Shown piece by piece: positions 1-64,000 of a stretch of 64,000 nucleotides of DNA. This DNA is from Siphonodentalium dalli (Eukaryota; Mollusca; Scaphopoda; Gadilida; Siphonodentaliidae), in NCBI GenBank assembly GCA_032622095.1, contig CP136066.1:129239917-129303916 (forward strand). Reading direction: 5' to 3'. The position numbers were made by a program, and so were the translations under genes. The number at the start of each line of letters is the position of its first letter. Position 1 is the stretch's first letter. The notes under the pieces were generated by a model. That model ran no database searches. It was not told the origin of the DNA and saw nothing but the letters and a program-made list of their open reading frames with translations.

Positions 1-59
1 GTTTATTTATGTGTCCTCATCAAATATTTAAAAACAAAACATATAAATTTGAAAACGTG

Positions 60-280
60 TGTGCGACTGTGCATTGATCCTTAGCGCAACGTGTTTAACG
101 TAAACGCGGTCTGCGTTAAACTTCAACGCAGTCTGCATTAAACTTCAACGCGGTCTGTTGGTTTTCAACGTGGTCGTAACGTATCACCAACGCGTTATCA
201 ACGCAAAAAACGCGTTACGTTGGCGTTACGTTACGACCACGTTGAGGACCGCGTTAAAAGGGCCACTTATTTTAAGAAGG
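60..280. repeat. Foldback-like CAACGCGGTC repeat, copy 1
   Basis: The left half repeats CAACGCGGTCTG-like words (around 105-165) and the right half carries the reverse complement (ACCACGTTG and GACCGCGTT around 230-255), so the stretch can fold on itself around position 200. A diverged relative lies at 27040-27300, and both end in a similar ggNcacttattttNagaa sequence. The CpG-rich words stand out from the AT-rich surroundings. It is probably a non-autonomous DNA element; no target duplication was identified. Confidence 0.55.
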
Positions 281-733
281 TGTGTATAGTCCGGTGCCAT
301 GTGTACCCCAGTAATTTTTCTCTGTAAAATCTAGTTTCTTTTGCTTTTTGCAATCATAAGGCAATTATACACAAGAAAAGTTTGGTGCCATTTTTTCTGA
401 GACCATTTAGGGTGAACATTTTCGAAGGGTGGGGTCAAAAATTAAATAAAAAAACATTTTGGTTACATATGCACAACAAAGTATGGCATAATGCATATCA
501 AAATAACCGTAGTGATGCCAGGAATCTATTTAAGCCCATCCAAGAAGCTTTTGTGAAGAATTGAGAAAACGCGGTTGGGTATATATGGAAATATTGGTGT
601 TTTTCGACTAATTTTTTAATTTTTCAGGAAATTGTTATACAATATAACTTTTTGCCCTGTGACATATCAGAAATGATTAGAAGAATATTAACACAAGACA
701 CCTTAATATCTTAGTGCATTATTAATCACACAC
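281..733. other. No recognisable gene
   Basis: This is AT-rich sequence with one 60-codon plus-strand open frame (382-564) that resembles nothing I know and has no supporting splice or motif evidence. I see nothing else in it. Confidence 0.5.
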
Positions 734-2026
734 TTAAACAATTATACATTCACATGGTTTACATAATAATTCATCATAGTCGTCAGAGTCGCCGGAGTCT
801 TCTTCAATATGTGCATCAATGTCAGTATTCTCACAATCATCTTCAGACCCTTCACATAAACACATTTCTGTACACCTCATCTGATGCTTGCGACATGAAC
901 AACAATTAGTTTAGCATCGCCCTTTGCCACATGAACATCTAACTAGTTGTAATACAGCATCGGGTGCAGGTTTCTGGCTTGATGTTTTTGGACGACATCG
1001 TTCACTGTCTTCATACCATCCATAGGCTAGCGGTGATGGGAAGCTTGGTTGTGCCACAAGATCACTGCACCAAACGATTCCTTGGTAGTGCGCCCGTAGA
1101 ATGTGGTTTAACAAGACTTCCTTTGTTGGTGGTAATTGTTCTGCCTCTGCCTGCTTTTGTTTAAAGAGGTGCCATCGTAGTTCCCCGACGTCTTCAATTT
1201 TGGTCATGGGGGAGTATAGTTTACAGACATATCGTTCTAATTGGCGAATGGTAATTTCACTGGGCATTTCGCTTTTTCCAAGGGCACCGAATGCTGTAAT
1301 TATACGATTTTCCGCGTTATCAAATGCTTTCCAACATTTTAGCTTCCCTTTTCCAGTGAAACGGCCAGTTGTATCACAACCAGTAAAGGTGTGAAATCCA
1401 GGAAGTGCAGCAACCTTGTCTGGTCCCAGTGCTTTGGTTACTTGGTTGAGATTAATCTGTTGGAATTTGTTGCCAGCACTTAGAATCACACATGCGTCCG
1501 GTCCAAGCTCCTCAGCTCGTCGAAGCGACAACACCAACACGTCAGTATCTGGTGATAATATGTGCACTTTGTGTCCTGATTTAGATGCATCTGTCCCGTT
1601 TAGCATCACTATCGTGTCTGCTTCTTCTGGTGTTGTTGACAGATGACTGGCACATCGTGAATTTCCTCTTGCGCCACTCTCTGTTGACACGATAACATCT
1701 CTGGTGCTTGTCTTGTAGTAATCAACAACTTTTTGTGCAAGATATTCTGTAAGACTTGATTTTGTTTTCGAATTGCTGAGGAACACATTCAACCAAGATT
1801 GTATTGGGGTAGCGTCAACACATATATACTCTCGATTATCCTTCACAGACCCTTTTCGGCGATCGCGTGTGGCATTTTTAAGTGAATCGTCTGCGTAATG
1901 GTCGAACACAACATGCACAGATTGATAACGGGATGATTTTTGTTCCAGGAATCCAATGAATGATTTTGCAAGGTCATTGTATGATGACATGGGGGATCCT
2001 TTTGGTATCTGATGAACCAGTGCCAT
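734..2026 (-). pseudogene. FEN1/PIN-like nuclease family protein with cysteine-rich tail, broken by one stop
   Basis: A 371-codon frame runs 2026 to 911. Acidic motifs lie in the order typical of FEN1/XPG-like (PIN-fold) nucleases: FDHY (residues 41-44), EEAD (134-137), PDTD (159-162) and GCDTT with a following GKGK (216-228), the last resembling the helix-hairpin region. The frame ends in a CSCGKGRC motif at TAA 911-913. Beyond this stop the same frame stays open for 58 codons to a stop at 734-736, giving a C-rich segment (CCSCRK, RCTEMCLC) and an acidic end, so a conserved tail has been cut off by one nonsense change. Upstream the frame is open for about 25 more codons before a stop, so the first Met may not be the true start. 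Multicopy families with this layout are known but uncharacterised in molluscs and cnidarians. The nuclease role is inferred from motifs. A second copy lies at 54745-55289. Confidence 0.75.
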
Positions 2027-2204
2027 GCCATGCCAAGCGTGGTATATGACCCTCAGTTTAGAGAGTGCCCAATGCTAAATGTTTGTATGAAATTTAATTT
2101 TTTAGCTATTTTTTAAGTTAAAGAAGGTCAGTAAACGGTGAAGACCAATAGCTACAAGAATGAATGGATGAACCATGTAGTATTAAAGTGGGTATCCTCC
2201 ACAA

Positions 2205-2608
2205 GCCTGCAAATAGTCTGTCTGTCATTTGCAGAATGAGGTCCACAGAGGGTGAATTTAGTGATGCTATCCCGCATAGCAGGCTAGCATCACTAAATTC
2301 ATCCTCTGGGGGCCTCATTCTGCTTAGGCCTCATCTTCTGGGAAATATATATGGTATCAAAAATTAACATTGTTTTTAGTTACATTTTCCCATCTGGGAA
2401 GTTTCTATATCCCCTAATTTGCAGAAGATAAAGCCCAATGGGTGAACATCACCAACTTCAACTGGGGAACTTTAATCTGAGGGCCTATAAAGCAGAATGA
2501 GGTCCCAGAGGGTGAATTTAGTGGTGCTATGTGGGGTAGCGTAACTAAATTCACCCTCTGGGGACCTCATTCTGCAAATGACAGACATGCTATTTTCAGG
2601 CTTGATCC
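2205..2608. mobile_element. Hairpin MITE (family M), copy 1
   Basis: The outer arms are inverted copies starting near CAAGCCTG and containing TGTCATTTGCAGAATGAGGT. Each arm itself contains a second inverted repeat (GAATGAGGTC ... GACCTCATTC) with a loop of roughly 20 bp, so each end folds into its own hairpin. The copies near 37.0-37.4 kb and 48.27-48.67 kb share both the hairpins and the central ATCCCCTAATTTGCAGAA-like core. There is no coding capacity. A poly-C run follows at about 2611. Confidence 0.7.
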
Positions 2609-2629
2609 TCCACCCCCCCCCCCCCCCAA

Positions 2630-3137
2630 GCTGGGCTATCACCATAACAAAGCACAAACAAATCTGATGATCCACACCTGAGTTCTAATATGAAATGTGG
2701 ACACCTAATTCACAAATTTACATAATACTTTAGGCCAGTTTAGGTTGCAAAAAGGGCAATAACTCTTTGAAGTCTATTCAGATTGATCTCACATTAGATA
2801 AGCCAGGCACAGGGAATAATGGATGTCAGACGAAATTCAAACCGTATAGAGTACAAAACTGAAACAAATGGCTGGAGACAATGTCGCACCATGGAATAGT
2901 TCATTGTTGAATGCCAAGGATCAGTGATTATCATGAAAAACAGCAATCTTAAACCAGACCACAACCAAAGTTTGCCATGATAATGAACCAAGTTCCAAAT
3001 GTATATGGAAGCTATATGTGTAGAGCATGCAACTATGCAGATCCTAAGCATTTTAGCTGAGAAAACATTTCTGGTACAAGCTCTTTCATAGACTAAGTAA
3101 ATTTCTGCTAATTAACAGGGTTGGTTGTCGGTTGTAA
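2630..3137. other. No recognisable gene
   Basis: This is AT-rich spacer between the MITE and the hAT element. A minus-strand 85-codon frame at 2794-3051 shows no motif or splice support. Confidence 0.4.
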
Positions 3138-3145
3138 CTACAGTG

Positions 3146-4456
3146 TAGTGCTGGGCCGTATGGGGTTTTTTCCTAACCGGTTAACCACGGGCATTAACCT
3201 AACCATAACCGGTTAACAACGACCAGCATTACCCTAAGTATGAGATTGAATACACTGGTCACGATATCGGCAAATCAAGTGTTCATTACGCGTCCCGGAA
3301 ACATTGATATACATGCGATCACAAACGATGTCTTGGTCGTACAATGCGTTCCCGCTACGGCGATCAAATAGTGGTAAATGTGTATAAATTAATTCAGTTT
3401 TGAGCCCAAACAAACTAAAATATAATATATATCAGTGGTGCACTAGTATATCGATGTTTACGGGAGTTCCGCACCGCATAAATAACGCTGGCTTGCAAAA
3501 CCTTCAGCGACGAAATAGAGTTCCTCCCTCGTGTATTATATCCCAGGCACGATTAGCCCAAACAAGGTACTGAAGGTAGGTATACTGTTGTTTAGTAATG
3601 TTTACTAGTGTTTGGGTATAGGCAGGTATGTATTAATCACAGTGGCTACACGATGTTACTTCAATTATTTAATAAACAAATTCAAAAAAAATTAAATCGT
3701 CGTGATTCATTACGCGAGCCCCAGACAGTGTTTAGGAAATAAAGTTATCGAACACATCACTAGATATACTCTGAGTTCCCACTCCCAGTAGGCCTATGTG
3801 TTTTTTCTGGATGTGCGACTTCATATTGGATGTTGATCCAGAATAAACGAATCGCGTTCGGCAGGCCTTGCATATATACCACCCATTTCTTCTTCTTCTT
3901 TTTTTTTCGTCATCTTCAATTACTGGTAAGACTATATGTCCCCAAACGTTTTTGTAGGTCTTCTGTCATCGCTTTGAGATGAACTAATGGTAATGACAGG
4001 GGGGCAATTTCAAGAAAACAGACATACTATTGATGACGTAGTAAAAGTCTAGACTTGATTGCTTTGATGTATGCTACGGTGCGCGTGCAGCCGGAACGTC
4101 ATGTAATGCCGCCAAAGGAAATTGGCATTGAATGTGTAGCAAGTGATTCACAGACTGACACAGAGTGTAGTTGTTGGTTTCATGTCTAGAAAAGCTGCCG
4201 GTGATCAAACCGACATGTGTTCTGGGGTATATGAATACACAATCAACTGTCCAAATCGCTTCTAAACGGCTTCTTATTACTTACTCTCGTTACTAAAACT
4301 TCCGTAAATGATTTCGGCAACATTTACACGGTCGGAGTACTACGATGATAGTACGATCGTTATCAATATTACGGTTATCCGGTTGTGGCCTCCTCCAACC
4401 GGTTGACACGCGTAACCAAACCGTAACCGGTTATCCGGACAACCGTCCCAGCACTA
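3146..4456 (-). mobile_element. hAT-type transposon remnant with BED zinc finger
   Basis: The termini are TAGTGCTGGGC at the left and the inverted GCCCAGCACTA-like end at the right, with further inverted similarity through CCGGTTAACC and GGTTACGG words. The flanks carry a perfect 8-bp target duplication CTACAGTG at 3138-3145 and 4457-4464, the duplication length typical of hAT elements. On the minus strand around 3780-3930 an open segment encodes a basic stretch (RRRR) and then WYICKAC ... MKSHIQKKH, a C2-H2 BED finger as found at the N-terminus of hAT transposases. The rest of the transposase is not recognisable, so this 1311-bp copy is a non-autonomous derivative. Confidence 0.88.
3780..3930 (-). 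pseudogene. BED zinc-finger fragment of hAT transposase
   Basis: The minus-strand reading gives a polybasic run followed by W-Y-I-C-x2-C, a spacer of about 18 residues, and H-x4-H, which is the BED-type finger spacing. It lies within the hAT element with intact ends at 3146-4456. No downstream DDE/RNase H-like or dimerisation domain is visible. Confidence 0.7.
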
Positions 4457-4464
4457 CTACAGTG

Positions 4465-4820
4465 GCAACTGGCCACTGTGATTTCTTTCTACCATTACAC
4501 CCGTGACTAGCAGCTGTGATGTCTGTCGGCACAAGACTGCTAGTACCACACTGGTACCTAGCTGGGCAAGTTTGTTAGTTGCTTTTCGGCGGGAGTTGTT
4601 GATTTCTGAGTCAAAATTAACCCTCTGCAAGGTCTCCCATCCAACCTAAAAACTAACCATGTCTCAGAATGGCTAGCAACTGAAATGATTGCCTGCAGGC
4701 TATATTGTGGAGATGATATATATCAGTTTGGTGAAAATTAAGGACAAAATCTTTTATCATTATTTGAGTTCCTTCCTCGTAAATATACCTCTGTTAAGAC
4801 CCTTTTGCAGATGGTTATTA
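4465..4820. other. No recognisable gene
   Basis: Spacer between the hAT element and the next repeat. I see no open frame or repeat of note. Confidence 0.4.
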
Positions 4821-4924
4821 TTAAACCCTTTGAACCCATGACACCGATATTTCGGTGCAAACGAAAAGTGATCATATCCCGTAACATCGATATTTCGGTG
4901 CAGCGACAACATGAGTCGATAGCA

Positions 4925-5330
4925 AATTTATATATAGTACTAGCCGATGAGCCCGACGTTGTCCGGGCTATTCAAAAACCAAATTTCAAGTCGATAGCTC
5001 TACCCGTTTCCGAGATCTGGTCTGCGCAAGCGCGAAGCTGGCGTCGCACGGGCTCGGCGACCCGATAAAATTCGTATCCGGGGCAAGATACATTCACATA
5101 GCAAATTTCAAGTCGATAGCTCCACCCGTTTCCGAGATCTCGTCTGCGCATGCGCTGCACGGGCATCTCACGGGCTCGCCAATACGACAACGACGATGCC
5201 TGGTCAAACTACACACACGTACCAAGTTTCGTCCCGATCGGTCGAGAATCGTAGATTTGTATAAATGACATACAGACAAAAACATACAGACAGACAATCA
5301 GAGGTCTTCAAAATATATATGAGATAACCA
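4925..5330. repeat. Pearl-like core units with CAGA tail
   Basis: Two units contain ATTTCAAGTCGATAGCTC and CCCGTTTCCGAGATCT about 120 bp apart, then CAGACAGACA near 5290. The inverted counterpart of the same sequence lies at 40190-40440. A GAGCCCGACGTTGTCCGGGC stem near 4950 marks one edge. Confidence 0.65.
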
Positions 5331-5588
5331 GCGTCAGAACCACTGATTTATATTTAAATGGCATCCGGATATGTCAGCATTGCCCGTGGTGTGTAAGGAC
5401 TGGTTGACCGCTACTATCGGCTAGAAATATATGCGCATATCATAACTGTGGAACTATTATTTACAGCATATAGTGTCATGTTCCACATGTTTGTAGAACA
5501 GACATAATTTAGACAAATAGTTTCAGTTTAAATTACCCTCGCGTATATTAATGCGTTCTGACACATATGAGGAAAGGTCACATCAGTG

Positions 5589-7039
5589 CAGGGTCCAAGC
5601 TAGGGATTGAAAACAGGGAGAAGTGAAGTCTCCCTCTGCAGATTTTAGGGAGATTTCAGCCAAAATAGGGAGACTTATAAAAAACACTTATTAATTTTCA
5701 AAAATCGCTTTATTTATAACATCAATAAATAAGATAAAACAACAAGATAAAACATGTTTAGCAAGATACAGCACAAGTATAGCACCTGTGTAGATCGATA
5801 ATCTGAAATTTTAATTAAATTTATAACTTTCATTTTTTTTAAACTGTTTATCTTTATCTGAAGAAATTAATTGTTGACTTAATGAATTTTAATATCTGAA
5901 GAAATTAATTGTTATTATAAATTTGAAATTTTTGGAAATGGCTTTTGGCCACTGCTGTAATGTGGATGTCCGTTAAAATAAACAATAAGCACTAATTAAG
6001 GAGTTGTAAAAGCTTTTAATTTTGTTTCTAAAGAGTTTATTCTTGAATACCATCATCGCGACCGTATATGATCAGTGATGTCTGATAATAATCCGATTAG
6101 AGCAATAAACTTGACGAGTTTGATAGCTGTATTACAATAGTGATTAATGTGTTCGTGACCAGTTGAGCTTATAGTATACACCAACAGGTTATTTAAATGC
6201 CTGCATTGTAACAAAGAAGGCCTACATGCAATTAATTTGCAACCGTTGACAGATGTATATACGAGCACGTGGGCAGCCGGTACGGCGTTAGATTGACAAC
6301 AATTGTAATTTGCAAACGCATACTTTTGACACAAATTAATCCTTTTAAATGAGTTTGGATAGTATTAGTTTATTATGCAGATCTTTGATTTAACTAAGAA
6401 CATTAAATTACGGACTTCCAATGCACATTCAAACCTCTATTTTTAATAGTAAGCAAGCACGTGTTATTGTTTACATAATAAATCTGCAACTCCAAAAAGT
6501 CAAAAAGTTGGATTGCGAAACAGAGTCAGACACAAACTACTTTTGTAAAATTAAAAATTCATGGATATGTTTTAGTTTAAATTCATAGACATTAAAAAGA
6601 CAGTATTATTTGTTCACATTGGCTACTGCATGAGCGGTGGTGACCATGTGTGGCTATACAATTTGCGGTTACAAAATGACCCGACGGATCAAAGTAATGA
6701 CTAAATTGCATTCTCCTTAAAACGAACCAGTAGCTCATCATAAACTTCGTTGCTCAGCGCAATTTGCCGTTTCCAAAAGCGACCAATCTGATTAGAATAT
6801 GTGGATACAGTACACAATATATAATTGATAAATAAAAATGGCTCATTGGAACAGTTGAGACTATATATATTTTTTTGGCAAAACAAGTCAAATTTTCACT
6901 GGTAAAATTACCGTAAATCCCAAGCTAGTTTTGTCAAATTTGGAAGGCGACTTCGTTTTCGCCTTGCGGACATCCAAGGGCGACTTTCCCGGCCCGAGGG
7001 CGAGAATTTCGCCCGAGTCGCCTCCTAGCGTGGGGCCTG
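5589..7039. mobile_element. Non-autonomous hAT-like element, family B copy 1
   Basis: The ends are CAGGGTCCAAGCTAGG and the inverted CCTAGCGTGGGGCCTG. Flanking octamers CATCAGTG (5581-5588) and CATCAGCG (7040-7047) differ at one base, consistent with an old 8-bp target duplication. Both termini carry short snapback hairpins (GGGAGA...TCTCCC at one end, GGCGA...TCGCC at the other). The copy at 22652-24019 is the same family in inverted orientation. No transposase reading frame is present. Confidence 0.82.
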
Positions 7040-7047
7040 CATCAGCG

Positions 7048-7850
7048 GTGGCCATGGCGTGTATATGAAATGGTTACCCACTAGTATCGGGTAGGAATAT
7101 ATGCGCATGCGCATAGGCTTTATTTCATAAAAAAACATGTGTTTTTAAGGTAAAAATACCACTGAATGGTTAGTGCAATGGTGTCATTCGAACATTTGTG
7201 GTATTTGTTTAGCAACCGTTGCTATCCTTAATAAATAAGACATTTGGTTCACTCATTTGGTCGGTTACATCTCAAATTCCGAATCATGGTATTACCTGCA
7301 TCGAAAATGCAATCACTGGCCCTCCAATACGACGCCATATAAGCTATAATTGCATTTTCGAGTCAACTTCGGGTGGTTGCCTAGCAACAGTTACCAAGGA
7401 GTTGCTGCTTGGCAAAGTCCCGATCTTATAATGATCAGAGATCCATGGGGGATAAACCTGTAAAGTTTCAGACCTGTGTCACAATTTAAACATAACCAAC
7501 ATCATGCAACAAGACACTATCTAATTTAAGAGAAATTACCACGGGGAGCCCCGGGTCAGGGTGTCGATCGCCGTGGGCATCAGGGTTCAAAGGGTTAATT
7601 AAATTATATAGCAGACAGACAGACCTTTGCAAATATATATGTAAAGATAACTGATCCATTTATACAGTGCATTACATCAAAATCTACATCCGATTCTTAA
7701 ATACACTCAACTGAGAATGGATCAATAGTGACCGGTGTTACAAGAATAATGTTTAAACATATTAAAAAGCACCATCTCCAACCAACCTCATGTTTAATTA
7801 ATACAATGAGGGACAACACCTGCTGTAATTTGATACTTATTTAATTTGTA
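7048..7850. other. No gene; small inverted repeat and repeat edge
   Basis: A 13-bp inverted pair TCGAAAATGCAAT / ATTGCATTTTCGA lies at 7301-7313 and 7349-7361. CAGACAGACAGAC at about 7611 is the microsatellite of a pearl-like end. No coding evidence is visible. Confidence 0.45.
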
Positions 7851-7851
7851 C

Positions 7852-7980
7852 CTTAGTTTTCCCAGTTCTAATCCATATTCACTTGTTATTGCCTCTATCT
7901 TCTTTGAGTGCTCTTCTTCGTGAGTACTTCTCAGTTTTTCTTTGGATGATTCATGCACTTTCTCACAAGCCTTCTGACAC
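7852..7980 (-). CDS. Coiled-coil host exon (downstream of the 41.6 kb exon)
   Basis: This is a minus-strand 129-bp exon. The acceptor is TTTTAATTCAAAG at 7981 and up, and the donor is CTAAG|GTACAA at 7851. Entered with one base completing a split codon, it reads CQKACEKVHESSKEKLRS, then EEEHSKKIEAITSEYG and ELGKLR, a charged heptad-rich helix, and leaves again in phase 2. The exon at 41585-41715 ends in phase 2 with AG, so joining gives Arg and an uninterrupted coiled coil. I do not recognise the protein; it does not look like a LINE ORF1. The remaining exons must lie outside the window or in parts I could not resolve. Confidence 0.6.
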
Positions 7981-8197
7981 CTTTGAATTAAAATAAAATG
8001 GTTGAAATGGATCTCAATGAAAGTGTCAATGACACTGTAGCTCAACTTGGAGAGGGCATAATTTCATCGTTACAGTCAATAGAGCGATTAGGAATGTGAA
8101 AAGTTGAAATGTCTAAATATACTATTAATTATCAACATGAAGAGACATATATAAAGTAAAATCCAAGATGGCCACGGAATGAAACTAAAATTCAATG

Positions 8198-9617
8198 AGA
8201 GGCCGATCGTGATGTTTAACCCATACCTTAGCGATAGTGATTAGCTATTTTCAGCTTATACACTAAAATTCATAACATTCAATGTTAATCTTCAAAGTAC
8301 TCTGTGGCCCATACAATTAAATCATCCATGACAGTATGAACAAATTGAAACTATGGTCCTGGCAATAATCCACACCAAGATATTAATGACATCCGCCATC
8401 TTGGACTGGAGTAAAAGGTTTTTGAAGTACTCATTTGATTTAGCCAGGGTTTCCGCTATACCGGCAGGGGGTCCCCTTGATGGCCCAGTTCCCCTCGCCA
8501 AGTTTTCCCCTCCTGCCATACCCCAGGACATACTGCATGTCTATAAAGGTATAAAGATGTTTAAAACTTCTGAATTTTGTTGGAATAGTACTAAGGAATT
8601 TTAAAAGGTGAATTTATTTTATATCTTGTGAGTGTACACACTCTAAACGCGTTGTTAAATTGAAACATGAAGTGATCGGAACTGACATCGCTAGACACTA
8701 TGCCTTTGAGGCTGGTTAGTTACGTTGCGGTTAATACCCGGTTATGTTATGCAAAAGAGCAGTATTTTAATCATACCTGTCATGTTTTATACCGCAAAAT
8801 ATACTGTTCACTTTGTAATAGAGCGAGAGAGAAATGTGGGAGTAGCCGCACCGGGCATCAAGGCATCTTACCACTGCCCACAAAGAATACTCGTCGGCCA
8901 GATATGTAATCAGCCTTAATATATTCCGATTGCGTTATGCATCTGAAATATCTGCTGGGTCTTCCACAGTGAGTCTTTTAACATTAACGAGCATGTTTAA
9001 CTCGGGATCCAAATTCTGGTTTTCTGTACATGTACTTCGTAAATTAATTTATATCTAATAAATTTACAAGTTTTAAAGTTACAGGTACATGTATAAGGTT
9101 TGATAGCTTGACACTTGGGCAGAAATGGAACAAAACAATCTGCCATTTCTACTCTCACACGATTCTATTGGCCGATATAACGAAAGTAGTTCAACCAGTG
9201 CTAAAAGTAAAACAGGCTACTTTTACCTGGATTTTTCCCCTTGACGGCTACCGGCCCCATTCCCCTATCCCCGAGCGGAAACCCTGATTTAGCGTTATCT
9301 GACCCTTTTGTTGTCTCCTGTCTAGGACCCCCTGAAGCCCCTAACATGATAAACCGATAACAGGCCTAAATGCTCAAAAGTACTCAATAGATTTTTTCAT
9401 ACACTGAACAAACAGCAAATGATTTATGTTCGAGTTGAAATCCATGAAACCCTATATCCATCAATGTTAATCTTCTGACCCCTCGGTGCCCCCTAAAATT
9501 CACTCAACCATGACCATATCAACAAATTATAACTAGGTATTATAGCAATGGTACATGGTATATAGCAATAAAATACATGATAGTTAACTAGAGATTTGAT
9601 GTTGAATTATAGAGTAT
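8198..9617 (+). mobile_element. Pearl/HINE-like element P1, outer copy, left part
   Basis: It starts with a GAGAGGCCGATC...GATGTTTAACCCAT block that also begins the P1 copy inside the LINE at 14663. The segment stops at GAATTATAGAGTAT (to 9617), where the nested copy continues directly with ACTGTTATG; that continuation is found here only after the LINE, at 17791. This is therefore one P1 copy split by a LINE insertion. It is also interrupted by a small hAT at 8445-9285 and is longer than the nested copy by several hundred bp. Confidence 0.7.
8445..9285. mobile_element. Non-autonomous hAT-like element, family E
   Basis: The inverted ends are CAGGGTTTCCGCT and AGCGGAAACCCT, with the exact 8-bp target duplication GATTTAGC at 8437-8444 and 9286-9293. 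The 841-bp interior is rich in pyrimidine runs near both ends and encodes no transposase. Removing it joins the surrounding P1 sequence without a gap. Confidence 0.88.
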
Positions 9618-9851
9618 TTCCGGTAATGTTACACGACAGTCGACTGTAAATTTTTGGGAGGAATTCTCGCTCAAAAGTTTTATATTTGAGGTGGTTTTCG
9701 TAAAATGTTCTTCTTTGTGTTATAGATTGGACTGTGTATCGTAATATTCTTATAAACGTAAGTCTGACATGGACAGCGCCTGAAAATAGTGATTTAAAAA
9801 CCAAATCGGAGATAATTTGAAATCCACACGTGACCTTGACATTCAGTCAAA

Positions 9852-10626
9852 ATGACCGATGAAAAAAAAGCTGAATCTGCCGATGAGGTTAGCAGAAGTG
9901 ACCTGAAGATTTTAATCCTTCAATTACAACAAAACATGAAAACTTCACTAGATATGATGAAAAATTCAATTGATCAGATTGGTAATGACATGAAGCAAAT
10001 AAAAATAGACCATGCTGAACTCCATAAATGTGTTGCATATAATGCAGAGCAGATTGAAGATGTGACCAACAATATAATTCCATTGATTGAAGCCAATCTC
10101 AAAGCAGAGTGTAGTGAGTTAAGAGATTTAATAACACTGGCTGAAACCCATGACAGAAAATACAGCTTATTGTTTTACGGTTATAAGGAACACAACAATG
10201 AAGACACTTACGCAGTTATTCAAAAATCACTTGTTGAGGATCTCAAAGTAGAGCAAACTAGAGCAGCTCAAATTATGGACAGATGCGTTAACGCCCATCG
10301 AATACCAGTCAACAGATTTGGAAACAGAGCTAAATCGGAACAAAAACCCAACCCTATTATTGTTGTTTTGGCAACAGACCGTGACAAACAAGCTGTTGTC
10401 GGGAGCAACTCAAAAACTATTCGGCACAGGAAAAAGTGTTAGAACAGATCTTCCTGCCCACTTGAAGAAGAAACGTGGGGATCTTGCAGAAACTGCTTTT
10501 AAACTACGCAAACAGTACAAAAAGAAAACACGCATTATTGTACAAGGGGTAAATGTGATTCTGCAGCACAGAAATTCGACCGAAGAGAGGTGGACAGACT
10601 ACAATGGTGGCTTCGACTTCAAGTGA
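9852..10626 (+). pseudogene. LINE ORF1 (coiled coil, RRM, C-terminal domain), one frameshift
   Basis: The N-terminal 100 or so residues form a heptad-rich coiled coil (ILQLQQNM, IDQIGNDMKQI). An RRM-like segment follows, starting at RKYSLLFYGYKE and reaching PIIVVLATDRDKQAVV, then a basic C-terminal part (DLPAHLKKKRGDLAETAFKL) ending in VILQHRNSTEERW. This is the type II ORF1 layout, an RNA-binding chaperone of the LINE particle. The frame is lost near 10395, where the second half moves to another frame ending at 10626. The start is the first ATG of the open frame, just downstream of the LINE left edge. Confidence 0.82.
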
Positions 10627-10950
10627 TAAGACATTTGTGTTGTATGATATTTGTTGTGTGTTGACATTTACTTAAGTTTAATTTTAATGAATTTTGATAC
10701 GGTAATTGGCAATTTTTGGCTCTCAATGGAGAATTTTGTCTGTGCAGAAAGGGTTGGATGATCTCGAGACTCCTTTCCCTTTCTTGTACATTGATGAGAT
10801 ACTTTATATGGGGGCCAAACATTATTCAATATCTGCAAATATTTATATTTTCAATATTTGCTACATACATGTAAAAAGAAAAAACAAATTTAAAAAAAAA
10901 TCTTATCCTTTATTGTAATTATGACAATGTTCTTCCACCAAAAACTCAAG

Positions 10951-11372
10951 GTTTTTATGTTTCTGCATTGTCATTCCACTGGCACTCAACTAGAAACAAA
11001 CAACAGTTGATGATAGCATTGTTAAATACAGCTTTATATATGCTGGTTTCTATTGTTAATACCTGTATCCAGTATTAACTAATATTAGATTATGACCTAA
11101 TTTTTCCTGGATGTGACTTTAAATTAATTGTATACTTGTAACTTTCATAATTTACAACCAGGTTCTTATGTTTCTGCATTGTCATTCCACTGACACTCAA
11201 CTAGAAACAAACAACAGTTGATGATAGCATTGTTAAATACAGCTTTATATGTGCTAGTTTCTATTGTTAATACCTGTATCCAGTATTAACTAATATCAGA
11301 TTATGACCTAATTTTTCCTGGATGTGACTTTGAATTAATTGAATACTTGTAACTTTCATAATTTACTACCAG
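10951..11372 (+). repeat. 211-bp tandem duplication in LINE intergenic region
   Basis: Two copies starting near TTCTGCATTGTCATTCCACT at 10961 and 11172 (period 211 bp) differ by only a few bases, such as GGCACTC versus GACACTC. The low divergence suggests a recent local duplication compared with the decayed LINE around it. Confidence 0.85.
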
Positions 11373-12390
11373 TAAATGTTCTAGTAGCCTACTGCTAATC
11401 TGTAATAAACACTTATCGTGTACCGTACTCGATATAATTTGTCTACCACAACACGCCAAGAAACGAAATATAGTGTAAATTTTACTTTTAAAGACTTTAT
11501 CCCCACTATTGTCTGACAGTTCGCACGTGGACATGTTAGCCGACCTCGATTTGGTAAACATAATTGTAATAATAAACAACCTAATTCTGTGAAGACCGCC
11601 CACTTCTAAATTTAGACCAACTCTGTTTCATGCAGACTCATACAACTTAGAATATGCATAAATTACCCATGATTCCACAATACGATCAAATACGATTGGC
11701 AATATGGACGTCAATGATCAGAAATGTTTGATTTTACGATTCGTCAGAATGCATCTATGATAATAGCGTGAAGCGTAAGCTGTATTATGAACTTTTATAT
11801 ATACCGTAGCTTTCTGTGAGTAATTCTCTATTCCACAAACTTTATGATGGATGTATAAATATTTCTGGTGATATTTTTAGCAATGTTTACAATGTAAATA
11901 TTGGCGGTAAATACGAACATGTGGATGCCATAAATTGATAAATCTTACAGTGTTTGACGTTATGATGAAATTGAAGAAACTGAAACAACAAATATATAGA
12001 TCATATTTTGAACTTGCTACCGTGCTGTATAACTTTGTAAGTTTGAATTCACTAGCTCAGTGACCACCCGGTGAAAACTAATATTAATTATCATTTTTTT
12101 TTATAATTATGAGTATTATAACATATGCCTACAGTGATACATTATAATGAAATAGTGTCACATTTTTATGTCTCTTTTGCATACATTAGTCTTTAACCAT
12201 CTATTATATGACTGAATGTACATACTGGTACTACTTTCATTTTTATTTTGTTATATATCTTATTTGTTTTTGTTCACCAGCTCTCAGTATGATACATATA
12301 TATTACCAATTGATAGATCTTATTCACACAACTCATTCCGATATTTGACCGCATCTCTCGATCAGGCCCTGAATTTTTTCATACTTCCCA
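11373..12390. other. LINE inter-ORF region, no gene recognised
   Basis: This AT-rich stretch lies between the duplication and the ORF2 start. With the duplication it makes the ORF1-ORF2 gap about 1.7 kb, long for a LINE, so unrecognised insertions are likely. A 60-codon hydrophobic frame at 12216-12398 is probably accidental. Confidence 0.4.
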
Positions 12391-12740
12391 ATGGCTAATC
12401 AGGACATTTCTGATGAAAGTGATAGTGACAATGATGAGATAAGTACCGATTGTAAGTATTATTCCCCTGCAGAATATAGTCAGTTAAATAAACAAACAGG
12501 GCTGTCACTCAAGCTATTTCACTTGAACTGTCAGAGCATCGGAGCTCATTGGGATCCTTTTAATGAACTGATTGACTCTTTACATGCAAACTCTAATACA
12601 CTCGATATAATTGGAATAAGTGAGTTCTTTAGGCAACCTGAGCAATGCTGTTTTGACCTTGATGGCTATACCCTGTATACTAAAACCAGATCAATAGATG
12701 ATGACTGCCATGGAGGAGTTGGGTGCTTTGTTAATAACAA
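12391..12740 (+). pseudogene. LINE ORF2, N-terminal endonuclease part
   Basis: It begins with an acidic leader (MANQDISDESDSDNDE) and then LKLFHLNCQSIGAHWDPF and LDIIGISE, the N-terminal motifs of an apurinic-like endonuclease that nicks the target for target-primed reverse transcription. The frame continues to GGVGCFVNN, where a pearl-like element interrupts it at 12741. The sequence resumes after 13333 with the next endonuclease residues. Confidence 0.85.
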
Positions 12741-13333
12741 GTGCACCGCTGGGCGGAGGTAACGCCCCCGACTGTACAATCAGAGAAACTTTCTGGTTAA
12801 GCGCTATAAAAATGCCAGATGTTGTTCTATATTAGCTTCAAATTTGGTCTGGTGCCACAAAAATAGAAGGAAAACTGAATTTTCTAAAAAAAAAACACTG
12901 AATTTTTTAAGTCGAAAAAGGGTCATAACTCTCACAAAAATTATCCGATTGAACCGAAATTTTACCTTGACCTGTATTGCGATATTGGTAATACACAAAA
13001 ATACGGGTTTTGCAAATAAACAATCCAAAATCAAGTTATCATCTGGAAACCAAAAAAAGTAGCAGAAAACCTGAATTTTCTAAGTCCAAAAAGGGGCATA
13101 ACTCTGGAAAAAATGGGCGGACAAAACCGCAGTTATGGGGAAATCTTGTCCCCCCGGCTGGTCTATTAGCATACCAAAGATCAACTGAATTGAGTTAGCG
13201 AAACCAAAGTTACGAGTTGAAACGTTCGTACGGACGGAAGGACGGACGGAAGGACGGAAGGACGGAAGGACGGACGGACGGAGGGCTCCACTATATACCC
13301 CCAAATCTCCATCGGAGATCGGGGGCATAATAA
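12741..13333 (+). mobile_element. Pearl/HINE-like element inserted in LINE endonuclease
   Basis: It begins GTGCACCGCTGGGCGG and near its start has GTAACGCCCCCGA, whose inverse GATCGGGGGCAT closes the 3' stem-loop (CCCCCAAATCTCC...GGAGATCGGGGG). The body has two related units containing AAAAGGGNCATAACTCT, and a GGAC/GGAA tract at 13230-13285 precedes the stem-loop. Excising it restores the LINE frame (VNNK-LTLKLRDDL). No clear duplication flanks it beyond an ambiguous AA, as expected for Helitron-type insertion. Confidence 0.75.
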
Positions 13334-14662
13334 ATTAACCCTTAAACTAAGAGATGATCTAACATTATTCTTACCACATGTATTTGAATCAGTCTTTATA
13401 GAAGTCCAGCCACAAAATTGTAAGCCGTATATCATTGGTGTAATATATCGCCCGAACACCCGACCAAAGGCTGATTTAGACTTATTCATGGCACATTTTA
13501 ACTTAATAACTAAAGCTATAAATAAGGAAGGGAAATATTCCTATATAATGGGTGACTTCAATATTAATAACTTAAATTATCATGTTCACCCTAAAACTGA
13601 AACTTTCATTGATAACACATTAACTCAAGGTTTTGTTCAAGTGATTTCAAGGGCAACTCGTGTCACAGACTATTCATCGTCACTAATAGATCATATATAT
13701 ATTCAAACAATCCATCTCCTTTTATATCAGGTGTCGTTGTTACTGATGTTAGTGATAATTTTGGTGTATTTTATTGCCTAACTAAAAAAAATATAATAAA
13801 GTCTACCGAAAGTAAATTTGTCAAAAAACGTTGCTTAAATAATCACAACAAAGAACGATTCAAATTGTTACTTTCCTCGTGTTCATTTTCTTCTGTTCTT
13901 GAGTCGTCTTGTCCAAATGATGCATTTGACAAATTTCAGAATATTATAGCTACAGCTTATGAGACTGCCTACCCACTAAAACTTATTAAGGTGCAACAAA
14001 ACAAGAAACAAAAGCGAAATCCATGGATGACAAATGGCCTAATTACATCAGCTTTAAATAAAAACAACTATTGCGAAAAAAAATTAAACATCCAACAACA
14101 GGAAACCAAGAAAAATATAAAAAATACTGTCAAATATTCAACTCCACTATGCGAGTTAGTAAACGATTGTATTATGAAACCATTCTGGAAGCGAATAAAA
14201 AAGACATGAAGAAAACTTGGCAAATTATGAACAATGCAATTATCCGAAAACATAATAATTCTGATATACCATGTACAATAACTAGGAATAGCATAGATTA
14301 TAATGATCCAGAACAAATAGCAAATGCCTTCAATACATACTTCTCTGAAGCAGCTCAAGACACACTCAAAAAGATAAATGAGGTACCCATAACAAAATCC
14401 TACACAGAATATTTAAAGGAACCAAAAAAGGATAGTTTTTTCCTGTACCCGTCTAGTCCTAATGAAATTCTTCATATTACTGGCAGCTTCAAAAATAAAA
14501 AAAAGTGTTGATAACTTTGGTCTTACTACAGAGCTCTTGAAAGAGACATGTCAGTACATGTCTCATCCAATATCGCATATTGTAAATCTTTCCTATGAAA
14601 ACGGTAAATTTCCTGATGCAATGAAAATTGCCCGTGCAGTCCCAATTCATAAAACCAGAGAT
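13334..14662 (+). pseudogene. LINE ORF2, endonuclease C-terminal half, linker and RT start
   Basis: It resumes with KLRDDLTLFLPH, then PYIIGVIYRPN, SYIMGDFNINNL and LIDHIYIQ, which are the central and C-terminal endonuclease motifs. Frame changes occur near 13715, 14075 and 14500. The linker includes RKIKHPTTGNQEKYKKY, SKRLYYE and KKTWQIMNNAI. The RT begins with DNFGLTTELLK and IARAVPIHK, and is cut at 14662 by the second P1 copy. Confidence 0.82.
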
Positions 14663-16177
14663 AACGAGAGGCCGATCACGATCGGCAGATGTTTAACCCA
14701 TCCCTTGGCGATAATAAATTGTTATGATCAGAATCATTATTATGTTAATGTTGAATTATAGAGTATACTGTTATGATCTAAAGTAGTATATGACAAATGT
14801 ACATAATAACCAGTAATAACACAAATTATTGGAATGTATGAGTCAATATAGAAGGGTTAATATAACATCTAAACTCTAGAGCCTGTCACCACTATCATAG
14901 TGTAAGCAGTTCTATTCATGTTGTTGCAAATTGCCATGTGAGATATCAAAATAATATAATTATTTATTTAATGGAAAAGGTTAAAAGACATGGAATGGGT
15001 AAAAGGGGTTAAATCACCTATCTCTGCCCTGTTTGATCCAATGTAGTCCCATCATCCAAGGACTTAGAGAGCTCCATTGGTCTAGTTAAATAAATTCACA
15101 TGGCTAAGTTGTGGTTAAAAAGATAGCTAAATCAATTTATCCAATAATTCACTTATCTGTGTCTTATACAGAGCTAACATATGAGGGCTATAAATAACTC
15201 TCAAAGCAATAAACTATATTGTCTTTTATCTTGCTCACAGAGAAGCAGGTATTCATTAATTGTAAGTTACTTGGGTTATAATCTGGATAATTCTTAGTTT
15301 AAAAAGGGCCATATCTTTGGTATAACAAATTGGATCTAACCCATATTCAAACTCGTTCTGTATTTTGAGTTGAGAAACTCACATACCAAATTTGGTTCCT
15401 ATCAGATGAAAAATGGTTGATTTATCGAAGTACATGTATGTGTGAATTATATGTCAAAGGACCATAACTCCATTAAAAATCCGATCAAACCCATATTCGA
15501 ACTCAATCTGTATGTTGGTCTGAGAAACTCATACACCAAATTTGGTTCCAATCAGATAAAAAATGTTAGAGTTATGGCAGAATTAATGAATTCTAATTCG
15601 AAAAAGGGCCATAACTCCGTAAAAAAAAGTCGGATCAAACCCATATTCGAACTCAATCTGTATTTTGGGCCGAGAAACTCACATATCAAATTTGGTTCCG
15701 ATCAGATAAAAAATGTTTGAGTTATGGCAGAATTCATGAATTCTAAGTCGAAAAAGGGCCATAACTCCGTAAAAAAAAGTCGGATCAAACCCATATTCGA
15801 ACTCAATCTGTATTTTGGGCCGAGAAACTCACATACCAAGTTTGGTTCCGATTAGATAAAAAATGTTTGAGTTATGGCAGAATGTGTGAATTCTAAGTAA
15901 AAAAAAGGGCCACAACTCTGTAAAAAAAAGTCGGATCAAACCCATATTCGAACTCGATCTGTATTTTGGGCTGAAAACCCCATATACAAATTTTGGTTTT
16001 GATCAGGTAAAAAATGTTTGAGTTATCGCATTACACGTAAAGTGTCTACGGACGGACAGACGGACGGACAGACGGACGGACAGACGGACGGACAGACGGA
16101 CGGACGGACGGACGAACGACGAGTGGTCAATCCGGACGTTGACACTATGTGTACCATACTATGGTATGGGTACACAT
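14663..16177 (+). mobile_element. Pearl/HINE-like element P1, copy nested in LINE reverse transcriptase
   Basis: Excision joins AGAGAT (to 14662) to AAAAATGATGTC (from 16178), restoring the reverse transcriptase frame R-D-K-N-D-V-C-N-Y-R-P-I-S. There is no target duplication. The 5' end carries a GCCGATC/GATCGGC stem and AACCCATCCCTTGG, whose inverse recurs in the 3' terminal hairpin TGTGTACCATACTATGG...GGTACACA. Inside are five tandem units of about 150 bp starting near 15301, 15451, 15601, 15751 and 15902, then a GGACAGAC tract at 16045-16115. This layout matches the oyster 'pearl' elements, regarded as Helentron-derived non-autonomous elements. Confidence 0.85.
15301..16030 (+). repeat. 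150-bp tandem core of P1 (five units)
   Basis: Each unit contains AAAAAGGGCCATAACTC, CCCATATTCGAACTCAATCT, GAGAAACTCACATACCAA and GTTTGAGTTATGGCAGAAT. Units 3 and 4 are nearly identical and the outer ones more diverged. The outer P1 copy has three such units (18600-19020) and the fragment at 41321 has one, so unit number varies between copies. Confidence 0.9.
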
Positions 16178-17495
16178 AAAAATGATGTCTGCAACTACCG
16201 ACCAATAAGCATCCTTCCTGTATTTTCAAAAATATTAGAAAAGGCTACCTATAGAAGACTGATTGATTTTTTAGAGATGAAAAATTTACTAAACCCTATG
16301 CAATTTGGCTTCAGAAAACATCACTCTACAATCCACCCTCTCCTGAAACTTCTGAATCACATAGGCGAAATGAATGATAAAAAAACTAAAGATTCAACAT
16401 TGGCATTATTTTTAGATTTTTCGAAAGTGTTTGATACTATAGATCATAATATCTTATTGGAAAAAATGGAATACTGTGGGATCCGTGGAGTAGTCAACAA
16501 TTTTTTCAGAAGCTATCTAACCAATAGAAAGCAATATGTAGATCATTCTGGAAAAAAATCTGATTATAGAGCCGTTTCCACTGGAGTGCCCAAGGCTCCA
16601 TACTCGGACCGATATTATTTTTAATATATGTAATTGACATGCCAAACTCCACAAAATTTAACATGCTGTCTTTTGCAGATGACACAACTGCATAAGCGTC
16701 CAGTCCTGACATTGCGAAACTCTTCCATGACGCAAATATTGAATTGCACAACATATTTCTATGGTGTGCTGCCAATAAACTTGTTCTAAATGCATCTAAA
16801 TCGAAATACATGGTGTTTAATGCCAATCCTGACCGAAGCTACCTTGTTCGTAATAAACTTAAATTGGATGAGCAATGTATTCAACCTGTAAGCGCATTAG
16901 TGGGCGATCCATCCTTTAAATTTCTCGGTATTCACTTAGATGAAAACCTGGAATTCAATTACCATATTGATTATCTCCATAAAAAATATCCAAAACTATA
17001 CATTGCCTAAATAGGGCAAAACGTTTTCTTCCAAGAAATGCATTAAATCGCATATATGACTCTCTCATACATAGCAAACTATCATATGGCATTGAAATTT
17101 GGGGTGTTTCAACAGGTATTGAGAAACTTTTTAAACTACAAAAAAGAGCCATTAGACTGATAAATAATGCAAAATATAATTCTCATACAGAACCCTTTAT
17201 ATTTGAACAAAGTAAAATATTGAAAATTAGTAATCTCCATTCATTGAAATCATCCCTTACTGCATATGATTGGAAAAATGGACTCTTACCACATTCATTG
17301 AATAATCTTTTGGAAAATACACCGCGGACTGGTAGGGCTTCCCGCCAAATAAACAACCTTGCACATAAGACACCCAGGATAAAATATACTGAGCGATTGC
17401 CACTTCACCAAATCCAAAATGCCTGGAACTCATTACCTCTCACAATGAAAACCTCCATCCCAAGATTTACATTTAAACGACATATAGTAAGATAG
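16178..17495 (+). pseudogene. LINE ORF2, reverse transcriptase core and C-terminal part
   Basis: It encodes NYRPISILPVFSKILEK, FGFRKHHST, LALFLDFSKVFDTIDH, then GVP with a one-base loss (near 16590) leading into GPILFLIYVIDMP and the catalytic FADDTT, followed by an in-frame TAA. The thumb and C-terminal part run through FLWCAANKLVLNASKS and FLGIHLDENLEF, shift frame near 17005, and continue with RAKRFLPRNALNRIYDSL to a stop after FKRHIVR. All RT blocks are identifiable; at least two frameshifts and one stop inactivate it. Confidence 0.88.
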
Positions 17496-17790
17496 TTATA
17501 TTGAAAACTATAAAAGTAAAGTTATTTGCGAAAATCGATATTGCTCTGACTGTACGAACCAATAAGTAACAAGGTATTACCTACGGTATAAACCCTTCTT
17601 ACATGCATATCGATTTGTCACATTCACATGTCGTTAATTTTCTTTTGCCTGGGCGATGCTGGGAAGACGGCCATTAGGTCACACCACCGCCCGGATTCTG
17701 TATGTGCATTGAATTTTCTAATATTATTTTTATAAATCCTATTGTATATGTACATGCTTTATCCAATAAACTATCTATCTATCTATCTAT
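17496..17790 (+). other. LINE 3' UTR, hairpin and tetranucleotide tail
   Basis: After the ORF2 stop there is GCCTGGGCGATGCTGG ... CCACCGCCCGG near 17648-17695, a GC-rich stem that could serve as a recognition structure for reverse transcriptase. A (CTAT)n tail follows at about 17770-17790. Simple tetranucleotide tails are typical of several APE-type LINEs. Confidence 0.7.
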
Positions 17791-19105
17791 ACTGTTAAGT
17801 ACTGAAGTGTGATAGACAAATGTACATAATAGCACAAATCTATTCTAATATATGGCTCAAAAGAGAAGGGTTAATATAACATCTGAACCATAGAGCCTGT
17901 CACCACTACCATAGTATAAGCAGTTCTATTTATATTATTGCAAATTGCCACATGAGATATCAAAATAATATAGTTACTTAATATTGGACAAGTTTAAACG
18001 ACATGGAATGGGTAAACAGGTTTAAATCTCCTATATGTGGCCCTGTTTGATCCAAGGACCTATATATGTACAGTAGAGCTCCAGTGTTCTAGTTAATTAG
18101 CTTCACCTGGTTAAGGGGTGGTTAACACATACCAGTAGACATCAATATAGTATCCATGCTCTGTGGAATTCACTCAACCATGACCATATGAAAAGAATAA
18201 TAAATATGCCTAATGGCAATGCTCCATGCCAAGTTTTAATATGGAAATCTGCCCATTGAGATGGCAGCCGATTTTTAAAATTATTTAAAGTAGTGCTACT
18301 GAATGGGGTTCTCTCTGTCTGCTCAAATTCTGAGAACATCCCTACACATGAACAATAGACTATTCTAATTTATACTTTTAGAACTGAATGGGAGAGTCCA
18401 TTGAATCATGAATGGGTTACACCTTACACTGCTATGTGTGGTGAATTATATTATATAGAGCTAACCTATGATGGCTAAAAATAACTCTAATCTAATATTT
18501 AAAGACACATTACCTCTGGTCTCTTGCAGCTAAAGCAGATATTAGAAGTAATTTGTTGTAAGCTGCTATTATCAGAAAACCTCAAATATATTTAATATTC
18601 TTGGTTGATAAAGGGTCATAACTCCTGTATATAAAATTGGATAAAACCCATATTCGAACTCGATCTTTATTTTGAATTGAGAAATTTGGTTCCAAGCAGA
18701 TGAAAAATGGTTGATTTATCGAAACAACCGTGAATTCTATGTCAAAGGGCCATAACTCTATTAAAGAACATCGGATCAAACCCATATTCGAACTTGATCT
18801 GTATTTTGGGCTGAGAAACTCACATACCAAATATGTTTCCAATCAGATAAAAAATAAAAAATTGAGATATGGCAGCATGCATGAATTCTAAGCTGAAAAA
18901 GAGCCATAACACTGTAAAAAAAAAACTCGATCAAACCCATATTCGAACTCGCTCGATCTGTATTTCGGGCTGAGAAACCCACATTCAAAATTTGGTTCCG
19001 ATCGGATAGAAAATGTTTGAGTTTATATCGCATTACGCATAAAGTGTCTACGAATGGACAGGCAGACAGATGGACAGACGGACAGACAGCCGAATGTCGA
19101 GTTGT
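17791..19105 (+). mobile_element. Pearl/HINE-like element P1, outer copy, right part
   Basis: It is similar to 14768-16100 over most of its length, for example GAAGGGTTAATATAACATCT and AGAGCCTGTCACCACTA. About 310 bp at 18150-18460 are absent from the nested copy. Three core units start near 18606, 18745 and 18895, and the GGACAGAC tract is at 19055-19090. The terminal hairpin seen in the nested copy is missing, so the 3' end is truncated or replaced. Confidence 0.78.
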
Positions 19106-20755
19106 AGCCTGTAGCCCATGCCAAAGGATTTAATCATGCAAAGAATAAAATCCAAGATGGCTGCTGGCGGCCATGTTTTTTGGCCGAATGACCAAAAAAT
19201 TAATCATTCCCATCTACAAGTCAATATTAGGCACCTTGTCAAATTACAAATGGAAATTCCAGCAGAGAACAGAGTTTTTTCTCTGCTCTTTGCTCAAAAT
19301 AGCAAAAAACGCGGCGGAGTTTATGGTGGGAGTTTTCATTACGTTCACTGGAGTTTCCGGTAGATTTTTCTTCCAATGAATCCACTCACATATATATAAA
19401 CTCCCTATAAACTCCGCTGAAGTTTTTAATAGGAAACCCGGCAGAGTTTTTTTGTTTTTTTCAAAGCTTCAGTTTGACGGCATACAATAATTTCATTCTT
19501 AATACTCGTATTGAAAGATGTAGGCATTTATGTGTACACGATTCGGGACTGAGTGTTTTACATGAAATCCAAGAGAAAAACTATATTTGGCCCCATCAGA
19601 TGATTACTGAGCATTGTGATCAATATCATCCTCCATTTACAGCTTGTGTTCGACTATTTATAGCCGGTAGGGCATTGTTACACCATGTGTATTGCTTACA
19701 ATTTATATGATAGAGTTCAGCCCCCTGCTACACCAGCCTGATTATTGCGATAGTGTGTATACACAAAGAGGGAAATACAACTAGAGGTGTGACTGTCCCA
19801 ATGGAACTATTATTAAAAGGATACCTCCCGTGTTTTTAAAATATTAAGATGTTTCACATGTCAGTAAAGATTTAGTTAAAATAATAAAATGACAGCTTTC
19901 ATTGTAGGTGCACAACCCTAACCCTAATCTTAAAACCTATTGACCGAAAAATGTAGGAATAAAAGCTCGGACAAAATTATGCATTTTGAGAAAATTTTGT
20001 AAGTTGAAAAAGGGGGCTAACTCCAAAAAAAATCAGACAGACCTCATAATCAATGTAACAGAGATTGAATATTTCAAACCAACACTCCAAATTTGCCGCT
20101 GTCAATCAATACATAAGACAAGCTGGGAGGAGGAGTCATCTGCATCAAATTGCCACACGGTGGATGTAATATCTTGCCCCAGAAATTTGAGGATGCAGAA
20201 TAACCTTTGACCTAAATTAAATAATAACTTCAAAAGACGAGATGATGTCCAATGCCAGCGCGTGGTCAAATAGAGATTCACGATGGGAAAGTTATGGTTT
20301 ATCATGCAAAGTCAACAGGCAGCGATCCCTGAATAATATTTTACGAACTTTATGGATGTATGTAATTATGGCGACCAGAGGCTAATTAAAGTCTGAATAA
20401 TAAAGTCCAACAGTCAGATGCTCGTAGCCCGTTTATATATAACCATGGGTATATGTCAGATATAACCGTACAAAAAAACGCCGTTCTTTTCACCGTGTAT
20501 TTATCCATGGTGTGCGTGCCTGTGGTTGTCCGTAACATGGTGCCCGGTGTTATTGCTTTGAAAGGGAATCATGTTCGACTGGTGTTGTCAGATTGGTAAG
20601 ATGAGATTAGCGGTTTCTATGTCTTGTCTGGTCACATTTACTGTTTGAACTTTGTCTGAAATAGACGCACTTTTTATACTAGAATTTGCGCAACAGGAGC
20701 GCAGGGAAATCGCACGTCGAGTTGGTTTAAGGGTTTTTAGAAAAAGTATTTATAT
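19106..20755. other. No gene; AAGATGGC repeat and low-complexity sequence
   Basis: TCCAAGATGGCTGCTGG at about 19150 matches a repeat also seen at 27853. Weak pearl-type wording (AAAAAGGGGGCTAACTCC) occurs at about 20008. The open frames at 19118-19379, 19474-19710 and 19986-20210 show no recognisable motif. Confidence 0.45.
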
Positions 20756-20763
20756 GATATAGA

Positions 20764-21759
20764 CAGAGACGTGGCGACAGGGGTGGGTGATGGGATGTCT
20801 CACCCCCCCCCCCCAACTTTGGTCAAAATGTTCAACAGTTGGAAATTTCATACCTGCCAAAACATTAGTTGGAAATTTCACACCAACATTAAGTAGAAAA
20901 TGTTCTTGTAGTTTGATTTTCAAACAAATTATTTGCATATTTTCCTATTTTTGGTAAATATTTTGGACTGAAATGGTCATCAGTCGGAAATTTCCAACTT
21001 TAGGAGGGTGACAGGTTGGAAATTTCCAACACTTGGGACAGTTTGTGTCCTGGTCCCTCCCCCGTGGCCAGTCAAAAAAATGCTAGTTAATTTAAGAAAA
21101 CAATATTGTCATGCATTTGGTAAATATTGTCATTGGAATTGTCATCAGTTGAAATTTTCCAACCTAAGTGGGGGTGTCAGGTTTGAAATGTCCAACTCTA
21201 GGAAGGTTTGAGGCTAGTCTAGATGCTAGGATTTTGAGATTTTCTTGTTCAGATTAGAAAATAATTGCCGACTCGTTGTCATTGTCCATTCCCCCGTGGC
21301 CAATACAAAACTGCAAAACAATATTTTACTTCATTTGGTCAAACTTGTGGACTGAAATAGTCATCAGTTGGAGAGTTTTTCAACCTGAGGGGGAGTATGA
21401 GGTTTGAAATTTCCAACACCAGGAAAGGTTCAATTGAGGTCAGTCTGGATGCATGCTAGGATTTAATATTTTCTTTTATAGTTTAAAAAATTTTCTCACA
21501 CCGGGCCGAAGAACCATGGTCAACCCGGTGTGTCCCCGCCTCTTGCCTCTTATGCAATTGTTCAGGTTAAACTATCTGAATTTTCAAACCTGGAATATAG
21601 GTTTTTTAAAAATATATATAGGATATTAGGCGTGAGCACTGATGTAAGGGGGATGGTGCAAATGGAATTTGTGTTTGGGGTGATTCTGATTCAAGGGGGT
21701 GCAGTTGGAATTTCCCATGGTGGACACCCCCTAACGGAAACCATATAGCCACGTCCCTG
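20764..21759. mobile_element. Non-autonomous hAT-like element, family C copy 1
   Basis: The ends are CAGAGACGTGGC and inverted GCCACGTCCCTG, with the exact 8-bp target duplication GATATAGA at 20756-20763 and 21760-21767. The interior repeats near-palindromic words of the type TTGGAAATTTCCAAC about ten times, and a poly-C run sits just inside the left end. There is no transposase frame. A truncated copy is at 31992 and a diverged one at about 22125-22640. Confidence 0.9.
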
Positions 21760-21931
21760 GATATAGAGAGGCAAACAGAACGATACCATATATATACAAT
21801 ATGCGGTTGCATCTAATTTGGATTTATTGGGATGTCTTTAGTGCACTTTTGTGGTTACGAGAGCTCATTTCCCCCTGATTTCTGTTCAATATGTGGTCTT
21901 CTTCTTTAAAAGTTTTATATGATTTCAAACA

Positions 21932-22077
21932 GGGGTGGCACCAGGATATCCCCGACAGGGGGGCGGGCTTTAGCTGGCGGGTTGACAAATTACATAACTC
22001 ACCGACGGGGGATGGCTATGACTCCCCGACAGGGCTGGGATGTAGCCCCTGACCCCCCCCCCCCCCCGTGCCACCCA
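21932..22077. mobile_element. Short inverted-repeat element with GGGTGGCAC ends
   Basis: It begins CAGGGGTGGCACC and ends GTGCCACCC, enclosing about 145 bp with repeated CCCCGACAGGG words and a long poly-C run. It looks like a minimal hAT-type MITE, but I could not find a matching target duplication. Confidence 0.45.
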
Positions 22078-22124
22078 ACATAACTTAGTATCGATTATTT
22101 AGAATAGGGTGTCAAGTAGGGACT

Positions 22125-22640
22125 TGTCGACAGGGGTGGTTATGCAGGGGTCTTACCACCAATTGTAGTCATACCTAATACCCCGAGCAAAATTAATTGG
22201 AAAATTCACACCAAAATTAGGTTGAAATTGTTCTCGTAGTTTGATTTTCCAACACTTTCTTAGTGACGAATTCGTTGTTGTTAGACCAACATTTGCATAT
22301 TTCCCTTTCATTTGCAAAATTATGGACTCAAATGGCCATCAGTTGGCAATTTTGAAACCTATGGGTGAGTGTCAGGTTAATAATTTCCCAGAATTGGAAA
22401 ACTTGAGGCCGGTCTATGCTATAGGATTGTCAAATGTTCATGTTCATATTTCAAAAATGTTCTCACATCGGGCCTAACCATCGGCCGACCCGTGTGTTCT
22501 ATGTCCTTGCCAGTAGTTACTTGCTAATTAATTTAAGAAAAAATAGATCGGGGTGTAAATTTGTGTGGTGTTATACCACTAGATGTTAAGATGTTTTAAT
22601 CTCATACTGGGCCGAACCATCTTTTTCACCCCCCCCCCCC
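22125..22640. mobile_element. Diverged family C element
   Basis: It shares GTCGACAGGGGTGG, the GTAGTTTGATTTTCCAAC segment, the TGGCCATCAGTTGG segment and an ending with GGGCCGAACCATC in the same order as the copy at 20764-21759. The ends are not well preserved. A poly-C run at 22630-22644 leads into the next element. Confidence 0.6.
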
Positions 22641-22651
22641 CCCCATGAAGG

Positions 22652-24019
22652 CAGGCCCCAAGCTAGGAGGCGACTCGGGCGAAATTCTCGCCCTTCGGAT
22701 GTCCGCAAGGCGAAAACGAAGTCGCCTTCAAAATTTGACAAAACTAGCTTAGGATTTACGGTAATTTTACCGGTGAAAATCTGACTCGTTTTGCAAAAAA
22801 AATAAAATATCTAGATAGACTTAACTGTGCCAACGAGGCATTTTATTTATCAATTATACATGGTGTACCCTATCCACATATTCTAATCAGGTTGTGTGCT
22901 TTTGGAAATGGCAAATTGCTCTGACCAACGAAGTTTATGATGAGCTACTGGTTCGTTTTAAGGAGACTGGAATTTAGACCTTACTTTGTTCCGTCGGTCA
23001 TTTTGTAACCGCAAATTGTATAGCCATACATGGTCACCACCACTCATGCAGTAGCCAATGTGAACAACTAATACTGTCTTTGAATTTAAACTAAAACATA
23101 TCTATGAATTTTCAATTTTACAAAAGTATTTTGTGTCGGACTCCGTTTCCCAATCCAACTTTTTTACTTTTTGGAATTGGATATTTATTATGTTTACAAA
23201 CAAGAACACATGCTTGCTTTAATTATTAAACACAGATGTTTGAATGTGCATTGGAAGTACTTTTAATGTTCTTAGTTAAATAAAACATCTACATAATAAA
23301 CTATTACTGTCCAAACTCATTTAAAAGGATTAATTTGTGTCAAAACTATGTGTTTGCAAATTACAATAATATTGTTGTCAATCTATCGCTCAGGCCACGT
23401 GCGCAATATACGTCTGTCAACGGTTGCAAATTAATTGCATGTAGGCCTACTTTGTTACAATGCAGGTATTTAATTAACTCAACTGGTCTCTGTTAAGAAC
23501 ACATCACTAGTAATCAACACCTTTTTCTGACACAGCTATCAAACTTGTCAAGTTTATTGCTTTATCATCAGACATCACTGATGGCATACGGTCCTGATGA
23601 TGCTACTCAACAATAAACTCGTTCCAAACAAAATTAAAAGCTTTTACACCTCCTTAATTAGTCCTTATTGTTTATTTTAACAGACCCACATTACAGCAGT
23701 GGCCAAAAGCCATTTCCAAAAAATTTAAATTTATAATAACAATTCAGATATTAAAAGTTATGAAGTCAATAATTAATAATTTCTTCAGATAAAGTCAACA
23801 CTGACAACAGTTTAAAAAAAATTAAAGTTATAAATTTAGTTAAAATTTCAGATTATCGATCTATGCAGGTGCTATACTTGTGTTGTAACTTGCAAAATAT
23901 GTTTTATCTTGTTGTTTTATCTTGTTTATTAATGTCATAAATAAAGCAAATTTTAAATTTTAAATTTCCTGGAGGGAGACTTCAAGTCTCCCTGTTCTGA
24001 ACCCCTAGCCTGAGGCCTG
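22652..24019. mobile_element. Non-autonomous hAT-like element, family B copy 2
   Basis: The ends are CAGGCCCCAAGCTAGG and inverted CCTAGCCTGAGGCCTG. The left target octamer is CATGAAGG (22644-22651). The right copy is split: CATG at 24020-24023, then the family D element, then AAGG at 25139-25142. Sequence and order match 5589-7039 in reverse. It carries the same terminal hairpins and no transposase. Confidence 0.85.
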
Positions 24020-24023
24020 CATG

Positions 24024-25130
24024 TAGTGATGTTCCGATAATGAAAAAGCTTATCGGACCGATTTCCGATAACTGGAGGCACAATCGGCCGATTTCCGATT
24101 CCGATTCCGATGTTTATATATATTGTGCGTTTGTTCCTATAATGGACTTATATACACCCAATGCACTCCATATCCCGCATAGTTTCAAAGCCAAATACAT
24201 CAAAGAAATATATACACACTGTCGTGACAGTATTTCTGCCGACGTCGGTTGTGTGCTTCCTTTGATGTATACCGGTAGTTGTTTTGACAAAGAGATCAAA
24301 GGTGCAGACTCAGAGTAACGTTATGACCATGTGTGGAGACCATGTGTGGAACACTTGCATGCGGAGTAAAAGTCTTGATTGAATACTTGTAAGTTGCAAC
24401 AATGTATGGAATGGCGATGATTATTAACTAAATTTTGATTGATGGATAATAATTGCTGTCATATTTGTCTGAGATTTCCCAAGTTTCCATTGGTCACACC
24501 TTTTATCTTTTAACAACTCGGAAGCTTTTATAGTTCCGCCTGCTCAATTTTTGTTTCGCAAGTTCAACGTGGAGCTAAGCGTATTTCATAGCATACGTTG
24601 TACAGACGAAAAAGCTAATTATGCCCCTACTAACGTTGATCGTTATTGAAGACAGCCTGAGTTCTGATAACAACTGTATTAATTCATTCAGTGTGTGCTT
24701 CAAGTTATTGACATAGCATGTGACGTCACATGACACGTGCTCTAGAGGAAGCCTCACTGTAATCAGGTCAGCTTTTTAATTAAAGCTTTCTTTGAATCTA
24801 TTTCGTGTCAACGCGATTGAACCAATAACTTCATATTACACGGGATGTCGGGCATGTGTATTGCCATTCTTATAATATATCATCATATCAGACTGCTTTG
24901 ATGATGCCAATGGCTTCCTTTTAGGCTGTTACAACTGCGTTTTACATTCAATACTACAGTTGTATTGCGTATGTTTATTAAAGCGTGCACATTGCGCTTA
25001 GATACTAGAACGTTTTTATTTATTTTGACAATCGGTAAAAGCCGATGTTCAACTGCGAGGTACGATTAATTTCCGATGGGCTATTATCGGCCGATGGCCG
25101 ATTCCGATTCCGATTATCGGAACATCACTA
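24024..25130. mobile_element. Non-autonomous hAT-like element, family D
   Basis: The ends are TAGTGATGTTCCGATAA and inverted TTATCGGAACATCACTA-like sequence, with subterminal CGGCCGAT and TTCCGATTCCGAT words on both sides. The flanking octamers CCTGCATG (24016-24023) and CCGGCATG (25131-25138) match at 7 of 8 positions. It inserted at the right border of the family B copy, so it is the younger element. There is no coding capacity for a transposase. Confidence 0.87.
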
Positions 25131-25142
25131 CCGGCATGAAGG

Positions 25143-25490
25143 TACCCTCATACAGAAAATTATAGTCGAAAAGGGTTAATAACTCTGTAAAGAAATAATT
25201 TTTCCGTCATCTATATACATGTTGCACATCTCCAATATGTGGGTAACAATACTCTGAAGTTTCAATTATCTACGTTCAAAACTGTTAAACAAATAATTTC
25301 TCCGTCATTTATATACATGTTGCACATCTTCAATACATGGGCAACAATATTCTGAAGTTTCAAATCTCTGGGATAAAATCTGTGGGAGGAGATGATTACA
25401 CCATGAAGGTACTCAAAAGTGTGACGAACGGACGGACAGAGCCCATTTCTATAGTCCCCCAAAAATAAATTTTTCGGGGGACAATTTATC
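25143..25490 (+). mobile_element. Pearl-like element end with two 98-bp units
   Basis: Units starting near CCGTCATCTATATACATG (25204) and CCGTCATTTATATACATG (25302) are followed by a GGACGGACAGAG tract (about 25430). A stem-loop of the form GTCCCCC...GGGGGAC follows at 25456-25485. The layout parallels P1 but the sequence family differs. Confidence 0.65.
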
Positions 25491-26382
25491 GGTTTCTACA
25501 TTGTATATAATCTTCCTTTCTGCATATTTCACGCAGCCTTTGACTCTGTGATAATGAACACTATTATCACATGCTTGTCGCTTGATCATATAAAAGGGCC
25601 GGGCTCTCGATGGGATGTTTCTTGTAACGTGTACAATAAAGAATGACAACGATGTCAGGATAGGAGTAGGAAACATTGTTATAATATGTTACATATACAC
25701 AAAATAGTTTAATCATAGGTAATATAAAATAAGATAAGTTTAACTAAATAACATGCATGTGTTTCCGATTTTGTTGATCTAAAAACTCCAGGTTGATAGG
25801 TATGTGAACATATTCGATTACATGCCATCATCCCAGGATAATTTCGTGATTTAGCCTTTCCATCACAGTTGAATAAATTCTTTCCTGTTAAACATTCATT
25901 GCATTTGGAAGCTTTGGGATTCACTGAAGACAAGCCCCATTTGTTTATGAGTTCATTGACACCGCTGTCAATCATTCGCGGCAGGCTTTTAATCTGCAGT
26001 CTGTCAGTAAAAGTGACAAATCATTGGTTACCATGTCAGAGCGCGGCTTGAACAACACATGGATAATTACTAGTAATGTTTTTAATTATTTGCATCACTC
26101 ACGGTAGATCTGCATGTGTTGATTACACATATACATGTATGTGTTATCATATCCTCATGAAGATTTCAAATGATATCGGACCCTTGGGGTAAAGGTAATC
26201 AATCTTTTATCGGATGTGACGCTGAATATTAAATATACAAATAATGCATGTAAATATGTACATTGGACCGTGAACTCTAAGTTTTTTGTTTGTTAGAAAT
26301 CTCAATGGCATCTCTATTTATTTGTGCAGCGAAATCAATGCGATCTACATTTATTTTTTTTTGTAAATTTTTTTTAAACTTT
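25491..26382. other. No recognisable gene
   Basis: This is AT-rich sequence. The minus frames 25449-25676 and 25709-25975 and the plus frame 25869-26051 have no motif or splice support. Confidence 0.4.
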
Positions 26383-26386
26383 TTAA

Positions 26387-26958
26387 AGGGGTACTGTACG
26401 CCATTTTCAGTGACAACAACGATCTAATATCGATAATATATAGAAACATAATTAATTTGAGTCGAAGATGTATTCTGTAAACGCTCAGGTTAATAGGCTA
26501 TCTTAAAATTTAATAATTAAAAAGTTAATAATTTGATATAAATTGAATTTATGACTGGAGCCATAAAATGGCGTCAATTAAATTACGAATTTCCGTAATC
26601 AAATAAAGTAATTGAGGGATACTGGATTGTTAAACCGATCGCACACACGATCGCTTAAATTATTATGATGATACGGGGAGAACACTCAAGCCACACACTG
26701 ACTAGCGACGATACAATAACTGAAATGATTATATGGGACTAGTATGCATATAATATAACTTTTATTTGATTCATTTGGTTGAAAACTGTACAAAAATTAC
26801 TCGACAACGACAATTAGTATTTTTGCATTCCGGTAAATTTGCCATCCGTAACACTACTTCGTACTCAACAGACATTCAAATAATGGAAAAATTGTTACCT
26901 TATTCTCCGACTCGGAGACTATAGAAACCAACAACAACATTTTGGGTACAGTATCTCT
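26387..26958. mobile_element. TTAA-target MITE (piggyBac- or Kolobok-like ends)
   Basis: The left edge is TTAA|AGGGGTACTGTACG and the right edge is GTACAGTATCTCT|TTAA, giving an inverted end AGRGRTACTGTAC inside TTAA duplications. TTAA targets are used by piggyBac and Kolobok transposases; which one applies cannot be decided from the ends. The 572-bp body is non-coding. Confidence 0.75.
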
Positions 26959-27039
26959 TTAAATGTATATGTAAAACATTTAACACCAATCAATCATGCA
27001 TTACCCATGCCTCCCACCACACCAAAAACATTGTATTGT

Positions 27040-27300
27040 GTTGGCAACGTTCCAATTCGTTGACGGTTATGTCTCTCTCGACCGCATTTGTTGCATTGAC
27101 GGTTACCTCGTCTCGTCCACGTTTGTTGCGTTGATGGTTAAGCCGACCGCGTTATGTTTTGTTGATGGTTACCTCGACTGCGTTGGAGTAACGTTACGAC
27201 TACATTGCATTAACACAAGAACCGCGTTGATGATAAATTCTCAACGCGGTCTCAGCGGTTCCAACGCGGTCGGGAGGGACACTTATTTTGAGAATATGCG
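27040..27300. repeat. Foldback-like CAACGCGGTC repeat, copy 2
   Basis: GACCGCGTT and CAACGCGGTC words occur in both orientations, with GTAACGTTACGAC in the middle as in the copy at 60-280. It ends GGGAGGGACACTTATTTTGAGAA, matching the end of copy 1. It is more diverged than copy 1 and contains GTTGACGGTTA-type tandem words. Confidence 0.55.
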
Positions 27301-28190
27301 TATTTGGACACAGTGGTAGGCCTACAATATTTAAAGGGTTCACTCTCGTAAGTGAAGCCATGTCACTCCGATTCCCATTTAGAAGATAAGATTACAACTA
27401 ATCATGCTACTAAGTTGTATCAAAATTCCTGCAGGAGGACATAATTAACAAATTTCATGATTGTGGCTCAACCCAGCTAATTGGTTGACTGATTCTATAG
27501 ATGAAGTGAATTCAATACATAAGTTAACGAAGAGGTTTGATGTTCCAATAACATATTCCAAAAATAGATCAGATGATCAAATGGACGGTTAGCAAATTGC
27601 AGATCACATGGAAGAATATATTTGAAGAGGAAAGAAAACCTTCAAAAAACAATGCCAGCAGCCATATTTTTCCATCGAAATTCATTCAAATTTGAATAGT
27701 TTCCCATTTTAAGGTGATCCCAAACATGCCTGTGAAATTTCAAAATATGAGGCTCCCATCTAGAGGTCACCTTGAAGATCCATATGAAGTTTGGCGATGA
27801 TGGGATGAGGGTGTGGCCTGTATTCCAAAAGATTTAGTCATGCAAATAGTAAAATCCAAGATGGCTGCTGGCAGCCATGTTTTTTAACAAATTTTGGTCA
27901 AAATAGGAAGCTAGTTGCCATTATTTCTCGGCGAATGCGCAACAGGTCATAACTGCAGCCTCATAATTACATCGACGCGTCATTGGTTTTGGAAAGACGA
28001 ACGCGTAATGTTTTGGGCGCATTTGGACTAGCGCAGGATTGACTTAATAAATCATTGGGTTTCAATACAAAAAGAAATTGTTCCTGTTAACTTTTGCCAA
28101 GGGTGCTATGGCATATTTTGGGCTGGTTTTGTCACGATACACTTTTCGATTTAAATACATTTATAAAAGTGGCTTTTTCGCTAAATGTAT
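27301..28190. other. No gene; AAGATGGC-type repeat
   Basis: TCCATATGAAGTTTGGCGATGATGGGATGAG at about 27779 and TCCAAGATGGCTGCTGG at about 27853 recur elsewhere (34228 and 19150 respectively). No coding evidence is visible. Confidence 0.45.
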
Positions 28191-28328
28191 ATAAATATAA
28201 GGATTAACTGTCATGTGGACTGTTTTTATGGAGATGTAACCGCGAGGTGAGTGGTCATAACTTGTGTAAAACCCGAAGGTTATATCTCCATAAAAACAGT
28301 CCACATGACAGTTAATCCTTATATATAT
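28191..28328. mobile_element. Near-perfect palindrome (51-bp arms)
   Basis: The arms at 28191-28241 and 28278-28328 are inverse complements (around GGATTAACTGTCATGTGGAC) with a 36-bp spacer. It is probably a foldback MITE. It lies at the 3' side of a minus-strand LINE fragment. Confidence 0.85.
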
Positions 28329-28360
28329 GTTTATCCATGAAATCTGAAGTATATTATCAT

Positions 28361-28990
28361 TCACGTAATAAAAAATCTAAAATTGTGTGCTTCCCATTTG
28401 TGTATGTATACTGTGTTTATGACAATATCCTTATCGTACCACACTGACTGAAATAACACATTTGGATTGAAATCGTTGATTTTTTTTGTTAAATTGTTTC
28501 CATGCCGATAAGACTTCAACTCTGAATTAATATATTTGATTTTTCTTTGAAATCCGACAAATAAATTCTTCATTGCACAATTTCTCTGATATTTGTGTTT
28601 TATTTTTTTTTAAATATCCACAGTTATGCTATATGTTAATAAAATTCTTCGCATCCAAGATTCTTTCATTGAATCAATGTGTGTTTCTAAATCGATCATT
28701 TTTAGTCGCCCCTCTGAGTAGTCCTGGACAAGTTGCTGGCATTTTATTTTATTGGGGGTATTTTATTATCCAAGATGAAGTTAAACATCAATGTATTTAA
28801 CTTCTTAACAAAGTTTTTTAATACCAGGATTTTCTACTGATAGGAGAAAATGGTTCAACTGAGGTATTATAAATGTTTTGATGACTGTTATTTTATCAAT
28901 AGGTGTTAACTTTTGTTTCTTCCACATAAAAATTGTTTCCCCGACGATGACCATGCTGTAATTTTCGTGAAAAATATTTTTAGCATTAAG
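28361..28990 (-). pseudogene. L1-like LINE ORF2 C-terminal fragment
   Basis: Minus-strand frames give WKKQKLTPIDKITVIKT and IPQLNHFLLSVENPG, then in another frame DYSEGRLKMIDLETHIDSMK with ESWMRRILLTYS, and further on AWKQFNKKN and VWYDKDIVINTV...W. This order is the region after the reverse transcriptase in L1/Tx1-type ORF2 proteins. There are multiple frameshifts and stops. The upstream side meets foldback DNA at about 29000 and the downstream side a palindrome at 28328. Confidence 0.75.
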
Positions 28991-28999
28991 GGACCGTCG

Positions 29000-29343
29000 C
29001 GAAATGCAAAAACCGATACCGACCGATAACCGATACCGACCGATGACCGATTGTAATAAATTCATCGGTCATTCTATCTGTTCCATCGGTCATTCTATCT
29101 GTTCCATCGGTCATTCTATCGCTTCCATCGGTCGTTTCATCGGTCATTCTATCGGTTCCATCGGTTATTCATCGGCGACTGATACGACGACGTAACAGCG
29201 ACGTCGCAAAACACAGGTGTCAGTCGTGTTTTGGCGACGTCGCTGTAACGTCGTCATATCAGTCGCCGATGAATAACCGATGGAACAGATGAATAACCCA
29301 TGGAACCGATAGAATGACCGATGAAACGACCGATGGAAGCGAT
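29000..29343. mobile_element. Foldback palindrome with CATCGGTC repeats
   Basis: The arms at 29118-29214 and 29226-29343 are inverted around an 11-bp loop, with GCGACGTCGC words next to the loop. Outside the centre are tandem 20-21-bp units of the form TCGGTCATTCTATCTGTTCCA. The right arm has one extra unit. Related sequence (CATCGGTC, CCATCGGTTATT) sits at 33775-33826. Confidence 0.85.
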
Positions 29344-29504
29344 ACTCGTGCATATAACCTTGAAATATATACTTATAAAGTCAATTCGAATGACTATCGC
29401 GCTGAGCATAATATACATATTTATCCATGCACTGTAGTTTATCTATAGTTATACACGCAAAATATTGTTTGAGAGAAATCACTTACTATCATAGCCTAGT
29501 CCGA

Positions 29505-29850
29505 TAGGCCTAGGTCTCAATCCGTAATTAGACATGTATTTACCCATACCGAGAAAGAATTTAATTGTGTTTATAAATGAATGCGTCATACTTTATCAGT
29601 TTATTTGTATAATCGCTATATACCTGACTTCCCGTTCGCGAAGGGTAATATTTCTTTACAGAAAATTATTGACCTAGATAAATTTCCCCGCATTCAAATG
29701 ACGGCAACTTAATAGACTCAATTGTGAAGTTTTATGAAAACTTTCGGACAGTTGTCAAATGACCAGCTGTCCATAATAGGGCCTACTGCATTGAAAACGA
29801 TTGCATTGATCTTTGCCGACGAATCAGTCATGTTCGCGTGCTTACCGGAA
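29505..29850 (+). repeat. Direct repeat R, copy 1
   Basis: It is similar to 31288-31600 over about 320 bp, including GACTTCCCGTTCGCGAAG, CTTAATAGACTCAATTGTGA and GAAAACGATTGCATTGATCT. The copies are 1.8 kb apart in direct orientation. They lack evident TG...CA ends and flanking duplications, so a pair of LTRs is not supported. Confidence 0.75.
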
Positions 29851-30331
29851 TACACATCTATTACTGTGCCAGTGTGGGGTTCCTTTTAGGCACAAGATAT
29901 TATCTCAATCAAACACTCAATAATGCCATAATCCAACAATTTTATTTTAGAGGTTTTATAAAATATATGGATCATTGAAAGTGTAATAAAATGTTACTTT
30001 ATAGTTGGGAAGCGCCCCACCCGGACATTTACCCACCAGAAATTTCCCCACCCTGCTAATAAAATGCAGACATCAAAGAATGTTTTGACTGATCAGTGAA
30101 GCCTGGTCAGTGAGGCCATCCCAAGGTGATGTCAACTCAGCCGATGTAATGTTTTGACAGACACGAAAGCGTGTTCTGACAAACATGAAAGAGTGTTTTG
30201 ACGATAGTTTGGGACATCAACGCAGTTGAAACAATGTTGTGACAATTATGATCACAGTATGAATTCTAGTGAGTGAACTCTAGACAGCTATATAACCTTA
30301 GCAAAGTTATCATGGAATCATATCTTCAATC

Positions 30332-30484
30332 ATGGAACTGATTAAGAACAATCGTGGTGGTGACAAATTATGTTTCGAAGGTCATGCTTATACCAAAAAG
30401 AAAGTCAACAAATCGTCAATAAGATGGGAGTGTTCGCAGTGACGAGCTCTCACATGCAAGGGGTGTGTCACAACTGATGACGAG
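30332..30484 (+). pseudogene. FLYWCH zinc-finger exon with in-frame TGA
   Basis: The reading MELIKNNRGGDKLCFEGHAY continues with KSSIRWECSQ, a TGA at 30440-30442, then RALTCKGCVTTDDE, ending exactly at GAG|GTAAGT, a strong donor. The R-G-G-x-K-L, F-E-G-H-x-Y, W-x-C and C-K-G-x-V-T-x-D positions match the FLYWCH finger, which often forms the N-terminus of Mutator-like transposases and some host DNA-binding proteins. The stop falls in place of a basic residue. No following exon was recognised in the next 800 bp. Confidence 0.72.
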
Positions 30485-31287
30485 GTAAGTCTCAATTTCC
30501 ACGATGTTAATTCATTTTCTGAGAAACAGACATAAAGAGCGTTCTTAGTTAATTATCCAATAATATGTGCGCAAATTTCCATAAGGAGCATTTAATTTGA
30601 TATGTTTTTAATATGTAAAAACTCAAACATCGCGGGGCCTCATTACGCATTGTTTTTAGGGAATTTCTGTGAAAAAAAAATGTTGTTTCGCTGCGAGAAC
30701 ATGGCGGACACTTTTTGTCCAAAAAAAAATTATATTAATCTTGCGGAGAAGAACGTCCTCACTGTTATTTTATAAACATTTGCTGGGAATTCTCCCCTGC
30801 ATTTGGGTCTGCCAGCTGGTCAGCACGTTTATTTGGAGCCCGAGAGTAGTACCGTACTGGTACCTCAATATTGGAATGATAACACGGAAACATTGATTTG
30901 GTATTAACTATTTTATTTATTGAATTACAACTATAGATACCTATCCATCCTTGGGTGTTTCATTAGCATTTTTCCTTCGAAGTTTGGTGGACGGCTTGAA
31001 TCCTTCCGTTGTGTCTGTGAATTTTCAACTTACCTGAGGCTGAGAAATAGACCTCAATGGGCTGGAATTTTACTCCATCTTTGGGTTAGCCTACCTGTGT
31101 TTAAGTTGCGTTATACACCGAAAATTACGGTATTATTACTATTTACTTGTGTGTAACGTTGATTAATTGAATTTTTCTAAAACAATGGAAAATTTCCAAT
31201 TTTGGTCTGTAAAGACACATTTTTCCCAATTCGAACGGACCCTGACCCATTCCCAAAATAGGCAAAAATCCCTGGGCCCGCTCACTA

Positions 31288-31600
31288 TAGGTCTCAATCA
31301 GTAATTAGATATTTATCTACCCATATATACGGTAAAATAATCGAAGAATTGAATTGTGTTTATAAATGAATGGGTCATACTTGATCGCCTCATGACTTCC
31401 CGTTCGCGAAGTGTAATATTTTTTACGGAAGAATATTGACCTATATAGATTTTCGCGCAATCACAGCAAAAAAACTTAATAGACTCAATTGTGAAGATTT
31501 ATGAAAACCTTCGGACAGTTGTCAAATGACACACTGTAGTAGGGCCTAGTGCATTGAAAACGATTGCATTGATCTTTGCCGACGATTCACTGTCATTGAA
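31288..31600 (+). repeat. Direct repeat R, copy 2
   Basis: Counterpart of 29505-29850, starting near AGGTCTCAATCAGTAATTAGA and ending near GATCTTTGCCGACGATTCA. Small indels separate the copies. Confidence 0.75.
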
Positions 31601-31991
31601 TGTATAAAAATCTGTGCCAGAATTTTCTTCAGAATGAAAAATAAAGAGCGTTTCTGCGTGATGAGGTATTTTTTGGCCGCGAAAGATTTTATGAACCTAA
31701 ATATTTCAAATACGTTCAATGCCGTAGTTACCGTAAGACAAAGCCGCGGCAGCATGCAAGTGGACCTTTGATGAAACTTCAATGGGAAAATCGAGGAGAA
31801 AGTGACATGTAATCATGTTCACTCAAACAAGAGTTACGATGTAGCAAATAATGTCGATTGCAACACAGTCGACGTCTGGGTGTATTCTGCCTGATGCACC
31901 TGGCGTTTGAGATATAAAGATGTGCGCAAAAATAACGGAGATTAACAATTTCCCATTCAAGGGTTTTACTCACTTTTTGTGGCAATATACA

Positions 31992-32520
31992 CAGGGATGT
32001 GGCTAGAGGGGGGTGTGGGGGGTGTCTCACCCCCCCCAGCAGAGAGCTATATTTTCAATAGTTGGAAATTTCATACCTGCCACAACGAAATTTCACACCA
32101 ACAATAGGTTGAAAATGTTCTTGTAGTTTGATTATAAAACAATTTATTGGGGGGGAATTTATTGTTTTTCGACCAATATTTGCATATGTTCCTATTTTTT
32201 GTCAAAAATTTTGACAGAAATGGTCATCAGTTGGAAATTTTTCCAACCTTAGGGGCGTGACAGGTTGGAAATTTCCAACAATTGGAAAGCTTGTGACCTG
32301 GTCCCTCCCCCGTGGCCAGTAAAAAACTTCTAGTTAATTTAAGAAAACAATATTGTCATACAATTGGTCAACATCGGCATTGTCATCAGTTGGAAATTTT
32401 CCAACCTAAGTGGGAGTGTAGGGTTTGAAATTTCCAACAGTAGGCAGGCTTGAGGCTAGTCTAGATGTTAGGATTTTGCGATTTTCTTGTTCAAAATTTT
32501 TCGCACACCGGGCCGAACCA
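31992..32520. mobile_element. Family C hAT-like element, 3'-truncated copy
   Basis: It starts CAGGGATGTGGCTAGAGG and follows copy 1 at 20764 through the TTGGAAATTTCCAAC words, GTCCCTCCCCCGTGGCCAGT and GCACACCGGGCCGAACCA. The right terminus is absent. It contains the same poly-C run inside the left end. Confidence 0.82.
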
Positions 32521-33774
32521 AGATCAGATAAATTGCTGACATCGTAAAATGTCGCACATTTCCAGTTTCGGGCGCTCGTAGTTAATTTTCACTGGGCAAT
32601 GGATATGCCACATATGGATTGAGAATATTACAGTTGTATTTAATATGCTCATTTGTCCATATAATAGCCACTCAAATAAAACATGGGAATAATTTAATTT
32701 ACTAATTCTCGGTTATGGTGTCAAAGTATACCACATTAGAACAAAATATCGGTAAGCTCCTCCCACAGCCAACCAATTAAAGCAGAGAATAAAATCTCAC
32801 TAAATAATCCGGGATTATTGACAGGTTTATGTCGACGTGCATGATGGCATGCGCGCGGGAACGATGCATCGGTATTTTTATGTTTGACAACAAAGTCCCA
32901 TTAAAATCGTTAGATCGTTGAAACAGTGTGGTTAAATATAAATGTGATTCGTCATAATGACCACAAAGCCGATGTTATGTACGAATTTAAATTTCCTTTA
33001 ATTAAAAATACTAACCTTAATTCGTATATTTCTACTATAAAATACTTGTTTTAAACTCGACAAAATGACGATACAAACCAGAAATCTATCCCCGGTGTAC
33101 ATGCCGTTCGGCCGCAGTATACTTGCCGTTCGGGACACAACAGTTTAATTCTATCTGAGATAAATTTATTTCACTATCGAGCGTCACTGTATTTAATTAA
33201 TAGATAAGCATGACGGCTTTTGTTGTCAATTTGGATACATTTGTAAAAATTACTACTTTGAGCTAGATTATTCTCCATTTCTATTTTATCACCCTGTCGG
33301 AGTGTTTCAAATCACTAATTTAGAGTTCAATTAATTGTGTTTATACAATGTTTTGTCAAAAGAACACATTTAGCAGACATTTATGATTGTGTTTACAAAA
33401 CATTTTTCCTTGCACGTGCGCCGTCTCGTCACGGAAGTCCTTGTATTCCCGCACACAAGGATTAATTGAAGTGATAATGAAAGTCATGATAGAATTCAAT
33501 ATGATTTTGTTAATAAATACGAATAAAATAACCCATACAAATCCCAACCAAGAATTATTATATGACCGTCCACATGAGACAAGTCGTCCCAAACACAAAA
33601 TCACCGTCGGGGCGAGTTATCTCCCGTCTAGTTGCTCCGTTTCCTTCGTGGACACATGCATTCGAATGCTGGTAGCTGGTGACGGATTATTACCTGTACG
33701 TGTATCTGGATGCGAAGAGCGATAGTCATAGCACTTGCTTACAAACATGACGTTATGGCGTTGTAATTTAAGTC
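32521..33774. other. No recognisable gene
   Basis: Mixed AT-rich sequence. A 112-codon plus frame at 33387-33725 and an overlapping 82-codon minus frame have no motif, homology or splice evidence that I can see. Confidence 0.4.
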
Positions 33775-33826
33775 CATCGGTCAACCATCGGTTATTTTGA
33801 ACGTCGTCATCGGTCGACTACTGTAA
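33775..33826. repeat. Foldback-family fragment (CATCGGTC)
   Basis: It contains CCATCGGTC, CCATCGGTTATTTT and CGTCGTCATCGGTCGAC, matching the arms of the foldback at 29000-29343 in the opposite orientation. It abuts a LINE fragment. Confidence 0.6.
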
Positions 33827-33835
33827 AACAACATA

Positions 33836-34235
33836 ATCTGGTAGATTTGTTGCATTTCATCTGTAATAACGCTTTGGTTATTTCATCTAAAATCAATTTA
33901 CCATCTGCACAAAATGATTCTTCGGTACTTAGACATTTTATATTGTTTGAATTTGCGAAGTCAGACCAGTCACTTTCAGATATTTCATAAGTTGTTTTGA
34001 ATATAGTTTTTCATAGTATTTTCGCAATTCTACTAAAATTTCAGCCTGATCCGTGAATACAGAATCATCATTCCTACAGATTTTGAATATCGTGCTTTGC
34101 AAAATGATTTTATTTTGGAGAGAGCAAAAGAACTTTGAGGGTCTTTCACCTTCCTCTATAAGGTTTGCTTTAGCCCAAATCATCAAACCTCTCAGATTTT
34201 CAAGTTCATACTCATGTAGTTTAGTCCATATGAAG
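33836..34235 (-). pseudogene. L1-like LINE ORF2 fragment between endonuclease and RT
   Basis: The minus-strand reading gives YELENLRGLMIWAKANLIEE, then GERPSKFFCSLQNK, FTDQAEILVELRKYYEKLYS and, after a frame change, FCADGKLILDEITKALLQMK. This is the linker that precedes the reverse transcriptase in L1/Tx1-type ORF2. The fragment ends where K-x-N-K-S should continue into RT block 0, at the foldback sequence. Confidence 0.78.
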
Positions 34236-34345
34236 TTTGGTGATGATTGGATGAGAGATATGACCTGTAGGGTGTGCTATCAGAAATTGGTGATGGACGG
34301 ACGGATGACAGACGCCAACCCATGGCAATAGATCAAACTTGACAT
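34236..34345 (+). repeat. Pearl-like terminal fragment
   Basis: GAAGTTTGGTGATGATTGGATGAG followed by GGACGGACGGATGACAGACG (about 34296) is the end module of another pearl-like repeat; its first part recurs at 27785. Confidence 0.55.
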
Positions 34346-34359
34346 TATCAAGTTGATGT

Positions 34360-35640
34360 ACAGAATTTGCTGAATTTGGCAAAATAGTTGGTATCTTCAA
34401 AACTGAGAATATAGATGCCTTCAACAAGAAATTTTTTTAAATGGAGAAGCAAATTGGTGAACTTGAGCAGGAGAAAGGTGAAATGTCAAAAACAGTGGAA
34501 ACGAAACAGAAACGATGGAACGAGAAGCGTTATTTCTGCAAATACAAACTAAATGATCTTGAGCAGCAAAGGAGAAAGGATTCGGTACGAGTATTTGGCA
34601 TCAAATAATCAACAGGAAAAGAGTCACTAGAAAGGTCTCGACTATATTTAATTAAAACAAAAAACTAAATTTCCATCCAGCTGTAACAAGAGGTGTGCAC
34701 TCGAGTGCTAGCATACCCCCACCGTGGCAAATTCAACCCGCATTACCCGTAAACCCAACAAAAAAGATTTTAACTTTAAAGAAAAATTCGGACTAATAAT
34801 ATCGATATGGTGTCACAAGAAGCTTGTACAGAAAAAATTATTCAAATTGGTTCATATTTGTTAAAGTTATTATTAAAGTCAGACAGAATTTTCTAAGTCA
34901 AAATAAGTCGAAAATCAAGCGTAATATTACAAAAAACAGTCTGAGCCAATCCCTAGCCGCATCATTTAGAGAGGGTATTGTGAGAAGCATGTATACCAAA
35001 AATTATTGAAATCGGTTCATATTTGTTAAAGTTATTAAGTTGGACAAAATTTTCTAAGTCAAAATAAGTCGAAAATGAGGCGTAACTTGAAAAAAAAAGT
35101 CAGACAGAACCGCAATTAGCATCATGCGGAGAGAACGTCCTGAGGAGATTGCATACAAAAAAATATTGAAATCGGTTCATAGTTGTTCGAGTTATGAGGT
35201 CGGACAGACGGCTAGACAGACGGATGGACAGACGGACGGACAGACGCAGTCAATCCAGTATACCCCCCCATTTTCTTCGAAAGTGGGGGTATAATTAAAA
35301 TTAGAAAGAAGATGGATCCAGATTATAAACACTCAAAAGGATGGACAAAAGGATGGACAAAAGTCACAACCACATCCAATGCTAGTTAAGTTTTCATCCA
35401 GCACTCCAAAGTTGAATGTGATTGATAGTAGAAAACAGCTAAAAGGATCTGGAGTCACTATTGTTGAACAATCAATTAAATTATGAATTACTTAGAAAAG
35501 TCTACAAAGACGACTCAATATCCTATTCTTGGATTTAACAAATGTTAAGCTCTATGCAAAGAAAGCTGATTGTACAATTGTGAATTTCAAGACAGAGGCA
35601 GATCTAGATATTATTAATGGATAGTTTTGACAGGCTACAA
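34360..35640 (+). pseudogene. LINE ORF1 (coiled coil, RRM, C-terminal domain) split by an insertion
   Basis: Upstream of 34441 the frame reads FGKIVGIFKTENIDAFNKKF and a stop, then MEKQIGELEQEKGEMSKTVE, a coiled coil, and LNDLEQQRRKDSVRVFGIK, the start of the ORF1 RRM. A pearl-like element interrupts at about 34688. After 35295 it resumes with PHPMLVKF, QLKGSGVTIVEQS, then ELLRKVYKDDSISYSW and VNFKTEADLDIING, the end of the RRM and the C-terminal domain. Several stops and shifts are present. It differs in sequence from the ORF1 at 9852 and is closer to L1-type ORF1. Confidence 0.75.
34688..35295 (+). mobile_element. Pearl/HINE-like element inserted in LINE ORF1
   Basis: The start has GTGCTAGCATACCCCCAC and the end has AGTGGGGGTATAAT, so a subterminal ATACCCCCAC is inverted at the 3' stem-loop. 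Between them are about three units with TTTCTAAGTCAAAATAAGTC and GAAATCGGTTCATATTTGTT, then a GGACAGACGG tract at 35212-35255. No target duplication is evident. Confidence 0.78.
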
Positions 35641-35889
35641 GTGAAAGTGGCTATAAATACCTGTTGGAATATTTTGATGTTCTGATTATCATGTATTAAT
35701 ACCTTCTTTTTGCAAAGGTTCTGATACTTTACAACCAACTTGCTTTGGCTTCCAATTAAACAATACATTTATAGGACTAAATTCAAGCCAATTAACTTAT
35801 CGTTAAATGTTTTCCTCAAAGAGATGAATTATAGATACCAATGTGAGAAGTATACCGCACGATGCGAATCGAAACAAGATAAGTTTTCA

Positions 35890-38233
35890 AACAAGACAGT
35901 CAATGACTGTGGGGTCGCTCACCAGACTACAAAGACTGATAAGACTGGGACTCTGGAGACTACAACAGTCAGAACTTTTCATAATTACTTTAAAAGAAAT
36001 AGCTCTAAACAGGATATGTGGCTAGAGAGATTTCACATATGTAGATTGGTGAAAATCCACCTTGAAATTACCAACTGTATACTACTGATCACCCCCTCCT
36101 CCTCCAGCTCAACAAGTCCCCTTTGACCGGTATACAGACTCCCAAGTCTTAGGTTGGAATTTCACAACTGACACCTCAAACTTTCTCAATTGTTGGAAAT
36201 TTCCAATCTCACAAGCGCCTTTTTCCAAAACCATTTAGACATGTTTGAAGCCCAATTATCCATGGATCCAAAACACAATACATGTAAGTCAGATTAATCA
36301 GTCAGGTGGTTCCAAGGTAGATGTTTTAATGAATTTGGCATTTCAATGATTTTATTAGACACAAAAGTGTTAACTCCCCATAGCCCCACCATTTCTTGAC
36401 AAATTGACCTCATTTTAACAAATCTGAATCTCAGTCACTTAAGGATCCTCCTGATTGCTCCATACTATATGTAAGCTAAATAGTCCAACCTCTCTTGAGA
36501 AGACATTTTAAGAATTACTATAGAGACATATAGTTATGTCCCTGGTCCCACCCTATTTAACCTGGTGACCCCATCTGAATAAATTTAAATCCCAGACACC
36601 AAAGAACCCTTCATACATATGATAAATATCATTAAAATAGACCGGATGGTCCTTGTGAAGGAAGCATATTAAGAGGGAAACTGTTCTTCGTTTGGCCCCT
36701 ATTTGACCAAGTGACCCCATTTAAAAAAAAATCTGAATTGCAGTCAAGGAAGAACATTCCATGCTAAATAAGCCAACCAGTTCTTGCAAACATATTTTAA
36801 GAATTACTATGTAGTGAAATAGTCTCTGGCTCTGCCCTTATTTGACTTTGTGATCCCATTTTCACAAAGGTAATTTCATACCAAATATAAGCAAAATAGG
36901 CCATTTGATTATTGCATAGAAGACACATCATGAATTACTATGTAGAGAAAGAGTAATGTAGCTGGCCTTGCACCTACTTGACCTGGTGACCCTGATAGAA
37001 CAAATCTGAACCACAATCACCAAAGGAGCAAGCCTGCAAATAGTGCACCTATTCCTACATTGTATGTGCCTGGCCTCAAGCAACACAATGTATTATACAA
37101 TCAAGCCTTGAAATAGTGTGATAGTGTGTCTGTCATTTGCGGAATGAGGTCCCCCAGAGGGTGACTTTAGTGACGCTATCCTGCACAGTGGGCTAGCATC
37201 ACTAAATTCACCCTCTGGGGACCTCATTCTGCTAAGGCCCTCAACTGCTATGGCAGACCTAGGATAAGATTGAAGTTCCCCAGTTGAAGTTGATGTTCAC
37301 CCATTGGACACCTCAATTATGAATTTTATATTCTGCAAATTAGGGGATATAGAAACTTCCTAGAAGGGAAATGTAACTAACAACTGTGTGGGATAGCATC
37401 TCTGCAAATGACAGACCTCCTATTTGCCATGTTGAACAATACATGATAGATTGTACCTCTTATTAATGATTCTCTGACCTGCAAATGTCAGACACACTAA
37501 ATTCAGGCAGTTTGTTTAAATTGCTAACAGTATGTTTATACAAGCTGTCAGTGACATTGTATTCCTTGATTAATGACCTGTGTTTCTCTCTGTCTATCCA
37601 CAAAGAGATATCTGCAACTTTAATAGAACAGGTATTAATGTTGGAAGCTGGAAATGATATCCATTGGAAGGGATGTTGGTTGGGTGTAGGCCACTGCTGT
37701 GTGGGGGTGCATCTGGGCCATGTGGGAGGGGGATGGGTAATGGAATATTTCTGTAATTTCAGAAGATTAAAGATTAAAGTTTCATAAATCTGCAGATGTT
37801 ATAATGGTGTCACTTTTTCAAATTTTATAACATGCTTTTTTTTTTTTAGTTATGTCACTGGCTCTGCCCACATTCGACACAGTGACCTCATTTGAACAAA
37901 TCTGAATAACAGTCCCCCAAAGACCCTTTGTATCAAATATGAACCCATTCGGACCAATGAAATTTGAGAAGAAGTTGTTGTAAGAATTACAGAGTTATGG
38001 CCCTGGCTTCGCAACTATTTGACCCAGTGACCTCATTTGAACAAATCGGAATGAGAGTCACCTAGGGAACATCCACACTAAATATGAACCCATTTGGTCT
38101 TACGGTTCCAGAGGAGAAGATGTTCAAAGAATTGACGGACGGACGGATGGACGGACGGCTCGACGGACGGACGACGGACGAGGAGTGATGACTATAGCTC
38201 CACCGGAGACTTCGTCTCAGGTGAGCTAAAAAC
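35890..38233 (+). mobile_element. Pearl-like element, family P2, copy 1
   Basis: The 5' part shares AAGACTGATAAGACTGGGAC with the copy near 52970. Core units of about 145 bp (CTATTTGACCTGGTGACC, AACAAATCTGAATC, GAAGAATTACTATG-like) run 36430-37020 and 37850-38110. A GGACGGACGGATGG tract at 38136-38180 follows, then the stem CCACCGGAGACTTCGTCTCAGG with GTGAGCTAAAAA. A family M hairpin MITE occupies about 37031-37420. The same terminal stem ends the copy at 49615. Confidence 0.75.
37031..37420. mobile_element. Hairpin MITE (family M), copy 2
   Basis: TCATTTGCGGAATGAGGTC pairs with GACCTCATTCTGC within 37135-37232. The core ATTAGGGGATATAGAAACTT and the other end TCTGCAAATGACAGACC lie at 37340-37415. 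Its orientation is opposite to that of the 2205 copy. Confidence 0.7.
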
Positions 38234-38490
38234 TGGTTCCTTTTTGAAAAGGCTATACAGGTATAACATGTACACGCACAAGTCAACACCAATAAACTTG
38301 AGGCTACTGGACACTATCTCTTCACCAGATCGAAAACTCACTTAATTACTATAACCCGGAAATATGATACCCCCCACCCCCCAATACCACAATTAAAGAT
38401 ACTGGCGTGTGTATAGCTGTTATAATAGTCATATCTGATAAAACTGCCATAAACAAAAAGAATCTACCATATATTTTGAGATTTCCGTAT
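38234..38490. other. No gene; short TA-rich microsatellite follows
   Basis: Nothing is recognised before the (TA)n run at about 38493-38518. Confidence 0.4.
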
Positions 38491-38518
38491 ATATGTATAT
38501 ATATATATATATATATAT

Positions 38519-39020
38519 CCTTTATAGACTCGAAAACGGTTCGACCGATTGAGCCCAAACTTGCTGTGTAAGGGTAAAAACCCACAGGCAGTGCACTCGG
38601 ACCATTCACGTGCCCGTGCGACCACTCCTTCACCCTTCATCTGCCACTGTAATGGGGATTAATGGGTTAATCGCATGATAATTAATGAGCGTTTGTATAT
38701 GAGGCGTCGCTATTAAAGCGCGTTTATCTACTTTAGTGAAATACGGCATTTGACAGTCTCGGAAACGGGGGATATCGAGACGAAATTTCGTACTTAGAGG
38801 TTCCAAGGGACGGGGGAGATTTTCGTTGGGTCAGTTTGTCCGCCCGTGTGACCTTGACCTTGAAACGGGTACCCACAAATGACCTTGGGCGATATCTCGG
38901 TCGTCAGCGGTGACATCGACGTGAAATTTGTTATGTATGGTCAACTCGGGTCAGGGAATATTTTTGTCGGGTTAGCTGTCGGCGTGCCTGTACGGGGTTA
39001 CCTTGAAAAACTAAAATTAA
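38519..39020 (+). repeat. Pearl-like units with CTCGGAAACGGG motif
   Basis: It contains GACTCGAAAACGGTTCGACC, GTCTCGGAAACGGGGGATAT and CGATATCTCGGTCGTCAGCG with GTGAAATTTGTTATGTATGG, about 120-240 bp apart. These are related to the units at 4925-5330 and 39765-40440. Confidence 0.55.
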
Positions 39021-39721
39021 TGGATCGACCAAAGCCATGGGACCAATCGCGCCAGTGGTGGGCTAATCTGCTAGTATTATATAATATTATATCTCACGTG
39101 ACTTTCTCGCATTCTGATTGGCTGGCCATGCTATAATATTTTACAATAGTACCCCAGTAGGATTCCGACATGCCTACTATTCTTTTTCTATTTATAGTAA
39201 CAAAATCATTTTGCGAAATCGGGCTGCCGCCTGAAGATACGGCCAATTTTAAACTATACCTTGTGCGATATTTGTTGCAATATCGGTATATCATTAGATT
39301 TATTGATGAATTGCAATGATCTTACAAATTTCCGATGATATCAAGCCAATGTATTTAATAGTTTGTCCGTTTAGTTGGCAAGCGGCCAGTCCTAATTTTT
39401 GCAAAGCCAGTGGACATTATTTATAATTTCTTTTTCCGGTTAATCGAAGTTAACCAAGTTAATTCTAAAATTTCGCCAAAATGTCTTTACTAATGACGTA
39501 TTTATAGAAATTAATGTATGAATCATGAAGAGATGCTGTTAGATGTAACTAATAACATAGTTATGCTCCCCTGCCATCTTCAAAATATTGCCGTAAATTG
39601 TAAAATCTGAGACCGATTTAAAAAATTCAAGGTAAATAAAAATGTGACAAAATCAGACTAAGAAATTGTGTGAGAATTGGCACAAATGTTCGATATAATC
39701 TATTATATATTTTGGAAGATC

Positions 39722-39762
39722 TGTGTGTGTGTGTGTGTATCTGTGTGTCTGTGTGTGTGATC
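39722..39762 (+). repeat. (TG)n microsatellite
   Basis: A run of TGTGTG broken by ATC and TCT at 39722-39762, next to a CGATGGACTCGAAAACGG unit. Confidence 0.8.
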
Positions 39763-39764
39763 GC

Positions 39765-40425
39765 GATGGACTCGAAAACGGCCGACCCGATTTCGATGAA
39801 ACTTCGTATGTGAGGGTACTATCGGTCGGGAAGTGGCATAGGCATATTAATTTTCAGATCCGAGCTCAACTTTTCACGTGCCGAGGTCAAATCTGTTTTT
39901 ACGCCGTTTTGCGCTAATATATTTCAGTTCGGTGCTCACAAATCGATTCGATATAGCGCGAATAATAAATTGCCAGTCATATAATTTGCACGGTTAGAAT
40001 CTGTGGCGCTTCATCTTTCCAATGATGTATCACACGCCTGTGTACGTTTAAAGTTTCTACCTTAATTATCGGGAAGAACGCAGGACCATGCTTCGCTCAT
40101 CGAAAAACATTCAGTAAATATATTACGCCGTCAACAGATCGTGACGTGATCGCGTTTAACTCTTAACCGGCCGATGTCGCGTTAACTCATCACCGGCCGA
40201 GGTATCCGCAAATGACATTGGGCTATATATCTCGGAAACGGGTGGAGCTATCGACTTGAAATTTGGTATGTGAATGTATCTTGCCCCGGATACGAATTTT
40301 ATCGGGTCGCCGAGCCCGTGCGACGCCAGCTTCGCGCATGCGCAGACCAGATCTCGGAAACGGGTGGAGCTATCGACTTGAAATTTGGTTTTTGAATAGC
40401 CCGGACGAAGTCGGGTCACCTTCTA
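39765..40425 (-). repeat. Pearl-like element, inverted relative of 4925-5330
   Basis: Two units with TCTCGGAAACGGGTGGAGCT and ATCGACTTGAAATTTGGT surround GCCCGTGCGACGCCAGCTTC, followed by the stem AGCCCGGACGAAGTCGGGTC near 40400. The sequence is the reverse complement of 4925-5110 at high identity. Confidence 0.7.
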
Positions 40426-40429
40426 GTAT

Positions 40430-40571
40430 AATAAATAATGAATGTCTTGTCGTTGACTATGCCAAAATAGTGGTCCTCAAGGAGGAATAGTCCACTCGCC
40501 TGCGGCTCGTGGACTATTCCTCCTCAAGGACCACTATTTTGACATAGTCAACTCCAAGCCATTCATTATCT
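40430..40571. repeat. Perfect-stem hairpin element
   Basis: The 44-bp arms 40452-40495 and 40509-40552 pair with one mismatch around a 13-bp loop. Imperfect pairing continues outward to AATGAATG / CATTCATT. A transcript would fold into a long stem. It is probably a MITE. Confidence 0.88.
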
Positions 40572-40574
40572 ATA

Positions 40575-41266
40575 TAATAGACATAAATATTGCGTACATT
40601 GCATGCTATTGTCACGTTTGTATGCTTTGTTATGTAAACAAACATCAAAAAACCATTTGTTTATAGACAATCACTACTATCGGATGGTTCAATGAAAATG
40701 TTCCACTACGCTCTGGAAGGCCAAGATAAAATTATTGGCGCAATCAACAATCACATTCAAATCATGCCAAATTTTATTTTAATCGACACATTTTACCCGC
40801 TGTCAGTTCAAAATCCAGCTAATCCATACTTCATGATTGGGAAATGATCAGACAAAAAACGTGTACATAATATAATTGCTCTTACAAATGATGAATATTT
40901 TTCAATCCAGTTAGTATTTTCTCCTAACTTATGGTAATTACGTCACATACCTATATATGGTAATACATACCAAATAAGGAATTTACAAATGATACGATTG
41001 TGAGTTGTAAGTCTTAGACATACCAAATTAAGGATTTTACAGCTGACATATAATGCACGCGAATCCGAATAATGAAATGATGCAATAAACAATTCACTGC
41101 GCTTTTTGCGACAAACTAAACAACACTCGACCTACATTTTCTCTGACACAAAGCATGTTTTGTGAATAATATATCGCATTCATATGATTTATGCTATACT
41201 ATTAGTATATTCTTGAGACATAACCTGATAAATGTTATTTCTAAATTATAACCTACAACGAATGCC
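40575..41266. other. No recognisable gene
   Basis: AT-rich sequence. ACCTATATATGGTAATACATACCAAATAAGG and ACATACCAAATTAAGGATTT at about 40950-41040 are a weak internal repeat. At about 41262 GCCGCCCGTCCCTTTAA resembles an inverted end of the GGGCGGCGTTCGTTG sequence at 51335. Confidence 0.4.
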
Positions 41267-41320
41267 GCCCGTCCCTTTAAATCAAATTTTTTTGTTTAAA
41301 GAGTGAATATTTTACGAAAA

Positions 41321-41560
41321 AAGGGGCATAACTCAGTTAAAAATATTTGAACTGGATCTGTCTTTTGGGCTGAGAAATTCATATACAAAATTTGGTTCCG
41401 ATCAGATAGAAAATATTTGAGTTATCGCATCATGCGTAAAGTGTCTGCGGACTGCCAGACAGACAGAGGAACAGACGAACCAATGACGAGTGGTCAATCC
41501 GAATGTCGCCACTATGTTTACCATACTATGGTATGGGTAAACATAAACAAAAACAAAAAC
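41321..41560 (+). mobile_element. P1 element, 5'-truncated copy
   Basis: It has one core unit (AAAGGGGCATAACTC ... TTTGGTTCCGATCAGATAGAAAA), the CAGACAGACAGAG tract and the complete 3' hairpin TTTACCATACTATGGTATGG with GTAAA. The CGAGTGGTCAATCCG segment is shared with the copy in the LINE. Confidence 0.8.
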
Positions 41561-41584
41561 AAAAAAGTTTATAATTTAATTTAC

Positions 41585-41715
41585 CTCTCAACAGCAAGTC
41601 GCTTATCCTCACCAAACTCTTTTATTGTTCTGGACAATTGTTCACTCAATTCCTTATTGATTTCATTCAAGCACTCCTCACTTGATGAAACTTCCTCCAG
41701 TCTCTTTTTGAGTTC
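41585..41715 (-). CDS. Coiled-coil host exon (upstream of the 7.9 kb exon)
   Basis: This minus-strand 131-bp exon lies between the acceptor TTTCATATTTCAAG (41716 and up) and the donor GAGAG|GTAAAT (41584 and down). In phase 0 it reads ELKKRLEEVSSSEECLNEIN, then KELSEQLSRTIKEFGEDKRL and AVE, leaving two bases AG. The heptad pattern is strong and there is no stop. Phase and sequence character match the exon at 7852-7980, 33.6 kb downstream on this strand. I do not recognise the gene. Codon use is not LINE-like and no repeat copy of it is seen in the window. Confidence 0.62.
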
Positions 41716-41825
41716 CTTGAAATATGAAATTGTTTATTTCAATTCTGAGAAACAAGTTTTCCACATTACTACTCCCAAGTCTGAAAGTTCTACAGCAATA
41801 AAATAAAAGCACATATATTGTACAC

Positions 41826-42760
41826 TAGCAGGGTTACCCGGCATTGCCCAGGTTAAAGTGATGTAAATACTCTGCATATTGTGGATATATGGTGGGAATA
41901 GAGGATACTCTTGTTCAAAGTGTTACACATATTCTCATAAATTATATATCCAAATAGCATCACAAAACATGATTATTACACTCGGAATATAAGTAGAACC
42001 TCACCTTGTCGGATCGTAGTGATTGTCATTTTGTTTATCGCGATTAATCCGTCCCACCAATAAAGAACTATTTATTTATGTACAACTGCGTATACTTCAG
42101 ACGTTATAACATGAACATCATAAACACATTAGTTCACAAAAATAAAAGACGACAATTGGGTTTTACATAGAGATGTATCAATCAATCTAGTGGGTTTGAC
42201 TAAGATTTTGAGGACACCTGGTTATCATATCTCCATGAAGATACATATGTTTTAAAGAAATGTCCAGGTGTTCCTCTGTTCATTGTGCTATATACTGGCT
42301 AATTGTTCTCAGTTTAAAAGAAATGTTGCTATGCTTATATATCAGCTACATATGTCCGACAAAGAGCGAGATTTTGAGTTGTTTATGTTCGGCGATGAGT
42401 CTGTTCTAAAACATGAAAGATATCCTCTGTAAATTGGGCAGATATAACCTTGTCAGAGGATCCTGAGAAGTCATGTGCCACTAACTCTCCGTTTTCTTTT
42501 ATCTCAGAAGAAATTATATTTGACGGCACACTGTGACCACTATTGTTGAACAGGCCTTCTATACATTTCCATATCTCTTGTAACTTTTTTGTGGGAACTA
42601 TATTGAATGGGGCAGACTCAATTGTGTTATTCTAATATTTTAACATGCACAATTATCTTCCTCATAAAGTTACAACTGTTAGAACGCCTTGTTGCCATCT
42701 CGATTGTACCCCATGAAGTTATATATAGAACACATACAGACAGACATATATTTGCAAACA
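41826..42760 (+). mobile_element. Pearl/HINE-like element with GGGTTACCCGG start
   Basis: It begins CTAGCAGGGTTACCCGGCATT, a short palindromic 5' end. It ends near AGAACACATACAGACAGACAT at 42728-42750. Between them are parts related to the 42.9-44.9 kb array (TAACTTTTTTGTGGGAACTATATTGAATGG recurs at 42909). No coding evidence is visible. Confidence 0.5.
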
Positions 42761-42779
42761 TATCTAGGCAGCAAATGTG

Positions 42780-44870
42780 ACGTTTTTAACACGCACGATT
42801 TGATTCCTCATATCATTTGAGAAGAACGTGTATGAATTTGATGTTAATTGGCACTAAACATATTTATATCAGTTGTGGTGACCCGCCCATCCCTATTTCG
42901 GACTCTTGTAACTTTATTGTGGGAACTATATTGAATGGGGCAGACTCAATTGTGTTATAATATTAACTTGAGCTATTCTAATACATGTATTTTAAAATGC
43001 ACCATTATCTTCCTCGTAAAGTTACCACGCCGCATTTGACATCAATAAACCACAAACTTAGACTCATTATGGAGATGAATATATATAAAACTGTTGAAAA
43101 TTTGTTCGTATACAAATTCGTATACAATTTAAAAATATAGGGCCCCCATATCTCTCACCCAAATGGCACCAATTTGGCATATTTAAACCACACGATTAGA
43201 TTCCTCGTATCACGGAGAAGAATATGTATCAGTCTGGTGGAAATCAGCGCTAAACATATTGTTTATCCATTTTTGTCTCTCCCTGACCCTCTGTGGACCC
43301 CTGTCTCGAATGGCACCACTTTTGACATCTTTTAACCACACAATTAAGACTCCTGATATCATGGAGTTAAATATTTATAATTTTGGTGCTAATCGGTGAC
43401 TAAACAAACCCCACACCATCTCTCACACAAACAGCACAAATATAGCATCTTTAAATCACATGATTTGATTCCACGTATCATGGATAAGAATGTGTAACAA
43501 TTTGGTGGAAATTGGCGCTAAAAATATTGTGTATCAATTCTGGTGCCCCTCTCCTTTTCAGTGCACCCCTGACTCGAATGACGCTAGTTTTAAAAGTTTT
43601 AAGCCATACCATTAGACTCTTCATACCATGTGGATGATTTTGTAGCAATCGGTGACTAAACCAATTCTTATCAAATTTAGTGCCTACCCCCCCCCCCCCA
43701 ATCTGACACCCAAACGACACCAATTTGGCATCTTTAAATCACATAATTAGATTCCTTGTATCATGGAGAAGAATGTGTATTAATTTGGTGGAAATCGGCG
43801 CTAAAATTATTTTTATCAATGTTGGTGCCCCTCTCTCTTTCAGTGTATACAAATTCGTATCAAATTTAGGGCCCCCATATCTCTCATCCAAACGGCACCA
43901 ATTTGGCATATCTAAACCACACGATAAGGTTTCTCGTATCACGGAGAATATGTATCAATTTGGTGGAAATCAGCGCTAAATATATTGTTCATTTATTGTG
44001 TGTGTTCCTCTCACCCTCTATGCATCCTGACTCGAATGGCCCCACTTTTGACATCCTTAAACCACACAATTCAACTTCTGATATCATGGAGATGATTATT
44101 GATAAGTTTGGTAAACCAATTTTGATCAAATTTAGTGCCCACTAACCCCCATCTCTCACCCAAACAGTACCAACATGGTTCAGTAATCGCTCAATTAGAT
44201 TCCTTGTATCATGGAGAAGAATATATATCAATTTGGTGGAAATCGGCGCTACAATTTAGTTTTTTCAATTTTGGTGCCACTCTCTCCTTCCGTGCATCCC
44301 TGACGTGAATGGTGCCACGTTTGACATATTTAAACAACACTGTTAGATTCCTCATATTCCTCATATAATGGGAATGATCATATATAAGTTTCGCGACAAT
44401 CGGCGGCAAACATTTTTTCTACCCCTCCCACTTTTCTGCCTCTGACAACGGCGTCACTTTATAAAATTCTAACCCACACTGTTATCTTTTTCGTAAAAAG
44501 TTACCCCTAGTAGACTGTTTGTTGCCATCTAGATGGTCCCTCGGCGCTAAACTTAGTTTATGAATTTTGGTGCCCCTCTCCCCTTACGTGCATCCCTGAC
44601 TCGAACGGCGCCACTCTTGACATTTAAACCACACCATCAGATTCCTTATATCATGGGAATGATTATATATAAGTTTTGTGGCAATCGGCGACAAAATTTT
44701 GTTCTGCCCCTCCCCTTTTCTGCCCCTGACAACAACGGCGTCACTTTAGAAAATCCTAACCCTCACCATTATCTTTCTCGTAAAAAGTTACCCCTAGTAG
44801 ACCCCTTTGGTGCCATCTAGATGGTCACCTGTGAATTTCTATAGAACACAGACAAACAGACAGACAGACT
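42780..44870 (+). repeat. Tandem array of about 136/272-bp units ending in CAGACAGA
   Basis: Blocks with CACCAATTTGGCATATTTAAA, ATTAGATTCCTCGTATCA, GGTGGAAATCGGCGCTAAA and TGCACCCCTGACTCGAATGG repeat. ATCTCTCACCC starts lie at 43149, 43418, about 43700, 43878 and 44151, giving a dimeric period near 272 bp. The array ends at AACAGACAGACAGAC (44855-44868), the usual pearl-like closing. Confidence 0.75.
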
Positions 44871-47870
44871 ATTTAGCACATATTTATTATATTATATAGA
44901 CACACTATATTTTATTGGTCTACTTGCATATGGCATTCCAAGTAGCCGTGTGTGCAACTCTATAATAATAACTGAGATTTGAGAATAAATATGAGCCAAT
45001 TTTTTATGTATAATTTCGCTATTTCATGTTGAGGGTAGCTAGCTTTAATAAACAGGTCTAAATATGTCTAAAGATCTACATTTCGGTTGTATTAGCCTGG
45101 GAGCTCTGGGGAACTTATTTTATTTTTTTATTTTATTTTCAACCTTGCTCAAAATAAATATGAATACCCCACCAGACTGCTTCTCCTTATTTTAATGTTC
45201 TATAAAATAATAAAACTAAGTACATAATATTAGAATATAGTGTAATTTATTATTGTTTTATTGATACTCTAGTAGCTCATGGTGGTTTTGTATGCACTTG
45301 TATGTCCAGAGCAAAACTCTTCACGAATCCACTAATTGAAGGTACACGAACAATATTTGGTTGGTGACACATTTCCCATTGAGGGCGAAATGGGTCAAAT
45401 GACCACGCCCCTTTTTGCGCGAAGTACTACCACCCGCTGTGACTATATCTCCAGAACCGTTGGACATAGTGGGTCGTGTGACCACTCAAAATGTGCGGAA
45501 TGGCCACATCATGGGGGTCAGTAATACATGTTCATATCCAAAAGTCAATGGTTTTTAAGATAATTGACAAAAACCCAAAACAAATTTATTTTTAAGGCCC
45601 TGAACCCCAATTTTAGGATTCAGCACTTTTATCTCAAAGTTGAGCCCCCAATTAGAATTTTATTGACCTATATCCATCGGTGCCATATACAGGTATCATT
45701 TCTGATATTTTCTGTACCATTATCGGATGGGATTGACCTTCAAGGAGCTCTTGACCCTGAAAATAAGGTTTTTGGATGGAATATATAACAAAGATGTTGA
45801 GGAAATCATCAATTATAGGGTATTTGATCAGTAACCTAAAACTCCTACAAAAAGGTTACACTTATTTAACACTTGTAACACACTTGTGAAATGTAAGGGT
45901 GGTGATATAATTTGAATGTAGTTTATCTTTTGTTATCTAGATTTCACGGCCTTTGATGTGAGATGGCTGCCAAAATGGTTATAAATGGAATTACATATAT
46001 CACATTAGCAATATACTTGTAAATGAGTTCAATGTGTTATTTTCTTTAAACTTATGGGAGAACAGGGTGTTTTTATGGTATGCTAATGTTGAATTGAATT
46101 ATACTCAGCCCACAAGTAGGTTTAGTAAATGTTGAGTTACTACAATTTGATCAATCAGTATGATTCGGTAGTCGAGCAGGTTGTATCTTTATCAGTCCCA
46201 CATCAATTTTGATTGGCTGCATCACTATTCTGTATAAAGGTTCTACAATTTCCCTAACAAGTACATTATTTAAGAACAAATAATGGCTAGCCTGGCATGA
46301 TTGCCTATATTTATATCCTGATATATGTATATGTACACGTAGATGTATATTTGCCCTAAATTGTTTCTGGTTCAAATTTGGGAGTTTGTAAGAAAATAAG
46401 TCATAAGAAAGATGCAGTTCCAGTAATATTAAAATATATTGTCCTGTTCAAAACTAACAAATACATGTCTATTGATTATTGATGTGATATCCAGTAATAA
46501 AGACTAAAATAATCCTTCCGATTATTTTAGTCCAGTTATAATAAATCCACACATTAAAAATATAGGGCTTCCATACATACAGAGTATTTTCCAACTTGAC
46601 AATCGTTCCTTGTGTTCAACTGAGTGAGTACATGTGAGGTTCATGGAAATTTATTTGGCAAGCTTGATTCTAAAGTGTCTAGCTTTATGGGCTTGAAATT
46701 CCGAATGCAATCCTGTTGCGTTGTGAGCTCAAGAGTGAGTTAGAAGAAAAATACAAGCATCAGTTGATATGCAGATATAAATACATACAAATCTACATTC
46801 TGCAGGTAGCCATGCTATGCAATCCTCCCTCATGTTTCAACTTATCAAGGAAAAATGATCACATTACCAATGACTATGATAGTCAGATGTTTTTGTAGAT
46901 TTTGTAGATTTGTGGATGTTGTAGATTTTGTAGATTTGTGGATGTTGTAATGCAATATAGATCTCCATTATAGTTGCACAAATTTATTTTTCATTTCGTC
47001 CCTTTAAATTGACTTTTATTTTTTATGTATGTATATGTGCCACTCCAAAAATGTCAGTAAAAGTACTGTAAACCGTTTGGTTTGATGTTATAGGCACAGG
47101 AGATATATATATATATACTTTACATGTCAAATATTGTGAACCCTGCATGTACGTGTATGTGTGTCAGTCGCCTTATGTGTGTGATGTACATGCAGTAACT
47201 ACATGTATATTCTAGTGAAATTTATGGTCTGCACTCTGCAGTATTTCAAAAACATGCTATGGCCATGCCTACATATACATATGTACACTGATTCTAACAC
47301 AATGATTGTCAGGTTGTAATCTATGTTTGAGGAAAGTTACTATGTATTTTTCATTTGTGTTGCATTTGTCAATATTAATGGGTCCCAGGAGACCCGATGT
47401 TGCTAGTGTAGAGCCCATTTAATTTTCATGAGACTGGTGGACTTCATGTCTATACTCCTAAATAAACATGACTGAGTCTTATCAGACCAAGACGGTATTG
47501 TGTAGATTTTACTAGAATTATATTTAGAAAATACTCAACCATTATTTTTCCACTGCCCTATATATCACAATATATTCATTTGGCAGTATTCATCCCAAGT
47601 TTAGTGGTGATGCTAATAAATTTGGTATGATAGTCAGGTAGAGCAAAGCGATCTGAACAAATCGAGGATAAGCCACTATATGTAGAAAACATTAAAAACA
47701 TGTATATTGTGAAATATTTTAATAATGGGTGCTGGTTGTTACAAACTGGCCATAATTGAGATGACTATTCCTGTTGTTTACCAAACATCAGCGTACACAT
47801 TAAATATTTTGAAGTTATATGTTCTTGAATGTTTCATACAGACACTGACTGAAAATTGATTTTCCAAAAA
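44871..47870. other. No recognisable gene; small repeats only
   Basis: This is AT-rich DNA. A perfect 13-bp stem with 5-base loop (GACTAAAATAATC / GATTATTTTAGTC) lies at 46502-46532. A 29-bp direct duplication containing TTTTGTAGATTTGTGGATGT is at 46895-46950, and a TA run at 47105-47116. A plus frame at 46716-46898 starts with a charged helix-like stretch but has no convincing splice borders. Confidence 0.45.
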
Positions 47871-48190
47871 GGACCCAATTGGAACAGATCTAAACATGCC
47901 ACTCAAGTACCCTGCATACACAAATATAAGCTAAATAGACTTGATGGTTCTTGAGAAGTAATAGTTGTTAGAATTACTATGGCGGGAAAACATTATGGCC
48001 CTGGCATCCCTCCTATTTGACCTGATGAACTTATTTTGAACAAATCTGAATGTGAGTCACATACAGGTAGGGAATTCATATAGATCTCCAGAAGAAAACA
48101 ATTGTTGATGGATGGATGGACAGAACAATGGATGGAAGGACACTCCGACCGACCAACAGTTTTAATCCAATATACCCCCCCACTTTTTGT
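47870..48190 (+). mobile_element. P2-type pearl-like fragment with GGAT tract
   Basis: Core wording (GCTAAATAGACTTGATGGTT, CTATTTGACCTGATGA) is followed by GATGGATGGATGGACAG at about 48109 and a CCAATATACCCCCCCAC ... ATAAGGTATATAAT closing segment like that at 35258. Confidence 0.6.
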
Positions 48191-48269
48191 CCATAATAAG
48201 GTATATAATGAGTTCACATAGATAAGTGGTTAAGAAAATAATATTGGAACAGCCAAGCATGAATTTAGT

Positions 48270-48665
48270 GTGTCGGAGGTCCCAAAAGGGTGAATCTAGT
48301 GATGCTATTCTGTAAGGTGGGCTAGCATCACCATATTCACCATCTGGGAACCCAATTTTACTTAGTCCTCAACTGCTATGGGTGACCTAGGGACAGACAG
48401 TTCTCCAGCTGAATTTGGCGACATTACTGACATATGACAGTATGCGCACCCATTTGACACCTCAATTATGCATTTTATAATCTGAACAGAAGGGAAAATA
48501 GCTGCTAAAAATGTAAATTTGAGACTCTAGATACTTCCCAGAAGATGAAGCCTAAGCAGAATGAGGTCCTCATAGGGTGTATTTGGCGATGCTAGCCTGT
48601 CGTGCAGGGTAGCATAATTAAATTCACCCTCTGGGAACCTCATTCTACAAATGCCAGACACACTT
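48270..48665. mobile_element. Hairpin MITE (family M), copy 3
   Basis: Hairpin-bearing arms are found at both ends: AAAGGGTGAATCTAGTGATGC / GCATCACCATATTCACC at the left, and GAATGAGGTCCTCATAGGGTG / CACCCTCTGGGAACCTCATTC at the right. The centre matches the 37-kb copy. Flanking duplications were not found. Confidence 0.65.
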
Positions 48666-49224
48666 AAAGCTCTGAGAAAAGGAATTTAATCTGATATTAA
48701 TGACCAGTGTATTGTAAATAATGATGGTGCTACATTGACAACTTTAGAAAACAAATGTACAACACTATTAATCTCATTTAAATTATTAATGACATGAATA
48801 CACTCCCTGTGGACTCTGCCTATAGCTACAGAAGTTCTCTTATCTATCTATCTGGCCCTGATTATAAACAACATGTGTCATGTCTATCAGCCTGGCAGTT
48901 CAGAGCAGAGTTGGCTTGTAATGGGAATGCACAGATATTAAAAGGAATTTACTGAACATTTCTGTACATCTGTCTGTTCATGTTTTCTCCCAAACCCCTG
49001 ATTTCAACCAAATTTAGTGGGGTGACTAGAGGTACCTACCCCCCCCCCCCCCCGAAGATGTAATGTCATAAGTTCTTCAAAATTTTAATTAAATGTTTTT
49101 TATTTTATTTAAATAAAAAATATTTTATATAATAAAAAAAAATTATTTATTAAAAATAAAATATTTTTTTTTTTTGTTGTGGTTAAAATGAGCAATAAGT
49201 TAAATCTAAAAAAAAAAAATTCTT

Positions 49225-49615
49225 CAGATTTATGTCCATAGCCCCACCCACATTTGACCCAGTGTCCTCATTTGAACAAATCTGAACCACAGTCACCCAA
49301 GGTACCCTCATACCAAATATGTACCCATTCGGCCCGACAACTTCAGAAAAGAAGTCGTTTTAAGAATTACTATGTGGAAAAATAGTTATGGTCCTGACAT
49401 CAAAACTATTTGACTTGGTGACCTCATTTGAACAAATCTGAATAAGAGTCACCTAGGGAACATACACACCAAATATAAACACAATCGGTCTGATGGTTTC
49501 AGAGGAGAAGATGTTTAAAGAATTGTTGACGGACGGATGAACGGACGGACGGATGGGCGGACGAGGAGTGATGACTATAGCTCCACCGGAGACTTCGTCT
49601 CAGGTGAGCTAAAAA
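49225..49615 (+). mobile_element. P2-type pearl-like element end
   Basis: Two core units (CATTTGAACAAATCTGAA, AGAATTACTATGTGG) are followed by GGACGGACGGACGGATGG near 49540 and the stem CCACCGGAGACTTCGTCTCAGG with GTGAGCTAAAAA, identical to the end at 38233. Confidence 0.75.
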
Positions 49616-50090
49616 GGGTTAATCGTGCATTTTATGGTAAAAGCAACAAACTTTGTATACAACATCCTGAGGTGATATCTTGTGGTTTTGGATATCGTGC
49701 CAAGCTAGGGAGAGCCTATGGTTGCCATGGTAACCACCGAAAAACATGGCCGCCAAAAATGCAAAATTCGCTTTTTCTGGAAGTGCAATTTCCTTGTTGC
49801 ACTACTGTATAACACATTAGAAGACAACATATTTGTTAAATTACATGTTTTAACAAAGAGTGCACGTTGGGCGTTATTAACACATTGACTTTACCGCTTG
49901 TTGTGGAAAATGGCGGACAAAATGGCCACCAAAAAAGACAAGATGGCCACCAAGATATACTTTTTTTTTTGTGTTTTATTAAACCTTTTCATAGTGGAAA
50001 TCTTGCAACAAGTATTTTTTCGCAAACATGTGACAATTGTTGAAGTATCACAGTTCGAATATAAGGGTAAGTGCATTTTGTAGCTTTCTA
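49616..50090. repeat. AAGATGGC-rich repeat, inverted relative of 56480-56800
   Basis: CGTGCATTTTATGGTAAAAGC, TTGCCATGGTAACCACCG and AACATGGCCGCCAAAA recur in reverse complement at 56480-56800. GACAAGATGGCCACCAAGAT at about 49939 is one of many AAGATGGC words in the window. Confidence 0.6.
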
Positions 50091-50221
50091 TGCATATTTC
50101 GAGACCTATTCTAGCCACTTTATGTCATAATATATTCTTTCATGAGAACTCCATGAAACATTGTCTGAATACAATACGATATAGTAGTTTATGTAAAATG
50201 GACATTCATCATATTTAGTGG

Positions 50222-51960
50222 GGTTTAATCGTGACTTTAGTGACTAAATCATGAAACTTTAAACATATGTTGCTTATTCACAGGGAAAACTTTTTGGAGG
50301 GGGTGCCCGGGTGGGGGGGTCCTGTGTCGGGATAAAATCAGGTTTCCATGGCAACGGCATTAAATATTTGGAGAAAAATTGAAAAAGGTCACTGTTGAGA
50401 ACCAACGAGCCTTGTGTTTGAAGAAATAATATTAACTCATAGTGCCAATAATGGTCCATCAAACGGACTGAGCCACTGTGACATAGGGTCAAGGTCAATT
50501 ACTAAGGTCAAGGTCATTGAAAAAAGTGTGATATTTTGGTCTATTTTTTATAACTGTCTCATATTCCGCTACCCCTAGTGCCTTAGTCATACCCCTACCA
50601 TATGCATAAAAAGTAGGGCGCAATCACCATGTTCAATTTGATATAGGATGCATTTGGTATACTTCAGCATCTGTTAACATGTGACAGCATTCAGTTGATA
50701 CATAATCACATTTTAAGTAATAGTGTTTATAGTATTTGTGGCAGCCACGATGCATTACCCTTAATAGACCATCAGACCAAATAAATATGATTTTGTGACT
50801 TTAGCCACTAAAGCATGACACTTCACCATATGTGTTGCTTAGTTATAGTGAAAACATTTTGGAGGGGGTGCCCGGGTTAGGGATCATGCATCAGGATAAA
50901 ATCTGGTTTCCATGGCAATGGCATCAAATATTTGGAGAAAAGTTGAAAAAGCCCACTGATGGTAACCCGATGAGCCTTGCGTTTGAAGAAATGATGTGAA
51001 CTCATAGTGCCATTAATTGTCCATCAAACGAACTATGCCATAGTACATATAATGTCAAGGTCAATTGCTAAGGTAATGGTCATTGGAAAAAAGGTAATTA
51101 TATATATATTTATTTATAAATTGTCTCATATTCCACTACCGCTAGCACATGTATTAGTCATAAAAGCAATCCCCTTCATAATACACAAACATTTTAACAC
51201 CACCACCACGTTCAATTTGATATGATATATTTGATACAAGACGACCATGGTCAACATGTCACAACATTTATAGTTTATATTTAAACACATTTTAAGCACT
51301 ACGTTTTATAGTATTTGAGGCAGTACTTAAAGGCACGGGCGGCGTTCGTTGCCAAAATTATTCATGTTTGTTCAAATCGCCATCAACGGAAGGAATATTG
51401 AAATATACATAGTTTGTTCATATGCTAAACATAATCAGTGCGTAAATAGTATATTGTCGCAAAGACGTACGATGGTGTACATAAACAAGAACCTGCTCGT
51501 GTTACAGAAGTTTTGCTTCTGTTTACATAACACAGCGCAATTCTATCGGTTAATCACACATAAATGATAATAAACACTCTTTATTATTTCCATATCAGGA
51601 AGAAAGTAACAAATAACGCTCTTTATGTTTACCATATCCGTATCTAAACAAAAGACAGGTTCTGTAACGTTTTTTGCTTTTGTTTACATAACAAAGGAAA
51701 ACATTTGAAAATAACATACTGTTTATGCCATATTTCTAATTGGTATAAGAACAAAGTCTGTCTATATTTTACTATTCTTTATGTTTATGGCGGTTTATGG
51801 TGGAAACGTTATGGATATAATGGGGGCGGCTGCATGTATCAGGATAAAATATGGTTTCCATGGCAACGGCATAAAATATTTGGAGAAACGTTGAAAAATC
51901 CCACTGTGGAAACCCGATGAGCCTTGTAGTTATTCAAATACAAAAGTCACGATCCAACTC
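50222..51960 (+). repeat. Tandem repeat of about 565 bp, three degenerate units
   Basis: Units share TTTTGGAGGGGGTGCCCGGG (50292, 50857), GGTTTCCATGGCAACGGCAT (50341, 50907 and 51853, with small changes), CGATGAGCCTTG and CATCAAACGGACT. The third unit is interrupted by about 460 bp starting at GGCACGGGCGGCGTTCGTTG (51333), which follows TTAA. Parts of a fourth appear near 52430-52510. Confidence 0.7.
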
Positions 51961-52950
51961 CGAATTAAGGGATCATCAGACCCAAAATAAACATGATTGT
52001 ATGATTATGTTTGTTTATACTAAATTACCGTACGGAACTTCACATATAAGATGATTAGTTAAGGAAACAACTTTTGGGATGTGGTGTCCGAGTGGGAAGT
52101 CGTGTTTCAAGGTCAAGCAGAGGACAAAGATCAAATACCAGAATAATGCCATAATGATCAAACAACTGCTGTTTTGTTGCTGCTAAATAATGTAATTGAT
52201 ACTATAAGCACCACATTACCTTTCAACCATCGCAAATCTGCATATTAGTGCCCTAATGTTTTCAGCCAATCATGATAGTCCACATATGTCAAGGTTACTA
52301 ATGGGGGTCAATATTCCAGAGAGGAATTATCCTGCCACTTTTACTCTATTCTCACATCTAACTGTATGGGATCAATGCACATTCCTATGTCTCACAAACA
52401 GTGGGGTGCCTTAAGAATTGCAAGAATCGTGACTATAGTATCTAAAGCATAAAACTTGGCATATTGGTTGGGTGACATCAAGCTGAACATTGTTGGAGGT
52501 GGTTTCCCGGATGAGATGAGATTGATCAAGGTCAGGTCTACATAATCTATGTCAACATCCCCCCTTATACATTTATCATGTGTAGGCATTTAATCGAAAT
52601 ATGGGATATATTGAAATTACTCCGACAGCATGGACCTTTTAAAAAACCTGGCTGGCAAATGATTTGAACAACCACAATTTTTGCATGTTTTTCATTGTCT
52701 CATTCAAATACCCAAGCAAACCGTGGACTCATGGGATCTGTCACTGAAAGACAGTGGGGTACGTGTGGCAGAATGGCTGTGCTATCAGGCAGCGTGTACT
52801 ATTATGAATATAGAGTGGCCTATGGCACAATGAATTGAGGGAATATGATGCTTTGCGACTCTTAGGGTTTGGTGAAAAGGTTACTGGCATAATGTGAGGT
52901 CGCAGCCGTGGACTATCTATAGAAGTTAGTCAATTGATGATGACTGTTGA
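51961..52950. other. Degenerate tail of the 565-bp repeat, no gene
   Basis: Scattered matches to the unit (CGTGACTATAGTATCTAAAGC, TTGGAGGTGGTTTCCCGGATG) are present. No coding evidence is visible. Confidence 0.4.
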
Positions 52951-54010
52951 GTCATTTGCCTGACTGTAAAGACTGAGAATACTTGGACTCTGAAGATCAC
53001 AACAGTTAGTACATATAGGGACATTGCTAGAGGGTATCCGTTGCGCAGTGGAGTGTAGACCTTGAAACTTTAAACTGCAAGCCCGACCCCCTAACATAGT
53101 CCATAGGATGTCCCATCCTAACTGGAGCAAACATACACCCAAGTTCATAAAATTCCCTTACACATCCCCTTAGATTGGAAGTGTTGCCTACAACCTGACA
53201 TGCCCTCTTCCTTTTTTAAAGGCCGACCCCATTCAAACATATTTGATTCCCAACTTTCCATGGACCCTACACACCAAAAACGCAATTTCTTGACTGGTCG
53301 GAACCATTTTAACAAATATAACCCAAGGACCTTCATTACTATATGTAGGCTAAATACGACTGATGGCTCTTGAGAAAATGTTTCAAGAATAACTATTGAG
53401 GAAAATATTTATGCCCTTGGCTCCGCCCAATTTGAACACACCCGAATCAGCCACCCAAGGGTCCTTATCAAATATAAGCTGAATAGGCCGGATTGTTCTT
53501 GAGAAGGTGTTTTAAGAAATACTATTGAGGGAACGAGATATAAACCTGGCTCCAACCCTATTTGACCTGGTGACTTCATTTGAACCAATCTGAATCCCAG
53601 TCACCCAATGACTCTCCTACCGGATATAAGCTGAATAGGCATGATGGTTCTTGATAAGAAGACATCTTATGGATAGAAAGTTATGTCTCTGGCTCTGCCC
53701 TTATGTGACCTGGTGATCCAATTTGAACAAATCAGTATCCCGGTCACTCAAAGACCCTCCATATAAAATATAAGCTAAATAGCCACGATGGTTCTTGAGA
53801 AGTTGTTTTAAGAATTACTATGAACGGAAAAAAGTTATGCCCAAGCTTGCCCCCTTTTCGACCCTGCGACATCATTTGAGCAAATCAGAATCCCAGTCAC
53901 CTGGTGACCATCCACAGTATATATAACTCAATTCCAACCTGCGGTTCTTGAGAAGATGTTGACGGACGGACGGATGAGGAGTGACAACAAGCCTCCACCC
54001 TCATCAAGTT
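52950..54010 (+). mobile_element. Pearl-like element, family P2, copy with five core units
   Basis: The 5' part (AAGACTGAGAATACTTGGAC) matches 35920. Five core units of about 145 bp (AACAAATCAGTATCCCGGTC, AAGCTAAATAGCCACGATGG) run 53330-53950, followed by GACGGACGGACGGATGAGG (53953) and a short closing stem. No coding capacity is visible. Confidence 0.75.
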
Positions 54011-54077
54011 TCCCATATGTAACTACCCAATGACACATGTATTTATTTTGTAATGGCCTAACTGTCAGATTCACACT

Positions 54078-54530
54078 TTGGGGCAACAGTTATATATCTA
54101 TGAATATACCAATATTGATAATTTGGATAGAAACAAATTAGTTATCATACACCATTCTGAACATTCAACAGGGATGTCACACCCAGCAGACTTAATGTCA
54201 ATTATAGCTGCTTTGCATTGTTTTGTTCACACTGGAGAATCATTGACATTAGAATCTCATATGATGAAAACTGATGGCTGTAAAAAAAATGTGACAAAAT
54301 ATTTAGTTGTACAAAGAGTAAAATTCAAGATGGCTGCCATGTTTTTTTTTGTTCAAAAATCGTTCACATTCGATAACGTCCATCTAAAAAGATTTGTTCA
54401 GAGTAATTGTTCATACTTTTTGAAACAACAATTGCACAGACAATATCGTTTTTACCTAAGTGAATCAATTATAAGAATTAAGACACAGGTGAATGTAGGA
54501 TGTTTGGTGTTCAAAACTGTTACATACTAA
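54078..54530 (+). CDS. Unidentified 150-codon open frame
   Basis: This is the longest unassigned plus-strand frame in the right half. It begins MGQQLYIYEYTNIDNLDRNK, and its first 75 residues look more protein-like than neighbouring frames. From about residue 80 it runs through an AAGATGGC repeat (FKMAAMFFF), which argues against an intact gene. I do not recognise it and see no splice borders. It may be an old exon or an accident. Confidence 0.2.
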   Translation: MGQQLYIYEYTNIDNLDRNKLVIIHHSEHSTGMSHPADLMSIIAALHCFVHTGESLTLESHMMKTDGCKKNVTKYLVVQRVKFKMAAMFFFVQKSFTFDNVHLKRFVQSNCSYFLKQQLHRQYRFYLSESIIRIKTQVNVGCLVFKTVTY

Positions 54531-54744
54531 AAAACTATTGCACATTATAAGCAATTTGTAAAAATGATCTGTCTCTCTCACAAGATTTATCCAGTTAACA
54601 ATAAATTGAACTGAGTGACATCAAAACTTCTAACTAATTGGACTTTGAGTAATTGCCATTTCGGAGAGGATGTAGCAATTGGTTATTGAAATACCTTTTC
54701 AAAAAGTATGTTTATAAAGTAGCCAACACACGTCTGTTTACAAA

Positions 54745-55289
54745 TTTTCAGGATGTGATACAGTATCTGGGTTTTCCGGGAGGGGTAAGAAGACAGCCTG
54801 GGACACATGGTCGAAGAATCCGTACATCACGGAAACATTCAAGAAATTGATTATTGATCCGACTCTGACAAAGGTGGATGATTCAATGGATGTTATCGAG
54901 AAATTTGTCGTGCAGTTATATGAGAAGTCCAGTGAATTGACAACTGTAAACAAGGCGAGGCTCCACTTATTTGCTCAAAAAGGCCGGGATATATGAATAT
55001 ACCTCCAACAAAGAATGCATTAGCAAACCACGTAAAGAGAGCGGGGTATCAAGCAGGCCACTGCTGGTATAATATTGTTGCATGATACAGCGCACAGGAG
55101 CCAGAATCTTGGAGATGGACAAAGAGCCCTGAAGGAAGTTGGAGTGTGACATGGACCGATCTTCCTGAAGCATCCAAAGCTTGCCGAGAACTATTGCGAT
55201 GTGGTTGCAAGAAAGGGTGCAAAAACAATTGTAAATGTTTGAGGGTATCATTACGCTGTACTGTTCTATGCAGTTGCAATTGCAAATAA
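54745..55289 (+). pseudogene. FEN1/PIN-like nuclease family, C-terminal fragment (second copy)
   Basis: It begins FSGCDTVSGFSGRGKKTAWD, the GCD plus glycine/lysine motif seen at residues 216-228 of the copy at 911-2026, and continues TFKKLIIDPTL and SMDVIEKFVVQLYEKSSELT. A frame change at about 54998 leads to IPPTKNALANHVKRAGYQAG. A TGA follows, then PESWRWTKSPEGSW and the cysteine-rich end CGCKKGCKNNCKC ... CTVLCSCNC, with a stop at 55287. This copy keeps the tail that is cut off in the other. The N-terminal half is missing; a TTTTCAG just before the start could be an acceptor. The two copies differ widely, so they are old relatives. Confidence 0.78.
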
Positions 55290-56480
55290 GTCTTGCCAAC
55301 AGTAGCATGTATGCAAATTTTTCCAACTCTTTAGGGTGCGTTCACGCAGCTAGCAGAATTGACTGGCGATTTGTCATGAATTCTTCTAACATGACTATCC
55401 ATTGCACATTCTTGAATGTCACTTATTAGAATTGCAGAATGAGTGTCTTCGATTGTTTTATCATTTACTGCAGCGACGAAATGCCACGAGATATTGCACG
55501 ATTGATTCTCATAATATATTAGAATCCATTTTTTTTAGCACATTTCAGTGGTATGACAACTATATATGGAATTACATATATCTCACTGTACTTGTACATG
55601 TAGTTGTTCATATATCATAGCATATTAATAGAGCTCTTAACGACAAACTGTCTGTAAATTTGCCAGTGAGTGAATGTAACGTAACCTTAATTGATTGAAT
55701 AAGGACTATATCAGTGATTTCTAAACTTTTTTTTTAAATGTGGCAAACACGTGTGCTGGTTCTTTGTACGTTAAGTTATGAAATCTTTGCAAATCAAGCA
55801 TGGGTTTATTAATCATAGTATCATGGTATCACGGTTGCATACAGAAAGTAATCGCGTTTTCTATTGCAAATGTAAAAAATTCCTGTCACACCTTGTCGCA
55901 CATAATTCGCTTGTAATAAAACATTTGCTTACCTGTATTTGGAAGAATTATAGTTAATATCATAAATATTTAAACTTTGCGATACTTGTATGTTGCGCAT
56001 ATGATAACACAATGATTAGCAGCTTGTCAAATTGTGAGTAAGTGTTATTATAGCTGCACAAAGGTAATCGGGTAGCTCCATAGCAACAGTTGCCAGTCAG
56101 TTTTGTATCAGACCAATTGTCAATATTGTCCACACACACTTGCTAAAATGATAATATGATATAAAGTTAACGCGGAAGATTGTCTTTATCAACTTTGAGA
56201 CAGTTTTATATCATATAAATGCTTCTCGTTTCATTATAACCATCAATTATAGTAATCAAAACAAACAACCCATATGTACATACCATTGTTGTTTTTTTTT
56301 GCATTATATTTACGCTATTCCATCATCTTCTAGCCTATAATTTTTTTTTCTAACCTTAAAATTGTTATATATATACAGAGTGATTTATCAGTTTATATTT
56401 TCTTGTCAAATTACATTTTTATAATAAAAAATGTACACACATCTCAATAAAATGTTGATACATGCAGCCAATAATAGGCA
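55290..56480. other. No recognisable gene
   Basis: AT-rich DNA with short A and T runs. Open frames at 55235-55620 have no recognisable motif. Confidence 0.4.
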
Positions 56481-56800
56481 CTTTCAAACAAAATGGCGGC
56501 CATTTTATCGGCCATTTTGAATATACCCAACTATAATGGACACATGAGTCAATGGATATAATGCCTGATGCCTTTTCAACACAAATAGGTGCATAAAACA
56601 TTATTTTTTGATCAGAAACTGAGTCATAACGATGCATACTTGTTGGAATAGAGAGAAAATCAAGATTTGTTGTCAAAACGGTTGCCATGGCAACCATGGG
56701 CATTTTCCAGCTTGGCATGATATCCAAAATGTCTTATTTTTATATGTAGTACATGCGTGTCAAGTTTGGTGCTTTTACCATAAAATGCACGATTTTGTCA
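56480..56800. repeat. ATGGCGGCC-containing repeat, inverted relative of 49616
   Basis: AAATGGCGGCCATTTTATCGG, GGTTGCCATGGCAACCATGG (a palindromic word) and CCATAAAATGCACGATTTTG match the reverse complement of 49620-49800. Confidence 0.6.
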
Positions 56801-57099
56801 TCTATCCGCCCCCACTAGTAGGGTATCTTCAGTATAACTTACTCATTTTGTAGTGGTCAAGGTCTGTGCTCAGATGATGTATGTCACATGTTATACTAAG
56901 TGATATAGTTTTGATTTTCATTAAAAAATAAAGTTGAGAATGATGTCAGTCGCAAAAAGTTTTTTCTGTGAACTCTGCCTTGGTTCTTTGTTTCAAATTT
57001 GAAAAAAAAAAGTTTCAGCGTTAATTAAGTGAACAATAATTAGAAAGATAGGTCTATCCTATGGTCACATATGATTTTATCCATCCAGTGTTTGTCCCA

Positions 57100-57182
57100 T
57101 TTCGATTCAGATTCGATGTCAATGTCGATGTGGAACACCCGATTCGATTCGATTGCTGAATTTCCGATTCGAAGAGCCCTAC
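57100..57182 (-). mobile_element. Transposon end with CGATTCGATTCGATT words (left)
   Basis: Read in reverse, the segment starts TAGGGCTCTTCGAATCGG and continues with AATCGAATCGAATCGGG, like the right-hand sequence at 57596. It looks like the end of a hAT-type element lying to its left; the other end was not found. Confidence 0.4.
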
Positions 57183-57594
57183 CATGGCCATATAGCCACT
57201 CAAGATATACATATACACCCCACCCATGACAACAGTCACTCCATGTATACATATACACCTCACCAATCGCCATATGGCCACCTACTTTATAGACAAACAC
57301 CTCACACATGACCATACAGATACAATTGGGTACACCCGTACACCCCACACATGACCATACAGTAATGAGTCACCATGCAGGCATACCAGTTACACTCCTA
57401 CACCTGACCCATGACCATATAGTCACTCCCTGTATACCTATTCACCACATTCATGATCATACAGTCACGCAATGTATACCTATTCACCTCACCCCAGTAT
57501 ACATATTCTCCACAACCATGCCCATATAACCACGAAAGATATACTTATGCACCCTACCCATAACCATAGAGTCACTCCAGGTATGCATATACAT
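57183..57594 (+). repeat. Degenerate minisatellite of about 42-bp units
   Basis: About nine or ten units of the form CCATATAGTCACTCC followed by TGTATACATATACACC and CACCCATGA lie between two inward-facing transposon-like ends. The units vary in length and sequence. Chance frames in it are repeats, not genes. Confidence 0.75.
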
Positions 57595-57665
57595 AGGGCC
57601 CTGCGATTCGGGCATTATTAATTCAATTCGATTTGATTTTGATACATAATCGCGATTCGATTCAG
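57595..57665 (+). mobile_element. Transposon end with GATTCG words (right)
   Basis: TAGGGCCCTGCGATTCGGGC followed by AATTCGATTTGATT resembles the reverse of the sequence ending at 57182. It points rightward. No partner end or duplication was recognised. Confidence 0.4.
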
Positions 57666-57941
57666 CAAAAGTATACCATTTACGCGGACAATGGGCGAAA
57701 AATTAAGGTAAAAATTGTTAACGAGGTCCGCATAACTTATCTGACTCGTATTTGAATGTCCATATACAGACGCAATTTGTCATCGGAGATGCTATGTGAA
57801 TAATTTAGATAACTTGAACTATCGGATTTGCGCACAAACGGTGAGTCCAATCTCGCCAAGAAGATGTTTGTCTTGTTTGTGAGAGAAAACCTTGATATCA
57901 AATACGCATGCGCAGATGAGCTATTCGAATTTACATTACTT

Positions 57942-57966
57942 TTAGATTAGATTAGATTAGATTATT
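57942..57966 (+). repeat. Short (TTAGA)n run
   Basis: About four copies of TTAGA at 57942-57964. The nearby sequence to 58360 is AT-rich with no gene. Confidence 0.8.
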
Positions 57967-58359
57967 TATTGGTAATGATACATATCTATACAATTTTATA
58001 CAAAAGTTGACACATGTATACAAATTGAATTAGCAATATTAAATAATTATGGATGGAACTGCGGTCGACACTAACATATATATATGTAATTCAGTGATAA
58101 TAAGAGCTCACTATTTAGATGTATATAATCAAAAAGAGATTTAACCAATAAAGTTTTAAGATGGTTAGTCGGTGGTATTAATATTAATAAATTGTATTAT
58201 TAATACTGGTCAGCCTCGATCTATAATTAAATATATAATTTAAAAAAATGCCAAGAAATGTTGTAAAAAATAGGAATTTTCTAAATTTGTTTTTTGTTGG
58301 CGAAATTGCGTTTTTTGGATGTAAAAGGGTTTGACATTGGTTTTACAAAGTGAAAATAA

Positions 58360-58490
58360 TATACCCCGCTAACTATGTAGCACATGTTTATAAAGAGATA
58401 TACCATCCTTAATGTATACCATGCTAACTATGTAGCACATGTTTATAAAGAGATATACCATCCTTAATGTATACCCCGCTAACTATGTAG
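58360..58490 (+). repeat. 55-bp tandem repeat, about 2.3 units
   Basis: GCTAACTATGTAGCACATG recurs at 58368, 58423 and 58478 (period 55 bp), leading directly into the larger satellite. Confidence 0.88.
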
Positions 58491-60160
58491 CTGGGTATAT
58501 CAGCCATATGTTATATAGGTATGTCCACACTATGTGATGTGTCACATGGTGTATGTACAGGGCGACAGCTGAGTATCTCAGTCATATGTTATATAGGTAT
58601 GTCTACACTATGTGATGTGTCACATGGGGTATGTACAGGGCGACAGCTGGGTATATCAGTCATATGTTATATTGGTATGTCCACACAATGTGATGTGTCA
58701 CATGGGGTATGTACAGGGCGACAGCTGGGTAAATCAGTCATATGTTATATAGGTATGTCTACAAGTGCTATGTGATGTGCCACATGGGGTATGTACAGGG
58801 CGACAGCTGAGTATCTCAGTCATATGTTATATAGGTATGTCTACACTATGTGATGTGCCACATGGGGTATGTACAGGGCGACAGCTGAGTATCTCAGTCA
58901 TATGTTATATAGGTATGTCCACACTATGTGATGTGCCACATGGGGTATGTACAGGGCGACAGCTGGGTATATCAGTCATATGTTATATAGGTATGTCTAC
59001 AAGTGCTATGTGATGTGCCACATGGGGTATGTACAGGGCGACAGCTGAGTATCTCAGTCATATGTTATATAGGTATGTCTACACTGTGTGATGTGCCACA
59101 TGGGGTATGTACAGGGCGACAGCTGAGTATCTCAGTCATATGTTATATAGGTATGTCTACAAGTGCTATGTGATGTGCCACATGGGGTATGTACAGGGCG
59201 ACAGCTGGGTATATCAGTCATATGTTATATTGGTATGTCCACACAATGTGATGTGCCACATGGGGTATGTACAGGGCGACAGCTGGGTATATCAGTCATA
59301 TGTTATATAGGTATGTCTACAAGTGCTATGTGATGTGCCACATGGGGTATGTACAGGGCGACAGCTGAGTATCTCAGTCATATGTTATATAGGTATGTCT
59401 ACACTGTGTGATGTGCCACATGGGGTATGTACAGGGCGACAGCTGAGTATCTCAGTCATATGTTATATAGGTATGTCTACAAGTGCTATGTGATGTGCCA
59501 CATGGGGAATGTACAGGGCGACAGCTGGGTATATCAGTCATATGTTATATTGGTATGTCCACACAATGTGATGTGCCACATGGGGTATGTACAGGGCGAC
59601 AGCTGGGTATATCAGTCATATGTTATATAGGTATGTCTACAAGTGCTATGTGATGTGCCACATGGGGTATGTACAGGGCGACAGCTGAGTATCTCAGTCA
59701 TATGTTATATAGGTATGTCTACACTATGTGATGTGCCACATGGGGTATGTACAGGGCGACAGCTGAGTATCTCAGTCATATGTTATATAGGTATGTCCAC
59801 ACTATGTGATGTGCCACATGGGGTATGTACAGGGCGACAGCTGGGTATATCAGTCATATGTTATATAGGTATGTCTACAAGTGCTATGTGATGTGCCACA
59901 TGGGGTATGTACAGGGCGACAGCTGAGTATCTCAGTCATATGTTATATAGGTATGTCTACACTGTGTGATGTGCCACATGGGGTATGTACAGGGCGACAG
60001 CTGAGTATCTCAGTCATATGTTATATAGGTATGTCTACAAGTGCTATGTGATGTGCCACATGGGGTATGTACAGGGCGACAGCTGGGTATATCAGTCATA
60101 TGTTATATAGGTATGTCTACAAGTGCTATGTGATGTGCCACATGGGGTATGTACAGGGCG
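58491..60160 (+). repeat. 78/82-bp satellite array, 21 units, with higher-order pattern
   Basis: GTATGTACAGGGCGACAGCT anchors 21 units between 58551 and 60147. Spacings are 78 or 82 bp; the 4-bp difference comes from ACACTATG versus ACAAGTGCTATG. Two unit types occur: A with CTGAGTATCTCAG, a short palindrome, and B with CTGGGTATATCAG. From the fourth unit the order is AAB AABB AABB AAB AAB. Units are nearly identical, so the array has been homogenised recently. Frames in it (58521-59891) are products of the period and not genes. Confidence 0.95.
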
Positions 60161-60470
60161 ATAATTTTTAAAATCATAATTAATTTGTCCTTAAGGGAAG
60201 CCCGAAACTGAACTATATGGATTACATCTCCGGCGTTGTGTCAATCAGGAGGGTTAAAATTTTATTGCTGTCCCGACTCCGTTGTTCACACCCGTACTCA
60301 GATTGTCACGCATGAATACGCCCAAGTAAATCCCGCATTCTAATTATCGAGTCAGTTTTTATTTCCGACTTAATCATGATATTTGCGAGTCGCGGGGTTG
60401 GGAATGGGAATGGGAATAGTTCAGTTTCAGGCTTCCCTTAAGGAAAAATTAATTATAATTTTTAAAATTA
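60161..60470. mobile_element. MITE with 56-bp inverted repeats at the satellite edge
   Basis: The arms at 60161-60216 and 60416-60470 pair through TCCTTAAGGGAAGCC and AAACTGAACTAT, with an AT-rich outer part. The last satellite unit stops at GGGCGA where this element begins. After the right arm, AACTGAACTATATGGATTA occurs once more as a direct repeat near 60495. Confidence 0.8.
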
Positions 60471-60474
60471 TATT

Positions 60475-61358
60475 TTTCCGCCAAGGAAAGCCCTTCAACT
60501 GAACTATATGGATTAGAATGCAAGCCCAGGAGGAGGCAGAGCAATAAAGTTAATTAATATCCAAATTCGATGGGAATGCACTTTTCCGAAACAGATTTCA
60601 TGTAAATCTGATTTAGTCATGAATCTGATATGATTATGTTACGTGAAAGAGCTCACAATTCAGATTCCGACATTGCTCAAACATGGACCCCCCCCCCTTG
60701 TTTTTGGAAGAAACATCCTAGGTAGTGCCATATAATTCATGCTAGCGAGACAACCGAGTAAGTATAACTTTTGAAGAGACTTCTTTCCCTTCACTTCTTC
60801 CGTCGCTTCTTCGCTCTCTCGACAGTTCACATTTTGAAGTGATGTCACATGCAGCCATTGTGTATGTCGTAAGATATCAGGATGCTTATGATACACCAGG
60901 GAGCAAATTAACAGGTATCGCATCGCAATTTGCTACTGAAATGTGGATAATAGCTAGGAATTTTATATGATGTTATAAAATTCTATCTAATCATGTCAAT
61001 GTTAGGTTATTTGCTAATCAAAATTTCAAAAGTAATTTGCTCCCTGTGATACACAAACCAGATATCAAAATGATATGCGGCAGATATCATAGCGATGTAT
61101 GATGTATCATTATATCATGCCACAAATCCCTACTCCAGCCTCGTATAATGCAGGGTTTTAAAGTACACTAATTTTAAAGTACAATAATTCCAGTATATTT
61201 CCAGTATATTCCAGTATTTTTTTCCAGATTTTCCAGTGCGAGTTATCGTGCTTATTATACAGGGTTTCCTCTAGACTATGGGGTCAGGGAATGGTCCCCT
61301 TTTAGTGTCAAGGGAATTTATACTCCAGAATTAATTTATATACCAGTATTGCTTTTAA
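60475..61358. other. No recognisable gene
   Basis: It contains a poly-C run at about 60688. A minus frame at 60660-60923 has no motif or valid splice borders. GATATCA- and CCAGTATATTCC-like small repeats lie at 61060-61240. Confidence 0.4.
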
Positions 61359-61366
61359 ATTAATAT

Positions 61367-62459
61367 GGATCCGGGCCCACTCGCCCCAGGGCCAGCTCGC
61401 CCCAGGTAGTTTTTGGGGCGAGCTGGCCCACCTTTCCGGGGCGAGTCGGCCCGGGTATTACATTTGTATTAAAGTTGTAAATAAGTTAATTTATATTGAT
61501 ATATTAATTTTTTAAGTTCATATTATGATATATTTCAGAGTTATGTTCATCAATTTCGACATTTATATTACTTTAGGCAAGTTAATAGCCAGTAGGCCTA
61601 TATGATCCTATATCACACTAGTTGGTCTGAACGACGAACCAGCGAATTCATAAATAACAATGATGACCACCACCATCCTCAATTTATATTATAAAATGTA
61701 TAAAGATTTCGTGGAAAGATTTGTTACAAATTAAAAACAAAATTATTTTAATTCATTAAACATTTTATTCAAATTTAAAAAAAAATATTTTAATTCAAAT
61801 TTTTTATTTTTATTTATTTATTCTTTGAAACTATTATCATTTCAGATTCTTGGAGCCCCTTTCAGCATGAGATCGAGTCAACTTCTGTCCATCCATGCGT
61901 TTGTCCAGAAGGATGGAAAAAGGAAACAGTTTCCATTGGTGTTCGTCTTTATGTCAAGACGACACGTTCCGACTACGTGAAGGTGTTCAAAGAAGTCATG
62001 ACCAGATTAGACCATCCTGCAGTGCTCGACTTCGAAACAGCGCTGTGGCAGTCAATTCGCGAGGTTGTCCCAGGAGTTGCCATCAAAGGTTGCTGTTTCC
62101 ACTGGTCCCAGGCTGTTCTGAGGAAGGTGGGCGACGTCAGACTTCAGACATCTTACCGAGCGGGAGGGCCGCTTACAGACTTTGTTCGGCAGATAATCGC
62201 ATTGCCGTTCCTGCCGTTCGCGACACCTTCGATGCATTGAGGACAAATAATGATCTCGAAGGTGTGTATATTTAATTCAACATGTATATTTAATGATATT
62301 CAACAACATTCAGTGACAAACATTAAATTCAACAATCTATAATTAACCAAAAGAAAACCAACTTAAATAAGACATTATCCCTTGGGGCGAGCTGGCCCGG
62401 GACGAGCTGGCCCAGGTCGACTGGGGTGAGTGGACCCTGGGGCGAGTGGGCCCGTTTCC
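61367..62459 (+). mobile_element. Small Mutator-like element with complete ends
   Basis: The ends are GGATCCGGGCCCACTCGCCC and the inverse of GGAAACGGGCCCACTCGCCC. The inverted similarity runs on for tens of bases through repeated GGGGCGAGCTGGCCC words. The 8-bp duplication ATTAATAT flanks at 61359-61366 and 62460-62467. MULE duplications are usually 8-11 bp, mostly 9. The interior carries one spliced exon of a MULE transposase (61846-62261). At 1093 bp it is far shorter than an autonomous MULE. Confidence 0.87.
61846..62261 (+). pseudogene. MULE transposase core exon with one frameshift
   Basis: The acceptor is CATTTCAG at 61845 and the donor TCGAAG|GTGTGT at 62262. The first part reads SSQLLSIHAFVQKDGKRKQF and FPLVFVFMSRRHV. 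After a one-base shift near 61970 it reads DYVKVFKEVMTRLDHPAVLD, FETALWQSIREVVPG, then IKGCCFHWSQAVLRKV and LPFLPFA. The DFE and GC-x-FHW-x-QA motifs are those of the MULE DDE transposase domain. The rest of the protein (N-terminal finger, C-terminal part) is absent from the element. It cannot be active as it stands. Confidence 0.85.
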
Positions 62460-62467
62460 ATTAATAT

Positions 62468-63000
62468 ATCCATGCCTTACATTTCCACATTAGGCAGTCA
62501 TTTCAACAACTATATTGCACACCATGTTCATAATAATAATCTTACAGCCATTAAAGCTATGGGTTTTAAGGCCACCATATCAGACCACAAACCACTCCTG
62601 ATACCTATTAGCAGCAATATAATACATACATGAAGGTAGTCTATACTGGCTGTTCAGTCAGTTGGATGAATGACTACCTTCATGTATGTGAACTTAACCT
62701 ACCGACCTTGTTTTATTTCCAGGAATTACATGCAGTAATGACTAATGTTATTTATATTGCCCAAATAATTTTGTACAATTTAACTGTTTATTAAATCAAC
62801 TCACAATTTATAACTAATCCTTGGTGTTGATTGATTCTCTCATATTAACTGGCATATTTATTATTATAACATAGTCGGGGAGCCAATAAGGTCCACCTGC
62901 ACCCCCCCCGATGATTACAAATAACCTTATTTTTATTGTTCCCTATGGTATCCAGATAAAGAATCCGGAATTCTCCGAAAAATAAAGGTGGCCCTACTAG
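62468..63000. other. No gene; one inverted repeat
   Basis: CATACATGAAGGTAGTC and its inverse GACTACCTTCATGTATG lie at about 62626-62642 and 62672-62688. Otherwise this is AT-rich, with a short poly-C run at 62901. Confidence 0.5.
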
Positions 63001-63910
63001 GTGCTAGAGCCATTTGAATCCAAGATGGCCGCCATTTCCTCTAATTCCGACCAGCTGTATTTAATCGTTGTAATAGATCGGTTGTTAGCAAAAGACACAG
63101 ACAAAATATATGCCATTTGTTGGTATGATGTCCTTCTTCAAAATGACGGCAAAAAATTTCGAAAAAAAATCAAAATGGCCGCCGAAAAATGACGTCATCT
63201 GCACGAAAATAGGAAATTTAATTAATATTTCACCATATCTTCCATTTTTCTTCACATTAATCATTAGTAAATGGCAATGTTTTTGAGACAGTCATCAAGC
63301 GTGATATTATAGCGTCATTTTAACACATTTGCCATTGACGAGGGTTCCGTAATAGATACAGAAAGAGGATTTGAAAAAGAGGTGTAAAATTTTCGATTTT
63401 TTGCAAGACGATTTTGATAGTCATTTTATCGACAAACCACACAGGCTGTTAATAGAATGTCAACAACTATGTGCTTTATTTTATTGGACGGATGTTTTAC
63501 TTCAATGGGAATGAAATTGGTGTAGAAAATTTCCAAAATGGCCGCCGAACATATGAAAAATGGTAAATATTGCCCCAGGGTGTCCTGCAATGGCTTACAA
63601 GTTGTGGTTAATATATAAAATTGGCTAATCTGTATTATATACATTGCATACTAACATGTCTGATGCACCATGGATCATTGTTTCTATTGTCACCACTGAC
63701 ATCACCAGAAATATTGGATTTTTCTCTCACAAACTTGACATAAATTTCGACAAAAATTCACTTTTCAGGGTTGGACAATTGTTTTAAGTAAAATGCAACT
63801 ATCATTGGTATCAAAGGTATTTATTGTACTGGTCTATCTTAAATGTGTCACACTACGGTGTTTATAGACCAAATTGCTCAAGATGGCTTCCAAAATGGCA
63901 ACCAAATTTG
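63001..63910 (+). repeat. AAGATGGC / AAAATGGCCGCC repeat, degenerate units
   Basis: ATCCAAGATGGCCGCCATTTCC (63020), CAAAATGGCCGCCGAAAAATG (63172), CCAAAATGGCCGCCGAACAT (63533) and CTCAAGATGGCTTCC (63879) mark loosely repeated blocks that also share TGTTGGTATGATGTCC / TATTGGACGGATGTTT-like spacing. Chance frames here show no coding signal. The window ends in unremarkable sequence. Confidence 0.5.
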
Positions 63911-64000
63911 TAAAAAGTTAATTTTTTACATATATCCCGAACATTATTCTCTGCGTTATCCGACAAGGTAGTAAATTGTGACTCACTTGGTTATTGTACG

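Follow-up and report, generated by a model that had tools for sequence, protein, structure and literature searches.

How five mobile elements came to lie within one another between positions 8196 and about 19104 of a single locus, and whether the order of their arrival can still be read, is the question raised by this window, that is, the whole stretch of 64,000 nucleotides that was analysed (C6:129239917-129303916 of a 2.227 Gb genome in nine contigs). The nest and its insertion order are real, yet the nest is an ordinary, if well-preserved, transposon pile-up. We put the probability that it was built up by known kinds of mobile element inserting independently at roughly 95%. An outer P1 element holds a TIR transposon and a LINE as two independent insertions, and the LINE in turn holds a pearl-like element and an inner P1. 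The initial annotation had located all five to within a few bases but had counted four layers; the nesting levels are three. The sequence from 7900 to 19500 was read and its repeats were listed, and the elements were compared pairwise before each was searched against the genome. These DNA searches covered the best 40 candidates, in order of their similarity to the window copy, and the copy lists are lower bounds. The features are as follows.

8196-8444, minus strand: outer P1 segment 1, carrying the 3′ end of the element, which lies on the left as read in the window; matches the left end of the inner P1 and the paralogues L021, L023 and L035
8445-9286, no strand assigned: non-autonomous TIR transposon with 13-bp perfect TIRs (CAGGGTTTCCGCT), ends CAGGGTTTCCGC and a 7-bp TSD, ATTTAGC
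9287-9617, minus strand: outer P1 segment 2, next to segments 1 and 3 in L021 and L023
9614/9618-17790, plus strand: LINE with a (TATC)n tail and broken ORFs, GTAT at 9614-9617 being common to target and LINE; relatives L039 and L040
10949-11372, plus strand: two 211-bp tandem units between LINE ORF1 and ORF2, with repeated matches in L039 and L040 too
12738-13331, minus strand: pearl-like HINE-type element inside the LINE; both ends present in 20/20 fetched copies
14665-16177, minus strand: inner P1, putative young HINE-type subfamily, with a hairpin at its terminus, a GTCC microsatellite, a 150-bp repeat in about five units and a 3′ palindrome
17626-17629, plus strand: point of a ~155-bp deletion in the window LINE, the joined sides overlapping by 4 bases
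17791 to about 19104, minus strand: outer P1 segment 3, which has kept repeats of the 150-bp type and the microsatellite but lacks the terminal hairpin; continues segment 2 in L021 and L023
19108-19248, plus strand: satellite-like repeat unit of ~164 bp abutting the truncated outer P1 end; L030 has several such copies, arrayed in tandem at 164 bp

The three outer segments are contiguous and in the same order in L021 (C8:22899900-22903400) and L023 (C5:113310800-113314000), with small length differences only, which bears out the earlier view that the flanks are one split P1 and not different families. Among the matches listed for these segments, one is long and stands at 86%, the others lying at 76-84% (leading matches) and 76-89%; segment 3 matches C2:81522943-81524193 at 86%. 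The right terminus of the element is lost: BLAST homology reaches 19087, and the remainder was placed by eye against L021. An empty site of the outer P1 itself was sought through both flanks and was not found; both flanks consist of repeats, on the left around 8014-8175 and on the right from 19108 onwards. The right-flank search gave, among the matches listed, mostly another repeat located further right.

The insertion closest to the left edge had been described as a hAT element at 8445-9285. A TIR transposon is present there, its end being moved to 9286, and the ATTTAGC duplication flanks it at 8438-8444 and 9287-9293. When 100 + 100 bases on either side of each site were joined and aligned to the fetched P1 loci, the site of this element was empty in all 13 outer-type loci, two of which (L022 and L106) offer only 16 bases before the junction. 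The best 39 other copies listed are 93-98% identical. The usual TSD of hAT elements is 8 bp, whereas 18 of 21 copies of this element show an exact duplication of 7 bp; of the other three, L049 and L056 each deviate at one of the 7 positions and L042 at three. An 8-bp TSD common to the copies was also considered and is ruled out, none of the 21 being exact at that length. Because the TSD measures 7 bp, not 8 bp, membership of the hAT group is not established. Galileo, of the P superfamily, is reportedly linked with a ‘7-bp TSD’. In its part on querying Repbase, PMC4455052 gives an example that targets hAT families annotated ‘7-bp TSD’.

Without its two inserts, the LINE is about 6.07 kb long. 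A reverse transcriptase domain is recognized in the frame 16022-16624 (PF00078, RVT_1; E=3.7e-18, 66.4 bits with a cut-off of 29.6), and the endonuclease profile PF14529 scores 16.8 bits (E=0.0063), under the cut-off of 27.4, in a broken frame. We take the CR1/L2/Jockey group to be its candidate clade. Rough first-look counts of genome candidates were 412 for the 3′ end versus 23 for the 5′ end, the imbalance that 5′-truncated copies of a LINE would give. At 17626-17629, where the window copy has its deletion, 36 of the 39 other copies listed carry a further ~150-165 bases; of the other three, one resumes at query position 713 and two are without a second piece. The deleted bases are kept in L039 and L040.

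The place where the LINE entered the outer P1 can be followed closely. Its empty target reads TAGAGTATACTG in L036 and in L022, a locus that is rearranged near this site, and differs by one base in L021, L023 and L035. Joined flanks cross the site in 26/26 fetched P1 loci (13 outer-type, 13 inner-type). Some of these crossings are short: L035, L102, L106 and L108 align for 18-19 bases beyond the junction, and the 13 inner-type loci for about 22 bases ahead of it. The 26-mer that spans the joined target has 1,518 exact occurrences in the genome (787 + 731; reversed-pattern control, 0), and the 23-mer of the LINE-occupied 5′ junction occurs once (control, 0). The empty site that had been predicted, GAGTAT/ACTGTT, is thus correct, and the genome does hold P1 copies uninterrupted at GAGTAT/ACTG, in the ratio of 1,518 exact sites to one occupied junction. 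The GTAT at the 5′ junction is LINE sequence or microhomology, because 8 of the 10 readable LINE 5′ ends elsewhere (11 were fetched) start with GTATTTCC (five) or GTACTTCC (three, one segmental duplication). A true TSD for the window LINE was considered and is unsupported, GTAT recurring at other LINE 5′ ends; the ambiguous duplication at the insertion amounts to at most 3 bp.

Within the LINE, a pearl-like element at 12741-13333 and a second P1 at 14663-16177 had been proposed. Both insertions are confirmed, with ends refined to 12738-13331 and 14665-16177, by L039 and L040, the two LINE copies fetched whole: each is empty at the pearl-like site (GTTAATAATAAATTAA) and at the inner P1 site (GAGATAAAAATGATG). 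The best 39 other copies listed of the pearl-like element stand at 93-99%, and the 39 other leading matches listed of the inner P1 at 95-100%; both ends of the latter are present in 13/13 fetched inner-type copies. All four inner insertions accordingly have empty sites in paralogues, and the insertion order claimed at the outset is right.

The relationship between the two P1 copies is less simple than had been assumed. They have their left end in common, but the inner copy is without ~0.5 kb between that end and the LINE site. To the right of that site (14764-15118/17788-18125) they are about 79% identical over 358 aligned columns, and their repeats are 75-80% identical. A global alignment of the joined outer P1 with the inner P1 misplaced the left ends, owing to this length difference and the repeats, and local matches and paralogues were used instead. 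On this comparison, the two are different subfamilies of one lineage, of which the young one is shorter. The statement that P1 was active before and after the arrival of the LINE consequently holds for the lineage and not for a single subfamily. Likewise, the inner P1, which had been offered as the empty-site reference for the LINE, can serve close to the junction only and differs from the outer P1 elsewhere; the proper reference is provided by the outer-type paralogues.

Divergence offers a further view of the order. FastTree trees were built, and the terminal branch of the window copy was taken as its private divergence. The trees included 20 of the 39 other copies listed for the TIR element, the pearl-like element and the LINE, and 13 of 39 for the inner P1. 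As the copies were picked by similarity to the window copy, branch lengths are relative, and so are the ages. The outer P1 has terminal branches of 0.0402 (344 columns, 14 sequences) and, for its right flank, 0.0664 (780 columns; 8 sequences, namely the window and those 7 of 13 loci that had sufficient coverage, with one very long row at 0.74). The branch is 0.0154 for the TIR element (843 columns), 0.0100 for the LINE (622 columns) and 0.0024 for the pearl-like element (484 columns), each with 21 sequences, and 0.0000 for the inner P1 (625 unique columns, 14 sequences). In addition, the LINE differs from both L039 and L040 at 62 of 5,308 sites, and the full-length inner P1 differs from L024 at 2 of 1,518 positions. 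Private divergence is therefore 4.0-6.7% for the outer P1, 1.5% for the TIR element, 1.0-1.2% for the LINE, 0.2% for the pearl-like element and at most 0.13% for the inner P1, a ranking that agrees with the nesting. In Fisher tests on branches converted to rounded counts, the outer P1 is older than the LINE (p=1.6e-4 and 3.4e-18) and differs from the TIR element (p=0.016 and 8.8e-08), and the LINE is older than the inner P1 (p=2.8e-05); the difference between the LINE and the pearl-like element is marginal (p=0.062). The TIR element and the LINE, a pair to which nesting gives no order, are not separated (p=0.4), and the pearl-like element and the inner P1 are likewise a pair without order (p=0.56).

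Could the two outer flanks instead derive from different P1 copies or families joined by rearrangement, so that no single element was ever split? The right flank is indeed more diverged than the left (0.066 versus 0.040), and the right terminus is missing. However, the outer segments adjoin in order in L021 and L023, and the joined flanks cross the LINE site in every fetched P1 locus, so that this proposal is largely refuted and extremely improbable; what survives of it is a recombination between two outer-type copies whose breakpoint coincides exactly with the LINE. An artefact of assembly or haplotype in part of the nest deserves equally little credence: although the nest is known here from the assembly alone, the ends of the elements match other genomic copies, the TIR element carries its own exact TSD, and private divergence differs element by element.

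Gene conversion bears on the ages rather than on the structure. If the inner P1 and the pearl-like element were older copies converted to a young sequence, their divergence would say little about age, and it is true that at least four other copies show no difference from the inner P1 in 625 unique columns and that the mean pairwise distance in its sample is 0.4%. Both inserts are nevertheless absent from L039 and L040, and nesting alone makes them younger than the LINE; we consider this explanation very unlikely. Independent insertions remain our reading of the nest.

The mechanisms are suggested by the anatomy of the elements. The outer P1 came first, probably by rolling-circle transposition. 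A short non-autonomous TIR transposon later entered it, probably by cut-and-paste, generating the 7-bp duplication. Independently, the LINE inserted at GAGTAT/ACTG, probably by target-primed reverse transcription, with GTAT microhomology at the 5′ junction. The pearl-like HINE and the young P1 HINE, which is related to the old P1 but shorter, then moved into A/T-rich sites of the LINE.

The designation of P1 and the pearl-like element as HINEs, i.e. non-autonomous Helentrons, refines the initial annotation, which had found both but had not assigned them to rolling-circle elements on the minus strand. Both have the anatomy of this kind of element, which is known from molluscs. On the minus strand, P1 begins with a predicted hairpin, ATGTGTACC...GGTACACAT, having a 10-bp exact arm and a folding energy of -16.8 kcal/mol over the first 50 bases. 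It carries a microsatellite of ACGG, which reads GTCC on the minus strand, and a 150-bp repeat in 4.9 units. At its other end lies the palindrome GCCGATCGTGATCGGC (7-bp exact arm, GCCGATC), followed by ...CTCTCG before TT. The 5′ hairpin and microsatellite of the pearl-like element follow the same plan. Comparison of the two ends gives exact inverted matches of at most 6 bp in P1 and 8 bp in the pearl-like element, a longer imperfect match being seen by eye only. P1 inserts at TT (AA here): AA precedes 12 of the 13 inner-type copies, L030 having TA instead, and follows all 13, although three of these have one flank in common and two another, which leaves about 10 independent sites. There is no clear TSD, and a 2-bp duplication is indistinguishable from bases borne by the element.

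A coding partner for P1 was also sought. Eleven Helitron_like_N loci, out of 151 matches, contained no match to P1 or pearl-like sequence. Six further large-ORF Helitron_like_N elements were searched near their presumed ends, and three of them, at C2:5.30 Mb, C8:164.6 Mb and C8:82.5 Mb, have P1-type 3′ ends on the 5′ side of the Rep ORF (90-95% over 39-51 bp) among the matches listed, beyond which weak pearl-like end matches may lie. In L122 and L126 the P1-type 3′ ends have P1-like repeat pieces beside them, and L128 has one of 20 bases. The P1 5′ end had no match among the matches listed in the large-ORF element pieces, which stop short of some element ends, and no coding element with both P1 ends was found in the pieces searched. 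One locus of similar score, L119, has OTU, Helitron_like_N and PIF1 domains in a single frame; OTU proteases are reported for Helentrons in the part of PMC4067079 that concerns them. It is conceivable, though on balance doubtful, that P1 is a HINE family still moving here, its inner copy perhaps polymorphic, and that it depends for its movement on a large Helentron family whose ORFs measure about 2,590-2,864 aa and which has one or two P1-type 3′ ends 5′ of the Rep ORF. If true, this layout would point to head-to-tail joining, in which internal 3′ ends serve to release short non-autonomous elements.

At this locus the order of interruption and the molecular divergence of five elements are in accord, which makes it a clean worked example, and it places insertions of HINE-type elements before and after that of a LINE in one genome. 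Three labels are corrected, namely the level count, the hAT assignment and the P1 subfamily; the general understanding of transposons is unchanged.

Nested insertions are reportedly also used for dating by TinT and TRANScendence, and reading insertion order from interruptions is, in the relevant part of PMC2672092, an established method (REANNOTATE). As in these three approaches, the order here follows from which element interrupts which; unlike them, the present analysis treats one locus by hand and uses private divergence as an independent check. The LINE resembles those of the CR1/L2/Jockey group in its RT-containing ORF2, its short-repeat tail and the little or no TSD at this site. The TIR element has the short TIRs, the non-autonomous character and the constant-length duplication of hAT and P-superfamily transposons, and departs in its 7-bp TSD from the 8 bp usual for hAT. 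As for the HINE-type elements, the sections of PMC4067079 and PMC7492417 that give the anatomy of HINE and Cg_HINE/Pearl elements from bivalves describe much of what P1 displays, namely a terminal hairpin, a GTCC-type microsatellite, central tandem repeats (150 bp in P1, about 160 bp in Pearl) and a 3′ palindrome. A TT-type target without clear TSD and insertion into other transposons, inside which some Cg_HINEs sit according to PMC7492417, are also common to both. In contrast, the exact inverted end matches of 6 and 8 bp seen here are shorter than the subTIRs of 11-15 bp reported there for HINE-type elements. The likeness described is one of anatomy.

The outer copy of P1, a HINE-type (non-autonomous Helentron) element, is bordered by two repeats:

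8014-8175: dispersed repeat of ~157 bp, a short way left of the outer P1
19108-19248: unit of a satellite-like tandem repeat of ~164 bp, containing AAAATCCAAGATGGCTGCTGGCGGCC

The ~157-bp repeat has at least 39 other genomic copies among the matches listed, at 86-92%, and the ~164-bp tandem repeat also houses the P1 copy of locus L030. Elsewhere in the genome, the near-identical P1 copies of L024, L025 and L026 all lie at one identical point of another short repeat, which has inverted ends, as if they had been carried along by this host element. The two copies L037 and L038 (contig C9, 209.01 Mb), 5 kb apart, are a local duplication, since their 30-base flanks are identical on both sides. A further fragment, at 41343-41547 of the window, is about 73% similar to the inner P1 at the latter's right end.

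The short TIR element inserted in the outer P1 (8445-9286) and its 20 copies (L041-L060) have CAGGG ends, with a target duplication of 7 bp in 18 of the 21.

The LINE that also interrupts the outer P1 carries an internal repeat:

10949-11372: tandem units of 211 bp, between ORF1 and ORF2

Repeated matches to these units were also found in its relatives L039 and L040. Three LINE copies on contig C6 (200.80, 212.18 and 212.70 Mb; L012-L017), one of them inverted, have flanks common to all three, pointing to segmental duplication.

Finally, P1-type 3′ ends occur in three large Helentron-like elements, one or two per element, upstream of the Rep ORF (positions in ORF orientation):

L122, 471-509 and 1118-1158: two P1-type 3′ ends
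L126, 72-122 and 867-906: two P1-type 3′ ends
L128, 656-695: one P1-type 3′ end
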